Part shown: piece by piece, positions 1 to 41,597 of the stretch
How the letters are laid out: each line of letters begins with the position of its first letter
How positions within the stretch are numbered: position 1 is the stretch's first letter
From: Candidatus Dojkabacteria bacterium
GTDB lineage: Bacteria > Patescibacteriota > Dojkabacteria > SC72 > JAFGCJ01
Assembly: GCA_016929645.1 (NCBI GenBank)
Contig: JAFGIK010000102.1
Location: 1-41,597 of the forward strand
Length of the DNA stretch: 41,597 nt
Direction: 5' to 3'
Made by a program: the position numbers and the translations under genes
The notes under the pieces: generated by a model
What the model was told of the DNA's origin: nothing
Databases searched by the model: none
The model's input: only the letters and a program-made list of their open reading frames with translations

Positions 1-1
1 G

Positions 2-85
2 AGAGTATACAACAACATGAGACCTCATTTAGGCCTTAATCTAAAGACTCCTGCTGAGGTTGTTGCATATGTCTTGGGACATTAA
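2..85 (+). CDS. 3' end of an IS transposase (integrase core), truncated by the window edge
   Basis: Frame 2 reads RVYNNMRPHLGLNLKTPAEV followed by seven more residues and TAA. The pattern YN..RPH..L...TPaE is the usual last segment of DDE transposases of the IS3/IS481 type (rve integrase core), just after the catalytic Glu. Only 27 residues are inside the window, so the catalytic residues cannot be seen and the exact IS family is uncertain. The inverted repeats at 115-203 probably belong to the end of this element. Confidence 0.7.
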   Translation, partial: RVYNNMRPHLGLNLKTPAEVVAYVLGH

Positions 86-114
86 GTGGAAACATTAAAA
101 TACCTGATATTTCA

Positions 115-144
115 GAATTTCACGAAAAAAAAACGGTGAAATTC
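115..144. terminator. Hairpin after the transposase gene
   Basis: A 9-bp perfect inverted repeat GAATTTCAC (115-123) / GTGAAATTC (136-144) encloses a 12-nt A-rich loop. It sits 30 bp past the transposase stop. It could end the transposase transcript or be part of the insertion-sequence end. There is no strong T-run after it, so terminator function is a guess. Confidence 0.4.
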
Positions 145-173
145 TAGATTTTCAAAGTATCATAATTGATGAT

Positions 174-203
174 AAACACCGTTATTAGAGTGTTTCATTA
201 ACG
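174..203. repeat. Interleaved short inverted repeats, possible IS end
   Basis: AAACAC (174-179) pairs with GTGTTT (190-195), and CGTTA (180-184) pairs with TAACG (199-203). The two repeats interlock between the transposase stop and the next gene, where the terminal inverted repeat of an insertion sequence is expected. The other end of the element is outside the window, so this cannot be confirmed here. Confidence 0.3.
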
Positions 204-237
204 AAATAATGCCTTTATTCTTTATTATAGAGTTTCG

Positions 238-2079
238 CTATTTTTTAGATTTTACTGTTTTTTTCAAATCTTGGTTCTTTATTGTCTTTGCCTTTAATTG
301 AGTACCATCTTTCTTGATTTCCTTTCTGAATAAGATGGATCCAACCCATTGATGTCTATAGAATATTACAGCGAAAAGTATGCTAAGTTTGCTTGCACCT
401 ATTATTCCGTCAATAAGCGCGGCGTCACTTGATACTCCACAAAGTAGCATGAGTACAGATATTATGATAGCAATTGTATCAGCTAATGTTGCAGAAAATA
501 TCCAGACAAATGGAAATTGAATTATATGAAGCAACGCTTTTAATATTTTCTTTTTTGATCTTCTTATTAATGCTTTGAAACCAAACGATATAAGTGCAGA
601 GACAATGCATAAAGCCAATATTAAAGCAATAAATAAAAATGCTGCTGGTCCTTCACTGTATTCAGCAGAATCAACAAGCTCGAAGAGTATATTCCTTGGA
701 GCATAAATTGTGAAAACAAATGGCAATGATATCCAGTTAAGAAAACTCATGCTGCCATCATTTATTCCATTTGCAGAAATGCCTTTTTGTTTGGAAAATA
801 TAACATCATCAACCATATCCTCAGGATACATATAATCTGACTCGTGTTTAGCAAGATACATACTTTCATCAGCTTCGTACCAGGAATCTTTGCCTGTATT
901 TTTTGTCAGATCGTTGATCTCAGATTTTGATAAATTTGTGCCAAACTTTAATACAAATGAGGAGCATTTGTTCTCGTATTTATTGTACTCACTGTAATAT
1001 TGTTCTTGGCCAAAATTCTCTATTGAATCATATGAGTACAAATCGGATTCATTACATCCTGGACTATCAAAATTTGATACATAATATTTCCCTTTTGTTA
1101 ATGTGTAGAGTGTTATACCCATTGCATAATCTGTCCTGCTGGAAATTTTCAGCGGGTAAACCATATCTGTAGACTCAAATGTGATTTTTACCGGATTTAT
1201 AAAAGTATCATAGTTATCTCTGGAGTAGTCGTAATAATCATAGTCATAAGCCGGCATTTGATATTCATAATTGGGACTAGTTGATAACGCAGCGTCATTA
1301 ACTTTCATAACAACAAAATACCAACCAGCGTCAATATACTGTCTGATTGTAGCTTCTGCCATATCAAGTATTGAATCTGAGTCATGGACAATGCCTTGCT
1401 CTGATCCTGTAGTTTCTGTTGTGTCAGGTGTCACAGTACTTGTTGATTCAGTTACAGACTCTTCGTGTAATTGAATATCAGCAGGATCACTGATGTTTAT
1501 TAAATCATCTGGAGAGGTATAGGTATCAATGTTTAGATCTATCCGTGGTAGTTGATAACCATTTTCATTAATCCATTTCTCAAGGTCGTTATAGTCGTCT
1601 GTTTTAAGCACGGCAATATCAAGAACTCCAATGGTCTTCATTTCTATAACTTCAACGCTTGATGAACTTGATTTTGCTTCTCCCAGGCCTGCACTATAAT
1701 CAGAAGAATAATAACGATCAAATCTATCAGGAAATTTGATCTCCTCGATAAGGTTCTTTTGGGGTTGGGTTGTTTTTTGTAATTTATCAAAAATTTTTGC
1801 GTCTGTAGCTTCAACCTCGGGCTTGTTTGGGACTGGAACAATCCAACCAAATTTATCTGCATTACCAGATACATTAACAGCTAGAACAAGATGCTCTGTT
1901 TTGCCATCATAGATAATAAAGGCCTTTTGATTTGTCTCATAAGCGTCATAGCCTGGTGTTGGCAAAATCATTCCATCTGCATTTACTTGCGAGCTTGGTG
2001 CTAAGGACAAAAGTGAGGAAAACAATAAAGTAAATAAAAACAATAAGGAAACTGATTTCTGAACTTGAGTGATCTTCAT
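238..2079 (-). CDS. DUF2330-domain secreted/membrane-anchored protein
   Basis: The protein has 613 residues. Residues 1-35 form a signal peptide (basic start, long hydrophobic core, then SSQVNADG). The mature N-terminus has the DUF2330 pattern: ADGMILP, a QKAFIIYDGKTEHLVL strand, and FGWIVPVPNKPEVE. The middle is acidic and Tyr/Ser/Thr-rich with low-complexity stretches. The C-terminus holds about three hydrophobic segments (near residues 450-470, 480-505, 520-575) and ends in a Lys-rich tail, so it is probably anchored outward from the membrane. The biochemical role of DUF2330 is unknown. The gene runs towards the IS remnant, and its ATG lies 120 bp from the cutA-like gene. Confidence 0.75.
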   Translation of the reverse strand: MKITQVQKSVSLLFLFTLLFSSLLSLAPSSQVNADGMILPTPGYDAYETNQKAFIIYDGKTEHLVLAVNVSGNADKFGWIVPVPNKPEVEATDAKIFDKLQKTTQPQKNLIEEIKFPDRFDRYYSSDYSAGLGEAKSSSSSVEVIEMKTIGVLDIAVLKTDDYNDLEKWINENGYQLPRIDLNIDTYTSPDDLINISDPADIQLHEESVTESTSTVTPDTTETTGSEQGIVHDSDSILDMAEATIRQYIDAGWYFVVMKVNDAALSTSPNYEYQMPAYDYDYYDYSRDNYDTFINPVKITFESTDMVYPLKISSRTDYAMGITLYTLTKGKYYVSNFDSPGCNESDLYSYDSIENFGQEQYYSEYNKYENKCSSFVLKFGTNLSKSEINDLTKNTGKDSWYEADESMYLAKHESDYMYPEDMVDDVIFSKQKGISANGINDGSMSFLNWISLPFVFTIYAPRNILFELVDSAEYSEGPAAFLFIALILALCIVSALISFGFKALIRRSKKKILKALLHIIQFPFVWIFSATLADTIAIIISVLMLLCGVSSDAALIDGIIGASKLSILFAVIFYRHQWVGSILFRKEIKKDGTQLKAKTIKNQDLKKTVKSKK

Positions 2080-2199
2080 GTAAGAAATGAGGAATAATTT
2101 AATAATAAAATATTAACACAAATTGGGTGAAATATTTAACCTAAAATTATATGTTGCTAAATATCTTTACGATTTAAGTATCATTTTGTAACTACTTAA

Positions 2200-2502
2200 C
2201 TATTTGACTACAGAACACAGCCATTTTTCAAAGTTCTCGTTTACTTTTTCTACTTTTATTTGTCCTATGAAATTGTCGTATTTAAGCTCAGATTGGATTA
2301 AATTCTTTACCTCATCGTATTTATCATCGACTGTTTTGATTAACATTACAATCTCAGGCTCTTGTGTAATCTTGTCCTCATAATTATAAATGCAAGTTAT
2401 TGGAAAAAAATTTACACAATTAGCCAGCTTTTGCTTTAGTAACTTTTGTCCGATGGCCTCAGCTTCCTTGTTATCGTTGAGGGTAACGTAGATGAGTTTC
2501 AT
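2200..2502 (-). CDS. cutA: CutA1-family divalent-cation tolerance protein
   Basis: This 100-residue protein has the full length and all landmarks of CutA1: YVTLNDNKEAEAIGQKLLKQ, the LANCVNFFP strand, a Y-Y/W pair in CIYNYEDKI, an EIVMLIKT strand, and the C-terminal FEKWL helix. CutA1 is a small ferredoxin-like protein forming very stable trimers. It was linked genetically to copper tolerance in E. coli, but its physiological role is still unclear. It lies just downstream of the unknown 328-residue gene on the same strand with a 23-bp gap, so the two may share a transcript. Confidence 0.85.
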   Translation of the reverse strand: MKLIYVTLNDNKEAEAIGQKLLKQKLANCVNFFPITCIYNYEDKITQEPEIVMLIKTVDDKYDEVKNLIQSELKYDNFIGQIKVEKVNENFEKWLCSVVK

Positions 2503-2525
2503 GATTCTGTTGATTAATTGTTATT

Positions 2526-3512
2526 TTATTCTTGAACTAGTTGTTTGCTTGCTTCAATTACTGATGCAGGTTGATTCCAATGTAATTGGAGCATACTTAT
2601 TCGTTCGTTAATTAAATTTTCAATTCCTGGAAGTAATTCATCTCTGTGTGCATCAGGGTTTGAAAGAAAATTCAACCTCGGATCAAATGATGATAGTATT
2701 GAAACCATTTTCTCAGATCCGCGATGTATAATTATGTTTAGTTTCTTAAGTGTAGTAATAGTTTCTGGTCCAGAACCAACTTCAATTGTAATATTCCCCT
2801 GGGGATCAATTGTGAATTTCAGTGCAGCTCTTTGTGACCTATATAGTGATCCATCCTTTACTAGATAGTAATCAGTGTATGTAGTCTCTGCCTCAGATTG
2901 ATGTAATGTCCTGTTCCATCGTACTACTTTATCTTCTCCATCAATTGTTATTCCTACCTCGTCAAGTCTTTCTGCTTCAAACTGCAGTTGTGTAAGATTT
3001 TCATCTGTATCTAGTAGAGAAACTGTTTTGGCCTTGCCATATGGAGTTTCAACTTTGCCAGCGTCCTGGCTACTCATGGCCTTAAACGAGGCCGAATTAA
3101 CTCGTTGTTCTACAGTTACTCTATATTCATCAAGCTGACCACCTGTTTCTTGAGAATACTGTATGTGAGCAATTGGTCTATTTGTTGCTCCTATAGCTGA
3201 GATATTTGATATTCCTACGTATTTACCACTTGTAGCACCGTAATATGTTTTATCACTTCGATTATCAAAGTAAACAATTTGCCATGGCCCAGTTCCTTGT
3301 GGTAAAGGTATGCCCAATGTAAGGTTCATCATGTTCTTAGGTAGAGTTACACCTTCATTTGCATCTTCATCTGATGTATTTAAAAAATCTGAAAGACTTC
3401 CTTGTTCAAAATTTCCTTTGGCAAGTTCAAACAGCTCATGTATTTGAGCATGGGGAATAGCAAGCTCATTTGGTCGAGCATCAAGCACTGGTAGAATAGC
3501 ACCATCAGACAT
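2526..3512 (-). CDS. Hypothetical protein (328 aa), no recognised domain
   Basis: I do not recognise this protein. It has no signal peptide or membrane segment. It looks like a soluble, beta-rich protein: alternating patterns around residues 75-260 include YFDNRSDKTYYG and QGNITIEVGSG. A helical, acidic C-terminus (LLPGIENLINERISMLQLHW) follows. The start ATG follows an A/T-rich TTATAAAA stretch. It is followed by cutA and preceded by the small anchored protein on the same strand (18-bp gap), which suggests one operon. Codon use looks like its neighbours. Confidence 0.6.
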   Translation of the reverse strand: MSDGAILPVLDARPNELAIPHAQIHELFELAKGNFEQGSLSDFLNTSDEDANEGVTLPKNMMNLTLGIPLPQGTGPWQIVYFDNRSDKTYYGATSGKYVGISNISAIGATNRPIAHIQYSQETGGQLDEYRVTVEQRVNSASFKAMSSQDAGKVETPYGKAKTVSLLDTDENLTQLQFEAERLDEVGITIDGEDKVVRWNRTLHQSEAETTYTDYYLVKDGSLYRSQRAALKFTIDPQGNITIEVGSGPETITTLKKLNIIIHRGSEKMVSILSSFDPRLNFLSNPDAHRDELLPGIENLINERISMLQLHWNQPASVIEASKQLVQE

Positions 3513-3530
3513 TTTTATAAAAGAATTAAA

Positions 3531-3896
3531 TTAATTTGTTTTTTCGAACTTAGATGCAAAGTCCTCCATATCTTCGATATCTTTGAATGTTATTCTTAGA
3601 GTTTCCCCTGTTTCGCATGTGCATGCTTCACAAGATATAAACTCTGAATCTTTAGATTGAATTGTAAAATCAATATAATCGATTTTCTCTTCACTAAGGT
3701 ATGATTCAACCTTATCTTCGATGGAGTCATTTGAGATTTCGTCGACATTATCCCAAGGGTTACTACATTGAGTGATTTGATATTCGAAAGTTACATTTTG
3801 GGGTTGATTTTTTTCAACAAAATAGACGTAGAGTGAGATTGCTAAAACAAGTAATACCAAAATAAAGATTTTTAACGATAAATTTACTTTTTTCAT
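3531..3896 (-). CDS. Small membrane-anchored protein (121 aa)
   Basis: One N-terminal hydrophobic segment (residues about 7-27, LKIFILVLLVLAISLYVYFV) follows a KKVN start, which suggests a signal anchor with the rest outside the cytoplasm. The remaining 90 residues are acidic and include a Cys cluster, SCEACTCETGE, that could form disulphides or bind a metal. There is no lipobox. I cannot name the family. It lies 18 bp upstream of the 328-aa gene on the same strand. Confidence 0.55.
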   Translation of the reverse strand: MKKVNLSLKIFILVLLVLAISLYVYFVEKNQPQNVTFEYQITQCSNPWDNVDEISNDSIEDKVESYLSEEKIDYIDFTIQSKDSEFISCEACTCETGETLRITFKDIEDMEDFASKFEKTN

Positions 3897-3947
3897 ATAT
3901 TAAAACTTTCAACTTCTTTAATTAACAATATAATGATTATATAGTGA

Positions 3948-4430
3948 CTACAGATCCTTTACCATAACTAAATCTTCCACTCCATCTTTAACTCTTTTCT
4001 CAATGATTTTATAACCAAGCTTATTATAAAGCATGATTGCAGATTCTTGGGATTTGTATACTTCAAGAAAAATACCTTTTAAGCTAGTTTCTTGTTTGAC
4101 ATAATTCTCTGCAGCAGACATTAGCTTCTTAGAAATGCCCAGTCCTCTATATTCTTTGTTTATATATAGACTTCCCACATATGCATATTCTGGTGGTATT
4201 TCTTTATCGTTGACTGTCACTCTAACTAATCCAACGACTTTGTTATCCATTTCCTCAATTAAAATCGTATCGTTGACGTCATTCATTTTATTAATCCAAT
4301 AGGAATCAGGTTCAAGTCGTTTCTCATCGTAACTAGCCCAAAAAGCTGTTGGCTCATTTTTTAATGCTTCCAATCGAATTTTCTTATACTTTTTCCAATC
4401 GGTTGGGTTTAATTTTGAAATTTTGGTCAT
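3948..4430 (-). CDS. GNAT-family N-acetyltransferase
   Basis: This 160-residue protein has the GNAT fold order: an N-terminal TDWKKYKKIRLEALKNEPTA region, the beta-4 strand YAYVGSLYINKEY, the acetyl-CoA pyrophosphate loop RGLGISKKLM (Q/R-x-x-G-x-G/A motif), then IFLEVYKSQESAIMLYNKLG typical of the RimI-like C-terminal half. The final motif LGYKIIEKRVKDG is standard. The substrate cannot be inferred. Its start overlaps the stop of the upstream HEXXH protein by 4 nt, so the two are translationally coupled. Confidence 0.85.
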   Translation of the reverse strand: MTKISKLNPTDWKKYKKIRLEALKNEPTAFWASYDEKRLEPDSYWINKMNDVNDTILIEEMDNKVVGLVRVTVNDKEIPPEYAYVGSLYINKEYRGLGISKKLMSAAENYVKQETSLKGIFLEVYKSQESAIMLYNKLGYKIIEKRVKDGVEDLVMVKDL

Positions 4431-5155
4431 TTTATTTTTTTATTTAATAAATGAAATTGATTATCGTTCATTAACCTTTTATTAAACAGTAACTCAAAAT
4501 CTGTTTGAGTGATGTTTTTATTAGCAAATATGCTTAATAACGACTTATAAAACTTCCAAAATTTATTTGCGGTTAGCGATTTTTCTTTTTCTAGAATATA
4601 TTTGAGAGCCTTCCCATGATTTATTGCATAATTATAGTCAAAAATACGAGTATTTGTATACTTACTATCCATATTAAAATCAATGTTTGGATGATATTCA
4701 ATTGCTTTATCGTATTCTTCAAACATTTCGGCATATTCCGTATGCTGAATACAATTATCTATAGAATACTTTCTATCCAAAAAAAGACCCAACCCGATAG
4801 TAAGCCATCCTAATTCAGAATTTGGTTTCTTATTTCCATCTAATACATAGTACCCCCAGTACATATGTCCAATTTCATGAGCAATAATCCATTTCCACCA
4901 ATCAGTATGATCTTCAGTATAAGTAGAAATATTATGAATCGTTATTTGCCCTTTTCCGTTAGGAAATCCTCCAAAGCAATCTGTATTACCTGCATAAATA
5001 GTTAGTGAATCATGTGGATAAAAATCTAATAACGTGATGTAATATTTCAAAATATCTTCAGCAAAATTATGCAGAATATTCATATTATCTCTGTCTAATC
5101 TTGATGAAACACTTGTTAGAGAAATTTTGTTAACAAAAGAACTTTTTTTTACCAT
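4427..5155 (-). CDS. HEXXH-containing putative metallopeptidase-like protein
   Basis: The 242-residue protein carries HEIGHMYW (H93-E94-x-x-H97), the zinc-binding motif of gluzincin/minigluzincin peptidases. Twenty residues later reads WLTIGLGLFLDRKY, which resembles the WLxEGLA stretch supplying the third zinc ligand in M1-like enzymes, but Ile stands where Glu is expected. E114 just before it is an alternative ligand. No signal peptide is seen, so it may be cytosolic. A TAATAT hexamer lies 6 nt before the ATG. The 3' end overlaps the GNAT gene by 4 nt. Catalytic activity is uncertain because of the missing Glu. Confidence 0.6.
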   Translation of the reverse strand: MVKKSSFVNKISLTSVSSRLDRDNMNILHNFAEDILKYYITLLDFYPHDSLTIYAGNTDCFGGFPNGKGQITIHNISTYTEDHTDWWKWIIAHEIGHMYWGYYVLDGNKKPNSELGWLTIGLGLFLDRKYSIDNCIQHTEYAEMFEEYDKAIEYHPNIDFNMDSKYTNTRIFDYNYAINHGKALKYILEKEKSLTANKFWKFYKSLLSIFANKNITQTDFELLFNKRLMNDNQFHLLNKKIK

Positions 5156-5278
5156 AAGGTAATATTACAATATGCTAGTGTGCAAAACCAGACTTCTTTA
5201 GATTAAGATGAATCGAAATACCGTAGATCTCTGTTTTATGATATTTACGCTGTTAATATAAATGCGGGAGACCGGATT

Positions 5279-5299
5279 ACCAAATGCATTGCATTTGGT
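5279..5299. repeat. 21-nt perfect palindrome next to the tRNA-Gly 3'-end copy
   Basis: ACCAAATGCA / TGCATTTGGT pair perfectly around a single central T. The palindrome abuts the duplicated tRNA 3' end. In the tRNA sense it lies immediately 5' of the copy, where the T-arm hairpin would be in a tRNA. Confidence 0.7.
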
Positions 5300-5352
5300 C
5301 CTAAGCCGCTCCTTGGCATCTTCGATGCTCGATTCTTATCCAATGTCTCATT

Positions 5353-5391
5353 CCAAACAAAAAATCACCTTGACGGTGATTTTTTGTTTGG
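5353..5391 (-). terminator. Intrinsic terminator of tRNA-Gly
   Basis: A 17-bp perfect stem (5353-5369 / 5375-5391) with loop TTGAC; the lower arm is CCAAACAAAAAATCACC. On the minus strand the stem ends in TTTTTTGTTT, so it can act as an intrinsic terminator. The first bases of the stem are the encoded CCA end of the tRNA, so the tRNA tail and the terminator overlap. Confidence 0.8.
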
Positions 5392-5465
5392 AGCGGGAGA
5401 CCGGATTCGAACCGGCGACCTTCTACTTGGGAAGCAGACGTTCTAGCCAACTGAACTACTCCCGC
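5389..5465 (-). tRNA. tRNA-Gly (CCC anticodon)
   Basis: The minus strand folds as a complete cloverleaf. The acceptor stem is GCGGGAG / CTCCCGC, followed by discriminator U and an encoded CCA. The D-arm is GUUCAGUUGGCUAGAAC, the anticodon stem UCUGC / GUAGA with loop UUCCCAA (anticodon CCC), and the T-arm contains GGUUCGAAUCC. It would decode GGG. Its CCA overlaps the terminator stem. An intrinsic terminator and a second copy of its 3' end follow. Confidence 0.93.
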
Positions 5466-5499
5466 ATTATTTTTGTTACCTAATAATTGCTATATGTTG

Positions 5500-6345
5500 T
5501 TAATTAGCATTTTTCAAATCTCTGTCCATATTATAGTAGATTGTTCCTAATATCGCACTATTTACTAAAAGTGTAAACGTATCAATAAACGGAATTACAA
5601 GAACTCCTATGCACAAAATACATGAAATTATTCTTATAAAAATTGTTAATAAAGAGATTAATGAATTGATAATGAAAAGAAAAATCCATGTGGGCCAGGA
5701 TGAACGCACAGAAGATAAAAGCATGTCTTTCATTGAGTTTAAAATGCTATCAAATCTTGTGTTGTGATTGTTCAAATACGCATACATAATTGCAGGCACA
5801 ACAAATCCGTCAATAAATCCAAGTGTAATGCTAAACAAAATTGCACAGATAATAATCCAAAGAATCAAAAATATTACGATATTAGGATTATTCATCTGCA
5901 TGATTTCTTTTGACGTTGTCATGAAGAAAAGCGCAGGAATCATTGCAGTTATAACAAAAGGAATAGTCAAAGAATACCTGACGGATAGGTATTTTCCTCC
6001 CAGTTTCATGAGTTTATTAATATCTCCATGTTCTGGGATGACCTCATTTTCATTGAGACGTACATTATTTGCAATTGCATAAAGAAATCCTTGAGTGTAA
6101 ATCCAGACTGGCAAAGTCAAAAGACTTATCACAATTGGAAGTATGTTTCCAAAAACAATATTTATTGCGTTAATTAAAATTTCATTATATGCAAGAGTTG
6201 ATTTAAACAGTGCTGTTGATTCCGTAATAATTGTTAAAATGAAATAAATCAGGGTTTCAATAAAGCTTAAACCTAGAATCACCCCAACTTTGGGAATTAT
6301 TCTTTTATCCGAAAGTACTTTGTTAATCGATTCTAGTGGATTCAT
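5500..6345 (-). CDS. Polytopic membrane protein (281 aa), DUF4013-like
   Basis: About six hydrophobic segments are visible (near residues 20-42, 65-95, 125-145, 152-185, 215-250, 255-272). A cytosolic loop holds ENEVIPEHGDINKLMKLG. The length and the pattern of long helices with a large central loop recall DUF4013 proteins, whose function is unknown. There is no transporter or enzyme motif. A TACAAT hexamer ends 6 nt before the ATG, so transcription and translation probably begin at nearly the same base. The gene lies between tRNA-Gly (same strand, downstream) and an exonuclease remnant. Confidence 0.6.
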   Translation of the reverse strand: MNPLESINKVLSDKRIIPKVGVILGLSFIETLIYFILTIITESTALFKSTLAYNEILINAINIVFGNILPIVISLLTLPVWIYTQGFLYAIANNVRLNENEVIPEHGDINKLMKLGGKYLSVRYSLTIPFVITAMIPALFFMTTSKEIMQMNNPNIVIFLILWIIICAILFSITLGFIDGFVVPAIMYAYLNNHNTRFDSILNSMKDMLLSSVRSSWPTWIFLFIINSLISLLTIFIRIISCILCIGVLVIPFIDTFTLLVNSAILGTIYYNMDRDLKNAN

Positions 6346-6502
6346 GCGTTTATTGTAGCATGAAGTTGTTTATCTAACGAAAAAGTTGCTCTGATTAAAT
6401 TTCTCTTGAAAAGCCTAGCGTAGTAATTGAGCTTTGGATTACGTCAAGCATATAGGGTAGGTGCTGCAAGTACATTTTCACTCCAGTAGGCCCAAGTAAT
6501 CC

Positions 6503-6940
6503 TTGACTAATAATTTTATTCAATTAATTAACGATAATATTTTCATCGTTAAAGAAATTAAAGGAAAAATCTTAATAATTAACAGTGCAACAATAAAAGA
6601 ACATTATTTAATCGATCCATCTCAATATATTGATTATATTTCATTAAAAGGAGACCCAACTGATAATATCAAAGGTATTCCTGGAGTTGGGAAGGTTACT
6701 GCAAGAAATTTACTAAAAAATAATTATGATATTTCTCAGATTAGCGAACATATTGAAGGACTACCACCCAAGTTGGCAGAGAAGATATGCAAAAATAAAG
6801 AGCGAATTTATAAAAATAAGAATTTTCTCAGTATTAATTCAGAACTTGATTTATCCGAATATTCAGTCATGTTGAAACAGCAATTCAATTTTGAGCTATT
6901 AAATTCTCGAACAAACGATATTTTGGCATTAATAAAATAA
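6503..6940 (+). pseudogene. 5'-3' exonuclease fragment (helix-3-turn-helix half only)
   Basis: The open frame covers the C-terminal half of a Pol I-type/FEN 5'-3' exonuclease: FIQLINDNIFIV, then DYISLKGDPTDNIKGIPGVG with KVTARNLL (the H3TH DNA-binding signature), then PPKLAEKICKNKERI. The N-terminal PIN domain with most catalytic Asp residues is absent. Immediately upstream, out of frame and interrupted by stops, are pieces such as LIKFLLKSLA (about 6390-6420) and VVIEL that resemble the missing part. The only start is a TTG right after an in-frame TAA. This is best read as a decaying gene. Confidence 0.75.
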
Positions 6941-7003
6941 CTGATATTGCGCCTCTGGCTACATAATGAAATTTAAGGTTATTCAAAAGTCCCTGAAGCT
7001 CGA

Positions 7004-7032
7004 TTGACTAACGAGTATTAATAAGATATATT
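7004..7032 (+). promoter_or_regulatory. Promoter of tRNA-Asp
   Basis: TTGACT (7004-7009), a 17-bp spacer and TATATT (7027-7032) form a near-consensus housekeeping promoter. It would start transcription near 7039, about 32 nt before the mature tRNA 5' end. Confidence 0.7.
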
Positions 7033-7070
7033 TCTATTGTTAATTAAAAACAAATACTACTATTGGTTTT

Positions 7071-7147
7071 GGGGCGTTAGTTCAGTTGGCTAGAATATTC
7101 GCCTGTCACGCGAAAGGTCACGGGTTCGAGTCCCGTACGCCCCGCCA
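7071..7147 (+). tRNA. tRNA-Asp (GUC anticodon)
   Basis: A full cloverleaf is visible. The acceptor stem is GGGGCGT / ACGCCCC with discriminator G and an encoded CCA. The D-arm is GTTCAGTTGGCTAGAAT, the anticodon arm TTCGC-CTGTCAC-GCGAA (anticodon GUC), and the T-arm contains CGGGTTCGAGTCCCG. It decodes GAU/GAC. It has a good promoter, an intrinsic terminator starting at its CCA, and a duplicated 3' end downstream, the same layout as tRNA-Gly. Confidence 0.95.
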
Positions 7148-7310
7148 TAAATGAAAATGACCCGTTAGGGTCGTTTTTATTTATGATAGAGACGACGGGA
7201 AAATCCCGCAACTGGAGGCCCGAGAATTCAAGCGAAGCGAAGAATGATCGGTTAGCCGACAGGAGTAACACTAACCACGAATGAAATGAGTGGATTAGTG
7301 GTACGCCCCG
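7135..7310 (+). repeat. Duplicated tRNA-Asp 3' end bracketing a 166-bp unit
   Basis: GTACGCCCCG at 7135-7144 (end of tRNA-Asp) recurs exactly at 7301-7310. The second copy is preceded by a hairpin, CACTAACCAC (7269-7278) / GTGGATTAGTG (7290-7300). In both tRNA units the order is tRNA, terminator, a spacer with short related words, a hairpin, and a copy of the tRNA 3' end. In the same orientation the two spacers share pieces such as CTTCG and GATTCT/AATTCT. Confidence 0.6.
7146..7185 (+). terminator. Intrinsic terminator of tRNA-Asp
   Basis: An 18-bp stem with two imperfect pairs (7146-7163 / 7168-7185) and loop GTTA. The rising arm ends GACCC and the falling arm contains GTTTTTATTT. As with tRNA-Gly, the last bases of the tRNA CCA end form the base of the stem. 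Confidence 0.75.
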
Positions 7311-7481
7311 ATTAACAAACATAGCTCATTAAAACATCGACTTTCCATTGGTACATCAGCGCTTTCGCGGTTCGAGCCAAAACCCTTAATTAAAATTTTA
7401 CATCCACGGATCTCTCAGCTTTTTACTGTTATTAAGGGAGTACTTAAAATTCGAGTGTAAATCAGTTTTCACTAGAAGTGG

Positions 7482-7487
7482 TATAAT
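7482..7487 (+). promoter_or_regulatory. Extended -10 promoter for the GNAT gene
   Basis: TATAAT preceded by TGG forms an extended -10 element. The expected start site is near 7494, giving a 20-nt leader before the ATG at 7514. No convincing -35 box is seen, as is usual for extended -10 promoters. Confidence 0.55.
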
Positions 7488-7513
7488 CAAATACCAAGTT
7501 GTAATAAAATAAT

Positions 7514-8017
7514 ATGAATAAACTAGAGTTTAAAGGAATTGAATCAATAAAAAGAGGAGATATATTTAGTATACTCAAAAAGTCATATAAAGATCTATAC
7601 ACAATCCATGATCCAAGTAATAAAAAGCTGTACTTTAGTTCTTGGCTCAATACTGATTCTTCTTCTTTTGATAATCCGACAACAATTGGAAAATTTATAT
7701 TCACTTCATTCTTAGATAGTCAATTTGTAGGTTTTATTTCATTCGATCCAAGAAAATTTCCAATTTATGGAACTATCGGACAGAATTGCATTGATCCTGA
7801 GTATAAAGTAAATGGATACGGAAAATTACAACTCCAATATCTTTTAGATTACTTTAAAGATAAAGGAGTAAAAAAAGCTTTAGTTTCTACGGGTGAAAGT
7901 TCATTTTTTCTTCCAGCAAGGAGAATGTACGAATCTGTTGGATTTAAAATGATAAGGATAGATAGAAATATCACTTTTGGAGGGAATGAAATATTTTACG
8001 AAAAAACTCTTTTCTGA
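7514..8017 (+). CDS. GNAT-family acetyltransferase (167 aa)
   Basis: A GNAT domain is recognisable from FVGFISFDPRKFPIYG (beta 2-3), IGQNCIDPEYKVNGYGKLQL (beta 4 and the acetyl-CoA loop VNGYGK, close to R/Q-x-x-G-x-G), and the C-terminal ARRMYESVGFKMIRID. The enzyme would acetylate an amine substrate with acetyl-CoA; the substrate is unknown. An extended -10 promoter precedes it. It ends 109 bp before the AbiE promoter. Confidence 0.8.
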   Translation: MNKLEFKGIESIKRGDIFSILKKSYKDLYTIHDPSNKKLYFSSWLNTDSSSFDNPTTIGKFIFTSFLDSQFVGFISFDPRKFPIYGTIGQNCIDPEYKVNGYGKLQLQYLLDYFKDKGVKKALVSTGESSFFLPARRMYESVGFKMIRIDRNITFGGNEIFYEKTLF

Positions 8018-8125
8018 AAGGGAACTAATAAAGAATATTGTTAATTGTTCTATAATCTGTAAAATATGATACCAAATTTTGAGGATTTTTTTTTCGAATC
8101 AATTTTCTCGTATAGCCTAAACATC

Positions 8126-8163
8126 TTGACATACATCGTCCCGTCCTGTACAATTATGTACAG
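8126..8163 (+). promoter_or_regulatory. AbiE operon promoter with palindromic operator
   Basis: TTGACA (8126-8131), a 17-bp spacer and TACAAT (8149-8154) make a near-perfect promoter. The inverted repeat CTGTAC (8146-8151) / GTACAG (8158-8163) overlaps the -10 box. AbiEi antitoxins are known to repress their own promoter by binding inverted repeats, so this palindrome is the likely operator. Confidence 0.7.
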
Positions 8164-8186
8164 TTTAATACCACCTATACGCTAAA

Positions 8187-8723
8187 ATGAACTATTTAAC
8201 AACACTACTCAAACAAAATCAATCATTATTTCATACATCAGACCTTGCTCTCTTATGGAATATATCAAACAAAAATACGCTCTACACAACTATAAAAAGA
8301 TACGTTAAAAAAAAGGCATTACATCGCATTCATAAAGGTTATTATTCAACCAAGCCAATAGCTGAAATCGACCCTATTTTATTAGGAATTGGATATATAC
8401 ATGATTATGCTTACTTAACAACAGAGTCGATTTTGTCTAGTAGTGGAGTAATTAATCAATATTCCACAACCATAACTCTTGTTTCGAACAAGTCTATCAA
8501 TTTTTCGCTTCTAGACACGAATTATATCGTTAGAAAGATGAAACCTGAGCTTCTGTATAACGATTATGGCATTGAGTTATCCGAAAAAGGTTATAAAATC
8601 GCTACACCGGAAAGAGCATTGGTAGATATGATTTATTATAATTCAAATTTTCATGTTGATAATAAAGACAGAGTCAACCTAGAAGAGGTAATTAAAATAA
8701 AGAAAATCTTAAATATAAAATGA
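8187..8723 (+). CDS. AbiEi-type antitoxin / transcriptional regulator
   Basis: This 178-residue protein has the AbiEi order. An N-terminal winged helix (about residues 1-60, with FHTSDLALLWNISNKNTLYT and a basic wing RYVKKKALHRIHKGYY) is followed by a C-terminal domain with YAYLTTESIL and IATPERALVDMIYY. In type IV toxin-antitoxin systems AbiEi neutralises the AbiEii nucleotidyltransferase without lasting contact and represses the operon. A palindrome sits on the -10 box upstream. The stop codon overlaps the toxin ATG (ATGA), so the two are coupled. The system class is known; its activity here is inferred. Confidence 0.85.
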   Translation: MNYLTTLLKQNQSLFHTSDLALLWNISNKNTLYTTIKRYVKKKALHRIHKGYYSTKPIAEIDPILLGIGYIHDYAYLTTESILSSSGVINQYSTTITLVSNKSINFSLLDTNYIVRKMKPELLYNDYGIELSEKGYKIATPERALVDMIYYNSNFHVDNKDRVNLEEVIKIKKILNIK

Positions 8724-9460
8724 AAAGTTTAGTTCAACAACATGCAGTTCATAAACAATGGATGCTTCGATTATTATCAGAAATTGCGGATAATAATCAA
8801 CTAGCACAAAGTATAGCCTTTAAAGGTGGTTCATGTGCTTCCTTACTCAGTTTTTTAGATAGATTTTCAGTAGATCTTGATTTTGATCTCTTGCCCCTTG
8901 CCTTTTCCTTAAAAACGGAATTGCGCAGTGAACTGTACAAAATATTCGATATATTAAATTTAACAATTGATCAGGAAAGTAAGACTCAATTACAATTCTT
9001 TCTTAAATACAAATCTAAACCAAACGAGAGAAATACGCTAAAACTAGAAATTATTGATAATGACTTAAAAGCAAACGCTTATAAGAGTATTTTTATACCT
9101 GATATAAACCGCTATCTACAGATCCAAACCATTGAGACGATGTTTGCCAATAAGTTAGTAGCTCCGGTTGATAGATATGAAAAGCATGGCAGTATAGCAA
9201 CAAGAGATATTTATGATATAAATTTCTTTTTCAATCAGGGGTTTTCATACAACAAAGACGTGATTATTGAAAGAAGGAATAAAACCGTTAAGGAATATTT
9301 TAATGATTTGATAGAATTTATCGATGCAAAAATCACAAATACTTTAATCGTTGAAGATTTGAATTACTTGCTTACTCCAGAACAGTTTAGAATCGCAAGG
9401 AAATTTCTAAAGTCAGAGGTTATTAATAATATAAAAGGTGCACTCAATTCTGAAAATTAA
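8720..9460 (+). CDS. AbiEii-type nucleotidyltransferase toxin
   Basis: The protein has 246 residues. The catalytic signature is KGGSCASLLSFLDRFSVDLD: GGS at 36-38 and the D-x-D pair at 52/54. Later family motifs are NTLKLEIID and NKLVAPVDRYEK followed by ATRDIYDINFFF (Lys/Arg-rich nucleotide-binding helix). All AbiEii landmarks are intact, so it is probably active. Known relatives transfer nucleotides to tRNA or other RNA and halt growth, giving phage abortive infection. It overlaps the antitoxin gene by 4 nt. Confidence 0.85.
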   Translation: MKSLVQQHAVHKQWMLRLLSEIADNNQLAQSIAFKGGSCASLLSFLDRFSVDLDFDLLPLAFSLKTELRSELYKIFDILNLTIDQESKTQLQFFLKYKSKPNERNTLKLEIIDNDLKANAYKSIFIPDINRYLQIQTIETMFANKLVAPVDRYEKHGSIATRDIYDINFFFNQGFSYNKDVIIERRNKTVKEYFNDLIEFIDAKITNTLIVEDLNYLLTPEQFRIARKFLKSEVINNIKGALNSEN

Positions 9461-9833
9461 CCGGATTCTTTTCCAATAGCTACCATCATTAATTTCTTAC
9501 GGTAACATTTTTTCTTCTGTAACCCAAGTTGTATTTGAACATAATCTGGTATACTAAAGGAAAATTCAGGTAAAGATAGATACAAAGTTCGCTTAAAGCC
9601 AACATAAAAAGTTCGAGCCATATTCCGTCCATACCCTGTCTTGGTACGATTTATATAAAACACATTAAAACCTTTGGAGTATAAGCATTATAAAGGCTCT
9701 AATGCTCACAGGTAATCTTTTTTACCATATTTTTTAGTAAAATGATGTTTCTTTTTGTTTATTACAATAATCTTTTCGCCAGTTCAAATCCCGCAACTAT
9801 CTTGGGGTAAATACGATAAGCAGGTAAGGGCTG
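9461..9833. other. Gene-poor stretch after AbiE
   Basis: I see no convincing gene. A 68-codon minus-strand frame (9457-9663) is open but Lys/Tyr-rich and resembles nothing I know. At 9782-9794 the words GTTCAAATCCCGC look like a tRNA T-loop and descending T-stem, but the other stem arm does not match well. It could be a relic attachment site of the recombinase remnant that follows. Confidence 0.3.
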
Positions 9834-10222
9834 TTAAGTCAAAGGATTTTTAATTTTTTTACGATGAGGATTAGTAACCTGAGTATATCTCTGGGTTGTT
9901 CTTATGTTCTGATGTTCAAGTAACTCCTGTACATAGCGTACATCTGTTCTATTCTCAAGTAAATGTGTAGCAAAGCTATGCCTGAGGGTATGGAATGAAG
10001 CATCCTTTTTAATATCTGTTTTTTTTAGTGCATTAGAGAAAACCTTCTGTGTAGTACGAGTGGTTAGCTTCCCACCTCTTTCGCTGGTAAAACTGTATTC
10101 ATTTCTACTTTTATTACTAGTGATTGCTTTAAACTATCTTTACTAATTTCTTGTTTTGCTGAGATATTTTCATGTTTGCGATAGAGTAGGAAATCTTTGA
10201 TATTATAAAGTTCGCTTTGCAT
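9834..10222 (-). pseudogene. Tyrosine recombinase (Xer/phage integrase type) remnant
   Basis: A 99-codon open frame without a start (10133 to 9834, minus) encodes the C-terminal catalytic half: [20 protein letters not shown] (box II HxLRH), [19 protein letters not shown] (His and the nucleophilic Tyr). An in-frame TAG at 10136-10134 cuts it. Just upstream, in another frame, an ATG at 10222 starts MQSELYNIKDFLLYRKHE, which could be the original N-terminus. The central part with the first catalytic Arg is missing, so this is a deleted, frameshifted gene. It is probably the integrase of a lost element. Confidence 0.8.
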
Positions 10223-10284
10223 ATTAGTAGGTATTTGATAGAATATTTACAGTTAATTTAAGGTTATTATACTAGAGGAGTTTG

Positions 10285-10325
10285 CGAAAAGTACGTGAAT
10301 TTATATAAATTGCGAAAACTTTTCG
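10285..10325. repeat. Large palindromic site beside the recombinase remnant
   Basis: CGAAAAGT (10285-10292) and ACTTTTCG (10318-10325) flank a 14-bp perfect palindrome AATTTATATAAATT. TTGCGAAAA-like words occur on both sides. The size and symmetry, 60 bp from the recombinase relic's start, fit a crossover or operator site, but no function can be shown from sequence alone. Confidence 0.55.
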
Positions 10326-10358
10326 GATAGTAACGAGTTAATCGTTCAAAACAATACC

Positions 10359-10520
10359 ATGAACAAAACAACAAAAATATTACTACTTATTATTGCTACT
10401 TTTCTTGTAATTAATGGATTAATAAATATTTCTGATAATGGGGGCATTTTAGCCTATGACATTACTTCTATTTTATCCGGGCTTGGCTTTCTTATTGTTG
10501 GTCTATCAAAAAAAGTATAA
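10359..10520 (+). CDS. Small membrane protein (53 aa)
   Basis: The frame starts MNKTTKILLLIIATFLVING, then NISDNGGILAYD, then a second hydrophobic stretch, ITSILSGLGFLIVGLS, and ends KKV. Two transmembrane helices with a short polar turn and a basic tail are plausible. No family is recognised and no ribosome-binding site is clear, so coding status is uncertain. It lies between the palindrome at 10285-10325 and another small ORF. Confidence 0.45.
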   Translation: MNKTTKILLLIIATFLVINGLINISDNGGILAYDITSILSGLGFLIVGLSKKV

Positions 10521-10551
10521 AAGCCGAACATTACAGACTTTATAATACCAT

Positions 10552-10728
10552 ATGAAACTCCGCTGGAAGCATTATATGAGCCAATTCCAACAACAACATG
10601 TCAAATTTTTACTACAGACTTTCCTTTTGCTGTATGTTTTCTGGAAAATACCAATAAAAATGACTTCTTATAGACCCAATAAATTATATTTAGATTTTGT
10701 TGCATTGTATCTCGAAGATGACTTATAG
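10552..10728 (+). CDS. Possible small protein (58 aa) with leaderless promoter
   Basis: The ATG is 5 nt after a TATAAT (10541-10546), the pattern seen before many genes in this window. The product is basic and then hydrophobic (KFLLQTFLLLYVFW near residues 18-31), ending KLYLDFVALYLEDDL. I cannot identify it. A competing frame overlaps it, so this is tentative. The remaining sequence up to 10922 shows nothing else. Confidence 0.25.
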   Translation: MKLRWKHYMSQFQQQHVKFLLQTFLLLYVFWKIPIKMTSYRPNKLYLDFVALYLEDDL

Positions 10729-10922
10729 TTATTATTGATGCTCCTTATCAGAGTACTAATAAGCTATTTACTATTATTGCAGCTACGAGAAAACACTGTA
10801 CAAGCACCTACGTTAGAAATAAAGAGACATCAGGTACTAACTCCATCAAATGGTATAATTTGTTCAATAAAATTGATAAGAGTATCAGTGTAAAAGATAT
10901 CCTTTCGATACATTAATCCTCC

Positions 10923-10962
10923 TTTACAATTTGTGCACTCGTGAGTATAATACTCGTGAGTA
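10923..10962 (+). promoter_or_regulatory. Promoter with two tandem operator-like repeats
   Basis: TTTACA (10923-10928), a 16-bp spacer and TATAAT (10945-10950) precede the ATPase gene by 36 bp. The 11-mer ACTCGTGAGTA occurs at 10937-10947 and 10952-10962. Each copy is itself a near-palindrome (ACTC-GT-GAGT). The -10 box lies between and partly inside the copies, as expected for a repressor-controlled promoter. Confidence 0.6.
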
Positions 10963-10986
10963 CATAACGTTACGACCGTTCTAACG

Positions 10987-12369
10987 ATGATAAATAGGAT
11001 AGAGGAATTAAAAGCTCTCAGGATAAGATGGCGAAACAAAAAACCGGAGTTTGCCATTATCTATGGTAAACGAAGAGTCGGCAAAACTACACTAATAAAA
11101 GAATTTATTAAAAACAAACCATCACTTTATTTCTTGGGTGATAATAGAAACGAAATAACAATTCTTCGTGATTTGGGTCGCGCCGTAGGAACATATTTTA
11201 AAGACATTTCGCTTGAAAAGAACGGCTTTTCCGAATGGCTGGAGTTTTTTGAATATATTGGAAAAACAGTTAAAAAAAGATTTATTCTAGCAATAGACGA
11301 ATATCCATACCTAGTGCAGAGTAATAAAGCTCTCTCATCGATCTTTCAAAAAGGATGGGATGAGTATTTGAGCCAAAATCCTAACATATTTATTATTCTT
11401 TGCGGTTCCAGCATTAGTATGATGGAAGAGGAAACTCTCGCTCATAAATCTCCACTTTTTGATCGAAGAACAATGCAAATCCTTCTTAAACCGCTAAATT
11501 TCCGACAGACTTCGGCCTTCTTCCCGAAAGTACCTTTTGAGAAACGTTTTGCAATTTATTCAATGTTGGGAGGGATGCCTGCATATTTGATCTTAATGAA
11601 CAAAGATTTATCAATGCTGAAGAATTTTTCTTCACTCACAGATAAGACATCGTATCTGTATTCGGAAGTAGAGTATCTTTTGCAACAAGAGCTCAGGGAG
11701 CCACAACATTATCTTGCGATTCTTCAAGCAGTTGCTCAAGGTAAAAGAAAGTTTTCGGAAATAATTGGTGAAACAAAGCTTGAATCGACAATAGTAAACA
11801 AATACCTTCGTGTTCTTCAACGATTATTATTAATTCAAAAAGAATTTCCTGTAACAGAAGAGAAAACACATAAGTCAAAAAAGGGACTTTATAAAATATC
11901 TGATAATTTTGTAAGATTCTGGTTTCAACACATATTCCCATTTAAAAGCAATATCGAGCTGGGAAACATGAAGGAAGCTGTTAGTGCTTTTAAGAAGGAT
12001 TTTAATATTATTGAAGCAAAATCTTATGAAGAAATTGCTCCAGAGCTTATTCAGGATGCAGTTCCTTCAATTTCTTTTACTAGACTTGGACGGTGGTGGG
12101 ATAGTAATAACGAAATTGATGTAGTGGGGCTGGACAATGTTACCAATACAGCGCTTTTCTCAGAAGTAAAATGGTCAAATAAAATGATTGGTATAGATAT
12201 CTATCTAAAGCTTAAAGAAAAATCAAAAAATGTTCTTTGGCACAATAATAGAAGAAATGAGATTTTTTGTCTTTGCTCAAAAAAAGGCTTTACAAAAGAT
12301 ATGTTAGTACTTGCGAAACAAGAAAAGGTGATCCTAATTGAAGGCGAGAAAATGATAAATGGAAGATAA
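10987..12369 (+). CDS. AAA ATPase with C-terminal DUF234 nuclease-like domain
   Basis: This 460-residue protein belongs to the archaeal-type ATPase family common in archaea and scattered bacteria. Walker A is GKRRVGKTT (27-35), Walker B is FILAIDEYPYL (about 98-108), and the arginine/sensor region is FDRRTMQILLKPLNF. After a winged-helix segment (ILQAVAQGKRKFSEIIGETK), the C-terminus has the DUF234 pattern RWWDSNNEIDVVGLD and SEVKW. E376-x-D378 and E393-x-K395 resemble a PD-(D/E)xK site. The role is unknown; selfish-element or defence functions have been suggested for relatives. The promoter carries two operator-like repeats, so expression is probably repressed. Confidence 0.82.
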   Translation: MINRIEELKALRIRWRNKKPEFAIIYGKRRVGKTTLIKEFIKNKPSLYFLGDNRNEITILRDLGRAVGTYFKDISLEKNGFSEWLEFFEYIGKTVKKRFILAIDEYPYLVQSNKALSSIFQKGWDEYLSQNPNIFIILCGSSISMMEEETLAHKSPLFDRRTMQILLKPLNFRQTSAFFPKVPFEKRFAIYSMLGGMPAYLILMNKDLSMLKNFSSLTDKTSYLYSEVEYLLQQELREPQHYLAILQAVAQGKRKFSEIIGETKLESTIVNKYLRVLQRLLLIQKEFPVTEEKTHKSKKGLYKISDNFVRFWFQHIFPFKSNIELGNMKEAVSAFKKDFNIIEAKSYEEIAPELIQDAVPSISFTRLGRWWDSNNEIDVVGLDNVTNTALFSEVKWSNKMIGIDIYLKLKEKSKNVLWHNNRRNEIFCLCSKKGFTKDMLVLAKQEKVILIEGEKMINGR

Positions 12370-12372
12370 AAC

Positions 12373-12572
12373 GATTACTAGATGAAGCAATTCAATCTTT
12401 TAAACTTGCGATAAAAATTTGTCCGAGATCCCAGAAAATCAAACATAAATGGGTATACGACATGATTTATTCTCACAAGAAAGAAGCAGAAAAATTATTA
12501 AGCGACTCACAAAATAATGAAACGTATCAAAATGCCTGGACAATCAACAATAAAAAATCCATTAATAATTAA
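12373..12572 (+). pseudogene. Possible TPR-like fragment
   Basis: A frame without a start reads LLDEAIQSFKLAIKICP, a good TPR-helix pattern, then QKIKHKWVYDMIYSHKKEAE, and stops at 12570-12572. It begins at the end of the ATPase gene and runs into the next gene in another frame. It may be the tail of a lost TPR protein or chance; no start codon supports translation. Confidence 0.3.
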
Positions 12573-13236
12573 TATGCCAGTTCGTGGGGTTTGGATTACA
12601 CCAAATTCGCCTGGGACAAAGGTTCCGAGTCACAGCACTAATCTTTTTGGAGAAAAGTATGCCATTGATTTTGTCATGGTCAATGAAAAAAATCTATTAC
12701 GAAAACCATACAAAGGAAGTTTTTTAAAATATTTATTTATCGGAGTCCCATTATCAAATTTTTACGGATGGGGCCAACCTATATACGCACCTATAAGATT
12801 CAAGGTTATAAAAATGGTAAATGATGTTGTGGAGCGAAAAATCGTAAACCCGATTTCAGATCTTATCCATATTAGAAAGGCAACAAAAGAATTTTTACCA
12901 ACTCGCGACAATATTGAATCAATGGCAGGAAATTATGTATTGGCAATGATAAATAATGGAACGTATGTTTTGCTAGCTCATTTAGCAAAAGGCTCAATCG
13001 TGGTTAAGAAGGGCGATATTGTCGAGCAAAATCAACTTGTAGGGAAGCTTGGGCATTCAGGAAATTCAACAATGCCACATCTTCATATGCAATTTATGAG
13101 TAGTCCTGATTTCAATGTTGCTAAAGGAATTCCTTTTTTAATCAAGGAATACGAGGTACGAAATAAGGGAAAATGGGAAAAAGTCTTCAATTCGATCCCA
13201 ACAGCAAGGGATACAATCAGGTGCTACTATAATTAG
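12517..13236 (+). CDS. M23 (LytM-like) metallopeptidase domain protein
   Basis: The 239-residue protein shows the M23 zinc site: H39 with D51 (YAIDFV), H155 (LLAHLAKGS) and H188-L-H190 (MPHLHMQF). The lipoyl-like beta stretch SIVVKKGDIVEQNQLVGKLG is typical of the family. Between them is an insertion (about residues 70-135) with basic and hydrophobic residues. M23 enzymes cut peptidoglycan cross-bridges, but no signal peptide or membrane segment is visible. It may therefore act inside the cell, be released by lysis, or start elsewhere. An in-frame ATG at 12532 is an alternative start. Confidence 0.75.
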   Translation: MKRIKMPGQSTIKNPLIINMPVRGVWITPNSPGTKVPSHSTNLFGEKYAIDFVMVNEKNLLRKPYKGSFLKYLFIGVPLSNFYGWGQPIYAPIRFKVIKMVNDVVERKIVNPISDLIHIRKATKEFLPTRDNIESMAGNYVLAMINNGTYVLLAHLAKGSIVVKKGDIVEQNQLVGKLGHSGNSTMPHLHMQFMSSPDFNVAKGIPFLIKEYEVRNKGKWEKVFNSIPTARDTIRCYYN

Positions 13237-13402
13237 CTAGCAGATCACGAGGCGAGGAAATTGTTAGGCTATATAACGTATCAGCGTAGAGTTTCTAAAC
13301 AATATTTCAATTGAATTAATCCAATCATTAAGTGGAATTTTTAAAAGAAATTTCATGTATAATTGAGATAATTATTATGTAAATATTCCAAAGCGAAAAC
13401 AA

Positions 13403-14632
13403 ATGAATTTTCAAAAACGAATGATTAATAATCTATGCTTTATAGAAAATCATTTGAAAGTGTTTAACGTAGGACAAGGAGATATGTTTTTAATTGAACC
13501 TATAATGTCGAGTTGTCGATGTGGTTCAACATCTGGTAGTAGATCCGGTGAATATTACTCTAGTATCCTTATTGATGCAGGACATTCAATTAAGGAAACT
13601 GAAAAACTATTGAATAAATTTCAGAAAAAAATAAAAACTTTAATATTGACACATTCTCATAAAGATCATATTGGTGGGATCTTTCGAGAACTAATCACTA
13701 ATGTTAAACAAATATGTATCCCAGCATACTTAGAAGAAATGATAAAGATATATGAATCACTTGGAAAAAAATCTAACAGTAGGAATAATATTATTAGAGA
13801 TTTTAAAGAAGTTACATCGTGGAGTGAAGACGATTCAATAACCTGGAATAAAGGAACATTAAATGTACTAAACCCACCTTTTGATCATCGGATTATTTAT
13901 AAGAATATTGACTATAAATCAATAAAACCCAATGAAAATATAAATATTAAAAAGCTTTTTAATATTATTACTGAAATCACAAGAAATAGTAAATTGGAAA
14001 TTGACAAAAAAATAAAATCTTGTATCGATCAAAAGGTTGTATACACCCATTTATACAGTTTATCAAAATTGCAAGATGCTGAGCGACACAAAGAGGTTGT
14101 ACATGAAGACGATGACAAAACACTAGATAGGGTTAGTTTTTTTCTGTGTTTTTATAACATATTAAACTATCTCGTCGAAAATACTACTAATGAGAAAGAG
14201 ATTAAAGATATTGTAGTAAAATTTGAAAAGCATCTATCGAATCAAGTCAGTCTTGTTTTCAAAATTAATAACGTATTGTTTACTGGAGATGCAGATGAGA
14301 GCGTTTTTAATAGAATATGTAGTAACAACAATAACGATATAAGTGCAGATATTCTTAAATTTCCTCATCATGGGGCAGATAATACGTTATCTGACAAGCA
14401 TCTACAAAAAATAGATCCTAAATGTGTTATCTTTTCGTTTGGTCGTAAAAATAAATATGGGCATCCTTCTCATAATAAAATAAAAATGGTGACAAACTTT
14501 GCTCCAAAACCAAAGATCATACTTACTAACGATATTATTAATAAATCTGGAAAAGTTTTACACTGTTCAACAAAAGGATCATTTGTATGTCAAGGTAAAT
14601 ATATAAACAGTATAGAAATTATCCATAAATAG
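13403..14632 (+). CDS. ComEC/Rec2-like metallo-beta-lactamase-fold hydrolase
   Basis: In this 409-residue protein the N-terminus has FNVGQGDMFLI, the ComEC-type strand. The zinc motif is THSHKDHIGG (about 83-92), followed by GDAD (about 295-298), FPHHGADN (about 322-329) and a late HPS. These residues match the soluble hydrolase domain of ComEC, but the competence and channel domains are missing. A Cys/Ser-rich insert, SCRCGSTSGSRSG, lies before the first motif, and a long Lys-rich helical insert fills residues 100-280. Stand-alone MBL proteins of this type occur in defence islands, which fits the setting; the substrate is unknown. A TATAAT (13358-13363) lies 39 bp before the ATG. Confidence 0.8.
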   Translation: MNFQKRMINNLCFIENHLKVFNVGQGDMFLIEPIMSSCRCGSTSGSRSGEYYSSILIDAGHSIKETEKLLNKFQKKIKTLILTHSHKDHIGGIFRELITNVKQICIPAYLEEMIKIYESLGKKSNSRNNIIRDFKEVTSWSEDDSITWNKGTLNVLNPPFDHRIIYKNIDYKSIKPNENINIKKLFNIITEITRNSKLEIDKKIKSCIDQKVVYTHLYSLSKLQDAERHKEVVHEDDDKTLDRVSFFLCFYNILNYLVENTTNEKEIKDIVVKFEKHLSNQVSLVFKINNVLFTGDADESVFNRICSNNNNDISADILKFPHHGADNTLSDKHLQKIDPKCVIFSFGRKNKYGHPSHNKIKMVTNFAPKPKIILTNDIINKSGKVLHCSTKGSFVCQGKYINSIEIIHK

Positions 14633-14951
14633 AATAACAAAAATCATTATATAGACAGTTGATATTCTATAATTGTTGATCGTAATAAAATGAGAATGGA
14701 TTTTCAATATTGTCAAATGATTAGGGCTCTTGGGAATTATATGCTTCTGCTTCAATTTTGCCTTTTTCTTTTCCAAGCCTACCAATTACAGATATTTGAT
14801 TCTAAAGAAGAACCTTCTATCATTATCATTAATGATTTCAAAATTTATAGATTATTTTATAATAGGACATTCAATATAAATATATCTCCGAGAAAAAACT
14901 CCAAGTTCACATACACTTTAATTGCTTATTCTTGATGCTATAATCATATTT
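14633..14951. other. Intergenic stretch with a leaderless promoter at its end
   Basis: No convincing gene lies here. An 81-codon frame (14690-14935) is open but has no homology I recognise. TATAAT at 14939-14944 ends 7 nt before the ATG of the UvrA-like gene, so its transcript probably begins at or next to the start codon. Confidence 0.5.
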
Positions 14952-17234
14952 ATGAAAGCCACAACTGACATTACAGTAAAATCAATTAAAATAAGAGGCG
15001 CAAGAGAAAACAACCTCAAAAATGTATCTGTTGATATCCCTCGCAACAAAATAACCTGCATTATTGGACTTTCCGGTAGTGGAAAATCATCACTTGCGTA
15101 CAATATTCTTTATAGCGAAGGGCAAAGACAGTTTCTTGAGTCAATAAATACTTTTGCAGCAAGACTACTTAAAAGAACACAACGGCCGGATGTAGATTCA
15201 ATTGAAAACCTGTCACCAACAATTTCTATTGACCAAAAGCGATTAAGAGGAAATCCCAGATCTACGGTTGGAACTACGACAGAGATCTATACCTATCTTC
15301 GATTATTGTTCTCACGTTTTGGATCAGAAAAAGGCCTTAGTGCCGGCCACTTTTCATTCAATAACCCAAAAGGAGCTTGTAAACAATGTAAAGGTCTCGG
15401 TTTTGAGTTTAATATTGATCCACATGATATTGTTGATTTTGATAAATCACTTGCTCAGGGAGCTTCAAAGCATAATAACTACAAACCTGGCAAGAGATTG
15501 TACAATGTTCTTGACTCTTCAAAAAAGCTTGATATGAACAAGAAGATACGTGATTACTCTGAAGAAGAGTTGCATTTTCTTTTGTACACGGAAAGGGTTG
15601 AACTTAGCAATCAGGATCAAGGTTTCATCCAGCGATTTTCTCATGAAGGAATCATTACTCGACTAAAAAACAGAGCAAGTGACCTAAGAGGACAATCAGA
15701 GAGAAAAGAAAAGTCAGATAAACCCTATATCTCAATGCAACCTTGCTCACTATGTCATGGCGGACGATTAAACGAAAGAGCACTTAAATCAACGATTTCA
15801 GGAGAAAACATTGGATATTACGTAAATCTCCAGCTCAACCATTTCATAGATAAAATCAAAACTTTGAATATCTCAGGCGCTACAGAATTAATCAATCGTA
15901 TCATCCAGACAACTGAAAATTTGATTAAAGTAAAACTTGAATATTTAACAATAAACAGAAGCCTGGACACACTTTCCGGAGGCGAAGCTCAGAGATTGAA
16001 GTTGGCAAGAGAGCTAGGAAACGATCTGATTGAAATTGTTTACATTATCGATGAGCCTACTTCAGGATTGCACAGTTATGATAGAGAAAACATACTTTCC
16101 ATTATTAAAGGATTAAAAAAGAAGGGAAATACAATAATTATCATAGAACACGACGAGGATGTTATGAGGCAAGCAGATTATTTAATAGAAGTTGGACCCA
16201 AGGCTGGTACTCATGGAGGTGAAATTATCTATCAGGGTGAATTAAAAGGTTTGATCACAAATTCAAAATCTATTACAGCATCTTATCTGACAAGTTCAGG
16301 TATTAATATTAAAAAGAACACAAGAACTCCTTCAAAATATCTATCAGTAGAAAATGCAAATATTCATAACCTCAAGAATGTATCTGTACAAGTACCACTT
16401 GGCGTGTTGTGTACATTCACAGGGGTATCTGGAAGCGGTAAAAGCTCGCTGCTTATGGATGTATTCGCAAAGAAGTATACAGATCAGGTTGTAGTTGTTG
16501 ATCAAAAGCAATTATCAGGAATTGCAAGAGGAAATTTGGCAACATATATAAATATTTTTGACAATATTAGGGAACTGTTTGCAGAAAGTAATAACATATC
16601 CAAAAAACTCTTTTCTTTTAATAGTGATGGCGCTTGTCCAGAATGTAAAGGCCTTGGTTACAAGAAAATTGATATGCACTTTATGGGAGATGTAACAGTC
16701 AAATGTGAATCTTGCATGGGAAAGCGATTTAAGCAAAACGTCCTTGATTATTGCTACAAAGAAAAAACAATAGCAGATGTACTTCAAATGACAGTTGATG
16801 AGGCTTTTGAATTTTTCGATGATCCTGATATTAAAAAAGGCTTAAAAACATTACAAGAGGTTGGTCTTGGATACCTTGAAATTGGTCAAAGCCACGATAC
16901 CCTTTCAGGTGGAGAGGCTCAAAGACTGAAACTTGCCAAGCAACTTAATAAAAAAGGAGAGATATACATACTGGATGAACCCACCTCCGGATTGCACAGT
17001 TATGATATCGACAACTTGTTAAAGCTCTTAAATTCAATTGTAGACTCAAGAAACACAGTCCTTGCAATCGAACATAATCTTAAATTTATTGCTCAATCTG
17101 ACTGGCTAATAGATTTAGGACCATATGGAGGAGATAAAGGAGGAGAGATCGTTGCTGAGGGCACTCCATTGATGCTAATGGAGAACTCTACATTCCCGAC
17201 TGGAAGTTATCTAAAAAAGAGTGCATCCGTGTAA
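14952..17234 (+). CDS. UvrA-like ABC ATPase, short paralogue
   Basis: I choose the ATG at 14952 because TATAAT ends 7 nt before it and the alignment to UvrA begins there; an upstream TTG is less likely. The 760-residue protein has two ABC modules: Walker [10 protein letters not shown] (about 38) and GVSGSGKSS (about 491), with signatures [15 protein letters not shown] (about 340) and [15 protein letters not shown] (about 651). Zinc-type Cys pairs are present ([31 protein letters not shown]). Typical UvrA has about 940 residues, so the UvrB-binding and insertion domains seem reduced. This resembles the UvrA2/DrrC-like class linked to drug or DNA-damage tolerance. Direct participation in UvrABC repair is doubtful. 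Confidence 0.85.
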
Positions 17235-17294
17235 AGAGACATGAATAAAAATCACTAATAGTCGGGTATACCCTCATCGTTTTTGTTTAGCTTT

Positions 17295-17663
17295 TTAATT
17301 TTCCGCATAAGAAAAAGCACAGTAAACCTTGCATTTAGAGCAAAAAATTTCAACATCGTAATAAGCGTCGCCGCACATAGGATGAATATTACCTTGAACA
17401 TAAATAATCTTTATTGTCTTTTGGCTACCGCATTTTAAACATTTCATTTTTGGAATATCACGGTATAAAACTCTCATGGGCTCGTTTTCAAGATGTTTAT
17501 CAATCTCACATCCATCTTTGTAGTAAGATTCCCAGCGAAGATCATTGTCTTTATGAAAATCATTTGATTTGTTTTCGACAAACTCTTTCGTCATAGGTAA
17601 AATCGGCTCCTTCGAATATCTTGGAAACATGCCTTCTGTATCTTTCACGTATTTGACTGGCAT
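17295..17663 (-). CDS. Hypothetical zinc-ribbon-like protein (122 aa)
   Basis: The C-terminal half has two Cys pairs, MKCLKCGSQK and IFCSKCKVYC, spaced about 35 residues apart, as in a zinc ribbon. The N-terminal half is polar and charged with no known motif. No membrane segment is seen. It is convergent with the UvrA-like gene. I cannot assign a function. Confidence 0.55.
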   Translation of the reverse strand: MPVKYVKDTEGMFPRYSKEPILPMTKEFVENKSNDFHKDNDLRWESYYKDGCEIDKHLENEPMRVLYRDIPKMKCLKCGSQKTIKIIYVQGNIHPMCGDAYYDVEIFCSKCKVYCAFSYAEN

Positions 17664-17977
17664 AGGAGTCTAATGAAAATTTAATAAAGGCCTGCATAGC
17701 CACAAATCAAAGAAAATTCTCCAGCCTTCAAGCCGAGTTAGTGGGCTCAGTTTCGTATTTATTTGTCTACGGTCTATACTCTCTATACCGTAATGCTACT
17801 TTTTGAATAAAGAAAAAGCAAGAAACTTAAAATCAGATTAGCGGCTATCCGAGTGTTATTAACCCTCGAGGCTTCACTTCTACAATAAATCTGCCAAGCC
17901 AGGGCATTAAGCATTTTTTTGTGCCAGTAATCTCTTTGTTGTACAATACGTTTATAAATATATGATCTTAAGGAAAG
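17664..17977 (+). promoter_or_regulatory. Upstream region of the restriction enzyme
   Basis: Most of this 314-bp stretch shows no gene. TTGTGC (17919-17924), a 17-bp spacer and TACAAT (17942-17947) form a good promoter giving a leader of about 24 nt. AAGGA (17970-17974) is a clear Shine-Dalgarno sequence just before the ATG at 17978. A small hairpin TACGGT/ACCGTA lies near 17767-17791. Confidence 0.6.
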
Positions 17978-20836
17978 ATGGATCAACGCAAACAATTTAA
18001 GGATAAGATTTTCCAATTAGTTGAAGTTTTTGGTCGAAACATCGATCAGTACAAGGCCAAATCCGATACACAGTTTAATGAAGCTCAGCTAAGAGAACAA
18101 TTCCTTAATCCAATGTTCAATGCACTTGGATGGGATATGTACAATGAGCAAGGCTATGCTGAGCAATACAAAGAAGTAGTACATGAAGATAAGGTTGAAA
18201 TAGAGGGCAAGCCAAAAGCTCCAGATTATTCTTTTAGAATTGGTGGCCAAAGAAAGTTCTTTCTAGAGGCAAAGAAACCAGTTATAAAAATCAAGACGGA
18301 TTATGATCCAGCTCTGCAGCTTAGGCGCTATGCATGGAGTGCACATCTTCCCGTTTCACTACTAAGTGATTTTGAAGAGTTTGCAATTTACGATACAGCA
18401 ATAGCCCCCAAATCTTCAGATATAGCATCTGTTAGCAGAATTGAGTATTACACCTATGATCAATACCCTGATATATGGGAAAAGCTTTATGATACATTTG
18501 CAAAAGAATCGATACTAAAGGGCAGTTTTGATAGATATGCAGAAAAGGAAAAACGCGGAAAACAGGTTGTTGATAAATCATTCCTTAGCGAGATTGAAAA
18601 GTGGCGTGAATGGCTTGCCAAAGACATTGCCAAAAACAATGCAGCATTAACTGTCGAAGAACTTAATCTAGCAGTTCAAAAGATAATTGACCGACTCATA
18701 TTCTTAAGAATTGCAGAAGATCGGGGGATTGAGAGATATAAAAGATTGCAAGAGTTAGTATCATCAAACAATTCATATAGAGAGCTTAATAAATACTTTA
18801 AGAACGCACAGCAAAAATACAATAGCAATCTATTTGATTTTACAGCCGACACACTTACCCCATTGTTACACATTTCAGATAATGTTTTGGATAAAATATT
18901 GAAACACCTTTATTATCCGACCTCACCTTATGTATTTGATGTTATTGGTGTAGAAGTGCTTGGTAACATCTATGAACAGTTTCTTGGCAAAGTTATACGA
19001 TTAACATCGTCACACAATGCAAAAGTAGAGGAAAAGCCCGAGGTCAAGAAGGCAGGTGGAGTCTACTATACCCCAAAATACATTGTCGATTACATCGTAA
19101 AAAATACCGTAGGAGAGCTAGTTAAACGCAAGACTCCAAAAGAAGTTTCAAAGTTGAAAATACTTGATCCCGCTTGTGGAAGTGGAAGCTTCCTTCTTGG
19201 TGCTTATGAATATTTACTAGATTGGCATCTAAGCTACTATTTGAAGCAAGATGATAAAGAAAAGAAAAAGCTTGAAAAGAAAGGCACTATATTCCAGAAA
19301 GAAAGCGATGATATAACTAACTGGCTTCTTACAACTCAGGAGAAAAAGAGAATTATGCTTAACAATATTTATGGCGTAGATATCGACGCTCAAGCAGTTG
19401 AGGTAACAAAGCTTAGTTTAGCATTAAAGATGCTGGAAAATGAGAATCAAGAATCAATTTCAAATCAGCTCATGCTTTTTCAGGAGCGAATCCTTCCAGA
19501 TCTCAGCTCAAATATTAAATGTGGAAATAGCTTGATCGGTAGCGATTATTGGAACGACAAGGATTTAAGTACTGTCACAGAGGAAGAGATCAAGAAGGTT
19601 AATGCATTTGACTGGAATAAAGAGTTTGCTGAAGTATTTCGTAAGTCCGCCCGCGGTGGAAAACAAGGTGGGTTTGATGCGGTAATTAGGAATCCGCCGT
19701 GGGGTGCTTATGTTAGTACTAAAGAAAAGGAATATTATTCTATACGAAACTTTAAAGATAAATCATATAACTCTGCATATTTATTTATTGAAAAATCACT
19801 TAATCATATAAAAAAGAATGGGTATTTAGGTTTTATTGTTCCTAAAGGTCTTGCTTATGTGCCTAATTTACGTCCCATTAGAAAAATCCTTATAGAAAAT
19901 TCAATTCCTCAGGTAGTTATTGATAGCTCAGAGTCTTTTTATGAATCTGGTGTACAACTTGAGTCACTTATAATAATAACTCGTAAAGGAAAATTTTATT
20001 CAACAAATTTTATACTTGCTACTGGTTATACTGTAGAAGATGAGTTTAGAACAAAGACCGTGTCAGACCCATTAGCTTTTACGGATGATAGAATTGCTAT
20101 ATGGTTAGATGATTTATCATTATCGATAATTAAGAAGATAAAAAAAAATTCAATAAAACTCAATGAAATTTGTGAATCCCGAAGGGGTATTAACATAAAT
20201 AAATATGTCAGTTCTGAAAAAAATGATTGTGTTGTACTTGGAGGACGCGATATAAATAGGTATTATATCAAGAGTTTACGTTATGCTTCTAAATCCTTCA
20301 TTAAAGAGAGTTTCAATTGGCAAAATAATGAAAAGATTGTTTTACAAGAACTTATAGGAAGAATTGGAAAACCTTTATTTGGGAATTTTAGAAATGTAAG
20401 TATTAAAGCAGCAATTGACGTTAACGGTTATTATACCTTAGATACAGTTGTAAATATTTTCATTAAAGACACGTCGTATAACATTAAATATATTTTAGCT
20501 GTGTTAAATTCAAGATTAATGCTTTGGTATTTCCATCGTTATCAAGTGTCTTTTTCTCAGCTTACCATACATATAGGAAACCAGAATGCACAAATATTAC
20601 CTATTCCTAAAGCTACTAGTAAAGATCAATTACACATATCTAACCTTGTAGAACAGCTAATTCTTGCTTATAAAAATTTGAATATCGATAGTTCCACAAG
20701 TCATCATTCCCTGATAGGAAAAAAAATTAAGAGAATCGAAGACAAAATAAATTTACATATATATAAAATATGCGCTCTTAACAAAAATGAAGTTATAATA
20801 ATTGAGAATGACATAATTAATGAACAAATTTCGTGA
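17978..20836 (+). CDS. Type IIG restriction-modification enzyme (Eco57I-like)
   Basis: This 952-residue single-chain enzyme combines nuclease and methyltransferase. The N-terminal PD-(D/E)xK site is PDYSFRI (D83) and FFLEAKKP (E97, K99). A helical connector follows. The N6-adenine methylase has motif I DPACGSGSFLLGAYEYL (about 396), NIYGVDIDAQAVEVTKLSLA, and motif IV NPPW (about 571; NPPY is commoner). The C-terminal third (about 600-950) should be the target-recognition region. One protein would both methylate and cut foreign DNA. It has a strong promoter and Shine-Dalgarno sequence, and its end overlaps the next gene by 17 nt, so the two are co-expressed. Confidence 0.88.
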   Translation: MDQRKQFKDKIFQLVEVFGRNIDQYKAKSDTQFNEAQLREQFLNPMFNALGWDMYNEQGYAEQYKEVVHEDKVEIEGKPKAPDYSFRIGGQRKFFLEAKKPVIKIKTDYDPALQLRRYAWSAHLPVSLLSDFEEFAIYDTAIAPKSSDIASVSRIEYYTYDQYPDIWEKLYDTFAKESILKGSFDRYAEKEKRGKQVVDKSFLSEIEKWREWLAKDIAKNNAALTVEELNLAVQKIIDRLIFLRIAEDRGIERYKRLQELVSSNNSYRELNKYFKNAQQKYNSNLFDFTADTLTPLLHISDNVLDKILKHLYYPTSPYVFDVIGVEVLGNIYEQFLGKVIRLTSSHNAKVEEKPEVKKAGGVYYTPKYIVDYIVKNTVGELVKRKTPKEVSKLKILDPACGSGSFLLGAYEYLLDWHLSYYLKQDDKEKKKLEKKGTIFQKESDDITNWLLTTQEKKRIMLNNIYGVDIDAQAVEVTKLSLALKMLENENQESISNQLMLFQERILPDLSSNIKCGNSLIGSDYWNDKDLSTVTEEEIKKVNAFDWNKEFAEVFRKSARGGKQGGFDAVIRNPPWGAYVSTKEKEYYSIRNFKDKSYNSAYLFIEKSLNHIKKNGYLGFIVPKGLAYVPNLRPIRKILIENSIPQVVIDSSESFYESGVQLESLIIITRKGKFYSTNFILATGYTVEDEFRTKTVSDPLAFTDDRIAIWLDDLSLSIIKKIKKNSIKLNEICESRRGININKYVSSEKNDCVVLGGRDINRYYIKSLRYASKSFIKESFNWQNNEKIVLQELIGRIGKPLFGNFRNVSIKAAIDVNGYYTLDTVVNIFIKDTSYNIKYILAVLNSRLMLWYFHRYQVSFSQLTIHIGNQNAQILPIPKATSKDQLHISNLVEQLILAYKNLNIDSSTSHHSLIGKKIKRIEDKINLHIYKICALNKNEVIIIENDIINEQIS

Positions 20837-21554
20837 ATCTGCAAAACAAATATTAAAGAAAGCCAAAACTCCATTACATTACAAAGAGATTACAAGGCTT
20901 GCGCTTGAAGCTGGAATTCTTGAAACAGAAGGTAAAACTCCAGATGCTACGATGAATGCACAATTAGTAATGGATATTAAAAATAAAGGAGAAGCATCAG
21001 ATTTCATTCAAACTGCCCCTGCAACGTATTCGCTTAACCATAATAAAAAAGGGACAATAAGTACAGCTGCACAGATTAGGGATGAAGAAGCAGAGGAGAG
21101 AATCCAAATCGAAAGTGGTTATACAGGTAAAGCCGGAGAACATGTAGTCTGCTCTGAACTTTTATTTAGAGGATTCAATGCAAGCATTATGAGTGTTGAT
21201 GTGGGACTTGATATCGTTGCAACTTATAAGGGAAAAATGTTTGGAATTCAAGTCAAAACCTCAAACCTAAGCAGTTTTAATACTTATGTCTTTGATGTAA
21301 GAAAAGCTTCATTTGAAAGACACGATTCTGGAAATATTTATTACATATTTGTTTTACATGGAGAAGAAGAGAACAACTATCTCATTATTCCTTACCTTGA
21401 AATGGAAAAATTAGTGTCTCAGAAAGTAATTCATGAGGTTGGCCACGGAAAAAGATATAGGATTAACATAAAATTCAGAGACAACAAGGTTTATCTGGGC
21501 AATTTGCAAAATGAAATGCAGTATTTCTTTAACAATTGGGGGATTATTAAGTAA
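20820..21554 (+). CDS. HARE-HTH protein with restriction-endonuclease-like domain
   Basis: The 244-residue protein starts with a HARE-HTH domain (about 1-75; FRESAKQILKKAKTPLHYKE, then DATMNAQLVMDI). This winged helix is often fused to restriction enzymes and chromatin proteins. After a linker comes a PD-(D/E)xK-like core: GKAGEHVVCSELLFRGF (E107), VGLDIVA (D131), FGIQVKTSN (Q144-x-K146). The end is basic and aromatic. The 17-nt overlap with the type IIG enzyme links them functionally; it could be a second nuclease or an accessory DNA sensor. The partner role is inference. Confidence 0.8.
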   Translation: MNKFRESAKQILKKAKTPLHYKEITRLALEAGILETEGKTPDATMNAQLVMDIKNKGEASDFIQTAPATYSLNHNKKGTISTAAQIRDEEAEERIQIESGYTGKAGEHVVCSELLFRGFNASIMSVDVGLDIVATYKGKMFGIQVKTSNLSSFNTYVFDVRKASFERHDSGNIYYIFVLHGEEENNYLIIPYLEMEKLVSQKVIHEVGHGKRYRINIKFRDNKVYLGNLQNEMQYFFNNWGIIK

Positions 21555-21625
21555 TCTAACAAAAAAAAACTTGCCCATTTCAATTTTTAATAATTTTTTA
21601 ACAATCAAGCATTATACTTATTCAT

Positions 21626-22648
21626 GTGAAAAGAAATGAAGTAAAAAATCAAAATGAAACCTCTGAAATCATCATCTTTAAGGCTTCTGATGCAAAAATT
21701 TCAGTTAATGTCATTTTAGAGAACGAAACAGTCTGGCTAACAATAGAACAGATGGCTTTACTGTTTGAAAAATCCAGATCTACAATAAACGAACATATAC
21801 TCAATATATTCTCTGAAGGTGAATTACTTGAAGCTGAAACTATTAAGAAAATCGGAAATTCCGATTTTTCTACAAAACCAACAAATTTTTATAACCTCGA
21901 CGTCATAATTTCCGTTGGATATCGAGTTAAATCTCTACGAGGTACAGAATTTCGCAAATGGGCGACACAAAGGCTCAGAGAGTACATTATTAAAGGCTTT
22001 ACACTGGATGACGATCGTCTTAAAGGTAACTCAGGTGGTATATACTGGAAAGAGCTACTTGAAAGAATTCGAGACATCAGAAGTAGTGAAAAGGTTTTGT
22101 ACAGGCAAGTTCTTGATTTGTATGCCACAAGTATTGACTATGACCCCAAAAGTGAGCAATCAATTAGATTTTTTGCAACAGTACAGAACAAACTACACTA
22201 CGCTGTAAACAAACAAACTGCTCCAGAGCTTATTTACTCTAGAGCAGACGCCGAAAAAGAATTCATGGGTTTAACGACATTTACCGGTGCTATTCCTGTG
22301 AAAAAAGATATCTCCATTGCCAAAAATTATCTAAACAAAGATGAAGTGCAAATATTAAATCGTTTGGTTTCAGCATTTTTTGATCTTGCAGAACTTAAGG
22401 CTATGGAGCATAAAGAAATGAAGATGCAGGATTGGATAAATGAACTTGATAAATTTTCCAATATTTATGGTAAAGGGAAATTAATAAATGCCGGTGCTAT
22501 AAGCCATAAAAAAGCTTTAGAGAAAGCAGAAAAAGAATACAAAAAATATCAGCTTAAAACCCTGTCACCCGTTGAAAAAGATTATTTTGAAAATATTAAA
22601 AAATTAACAAAAAAAGTAAATAAAAACACAAAGCAACCATGTACATAA
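21626..22648 (+). CDS. RhuM-family protein
   Basis: The N-terminus matches RhuM (virulence-RhuM family): VWLTIEQMALLFEKSRSTIN, ILNIFSEGEL, STKPTNFYNLDVIISVGYRV, GTEFRKWATQRLREYIIKGF. The remaining 200 residues are helical and charged (EKEYKKYQLK). It starts at GTG; TATACT ends 7 nt before it. RhuM proteins were named from a Salmonella pathogenicity island and are frequent next to restriction systems and mobile DNA. Their biochemical activity is not settled. It overlaps the next gene by 10 nt. Confidence 0.85.
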   Translation: MKRNEVKNQNETSEIIIFKASDAKISVNVILENETVWLTIEQMALLFEKSRSTINEHILNIFSEGELLEAETIKKIGNSDFSTKPTNFYNLDVIISVGYRVKSLRGTEFRKWATQRLREYIIKGFTLDDDRLKGNSGGIYWKELLERIRDIRSSEKVLYRQVLDLYATSIDYDPKSEQSIRFFATVQNKLHYAVNKQTAPELIYSRADAEKEFMGLTTFTGAIPVKKDISIAKNYLNKDEVQILNRLVSAFFDLAELKAMEHKEMKMQDWINELDKFSNIYGKGKLINAGAISHKKALEKAEKEYKKYQLKTLSPVEKDYFENIKKLTKKVNKNTKQPCT

Positions 22649-24120
22649 CCCCATCTCTTCTTTACAACTACATCCAGTGTCCACACAGGCCATGGCGCGA
22701 CAAATATGGTAACCCTGCAGAAAAACTTGAGCCAAACGAATTTGTAAAGCTTCTTTGGGAAAAAGGTGTTTTACACGAGGAATCAATTGTAACCAAGCTG
22801 GGACTTTTCGAAGACATGGAGCAATATCCATATAAGGAACGGGCCGCCAAAACCCTGCAAGCTATGCAGGATGGTGTACAACTTATCTACCATGGTCAAC
22901 TTATTAAAGATGAGTTAAGGGGTGAACCAGATTTACTTCGAAAAGTTTCTTCAAACCCTAATAAATACATGGCAATTGATATTAAATCAGGCCAAGGATA
23001 TGAAGGCGCAAACAACGAAGAGGATGAGACTGGCAAGCCGAAGAAGCATTATGCAGTTCAGCTTTGCCTGTATACAGACATTCTTGAGCGCCTGGGCTAT
23101 TCGTACAGCAGAGAGGGCCGCATTATTGACATAAATAACAAGGAAGTCGAATATACCTTTGATAATCCGATGGGAGCTCGTACACCTCAGACGTTTTGGG
23201 AATATTACATACAAATCAAAGAAGAAGTTTTGCTTCTTTTGCAGAATAAAACAGAAAACAAGCCAGCATCAAGTAGTATCTGTAAATTATGCCCTTGGTA
23301 CAGCAGCTGCAAAAATTGGATAAAAGAAAATGACGATATGACACAGATATATCGATTAGGACGAAGTATTCGAGACACATTGCGTGAAGATCTAGAAATA
23401 AATACTGTTGAAGATTTACTAAATATAAATTTAACTCAAGCATTATCAAACAAAAGCAAAAACTTCCTTGTCGGAATAGGTGAATCCACACTAAGCACTG
23501 TTATTCAGCGAGCAAGAGTATTTAGAACTACAAAGCAGCCAGTTGCCTATAGATCATTTGATTTTCCAAAAGTTGATCATGAACTTTTCTTTGATATAGA
23601 AGCAGATCCCACCCAAGATCATGTATATCTCCATGGAGTTTGGGAACGATCAAAGCAAGGCGAGAAATTTGTATATTTCCTTGCTGAAAATGTCAGTCCA
23701 AAAGAAGAAAAAGAAGCATGGGCAGGTTTCTGGAAGTACATTGATGGACTAGAAGGTTCCTACTCAGTTTACTACTATGGAAGCTATGAAAAGACCATGT
23801 ATAAACATCTTAGAGAAAAATATCCTGAAGTCATTTCCGAGGACAAGCTTGAAGAATTCTTTGATAATGAGAATGTAATTAACCTCTACAACGATGTTAT
23901 CGATAAATACACAGATTGGCCATTATCAAGCTATTCCATCAAGGAAATTGCTGTATATCTTGGATTTAAATGGAGAGATACCGAACCATCAGGTGCAAAC
24001 TCAATTAAATGGTACAACGAGTTTGTAGAGAGTGGAGACCAAGATATTATGAAGAGGATTGTGGAGTACAATGAGGACGATTGTAAAGCTACAATGGTGG
24101 TGAAAGATTGGTTTAGGTAA
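22639..24120 (+). CDS. TM0106-type RecB-like nuclease with DEDD exonuclease domain
   Basis: The 493-residue protein has two nuclease halves. The N-terminal Cas4/RecB-like PD-(D/E)xK site is GEPDLL (D98) and AIDIKSGQG (D114-x-K116), with an Fe-S cluster ligand set C14, C215, C218, C224. The C-terminal RNase H-like DEDD fold has FFDIEADP (D319, E321) and YNEDDCKA (D480/D481). Such two-nuclease proteins are known but their role is not established. It overlaps the RhuM gene by 10 nt and ends the four-gene run of nucleic-acid enzymes. Confidence 0.85.
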   Translation: MYITPSLLYNYIQCPHRPWRDKYGNPAEKLEPNEFVKLLWEKGVLHEESIVTKLGLFEDMEQYPYKERAAKTLQAMQDGVQLIYHGQLIKDELRGEPDLLRKVSSNPNKYMAIDIKSGQGYEGANNEEDETGKPKKHYAVQLCLYTDILERLGYSYSREGRIIDINNKEVEYTFDNPMGARTPQTFWEYYIQIKEEVLLLLQNKTENKPASSSICKLCPWYSSCKNWIKENDDMTQIYRLGRSIRDTLREDLEINTVEDLLNINLTQALSNKSKNFLVGIGESTLSTVIQRARVFRTTKQPVAYRSFDFPKVDHELFFDIEADPTQDHVYLHGVWERSKQGEKFVYFLAENVSPKEEKEAWAGFWKYIDGLEGSYSVYYYGSYEKTMYKHLREKYPEVISEDKLEEFFDNENVINLYNDVIDKYTDWPLSSYSIKEIAVYLGFKWRDTEPSGANSIKWYNEFVESGDQDIMKRIVEYNEDDCKATMVVKDWFR

Positions 24121-24300
24121 CAATTGAAAATATATCTGTATACAAGGACCTGCATATTTTAAGAGTTTTTAATCTTGACATTGATACATATATTTGCTCA
24201 AATTTAGTAGGAGCATAAGATCACAATCCATCGACAGGTCAGAAATAAAAACAAAGTATGATGAGGAGTATGGTGAAGAAAATCAATTCAAGTATCCTAC

Positions 24301-25308
24301 TTACGAGTATGGCTCATCCATTGTACTCATAAGAAACCTTCCTTTAAACAACTTCTTGAGCCAAGAAAAATGTCCGATTTTGTATACAATTCCATATAAA
24401 CGAGATAAAAATCGTAGAGTTTCCGTGACTTTCGGATCATCAATAATATTTTCATATTCCGATAATTTTTTTGAAAGAGTCGTCCCTGGAGAATTTCCTT
24501 TTTGTCTATCATAAATTTCTGCTGCCATTGGCAAACTTATGCAAGTGCCTCGATCTTCCTCCATATCTATTAATCCATCATAAATCTCCGTCACTTGATA
24601 TAGTGCAACTAGCCTAGCCTTCAATTCTTCGCTTAGACTACAATGTGTTGCAATATGACCAAAAACTTCAGCAAACTTACCGAAAGATTCATATCTTAAA
24701 TTTTCAAAAATGGAAACAATATCAGTATCTACTGGACATTCGTGATGTGCTAAATACACGGCTAGTTCAAAAAGCTTATCATCTGAATTACAGAATGATC
24801 TATAGCCACTAGCAACCATTCTATTGATTTTAGAAGCTTCTTCACTACCAGGATTAGACCCTTTATTAATTAAGTAAAGAAATAATCTATATTGAGCTTT
24901 AAATCGGTTGGAGTCCCAGAAAAAATCTTTGCATTTATATCTTGTAGTATCAATATCGCCATAACCAGATCTGTAATCCTTTGCTCTTGCAAAGTCTACC
25001 ACGTCATCTTGCTCTACAGAAAGCTTATAAATTAAGGAAAACGGCATTAATGACCCGTTGTTAGCCATTGAATCAATTGAATCTTTATTCATTCTGCAAT
25101 AAGCCCATACTAAAACTTTAATAGCAGGACCAAAAACAAAGAAAGTATCTAATTGATCTAATTCTAAGCCAAACTTTTCAAGAATTAATTTCACGTTAGG
25201 ATCTTTTTTAAGAATAGAGACCTGATCTGAAATTGTGTGATCAAATTCAGCAAATGTTTGTGCAATACGTACAGTTTCACCAAAGGTATTATTAATCATA
25301 ATAGCCAT
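24301..25308 (-). CDS. Isoprenoid-synthase-fold protein (squalene/phytoene or polyprenyl synthase-like)
   Basis: In this 335-residue, all-helical protein, residues 98-106 read VEQDDVVDF, a DDxxD Asp-rich motif. Residues 238-252 read QVTEIYDGLIDMEED, followed by RGTCISLPMA, which resembles the second Asp-rich motif and the RGRIYLP stretch of squalene/phytoene synthases. The spacing (about 140 residues) fits class I isoprenoid synthases. Overall similarity is low, so the product is unknown. A TATAGT hexamer ends 5 nt before the ATG. A QW-repeat protein with a terpene-cyclase-like fold lies 3.4 kb away and could be a pathway partner. Confidence 0.55.
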   Translation of the reverse strand: MAIMINNTFGETVRIAQTFAEFDHTISDQVSILKKDPNVKLILEKFGLELDQLDTFFVFGPAIKVLVWAYCRMNKDSIDSMANNGSLMPFSLIYKLSVEQDDVVDFARAKDYRSGYGDIDTTRYKCKDFFWDSNRFKAQYRLFLYLINKGSNPGSEEASKINRMVASGYRSFCNSDDKLFELAVYLAHHECPVDTDIVSIFENLRYESFGKFAEVFGHIATHCSLSEELKARLVALYQVTEIYDGLIDMEEDRGTCISLPMAAEIYDRQKGNSPGTTLSKKLSEYENIIDDPKVTETLRFLSRLYGIVYKIGHFSWLKKLFKGRFLMSTMDEPYS

Positions 25309-25388
25309 ATTATACTATAAGACCACAAGACATTCTACCCCATAGTTCACGATTATTGACAAGAATGTGTTATGCTATGCTTTTGTTT

Positions 25389-25753
25389 ATGGAAAGACAT
25401 TTAACTGAAGAAACGAAGATAAATATCTCCGATACAATCGACGTTATAAAGATTACGAAAATAAAGCTACGTTGCACATTCATACTCATCCTGTTCCCAA
25501 CATAGGCGAACCATGTGGTCCATCAGAAAACGATAAAAGGAACACAAAAGTGTTTATAAAAAGTCCTAATTTCAAAGTTTTTGTGATAAGAAGTAATTCT
25601 GTTTTTCATCTACAATTAGAGAAGGGCAAAAACGTAACGCAAATAAAGTATAATTGGGATGAATTTGGAAAAAAATTCTGGAGTAAAATATCATTCAACC
25701 GAGAAGTTCGTTCAAATACGCTAAACCAAATTACTCAATATTCAATTACATAA
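25389..25753 (+). pseudogene. JAMM-like (MPN+) fragment, probably frameshifted
   Basis: An open frame (25409-25753; first start TTG at 25472) contains HIHTHPVP followed by GPSENDKRN, close to the JAMM metalloprotease pattern HxHP...(G)PSxxD. KVFVIRSNSVFHL follows. The best ATG (25389) starts a different frame, MERHLTEETKINISDT, that runs out at about 25503. Joining the two needs one frameshift near 25440. The catalytic Glu upstream is not evident. It is either a broken gene or a short protein; divergent from the isoprenoid-synthase-like gene. Confidence 0.4.
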
Positions 25754-25970
25754 AAAAACAAGTACCTGTAGGACTTACTTTATAAATACCTCGGTATAGA
25801 GGCATATATTGACATAGCTATTCTTGCTTTACATTCTTTAGACCCTATAGTAAATATAAGGTTCAGCTTGTCCCGTATTTGGCAGTAGACTTATTCTCTA
25901 ATTCCTGTATAATCACAGACGCTTTTTAGTATCAATCAGAACTAAATAAGTATTATTTGTCTACCCTTTT
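25754..25970 (+). promoter_or_regulatory. Leader region before the structured element
   Basis: No gene is visible. A TATAAT at 25908-25913 could start transcription near 25920 into the structured element. No good -35 box lies 17 bp upstream (the nearest, TTGGCA, is 23 bp away), so this promoter is tentative. A small CCTC/GAGG hairpin lies near 25790. Confidence 0.35.
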
Positions 25971-26516
25971 ACAACCAAAGGACTTACAACTAAAAATTTG
26001 GCATGCCTCGAATAAACCTAATACGAATCGATTCGAGTCGATCTCTCAAATTTTCTTCTCCCTATTGCTACCAGAGTTGCACACAAAGAGTTTCTTTATA
26101 ATAGAAACTCCTGTCAATACACTGACTTCTAACTACATAAGAACTAACTGATGGCAGCAGGGAGAAGAAAAGGAGGATAATCGAATCTCGCGTCGTTCGC
26201 CAAGGGCGGACAAACACTTCTCTGACGCGTGAAAGGAGAAAAATGGAGGACAAAGAAGAAAAAGAACAACAAGAAGAGTTTGGGAGAAATACTCTCCCAT
26301 TCAATCTCGGCAAGTATTCCAATTGGATACTTGTTGGAATTATAGCCGCTGCCTTACTGGCGGCTATAATTGTTCAGGTGATTGAAGCCGTCATCGGCTT
26401 CTTTCACTAAAATCAAACCAGAGGCAACCACAACCTACCAATAGAGCCAAACCTATACGGTTAGTGGCTAACGCTTAAATGCGTAATTTGGTTGTGGTGT
26501 AAGTCCTTTGGTTTGT
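25971..26516 (+). ncRNA. Large ornate structured element bounded by an 18-bp inverted repeat
   Basis: ACAACCAAAGGACTTACA (25971-25988) pairs with TGTAAGTCCTTTGGTTTGT (26498-26516, one bulge). Inside, nested stems include 26029-26035/26181-26187, a 12-bp helix 26051-26062/26160-26171 enclosing the 8-bp hairpin 26088-26095/26103-26110, and 26189-26194/26224-26229 with an inner CGCC/GGCG hairpin. A 55-codon ORF and a branched 3' domain follow. G+C is locally higher than around it. TTTT flanks both ends, so it could also be a miniature mobile element. I can match it to no known RNA class; tmRNA, RNase P, SRP and 6S signatures are absent. Confidence 0.6.
26243..26410 (+). CDS. Small single-pass membrane protein (55 aa) inside the structured element
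   Basis: A strong Shine-Dalgarno sequence (AAAGGAG, 26232-26238) precedes ATG 26243. The product has an acidic, Gln/Lys-rich start (MEDKEEKEQQEEFGRN), then one hydrophobic helix (WILVGIIAAALLAAIIVQVI), and ends AVIGFFH. The coding DNA folds into four consecutive hairpins: 26281-26287/26293-26299, 26311-26317/26327-26333, 26338-26349/26360-26371 (12 bp, perfect), and 26384-26390/26395-26401. The membrane segment and the RBS argue for translation; the hairpins argue for RNA function. No family is recognised. Confidence 0.6.
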   Translation: MEDKEEKEQQEEFGRNTLPFNLGKYSNWILVGIIAAALLAAIIVQVIEAVIGFFH

Positions 26517-26520
26517 TTTT
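26408..26520 (+). terminator. Branched 3' domain ending in T5
   Basis: Stem 26414-26424/26505-26515 (11 bp, one G-U) encloses stem 26427-26435/26490-26498 (9 bp). That stem carries two hairpins: 26445-26453/26459-26469 and 26471-26474/26481-26484. TTTTT (26516-26520) follows, so the domain could end transcription. Its 3' arm is also the right end of the 18-bp repeat, so pairing with 25971-25988 and this local fold exclude each other. Confidence 0.55.
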
Positions 26521-26673
26521 CTTGACACTTATAAAGTCTTTATGGGATTTATAGGATACGCTAAAGAAATAAAACTCAGTTGAATGGACGATTTTCTCTT
26601 TGAGCTACAAGATTCAATATTGCCATCCATCTTCTAAAAAGAAGAGAGGAATGGGAAAAATAATGCAAATATT

Positions 26674-27426
26674 CTACTCTTTGGTTCCTTGATATCTTGT
26701 CTCAAAGGGGATGATCCTGTTTAAAAAAAGTGTTATACCAATTTTATCACCATACCTGGCAGCTCGTTCAAAGATACTTAGACATCCTTCAATGACAGTA
26801 TTCATAAAGTTTGCACAATGAGACTCAGGTTTAGGTTTCCAAACTCCGATCTCTTGATCGAAGATAAATAAATCGCCACCAACTCTGTAGAAAAGTGATC
26901 TTGCGAGTATGGATGCCGCTGCCCACCATTTGTCTATTTTAACGTCTTCTCTTTTCACATTGGGAATATTGAAAATTCTTACTAACGCATCAGTACTAAA
27001 CGTCTGCTTGTGAGGAGTAGGGTTTCCTAATTTTCTATATAGATTTTCATATGTTGGATGCGGAACCCTTACGTCAATTTTTCCTCCGGCTTCAACAACA
27101 CGTACAATCTCGGCTGCTGCAAGATCTGGATTTGATACATGTTCCCAAACATGTGATGCAAGAACTGTGTTAAAAGACCCATCTTTAAATGGTAAGTGGT
27201 TTGCATCGGCAATCAAAAAATTTGCATCTGGATATTTTGTTCTCATCTCTGGTATATGTGAACCATCAATATCTATTCCAATCCATTTCCCCGACTTTGA
27301 ATCATATGCTCCTGCTGAGCTACCATTGCCACAGCCTATATCCAAAGCTTTTCTATCGTTGGTTGTTTCCGACACATCATGTATCCCCATAACTAATATT
27401 ATAGATCTTTCAACATCCCATTGCAA
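26674..27426 (-). CDS. Class I SAM-dependent methyltransferase
   Basis: The 250-residue protein has the Methyltransf_11-type core. Motif I is ALDIGCGNGSSAG, the acidic residue binding the SAM ribose is in WIGIDIDGSH, the post-motif is FLIADANHLPFKDGSFNTVL, and ASHVWEHVSNPDLAAAEIVR follows. The C-terminal third is hydrophobic and basic and may bind the acceptor. The methyl acceptor is unknown; glycan and lipid enzymes often look like this. It is followed upstream on the same strand by the YdcF-like gene with a 93-bp gap. Confidence 0.85.
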   Translation of the reverse strand: MQWDVERSIILVMGIHDVSETTNDRKALDIGCGNGSSAGAYDSKSGKWIGIDIDGSHIPEMRTKYPDANFLIADANHLPFKDGSFNTVLASHVWEHVSNPDLAAAEIVRVVEAGGKIDVRVPHPTYENLYRKLGNPTPHKQTFSTDALVRIFNIPNVKREDVKIDKWWAAASILARSLFYRVGGDLFIFDQEIGVWKPKPESHCANFMNTVIEGCLSIFERAARYGDKIGITLFLNRIIPFETRYQGTKE

Positions 27427-27519
27427 CGAGCTATAGGGTATGGATTCGTGGTTTTTTATAGTTCTTAAAAATACACATACTTGGAAGGAAAACTTAATTA
27501 CAGAAGTTCTCTTTGCTGC

Positions 27520-28305
27520 TCATCTTCGTTCTGCCAAACTGCGCAAATTTCGTGCAAACACATTGGTAATTCGAATACCCAAACTTCCTAAGTAAGAGAT
27601 CAATACAGATGACCCAACTTCTATAGAGTGGTACACTATACGGTTAATTAAACTTTTTAAAAAATCCTTATTTTGGCTCAATTTCGCAAGCAAGTTAGGG
27701 TTTAATCTCTGTAATATAAGCTCTGCAGGAATAACTCTCACGTTTATCGACTCTTGCCTCAAGCTTTCAAAAAATATGTGCGATCTAAATACATGATGTC
27801 CAAATTGATTTAGACCTGTACGTAGATTTGCAGCAAAACCATCATATACTGAGGTATTTCCAGAAGTTAAAACCGTAAGCGGTGTATTCTCATCTTGTAT
27901 TTTTGTATAAGCATTATTTGCAATCAATAGCTCTTTTAGCAGCAACACATTTTCCCAAGTATCAATAGATTGACGTTCTTGAAGCACAACTTGTTCTGGC
28001 AGATAATGATGTACTACCATAGCCATAGCTTGAGCTTCAGTAATATTGGATTCTGCATTCGAATATCCACCAGTAACAATAATTATCGGGTGTTGATCTC
28101 TTTGTGTATTTAGATATTTCGCATACTCAATGGCAGCAAGTGTTCGTACCATAGAAAACCCTCCCAGATATGTTGTTAATCCTTCGAATTCCATTGGCTT
28201 CGAAGTAACTCCTCCTCCGTGTACCACAATAAACTCTGTTGCTGCGTCAATTTCTTTTGTTCTTAAAGACTCTGGGTTCTCGAAAGTTGAAAGTTCCATC
28301 CTCAT
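27520..28305 (-). CDS. YdcF/SanA/ElyC-family (DUF218) protein
   Basis: This 261-residue protein has the DUF218 pattern: an N-terminal strand FIVVHGGGVTSKP, the IIIVTGGYSNAESNITEAQA segment, QERQSIDTWENVLLLKELL (S..TxEN motif), and LTVLTSGNTSVYDGFAAN. It lacks the membrane segments seen in ElyC, so it may be cytosolic like E. coli YdcF, which binds nucleotide-type ligands. Its exact activity is unknown. The ATG is preceded by AT-rich DNA without a clear promoter. Confidence 0.75.
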   Translation of the reverse strand: MRMELSTFENPESLRTKEIDAATEFIVVHGGGVTSKPMEFEGLTTYLGGFSMVRTLAAIEYAKYLNTQRDQHPIIIVTGGYSNAESNITEAQAMAMVVHHYLPEQVVLQERQSIDTWENVLLLKELLIANNAYTKIQDENTPLTVLTSGNTSVYDGFAANLRTGLNQFGHHVFRSHIFFESLRQESINVRVIPAELILQRLNPNLLAKLSQNKDFLKSLINRIVYHSIEVGSSVLISYLGSLGIRITNVFARNLRSLAERR

Positions 28306-28485
28306 TTAGAATTCACATGTAAATAATATATCTTCAATATTATAGATTTGTTGATACAATAAGTATAGATAGATAGTCTGGAATCTTTGAGCAAATCATT
28401 GAGATTTAGCTGTTTCAAAATTTATATTTTGAGTATAATAAGTATTATTATCTTTGGTCATGTTTGAACAGACAAAGGAATTTTG
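28306..28485. other. Intergenic AT-rich stretch
   Basis: No gene or strong signal is visible here. Together with the adjoining relic it makes up the 385-bp space between the YdcF-like and QW-repeat genes. Confidence 0.4.
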
Positions 28486-28636
28486 TTAACTGATGGACAA
28501 TGTGTATATTATGACTGTTGCATCAAAGCTATATGATCCAGAGTGCGATATTTTGGATTTAAAGATCAGAAATCTTACATATTACAACACTGCAATTCAT
28601 AGAGCAGCTTTTAAGTTACCAGGTTTCTTAAAATAA
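28486..28636 (+). pseudogene. Relic of a spermidine-synthase-like gene (C-terminal end)
   Basis: From 28505 the frame reads YIMTVASKLYDPECDILDLK, then YYNTAIHRAAFKLPGFLK and TAA. This matches the C-terminus of the intact protein at 34540-35406 (YIMNIASKKYDPETDVIASD, KYYNSEIHKASFKLPTFLK). Just before it, in another frame, LTDGQ matches the LTDGQ of the intact gene. About 37 codons in between are deleted and the frame is lost. It is a decayed duplicate, facing the same way as the intact gene 6 kb away. Confidence 0.85.
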
Positions 28637-28690
28637 AGGAGTTTACATCAAATTAACAATTAAGCTTTCTTTAATGTAGTTATATCATTA

Positions 28691-29668
28691 ATGATGCATA
28701 CATTTCTCAAAACATTTAAATACGACCTCATAAAACCCTTGCTATCAAGCCAAAATGAATCATTGATTTACTTTGCCAAAAAAGATCTACTCGATCAAAA
28801 AGTTGGAGCTGTCGATAGTTTGTGGCAATCAAAAGATGCTCTCAAAATTATCTCAAAACAGAAAGCCAATGGCTCATGGGAATACCGAGGAAAAGTTAAA
28901 GATGCAAGAGATCGAAACGGATACGACCAATTGGAAACTTTTAGACAAATAGGCTTTCTTATAGAGAAGTTTGGATTTAACAAAGATAATCAATCAATTC
29001 AAAATGCAGCTGAGTATCTATTTTCAAATCAGACAAAGGATGGCGATTTTCGCGGAATTTATGGAACTCAATATGCCACAACATATTCTCCGATGATTAG
29101 TGAATTACTAATTAAAGCAGGATATATTGACGATAAAAGAGTTATTCAAAGCTTGGATTGGCTTCTTAAAATGCGTCAAGATGATGGTGCCTGGGCAATC
29201 CCTTTGAGAACTGTTGATGCAAAATATATGGATGTAGTTCATAGTCCAATTGTTATTGAACCAGATCGAACAAAACCGTTTTCACATCTGATCACTGGCT
29301 GTGTATTGAGAGGATTATCAGTGCATCCAAAATATAACAAACGACCTGAAGTTAAAAAGGCTGGAGAGCTCTTGCTCAGTCGTTTTTTTAAACGAGATAA
29401 ATATATCGACAGAAGTGCAATAAGCTATTGGACAGGGTTTTCTTTTCCTTACTGGTTTACTGATTTGTTAGCATCACTCGATAGCCTCTCAAGAATAGGA
29501 TTTTCGAGAGAAGAACCACAGATACAAACGGCAATGCAGTGGTTCATTGATAAGCAAAATTCTGACGGAACATGGAAGACATTGAAATTACTAAGAGGTA
29601 AAGACAAACAGCAGCACCTTTGGATTACACTTCAAATTGGACGGGTATTTAAAAGATTTTTTGACTAA
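28691..29668 (+). CDS. QW-repeat (prenyltransferase/squalene-cyclase-like) protein
   Basis: This 325-residue protein shows at least four repeats of the QxxDGxW type: SKQKANGSWEY (55-65), SNQTKDGDFRG (112-122), KMRQDDGAWAI (160-170) and DKQNSDGTWKT near 293. Such repeats build alpha/alpha barrels in squalene-hopene cyclases and protein prenyltransferases. It is half the length of a full cyclase and I see no DxDD catalytic motif, so cyclase activity is doubtful. ATG codons at 28691 and 28694 are both possible; TATATC lies 4-7 nt before them. It converges with the FecR gene across a long palindrome. Confidence 0.7.
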   Translation: MMHTFLKTFKYDLIKPLLSSQNESLIYFAKKDLLDQKVGAVDSLWQSKDALKIISKQKANGSWEYRGKVKDARDRNGYDQLETFRQIGFLIEKFGFNKDNQSIQNAAEYLFSNQTKDGDFRGIYGTQYATTYSPMISELLIKAGYIDDKRVIQSLDWLLKMRQDDGAWAIPLRTVDAKYMDVVHSPIVIEPDRTKPFSHLITGCVLRGLSVHPKYNKRPEVKKAGELLLSRFFKRDKYIDRSAISYWTGFSFPYWFTDLLASLDSLSRIGFSREEPQIQTAMQWFIDKQNSDGTWKTLKLLRGKDKQQHLWITLQIGRVFKRFFD

Positions 29669-29707
29669 AATAAAGAATAAATATTACCGCTTAAGTTAAG
29701 GTTATGA

Positions 29708-29743
29708 AAGGGAGGGATGCGCCGTACGGCGCATCCCTCCCTT
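29708..29743. terminator. 36-nt perfect palindrome between convergent genes
   Basis: AAGGGAGGGATGCGCCGT pairs perfectly with the following 18 nt. It is over 60% G+C in a very AT-rich setting. It lies midway between the stop codons of two converging genes, so it may end transcription from both sides, although there is no T-run. It could also be a copy of a genome-wide repeat. Confidence 0.65.
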
Positions 29744-29768
29744 CAAAATCTACAACATTTTCAATTCC

Positions 29769-31229
29769 TTACAACTCAACTGCTACCTCGTTTGAATACA
29801 CACCACAAGCACCCCCAAGATACTCGCAAACTCGAACATAATAGGTACCAGGACCATCAAAGGCCTCCATAACACCAGATGTTCTAGTATTTGAATCACT
29901 ATAATAAAGATATCTGTCAGTACCACGATTTGGGTAGGTTGGCCCTGAAACCTTCGACCATACAACCTTGAAGCCCATGGTTGCTGTTCCATTAACTGAC
30001 CAACTCACAGTTCCGTTACCATTACTGCTGGCACTTATTGAACTTACTGATGATACTGGTGGCTGTTCAGCTTTTGCCGGAGCAGTAACAACAATGTCAT
30101 TACTGTAGGTTCCACATGTACCATTACCAAGGTATTGGCAAACTCGAAAATGATAAGTAACGCCATCTGTCATTGCCCAGGTATAATTTCGACTACCACT
30201 TCCAGAAAGGTAAATATAATAGCTTCCTGGATATACTGGGTTTGCATAAGTAGATTTCACAATCTTAAAACCGTATGGAGCATCTAGATTTGAAATTGAC
30301 CAAGCTAGGTAAACACCACTTTCTGTTGCAGAACCAGTTAACCAGATACTACCTGTTGGAGTAGGAGTTGGTGACGGCTCAGTACCTTCAGTTGCATTAT
30401 CTTCTGAATTCGCTGTCTCTGGAGTGCTTTGTATTTGCGATAGAACTCCGAGTTTATCTTTGAAATCAGATATTTTCTCGTCTAGTGATTTATTCCAAAC
30501 TACAAATTTATCCGATTCTAATTCTTCTTTTGTAAGTTCTACAGGTACACCTTCTTTAGCAGGATCTGAAGAATTTTTAACATAATATCTATTTCCTTCA
30601 TCAACGGATATTTCTTCATTTACAGAGACTTTACTATGATAAACTTCAACTTTATTAACATCTTCACTGTTTGTAGTTTTGTACGCTGTTCCCAAGGAGA
30701 TATACGACGTATCCTCAACATTAACAATAAATTCACGCTCACTCTCTACAACTCGAGTATAGATTTCTCCCTGATTATTAGATATGACAATTTTATCTGG
30801 ATTCATTGACGCTAGGGTTATCTCTGAAGAGTTGTTTAACCTTACAGCGCTTCCATCGTCCAAATTAATAATCGCCTTGCCATCATCTGCCGATCTTATG
30901 ATAAATTCTTCTGAGACGACCATTCCTTCCTTTGCTTTTTCCCAGTCATCTTTGTCTTTTTCCTTATACTCAACTGTCCCTTCAATATAAATTAGCTCTC
31001 CATGAAGTTTGGAACTATCGGAATTGTTATCAGCCGCAGTTTCTCCTGAATTTTGATTTTTATACAAAATTACAGTAGTAGTTACAGCAATAATACTTAT
31101 TATTGCAAAGACAATTATTCCCGCCCAAAGAAACCTCTTGTTACTCTTCGGTTTTGGATTTGTCTGTGTATTTTCTGACACAACTTTTGAAATCACTTTG
31201 TCCTTATCAGAATTTATCTTTTCACTCAT
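29769..31229 (-). CDS. Membrane-anchored FecR-domain protein
   Basis: In this 486-residue protein, residues about 1-30 are polar, 31-53 form one membrane helix (FLWAGIIVFAIISIIAVTTT), and the rest is probably outside. A FecR domain spans about 75-200: VEYKEKDKDDWEKAKEGMVV, IINLDDGSAVRLNNSSEITL, IYTRVVESEREFIV. A Pro/Thr linker (EPSPTPTPTG) leads to two beta-sandwich repeats, each ending with an R-V-C-x-Y-L-G...C...YSN pattern (TYHFRVCQYLGNGTCG; TYYVRVCEYLGGACG). FecR domains relay or measure envelope signals for ECF sigma factors. The sigma gene is divergent, 127 bp away. Confidence 0.8.
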   Translation of the reverse strand: MSEKINSDKDKVISKVVSENTQTNPKPKSNKRFLWAGIIVFAIISIIAVTTTVILYKNQNSGETAADNNSDSSKLHGELIYIEGTVEYKEKDKDDWEKAKEGMVVSEEFIIRSADDGKAIINLDDGSAVRLNNSSEITLASMNPDKIVISNNQGEIYTRVVESEREFIVNVEDTSYISLGTAYKTTNSEDVNKVEVYHSKVSVNEEISVDEGNRYYVKNSSDPAKEGVPVELTKEELESDKFVVWNKSLDEKISDFKDKLGVLSQIQSTPETANSEDNATEGTEPSPTPTPTGSIWLTGSATESGVYLAWSISNLDAPYGFKIVKSTYANPVYPGSYYIYLSGSGSRNYTWAMTDGVTYHFRVCQYLGNGTCGTYSNDIVVTAPAKAEQPPVSSVSSISASSNGNGTVSWSVNGTATMGFKVVWSKVSGPTYPNRGTDRYLYYSDSNTRTSGVMEAFDGPGTYYVRVCEYLGGACGVYSNEVAVEL

Positions 31230-31356
31230 ATTGTTACATTTAAAAGTAAAATAATATATTCATAATAACCTGAAAAACTTTTCATTGTCCAGGCCCAGTA
31301 TTAACTTGTATCACACATTCTGTACCAATTGCCTTCATTGATGATATTATTAATCC

Positions 31357-31911
31357 ATGGAGATGAAGGATAACCAAATTCTTGAATTAGTTAAAGAAAA
31401 TCTTACAAATTTTGAACTTTTCTACAAAAAGTATTTCAAGAAAATCTACAAATACTGTTACTTTCGCTTAAACCTGCAAAAAGAATCAGCAGAAGATATA
31501 ACCAGCCAGGTATTTCTAAAAGCAATAGAAAATATTACAAAAGTCGAGTTAAAGGAAAACTACAATTATTCATTACTCCCGTGGCTATATACAATTGCGA
31601 GAAACTGCATTAATGAAAAGTGGCGTGGAAATAAAGACAAAAATTGTATAAATCTTGATAACGAACTTGACGAGAACATCCCGGAAAATGATGAAAATGT
31701 AGAAAATATTGATAATCAGATATTTGCTGAAAAATTTAGAGAATTTATCGAAAAACTTGATACACTGTCAAAAGATATTATTTTCATGAAAATCGACGAC
31801 CAGATGACCTTTAAAGATATATCAAATAATCTTGATATATCAGAATCTTTAGCCAAAATGCGTTACTATAGAGGAATAAAATATTTAACTAAAATGCTAA
31901 AAAAATCTTAA
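31357..31911 (+). CDS. ECF-type RNA polymerase sigma factor
   Basis: The 184-residue protein has both sigma-70 parts of an ECF factor. Region 2 is YKYCYFRLNLQKESAEDITS followed by QVFLKAIENI and the -10-binding PWLYTIARNCINEKWR. Region 4 is SKDIIFMKIDDQMTFKDISN followed by a recognition helix, ISESLAKMRYYRGIKYL. TATTAT ends 6 nt before the ATG, so the mRNA is probably leaderless. A membrane protein with the features of an anti-sigma factor follows after 10-20 bp, and a FecR-domain protein is divergent. The target promoters are unknown. Confidence 0.85.
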   Translation: MEMKDNQILELVKENLTNFELFYKKYFKKIYKYCYFRLNLQKESAEDITSQVFLKAIENITKVELKENYNYSLLPWLYTIARNCINEKWRGNKDKNCINLDNELDENIPENDENVENIDNQIFAEKFREFIEKLDTLSKDIIFMKIDDQMTFKDISNNLDISESLAKMRYYRGIKYLTKMLKKS

Positions 31912-31921
31912 ACATAATATA

Positions 31922-32770
31922 ATGGATAATATGGATGTGACTAAAAATAACAATTCTGCATTAACTAGTGTAGAAGGCAAGATAAAAAGCTTTCTAGACG
32001 ATGTTGATCCTGATGTCAATTTCAGCCAAGCGCTTGGCAGAGAACTTCAGGAAAAGACTCAAACACTAGTTAATTTATCAGAAAAAAATAAAATGGATAA
32101 AAAGAAAAATAGTCTAGGTCAATTTATTCTTGGATTTCTAAGCGGAGCAGTAATACTCGCTGTTGTTGTTTTTACTTTTCTCTACTTTAATAATTGGGGA
32201 AAAATCGAGCAAACAACCGACAACGATAACACCAAAATCGCTGATGATAACAATGATAGTGATACCGAAATCGAAGATACCGACGACACTGAAGTATTAA
32301 CAGGCAAGAACTATGAGCTTATTGATGGAACAATATACTATGAGACAGAAGATACACAGGAGCCAGTTATCGTAGAAGAAATTGCAGAGGCTCATGGAGA
32401 AGGCAATGTAGCAGAGCTTATCACAAATAATGACAGCGGATGGCTTACATATAGAGTTTTTGTAGGATACATACAAAACGTAGGAGGTGAAAATATCGGT
32501 GAAATCTATGACTGGTATGTTTACAATGAAAATTTTGCAGGAATGACTCGACTCAATGATAGAGAGGTTACAATGCAAAATTATGGGATTACATTCACAG
32601 TAAATAGAGCATACGAATGGATAAATGACCATGAGTTAATTGTCGGCGCTGATGGAGGAATGACATTAAATGGAATTGCCGTTTATGATGCACAGACAGA
32701 CTCTTTTAGAGATTTAACACAGGAAGAGATGGATACATATGGTTACTCAGGCTATTTTGGTCCAATGTAA
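31922..32770 (+). CDS. Membrane-anchored putative anti-sigma factor
   Basis: A TATAAT at 31918-31923 overlaps the first ATG and ends 7 nt before a second ATG at 31931; the second is the likelier start if the gene has its own transcript. The cytoplasmic part (about 70 residues) includes a helix-rich FSQALGRELQEKTQTL. One membrane helix follows (LGQFILGFLSGAVILAVVVF). The outer part has an acidic Asp/Thr linker and a beta-rich domain of about 160 residues with several Trp/Tyr. Sequence homology to named anti-sigma domains is not evident; the call rests on topology and position behind the sigma gene. Confidence 0.6.
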   Translation: MDNMDVTKNNNSALTSVEGKIKSFLDDVDPDVNFSQALGRELQEKTQTLVNLSEKNKMDKKKNSLGQFILGFLSGAVILAVVVFTFLYFNNWGKIEQTTDNDNTKIADDNNDSDTEIEDTDDTEVLTGKNYELIDGTIYYETEDTQEPVIVEEIAEAHGEGNVAELITNNDSGWLTYRVFVGYIQNVGGENIGEIYDWYVYNENFAGMTRLNDREVTMQNYGITFTVNRAYEWINDHELIVGADGGMTLNGIAVYDAQTDSFRDLTQEEMDTYGYSGYFGPM

Positions 32771-32802
32771 AATTGATTAGATTATCATCGATATAAATGT
32801 AA

Positions 32803-34455
32803 ATGTCAGAATCATCGCTTTATCAAAATCTGCCCCGGGAGATGACTGGTAGCTACTGCTCAATTGAAAGTAAAGACCAATATGATAATGCGCGATATCA
32901 CTTTCTTCGAGCAACAATTGTCTATCCTCCCGGTCATGAGAACGATGAATTGTATTTACCTTATGTCAAAGACGTAATCCAAGATCCACTAGATGCAAAA
33001 CCCGGCGATGCATTTGTCAGACCATCATTCCCGGGTTACTTTACAAAAACAGGAATAGATGGAAGCGAACGACCATTTACTCCACCAAGAGCAATATTAA
33101 TTAAAAATCCAGATAACGAAGGTTATTTATACTTTAAAGGTATTGGAGATCAAGAACATCCATATTTGCCACCTCTTGTAACCCACAGTGATAACACAAA
33201 AGGACACAGATTGTTATTTGCAGCAGAAGATAGCGAGGCCCTGGCATATTTTGCACGTCCCTCAAAAAATTCACCAACAATATGTGAGTTATTCCAAAAG
33301 AAAGATTTAATAGTGGCACGCATGGAAGAGACTGTGATTCCTACAAAAACAGGAGGAAAGGTTGTTGATATAAAATTAGCATACAGTGAACCTTGGGAGG
33401 TTCACGATGAAATACGGTTAGATCAAATTAAACAGATTCGGGAAGAAGTTCGTATCAGATTTGGCAAAGTAGAGCTAAGTGATCAGGAAGCAATCAATTT
33501 ATATTTTGACAAAATAGGTTTTTACCAAATTGTTGAATATGCAAACTTGCCTTTTAGAGGCGATGTTTATACTCTGCTGCGTGATCCAATTGTGGCGTGT
33601 GCTATATCGGGCAATAGATTTACTCAAGAAGAAGCGATTGTATATCAAAGAGATTTTGTAAAATGGGTATTTTCTGAACTTTGCACACACATTGGAATAA
33701 ATCCACAAGAAGCATTACGTAAAGATTTCCCAACAAATACGTCAAAAGTAGAGCCCAAAGAAGGTATTGTGTCAAAAGCTTTTGATCCAAGACAACCATT
33801 GAGACAACAAGAGCTTGAACTTATCAAGGGAAAAATAGGTCTGGATGAGTTGTACCAGATAGATGGAGTAGCACTGCTTAATAATTTGTGGTCAAGTCTT
33901 TCCGGAGATACATTTCAAACAAGAATTGAGTTTCTTAAATCAGAAATTGATAAACTAGCTCAAATCCTAACAAATGTCACCAAGTATGCAGTATTTCCAC
34001 AACAATGTTTTAGCATGAAAGATGCAATAGGTTCAGAAATCTTTGACATTGGTGATTGGTTGTTAATTCAAGCGTTTTACCCAAACGGAGATGATGTTGA
34101 GCAAGTAAAAGAATTACTAGGTGAAAATATTCGTATGATATTTGATAATATATTGAGTTACGGCGATCTATTAGGCCTTCAAGTTCATGAAACATTACTG
34201 TCAAGCATGCTTGACAGTGCTTTAACAGATGCTTACTTTGATCTTTTAGTTAGAACTCAAGGCAAGCTGTTTTCAGATAAAGTGCTTTCGGATTCTACTT
34301 TATTGCAAAAGCTGTCAAACGAATTAATTAGTGATCCGACAGGACTTCCTGAACAGATCGTTAAGGCGATTGATAGATATCGACACCGCACGCAGATGAA
34401 AACTTTTGATCAAATGAAAACAGAATTTGCTACAGCAAAACCAATTCATCAATAG
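32803..34455 (+). CDS. Hypothetical protein (550 aa), no recognised domain
   Basis: I do not recognise this protein. It is soluble, without signal peptide or membrane helix. The first 200 residues look beta-rich (FLRATIVYPPGHE, GYLYFKGIGDQEHPYLPPL). The rest is helical (ELIKGKIGLDELYQIDG; LAQILTNVTKYAVFPQQ). It keeps a long, clean frame with codon use like its neighbours, so it is under selection. TATAAA ends 5 nt before the ATG. A small hairpin with T-rich tail follows the stop. Confidence 0.7.
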   Translation: MSESSLYQNLPREMTGSYCSIESKDQYDNARYHFLRATIVYPPGHENDELYLPYVKDVIQDPLDAKPGDAFVRPSFPGYFTKTGIDGSERPFTPPRAILIKNPDNEGYLYFKGIGDQEHPYLPPLVTHSDNTKGHRLLFAAEDSEALAYFARPSKNSPTICELFQKKDLIVARMEETVIPTKTGGKVVDIKLAYSEPWEVHDEIRLDQIKQIREEVRIRFGKVELSDQEAINLYFDKIGFYQIVEYANLPFRGDVYTLLRDPIVACAISGNRFTQEEAIVYQRDFVKWVFSELCTHIGINPQEALRKDFPTNTSKVEPKEGIVSKAFDPRQPLRQQELELIKGKIGLDELYQIDGVALLNNLWSSLSGDTFQTRIEFLKSEIDKLAQILTNVTKYAVFPQQCFSMKDAIGSEIFDIGDWLLIQAFYPNGDDVEQVKELLGENIRMIFDNILSYGDLLGLQVHETLLSSMLDSALTDAYFDLLVRTQGKLFSDKVLSDSTLLQKLSNELISDPTGLPEQIVKAIDRYRHRTQMKTFDQMKTEFATAKPIHQ

Positions 34456-34476
34456 AACATTTTAATGTTCATTTTG
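34455..34476 (+). terminator. Weak terminator after the 550-aa gene
   Basis: GAACAT (34455-34460) and ATGTTC (34465-34470) form a 6-bp hairpin with loop TTTA, followed by ATTTTG. It begins at the stop codon of the gene. The stem has little G+C, so strength is doubtful. Confidence 0.35.
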
Positions 34477-34539
34477 TGTTATTCAATAGTCTCAACAAAG
34501 TAATTGAAGTTTATTGCTAAGTGAATTATCATTATATTT

Positions 34540-35406
34540 ATGAAGAAATTACCAATTAAGCACTCACCATCAGGTCAAAACTGGCTTTTTGACGAATACA
34601 CGGAAAATGCAGGGTTGTCTTTCAAAATTAATAAAACACTTGAAAAAATAATAACAAAATACCAGGATGTAAAAATTGTCGATTCATTAGATTTTGGAAC
34701 AACGCTGATAATTAATAATTGGATTTATCGAACTGAGCAAAATGGATCACAGATGCCGGAAATGATTGTACATGTTCCTATGAATACAGGGTTTTTAAAA
34801 AAACATATATTATTAATCGGAGGCGGCGATGGTTATTCTCTAAATGAGCTCCTAAAATACAAAAATATTGAAAGCGTTGATATGATAGATATTGATGAGA
34901 GAATAATCGAAATATGCCGAAAACACTTTCCTATTGCAGCTAAAGTGTTAAAAAACAAAAAAGTAAAAATACATATCGCAGATGGTGCAAAATACCTTGA
35001 ATCGTACAATGGCGACAAATATGACTTAATACTTGTAACAGGAACAGAACCTTTCGATGCAAAAGGAAACCCCGGTATATCGCATTCGTTATTCAGTAAT
35101 GCTTTTTATAAGCTTTGCTCAAAAAACCTAAGTGATAATGGAATAATGCTAACTGATGGCCAAATGGGTTACTATGGCGGTAACTTTGCCAAAGAGGTAA
35201 GTCGGAATCTAAAAAAACATTTTCCAATAGTAAAGCGTTATATGGTTTGTTGTAAGTATATTCCAGGCGGTATGTATATTATGAATATTGCATCAAAGAA
35301 ATATGATCCAGAAACAGATGTAATAGCGTCAGATATACATGGCCTCAAATATTACAACAGTGAAATCCACAAAGCTTCATTTAAATTACCGACATTTTTA
35401 AAGTAG
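34540..35406 (+). CDS. Spermidine-synthase-like protein with altered active site
   Basis: The 288-residue protein has the polyamine aminopropyltransferase fold: N-terminal hairpin (ITKYQDVKIVDS), EMIVHVPMNT, the SAM-type loop LLIGGGDGYSLNELL (GGGDG 94-98), VDMIDIDERIIEICRKHFP, and IHIADGAKYL (D148). In active spermidine synthases the next strand ends D-S-S/T-D-P. Here it is VTGTEP (166-171), so both catalytic/substrate Asp are replaced by Thr and Glu. It may have another substrate or have lost activity. TATCAT ends 7 nt before the ATG. A deleted copy of its C-terminus lies at 28486-28636. Confidence 0.8.
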   Translation: MKKLPIKHSPSGQNWLFDEYTENAGLSFKINKTLEKIITKYQDVKIVDSLDFGTTLIINNWIYRTEQNGSQMPEMIVHVPMNTGFLKKHILLIGGGDGYSLNELLKYKNIESVDMIDIDERIIEICRKHFPIAAKVLKNKKVKIHIADGAKYLESYNGDKYDLILVTGTEPFDAKGNPGISHSLFSNAFYKLCSKNLSDNGIMLTDGQMGYYGGNFAKEVSRNLKKHFPIVKRYMVCCKYIPGGMYIMNIASKKYDPETDVIASDIHGLKYYNSEIHKASFKLPTFLK

Positions 35407-35426
35407 GTTTAATTAAAATATAATGA

Positions 35427-35872
35427 ATGTTTATTATGGAATTTTCGATCTATTCGGCAAATAAACAAGACTTCATAAAAATAAGACCTATTGAGTGGCA
35501 ATATCCCGTAGAGCAGCACAAAAGTAAAGACAAATGGATAATTTGTGATCTTGATGTTAAGTGTGGTTTGTTTTCAGCAAAGCTAGAACATGATCCATTC
35601 TTGAAATATCAGGAATTAGTGTTACTTAGTGACGAGATAAAGAATTTAAGTTCTGGAAATAAAAACAGTTTTCTGCTGGAGACACAGGAAAGGATGATAG
35701 ATAATATAGGTATTCAAAAGTTAACAATGATAGCTATGAAATATCATGTGAAATTGTAGATCTTTGCCAAGGACAGGGGCAATTAGAAATTAATTTCAGA
35801 ACATCTCTCGATCAATTAAAAATTCTTGAAGACGAAATTAACAAGACATGCGAGGAATGGGCAACAACTTAA
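35427..35872 (+). pseudogene. Frameshifted small protein, tentatively WapI-immunity-like
   Basis: The first frame (ATG 35427, or 35436 after a TATAAT at 35419-35424) runs to a stop at 35759. It reads WIICDLDVKCGLFSAKLEHD and then LVLLSDEIKNLSSGNK. From about 35725 the +1 frame continues sensibly as YEISCEIVDLCQGQGQLEIN, then SLDQLKILEDEINKTCEEW, stopping at 35872. Joined, the two give a full-length protein of about 145 residues resembling small immunity-type proteins of the WapI inhibitor kind. A single frameshift, real or from assembly, would explain the split. The family assignment is tentative. Confidence 0.5.
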
Positions 35873-35968
35873 ATATTTCAAAATCTTGGACAAAAAACAA
35901 AAATCGATAAAATTATTTTATTATTCATTTACGCTCCAATTTTTCCGATCCTGTTTTTCTTACTTGGA

Positions 35969-36487
35969 TTGTGGGGAGGTTTTGTTTTTATTCAAGAGAA
36001 AAGTGTAATTTTTGCAGCAATCGGAGGACTTATTGTTGGGATCATAATCGCAATACTTCTTGTACCAAGAATGATAAAATTTGGATTCCAAATGCCTTTC
36101 TATTATCTTGCTGCCATATATATTTTCTATATGATCGGAATCTATGGCTTCTTTATGGGCGTTCCAATATTTAATGTAATTCCAGGACTTTTTGCAGCTT
36201 ATTTTTTTGCTCGCAAAGATATGACTGCTGACACAAAAAACACTAGCAAGGTTCCTCTCTATTTTATATATATCATGCTTGCACTATTTTGCCTGAGTTC
36301 TGCCATCATTGCTCTCAGAGACCCATATACAAGTGGAAACCTCGAAGGCATGCTAAATCTTTCATTCAATATAGAACAATGGCATATCTGGCTGGTAATT
36401 ATTGTAGGAGGGTTAGGATTAATATTTATACAAATAACTGGATATCTTCTAATAAAAAAGATCGTAGACAAGATGATAAAAAATTGA
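35969..36487 (+). CDS. Polytopic membrane protein (about 172-200 aa)
   Basis: Four to five hydrophobic helices are visible (IFAAIGGLIVGIIIAILLVP; PFYYLAAIYIFYMIGIYGFF; LYFIYIMLALFCLSSAII; WLVIIVGGLGLIFIQITGYL), and the protein ends with a basic tail. The listed TTG start is weak. The frame is open back to 35873, directly after the preceding stop, and that stretch encodes another membrane helix (YAPIFPILFFLLGLW) but no ATG/GTG/TTG. The true start may be a rare codon, or the 5' end may be damaged. No family is recognised. Confidence 0.5.
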   Translation: MWGGFVFIQEKSVIFAAIGGLIVGIIIAILLVPRMIKFGFQMPFYYLAAIYIFYMIGIYGFFMGVPIFNVIPGLFAAYFFARKDMTADTKNTSKVPLYFIYIMLALFCLSSAIIALRDPYTSGNLEGMLNLSFNIEQWHIWLVIIVGGLGLIFIQITGYLLIKKIVDKMIKN

Positions 36488-36580
36488 TTATGTTTAATTG
36501 GATGCTCCAGAAGCTTACAGGATGCATTGTTTTTTAATAAATCTTGTTCTGGCATGAATTTAGTGCTATAAAAATAAGAA

Positions 36581-37438
36581 ATGAAAATCCCGACACAAGA
36601 CTACTGGACTCAAGTATTAAGTACTACATTTGCAAATCACGCACTTGAAGAAGTAAGAGCAAAATCAAAGCTTGAAGTAATTCATGCAGAAAAAGTAAAC
36701 GAACTTGCACAAAGGATTCTTATTAATGAAAATATGGATAAAAAGCTTATACTACCCTGTGAGGTAATGTGCAAACTTCATGACATAGGCAAAGCAAGTC
36801 CATGGGTTGAGGAAGGTGAAGTTGCATATCCACTTAGACACCATGAATTCGGAGCCAAACTACTCCAAGACATGTGGAAAAGTTTAAAATTAGACAAAAT
36901 AAATCAATATAAAAGAGAAATCATTGAGGCAATATCACTTCATAGCAGCAAATGTGGAATCCTTTATATTCTGTACAAAACAAATTGCCAAAAATTCAAG
37001 TTACCTAATGATGCCAGATATCCTTTTAATAAGCCCGATAAATTAAAACGAAATAAATTAGCCCGAATTCTATCAGATGCAGATAATCTTGCTCAGCTTC
37101 TGTTTGATGATTCAAAAGGTGGATTAGAAAAGTTTTTATTCTTAATCCAAATGCGCATCCAATATGATGGAATTTCAAGCATCAGAGCAGCAATTAATAG
37201 TATTATGGATCGTATAAACTGGCTGCTTGGAACAGACACGCCAGAAATATCATGCCCTGATTTAACTCTTGAGTTTAATACGTCAAAAGAAATCGCAATA
37301 GATATAAAGAAACGATTTGAGAGTATTTTATCAAATCTTCCTCCAAAGCTTCTGAATACAAATCACTATGATTCATATGTTGAAACACAATTAAGAAATA
37401 ACTTAAGTCAAACAATTCAATCAATAAATTGTAATTGA
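36581..37438 (+). CDS. HD-domain putative phosphohydrolase
   Basis: The 285-residue protein has HD-superfamily metal ligands in order: H35 (VIHAEKVNELAQRI), H67-D68 (KLHDIGKA), H87/H88 (LRHHEFGAKLL), H121 (SLHSSK), and D166/D168 (ILSDADNLAQ). The arrangement suits phosphohydrolases of nucleotides or related compounds. The C-terminal 80 residues are helical with no motif. TTGTTC (36544-36549), a 17-bp spacer and TATAAA (36567-36572) lie 8 nt before the ATG, a promoter giving an almost leaderless transcript. Confidence 0.8.
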   Translation: MKIPTQDYWTQVLSTTFANHALEEVRAKSKLEVIHAEKVNELAQRILINENMDKKLILPCEVMCKLHDIGKASPWVEEGEVAYPLRHHEFGAKLLQDMWKSLKLDKINQYKREIIEAISLHSSKCGILYILYKTNCQKFKLPNDARYPFNKPDKLKRNKLARILSDADNLAQLLFDDSKGGLEKFLFLIQMRIQYDGISSIRAAINSIMDRINWLLGTDTPEISCPDLTLEFNTSKEIAIDIKKRFESILSNLPPKLLNTNHYDSYVETQLRNNLSQTIQSINCN

Positions 37439-37480
37439 ATTTAACGATAATTATTTCATGATTTGCGCTATAATTAAGTA

Positions 37481-39829
37481 ATGACACCAGAAGATCAAAA
37501 AGAGATTAGCGAAAATTTGGATTATGCATATGCTCTGTACAACGAGGGTAAATATAAAGAAGTAATTGATTTTGCTGAAAAATCATTAAAACAATTTCCA
37601 AAAACATATGAATTTCTCGATCTAATACGAAATTCATATTACCCACAGAACAATTCCATAAAAATTCGAGAGACACAACTGCGAAAGAAATTATTAATAG
37701 AAAAGCTCCTTAAGAAGACTAAAAGTAATGATCCGGAATATCCAAATCACATACGAAATTTGAGATATGCGTATGACGAGCTACATCAATATAAAGACGA
37801 GCTAAAGTTGATAGAGATAGAGAAATCTCTATGCAAAAACAAACAGGAGTTAAATTCATTAAGGTCAACAGAAGCTTATTGTTACGAGCAATTAAAAAAG
37901 TTTGATAAAGCTCAAATGGTATATAAAGAATTATCTAGATCAGAACCCCTGGTTTACACGAAAAATTACATCACATTTTTGAATAATTATGATGACGACA
38001 AGGAGAATCTCAATGAAACCCGTGAATATTATATAAAACAGCTGACTAAAAACTTCGAGGAATTCCCAAATAATATTGGAAATTTAAACGAAATTTCTTA
38101 TCAAGCAGGCGAATTGTTATCTTCCAATCTTGAAAATAAAAAATACGTGAACTTGTATTCAAGAATATTTACAAAATACTTTACTCAAAAGGAATATTCA
38201 TACGAACAAGATAGGGCAATCACAAATCTAATCTATTCTAATCAAAACTATAAAATAGCATTAAAACTGTTAGATAAATTCGATAGCGATTCGCTTTTAT
38301 ACCTAAGTACAAAACTAAAAGCTTTGAAGTATCTTAATCAAGACACATCAAAATTATCTGATGCCCTTTATAAATCAATTCAAAAAAATATTAAAGATGA
38401 CAACTATGACGAATTAAAACAATTAAGTATCTTTCAAATTAACGAAACCGCACCCAAGATACTGAAAAAGTATATTTTGTACATGATAAATAAATCACCG
38501 AGTCAAGTATTAGATTTTGGTCTGACAGGACTAGAAAAAAAATACATTCCATACAAAGAATGCATATCGACTCTTAATTATTTGCTGACAACAGATAAAA
38601 CAAACGAAGCATCAATAAGAATTCAAATGGCAAGTCTGTATCAAATGTTTGAACAATATGACCTTGCAGCAAAGGAATATGAAAAAAGTATTCAGATTCG
38701 GGATGATTACTTTATATACGACACAATTGCACAAATGTACGCTAATGCGGGGAACAAGCATATGGAAGCAAAGTTCATAAATAAATATATTTTTAAACTA
38801 GAAGAAGAGATAAAAAATAATCCTGACAATGATTCATTTATTACATCCCTTGCATATGCGTATAAAAAAATTGGTAAATATAAGAATACTGAGAAGTTGA
38901 TGAAAAAGGCGTTGAATTTATCTCCTAATAGTCATTTTAATTACTCGAATCTTGCATATTTTTATTATGATGATTTGAAATCATATTCCAAAGCTATAGA
39001 AATATATCAGAAATTCCTAAATAAAACAGAAACCCTTAGTTCAAAAAACAAAAAAATATTACGGATAACTGATGATCAAATAGCCTCAGCATATTTTAAT
39101 ATGGCCAGAGCATACGAGGAAATCGGAAAGCAACAAGAAGCACTAAAATGCTATGACAAAGCAATTGAATTGGAAAAACAGGAAATCTATTACTACTATA
39201 AAGCAAAATTGCTAAAAGATTTTGGAGATCTGGATATGGCAATCTACAATTTTAATAAGTGCCTTGAAATATCACCAAACAGTTACGGAAGCCTACTTGA
39301 AAAAGGCAACGCTCTGTTGGACAAAGGAAAACTATCTGAAGCTCAAATCCACTATAGAAAATGCTTAAAACTTAATCCTGAAATATCAAGTGCTTACACA
39401 AACATGAGCGTTGTTTATAGCAAAAAAGAAAATTATAAAAAAGCAATAGAATGGCAGAGAAAATCAATAAAAATCGATAAAACAAATGCAGTTTCATGGA
39501 ACAATTTGCAATGGTATCTACTTAAGCTAGGTAAAAAGAAAGAATCAGAAAGAGCAGGCAAGACCGCAATAAAATATTACGAAATAGACATTAGTAAAGG
39601 AGAAAATAGAGATTTCAATTATTTTAGTAAAGCCGAAGTACTGGTCAATCTTGGCAGATTTGATGAGGCTCGAAAATCGTTAATCGAAGCTATTAAAATA
39701 AACCCATTAAAAATAAAAGCCATAGAAAGTTCTGAAGAATTTGCCACACATCTAAACGAAAAATGGATGCAGGAGATAATTAAAAAATATAAAACAAATG
39801 AGATTTATTTAAATTCAGCACTATTATAA
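37481..39829 (+). CDS. Large tetratricopeptide-repeat protein (782 aa)
   Basis: Many TPR units are visible, clearest in the last half: ASAYFNMARAYEEIGKQQEA, YYKAKLLKDFGDLDMAIYNF, GSLLEKGNALLDKGKLSEAQ, SAYTNMSVVYSKKENYKKAI, and NYFSKAEVLVNLGRFDEARK. There is no signal peptide or membrane helix, so it is likely a cytosolic scaffold; the partner is unknown. TATAAT (37469-37474) ends 6 nt before the ATG, the clearest leaderless promoter in the window. The stop codon abuts the start of the glycosylase gene, so the two are coupled. Confidence 0.85.
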   Translation: MTPEDQKEISENLDYAYALYNEGKYKEVIDFAEKSLKQFPKTYEFLDLIRNSYYPQNNSIKIRETQLRKKLLIEKLLKKTKSNDPEYPNHIRNLRYAYDELHQYKDELKLIEIEKSLCKNKQELNSLRSTEAYCYEQLKKFDKAQMVYKELSRSEPLVYTKNYITFLNNYDDDKENLNETREYYIKQLTKNFEEFPNNIGNLNEISYQAGELLSSNLENKKYVNLYSRIFTKYFTQKEYSYEQDRAITNLIYSNQNYKIALKLLDKFDSDSLLYLSTKLKALKYLNQDTSKLSDALYKSIQKNIKDDNYDELKQLSIFQINETAPKILKKYILYMINKSPSQVLDFGLTGLEKKYIPYKECISTLNYLLTTDKTNEASIRIQMASLYQMFEQYDLAAKEYEKSIQIRDDYFIYDTIAQMYANAGNKHMEAKFINKYIFKLEEEIKNNPDNDSFITSLAYAYKKIGKYKNTEKLMKKALNLSPNSHFNYSNLAYFYYDDLKSYSKAIEIYQKFLNKTETLSSKNKKILRITDDQIASAYFNMARAYEEIGKQQEALKCYDKAIELEKQEIYYYYKAKLLKDFGDLDMAIYNFNKCLEISPNSYGSLLEKGNALLDKGKLSEAQIHYRKCLKLNPEISSAYTNMSVVYSKKENYKKAIEWQRKSIKIDKTNAVSWNNLQWYLLKLGKKKESERAGKTAIKYYEIDISKGENRDFNYFSKAEVLVNLGRFDEARKSLIEAIKINPLKIKAIESSEEFATHLNEKWMQEIIKKYKTNEIYLNSALL

Positions 39830-40657
39830 ATGATTGAAATCCCAGAAGCAGTCGTTTTAACAAAACAAATTAATAATCACGTGAAAGACAAAAAGGTAAA
39901 AAAAGTAACTGCAGTACAAAATCCACATAAGCTAGCATGGTATTTCAAAGATCCACAAGGTTATCCAAAATTATTGACAGGAAAACAAGTGACAGATGCA
40001 TATCCTGTGTCAGGAGCTGTTGAAATCGCGCTTGAAAATTCAAAAATTGTATTCTCAGAAGGCGTCAATATAAGATATATCGAAGATACAAAAGACCTTC
40101 CCCAAAAGCATCAGCTTCTGCTTGAATTTGATGATGGTACTTTTTTTGCTGCTTGGGTACAAATGTATGGAGCAATCGCATGCTTTAATGGAAACGAGTA
40201 TGACAACAAATATTATTTATTAGCCAAAAGTAAACCATCACCATTAAGCTCAGATTTTACAGAGGATTACTGGAAGTCATTATTTACTCAAAAAACGGAA
40301 AAACTTTCAGCAAAAGCATTTCTTGCGACAGAACAACGGATCCCAGGACTTGGCAATGGTGTTTTACAAGACATTTTGTTTAATGCAGGTATCTATCCAA
40401 AACGGAAGATGAATACCTTATCAGAACAAGAACTAACGAACCTATACTCAACAGTAAAATCAACGCTTAACGAGATGGTAGAAAATAATGGTAGAGACAC
40501 AGAAAAAGATTTATTTGGAAATCCAGGAAATTACAAAACTAGGATGAGTGCCAAAACGGCAGGAAATCCATGCCCGAAATGCAAATCAACTATAAAAAAA
40601 ATGGCATACATGGGAGGAAGCGTATACTTTTGTGAAAAATGTCAGCCCTTAGATTAA
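39830..40657 (+). CDS. Fpg/Nei-family DNA glycosylase without the N-terminal catalytic Pro
   Basis: This 275-residue protein spans the whole family fold. The N-terminus reads MIEIPEAVVL where active Fpg/Nei begin MPELPE, so Ile replaces the catalytic Pro while the following Glu is kept. The helix-2-turn-helix region is EQRIPGLGNGVLQDILFNAG, and the C-terminal zinc finger has CPKCKST and YFCEKC. A subset of bacterial proteins annotated as endonuclease VIII share this MIE start. They may act by another residue or only bind lesions. It starts right at the TPR gene stop. Confidence 0.82.
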   Translation: MIEIPEAVVLTKQINNHVKDKKVKKVTAVQNPHKLAWYFKDPQGYPKLLTGKQVTDAYPVSGAVEIALENSKIVFSEGVNIRYIEDTKDLPQKHQLLLEFDDGTFFAAWVQMYGAIACFNGNEYDNKYYLLAKSKPSPLSSDFTEDYWKSLFTQKTEKLSAKAFLATEQRIPGLGNGVLQDILFNAGIYPKRKMNTLSEQELTNLYSTVKSTLNEMVENNGRDTEKDLFGNPGNYKTRMSAKTAGNPCPKCKSTIKKMAYMGGSVYFCEKCQPLD

Positions 40658-40681
40658 GTTCATTAAAGTATTTATTAAGAG

Positions 40682-41401
40682 TTGAAGAAAAAACGATTAA
40701 TAACAATTGATGCACTTCGTGGAATAGCAATTATATTCATGGTAATCAATCATTACCTGATAGCTCGATATTTTTTTAATATAGGAGAATCTGTTGAATC
40801 AAATCTTTTCTTAATGGTAATTGTCTGGTTATCAAGAATTATATTTCTGACACTTGTAGGTTTATCAACAACACTTTCAATAAAAGGAAATAATTTTCAG
40901 GAACGATTTCAATCTCAAAAAATACGAATATTCAAAATACTCGCCATATCATTAATTATTTCAATTGGTAGTTACATATTCTCAAAAGAAGATGCAGTCT
41001 ACTTTGGAGTTTTACATTTGATTGCAGTAAGCATATTTATCGTAACACTGCTGCCAAAAAATTGGAGATTAATATTAATCCTTGCCTTAACAATATTTAT
41101 ATTAACTCCACTTGTTAAAAGTGTCGATACCACATCTCCGACTTGGTATATCTTTGGATTAAGACGAGATGCTATTCGAACACTTGATTACTTTCCAATA
41201 TTTCCTTGGTTAGGAATAGTTCTTGTGGGATATATCCCAACCAAAGATAATATTTATAAAATATTTGAACGCTTTGACAAAAAAATTGAGAATTCGATAA
41301 CATTTAAGATATTAGCGTTTATGGGCAAAAATTCTCTTATTATTTACTTAATTCATACACCAATTATCTATCTGATATTAAAAGTTTCCGGTCAAATATA
41401 A
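40682..41401 (+). CDS. DUF1624-like membrane acyltransferase
   Basis: The 239-residue polytopic protein begins at TTG 40682 with KKKRLITIDALRGIAIIFMV, the DUF1624/heparan-alpha-glucosaminide acetyltransferase-like opening (R..iDalRGiaii.M...H). Later landmarks are VYFGVLHLIAVSIFIVTLLP and LDYFPIFPWLGIVLVGYIP. About seven membrane helices fit. Members transfer acyl groups to sugars at the membrane; the substrate here is unknown. It lies 24 bp after the glycosylase gene on the same strand. Confidence 0.8.
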   Translation: MKKKRLITIDALRGIAIIFMVINHYLIARYFFNIGESVESNLFLMVIVWLSRIIFLTLVGLSTTLSIKGNNFQERFQSQKIRIFKILAISLIISIGSYIFSKEDAVYFGVLHLIAVSIFIVTLLPKNWRLILILALTIFILTPLVKSVDTTSPTWYIFGLRRDAIRTLDYFPIFPWLGIVLVGYIPTKDNIYKIFERFDKKIENSITFKILAFMGKNSLIIYLIHTPIIYLILKVSGQI

Positions 41402-41597
41402 TTATTTTTGCTTAATATATCAATACGAGATCCAAATTACTGAGAATCCATAGCGCTAAATACAACATTGGGCGGAAAGATAACTCCATAACAAACAAAA
41501 TATCTTTACCTATGAATAAGTTGGGAAACATGTTGCAGAAAAAAGGATAAAAAAGTGAGAGAATTGTTGAAGTATCTAAATTCAATAATATCTCTCA
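41402..41597 (+). other. Window end; possible start of a further gene
   Basis: No complete gene lies here. GTG at 41555, preceded by AAAGGATAAAAAA, opens a frame MRELLKYLNSIISL that runs off the window. This is too short to judge. Confidence 0.2.

Follow-up and report, generated by a model that had tools for sequence, protein, structure and literature searches.

A tightly folded, repeat-bounded small-gene element in a Candidatus Dojkabacteria genome and a second locus with related ends

What kind of element lies at positions 25971-26520 of the window, by which we mean the whole 41,597-nucleotide stretch of Candidatus Dojkabacteria DNA analysed here? A preliminary description, made from the sequence alone, saw an unclassified and highly structured unit enclosing a small membrane-protein gene. 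We report that it is a 550-base element carrying one tiny membrane-protein gene and folded far more tightly than chance, and that hyper-structured, repeat-bounded small-gene units of this kind apparently form an undescribed family of two members in a single genome. The role of this family could be that of a folded messenger RNA or that of a DNA cassette, and the RNA- and DNA-level readings could both hold together.

The fold energy of positions 25971-26516 is -202.8 kcal/mol, corresponding to a z-score of -10.8 against 100 dinucleotide shuffles, while a baseline of 47 random 550-nt windows of the same genome gave a mean shuffle z of -0.9 (sd 1.9, minimum -7.0). The interior without the repeat arms reaches z -10.4, and therefore the structure signal is not created by the inverted repeat; the 5' leader alone has a dinucleotide-shuffle z of -6.4. 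The element tops the scan of its own window and stands ahead of 2248 windows from other contigs (463 kb), and within 504 kb of its own genome no more structured stretch was found. None of the same-length windows in those other contigs, scanned on both strands, lies as far below GC expectation. The parts of the element and of its upstream flank are the following.

25886-25913, + strand: promoter-like site TAGACT-16-TATAAT, from a consensus scan only (10/12), with a predicted start at about 25920
25971-25988, + strand: 5' arm of the end-to-end helix P1; its core AACCAAAGGACTT (25973-25985) is common to the second locus
26004-26009, + strand: 5' strand of P2, a nested long-range helix of 6 bp (TGCCTC/GAGGCA), pairing with 26421-26426 at probability 0.95
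26030-26187, + strand: domain A, a 158-nt leader arm with a 13-bp stem (TTTTCTTCTCCCT/AGGGAGAAGAAAA) and two apical hairpins
26195-26211, + strand: leader hairpin GTTCGCC/GGCGGAC, pairing probability 0.98
26232-26238, + strand: Shine-Dalgarno sequence AAAGGAG, with GGAG at 26235-26238
26243-26410, + strand: ORF of 55 aa with an acidic N-terminus and one predicted membrane helix
26281-26408, + strand: four successive hairpins within the ORF (26281-26299, 26307-26337, 26338-26371 and 26377-26408)
26414-26424, + strand: CAAACCAGAGG, alternative local partner of the 3' arm, pairing with 26505-26515 and excluding P1
26421-26426, + strand: 3' strand of P2, pairing with 26004-26009
26427-26498, + strand: branched 3' domain, a 9-bp stem (ACCACAACC/GGTTGTGGT, 26427-26435 with 26490-26498, pairing probability 0.97) with two hairpins inside; pairing probabilities 0.93-0.98
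26498-26516, + strand: 3' arm of P1, which with its flank (AAGTCYTTTGGTTTNNNTTYCTTGAYA) is common to the second locus
26516-26520, + strand: T5 run 3' of the 3' arm, a possible terminator tail, missing at the second locus

The inverted repeat at the ends, first given as 18 bp, is about that size: it is perfect over 16 bp (25973-25988 with 26498-26513) and comprises 17 pairs when one bulge (ACAA/TTGT) is counted, and P1 is predicted to form with a pairing probability of 1.0 over 13 bp. Both nested helices reported earlier exist, although their lengths of 7 and 12 bp were slightly overstated, as we find 6 and 9 bp. Instead of at least six local hairpins there are at least nine with high pairing probability, and the branched 3' domain, the terminal T5 and the small membrane-protein ORF with a strong ribosome-binding site in mid-element were all recovered. 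A single 16-bp repeat at such spacing is not rare genome-wide (about one is expected by chance, by our own estimate), and the repeat is significant because its core is common to a second paired locus, not by length alone.

The ORF is preceded at normal spacing by its strong Shine-Dalgarno sequence, and its 55-aa product, with one predicted membrane helix, contains a hydrophobic stretch, ILVGIIAAALLAAIIV, read from the sequence. In the ensemble the GGAG is about 65-70% paired, and deletion of the 3' arm makes no difference to this value. When codons were shuffled synonymously, preserving both the protein and the codon composition, the ORF gave a z-score of -5.3 and none of 300 shuffles was as stable; the corresponding mean for 295 further short ORFs of the same genome that likewise have a ribosome-binding site was -0.3 (sd 1.3), several of the strongest outliers among them overlapping tRNA genes or insertion-sequence ends. 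Encoding a hydrophobic helix is thus not what produces the structure. No credible relative of the 55-aa ORF was found in viral contigs, 86 genomes of the class, Pfam, PHROGs or PADLOC. Shortly upstream of the element, at about 25420-25753 on the + strand, lies what resembles a broken gene, an ORF remnant that has an HTHP motif and lacks a good start codon.

The second locus was found by scanning for long-range perfect inverted repeats over about 1.54 Mb, or about 97% of the genome (1.59 Mb in 109 contigs). Apart from a transposon-like repeat family and a palindromic repeat, it found few of them. The genome has a MITE-like inverted-repeat family, GACCGAGACTCAGCTTCATGAAATTTTAAT (L266:14677-15003, L246:17846-19001, L131:6519-7043 and L256:3058-3643), one copy of which brackets an ORF resembling a REP-associated (Y1-type) transposase; the inverted-repeat scan also gave a dense palindromic repeat, ACGTCATGACGTC, at L243:1800-2118. 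Separately, a very stable, non-coding-looking stretch on another contig (L120:10560-10690, C92) holds a tandem pair of near-identical 40-nt hairpins, CCAGGATCTGGTTTAGCYATAAACTAGTACTGGGTCCTTGG, and may be a structured RNA.

The second locus, C58:33500-33974 (L124:13500-13974), is bounded by the arms AAACCAAAAGACTTGAG, a 17-bp perfect inverted repeat that has a 13-nt core, AACCAAARGACTT, in common with the arms of the window element. Searched genome-wide at zero mismatches, AACCAAARGACTTRNR has four matches, all of them belonging to the two arm pairs. The arms are identical inside each locus and differ between loci at four positions (G/A, A/G, C/A and A/G), each of the four differences being compensated in the opposite arm. 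Common sequence runs on into the 3' flank (80% over 25 nt), not into the 5' flank. The neighbours of the second locus are a tRNA-Pro gene on one side and, on the other, an arginyl-tRNA synthetase gene, which it faces; it carries a membrane-anchored ORF of 123 aa with a good ribosome-binding site, which is unrelated to the 55-aa ORF and for which no homologues were found. It too is over-structured, with a z-score of -7.5 for the whole and -5.1 for the interior, and synonymous-codon shuffling of the 123-aa ORF gave -4.9 (0/300). Since the interiors of the two loci are unrelated and not alignable, covariation rests on two sequences.

The similarity searches that the preliminary description had proposed were run, and gave neither a family nor a homologue in related genomes. 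The element has no match in Rfam at gathering or at permissive thresholds (E up to 10), group I and II introns included, so that its designation as unclassified stands. An identity as tmRNA was rejected, as the tmRNA of this genome is elsewhere, on contig C49 (96.9 bits). BLAST against the same genome, 59 relatives and phages returned, besides the element itself in one copy, short low-complexity matches only. Single-sequence covariance models of domain A (380 genomes of the phylum) and of the 3' domain (86 genomes of the class) recovered the window alone, and scans of viral and genome collections with the end sequence gave only single-arm chance matches. As a facing pair, the repeat core is found in 0 of the 86 and 0 of the 380 genomes, and single occurrences in the same and related genomes have no partner arm wherever the neighbouring sequence was read. 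This absence of homologues is weak evidence, because the set searched contains only one close family relative.

We tentatively favour, with somewhat less than even confidence, the view that the element forms a transcription unit of one gene, the product of which is a structured mRNA closed by a switchable 5'-3' clamp, P1. The unit would be transcribed as an mRNA and its ORF translated. In the emerging RNA the 3' arm would initially pair locally with the 3' UTR over 11 bp, before the clamp closes; after transcription the 5' arm would capture the 3' arm and oust this local hairpin, so that a nascent transcript could move from one pairing state to the other. The closed clamp would shield both RNA ends and yield a compact, long-lived mRNA, in what may be a form of stability control, and loss or trimming of an arm would return the RNA to the local 3' hairpin. 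A local 11-bp partner of the 3' arm, mutually exclusive with the clamp, is predicted in the 3' UTR at both loci (at the second, AATGTAAACCA, L124:13931-13941). Among 1000 shuffled 3' UTRs, 5 reached 11 bp for the window and 3 for the second locus. In the full-length RNA the clamped state is better than the local one by 9.3 kcal/mol (window) and 14.2 kcal/mol (second locus). Removal of the 3' arm is predicted to leave access to the Shine-Dalgarno sequence of the window ORF unchanged and to lower it at the second locus; by prediction, translation of the window ORF is not under the control of the clamp. Excess structure that extends into the coding region, the clamp core, compensated differences and two exclusive pairings are features of both loci.

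The fold is not clearly strand-specific at the two loci, which is a real weakness of an RNA-level explanation: the reverse strand of the element folds to -195.6 kcal/mol against -202.8 for the forward strand, and the second locus has its more stable fold on the reverse strand (-156.0, compared with -149.0). The promoter match, no better than chance as promoter-like sites in the region are not more numerous than chance in the consensus scan, weighs against it as well, as does the second locus, where no terminator is recognisable. In addition, a helix alone would not need a conserved core, which suggests a protein-binding or recombination site. Two further points against the RNA-level view are that predicted Shine-Dalgarno access of the window ORF does not respond to loss of the 3' arm and that the covariation comes from two sequences.

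A strong alternative, which we think somewhat less likely than the RNA-level one, is that the repeats are the ends of a DNA-level cassette, either an inverton, in which one recombinase acting at both loci flips the small membrane-protein gene with respect to an external promoter, or a mobile cassette of low copy number with a passenger gene. Arms that are identical within each locus and vary between loci around a conserved core are what is seen in recombinase sites; both units are intergenic and carry unrelated membrane-protein ORFs, the common sequence likewise includes the 3' flank, the repeat does not enclose the nearest promoter-like site and the genome has several tyrosine recombinases. 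However, recombinase matches are found beside neither locus, there being none on C58 and a decayed one 16 kb off on the contig of the window. The preliminary description had named a miniature mobile element with TTTT duplications as its main alternative. In its many-copy form this was not supported, with one BLAST copy of the element and a core paired at two loci only, and the count of such pairs, just two genome-wide and zero across 380 phylum genomes, speaks against a cassette in general; a low-copy cassette or invertible segment may still be the case. The TTTT is of low complexity and does not directly abut the perfect repeat, and the second locus has no target duplication. A DNA cassette would also leave unexplained the structured interior, coding region included, and the local partner of both 3' arms. 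The RNA-level reading thus accounts better for the structured interior and for the local partners of the 3' arms, and the DNA-level one for the conserved core.

Two further explanations take the element as an RNA of a known type. It seems improbable that it is a type I toxin mRNA resembling those of hok or AapA, in which a small hydrophobic peptide would be silenced by a 5'-3' interaction together with an antisense RNA. A 55-aa product with one predicted membrane helix, and an end-to-end helix competing with a 3' hairpin much as in the long-distance interaction described for such mRNAs (PMC6733600), would fit, but Shine-Dalgarno access is not under the control of the clamp, the consensus scan found no antisense promoter-like site and the 123-aa anchored protein of the sister locus is not toxin-like. 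Most membrane type I toxins have a basic C-terminus (PMC8309996), which the 55-aa peptide lacks. We consider it very improbable that the element is a large ornate non-coding RNA, similar to OLE, ROOL or GOLLD, with an ORF arising by chance. In favour of this are its scale, its branched 3' domain and the very low energy of its fold, and the preliminary description had noted a likeness in scale and order; nevertheless, no family of this kind matched in Rfam even at E 10, no homologue appeared by sequence or with the two domain models, the ORF has a strong Shine-Dalgarno sequence at normal spacing, and the one further locus with these ends, which are all that is common, has an unrelated interior that is mainly the 123-aa coding sequence. 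The likeness was therefore not borne out.

Other features of this genome concern integration and defence. Among the 45 tRNA genes present in about 97% of the genome, 14 have a copy of their own 3' end (at least 13/16) downstream, at a distance of 110-170 bp in 10 of the 14 cases; controls gave 1/45 upstream and 5/409 with swapped tails. One example is the tRNA-Gly gene at window positions 5389-5465, with a copy about 110 bp downstream, and further loci are on L201, L216, L262, L264, L121-L124, L126 and others. Most have a long perfect hairpin directly 3' of the tRNA, followed by a structured stretch, and the Val and Lys copies have GGTTCGCAACTGGAGGCCCGAGA...GATCGGYAGCCGACAGGAGTACT in common. 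These are possibly miniature integrative elements at tRNA ends; the three loci searched in Rfam gave no match. The window also has, at 9873-10139 on the - strand and near two tRNA genes, a decayed fragment of a tyrosine integrase that contains an internal stop, probably the remnant of an integrative element. A defence-type cluster occupies positions 8720-9460 and 17978-24120, with an AbiEii-like nucleotidyltransferase in the former interval and also a type IIG restriction-methylase, a HARE-HTH/PD-(D/E)XK protein, RhuM and a Cas4-like/RNase_H_2 nuclease.

Under either reading, the second locus makes a testable pair of what was an isolated observation. If the structured-mRNA reading is true, the pair would represent a general end-clamp placed on unrelated genes rather than the private fold of one toxin, in a lineage in which RNA regulation has been little studied; if the DNA-level reading is true, this lineage would have an invertible or mobile cassette system with two loci that serves small membrane proteins. 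On the RNA side one may go further and propose that a lineage of reduced genomes has a new class of bacterial mRNA, with unrelated small membrane-protein genes in one clamped package, a conserved covarying core that switches between the clamp and a local 3' hairpin, and coding sequence shaped for structure, a proposal that we regard as unlikely on present evidence.

Among known systems, the OLE, ROOL and GOLLD RNAs resemble the element in size (roughly 500-600 nt or more), in their many helices and in long-range pairing, but no sequence or structure match to them exists and the element appears to be an mRNA. Like mobile insertion cassettes and MITEs it has terminal inverted repeats and a passenger gene with no transposase; unlike them it has two copies with differing ends, no common interior and unconvincing target duplications. 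Invertons also have perfect inverted repeats (here of 16 and 17 bp) about 0.5 kb apart, a surface or membrane gene and a core common between loci, while the element has no adjacent recombinase match and an unusually structured interior. A further close comparison is with the toxin mRNAs of the hok/aapA type and their 5'-3' long-distance interaction (PMC6733600). The control that defines these mRNAs, in which the interaction hides the Shine-Dalgarno sequence and 3' trimming frees it, is not reproduced here, as in the predicted fold the clamp leaves the Shine-Dalgarno sequence unhidden; the peptides are unrelated, no antisense promoter-like site was seen and the sister locus encodes a 123-aa protein. 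In both cases, however, the mRNA of a small membrane protein has paired ends, alternative 3' pairings and structure within the coding region, and the comparison that we favour is that the element would work like the hok/AapA mRNAs without being a member of their group.
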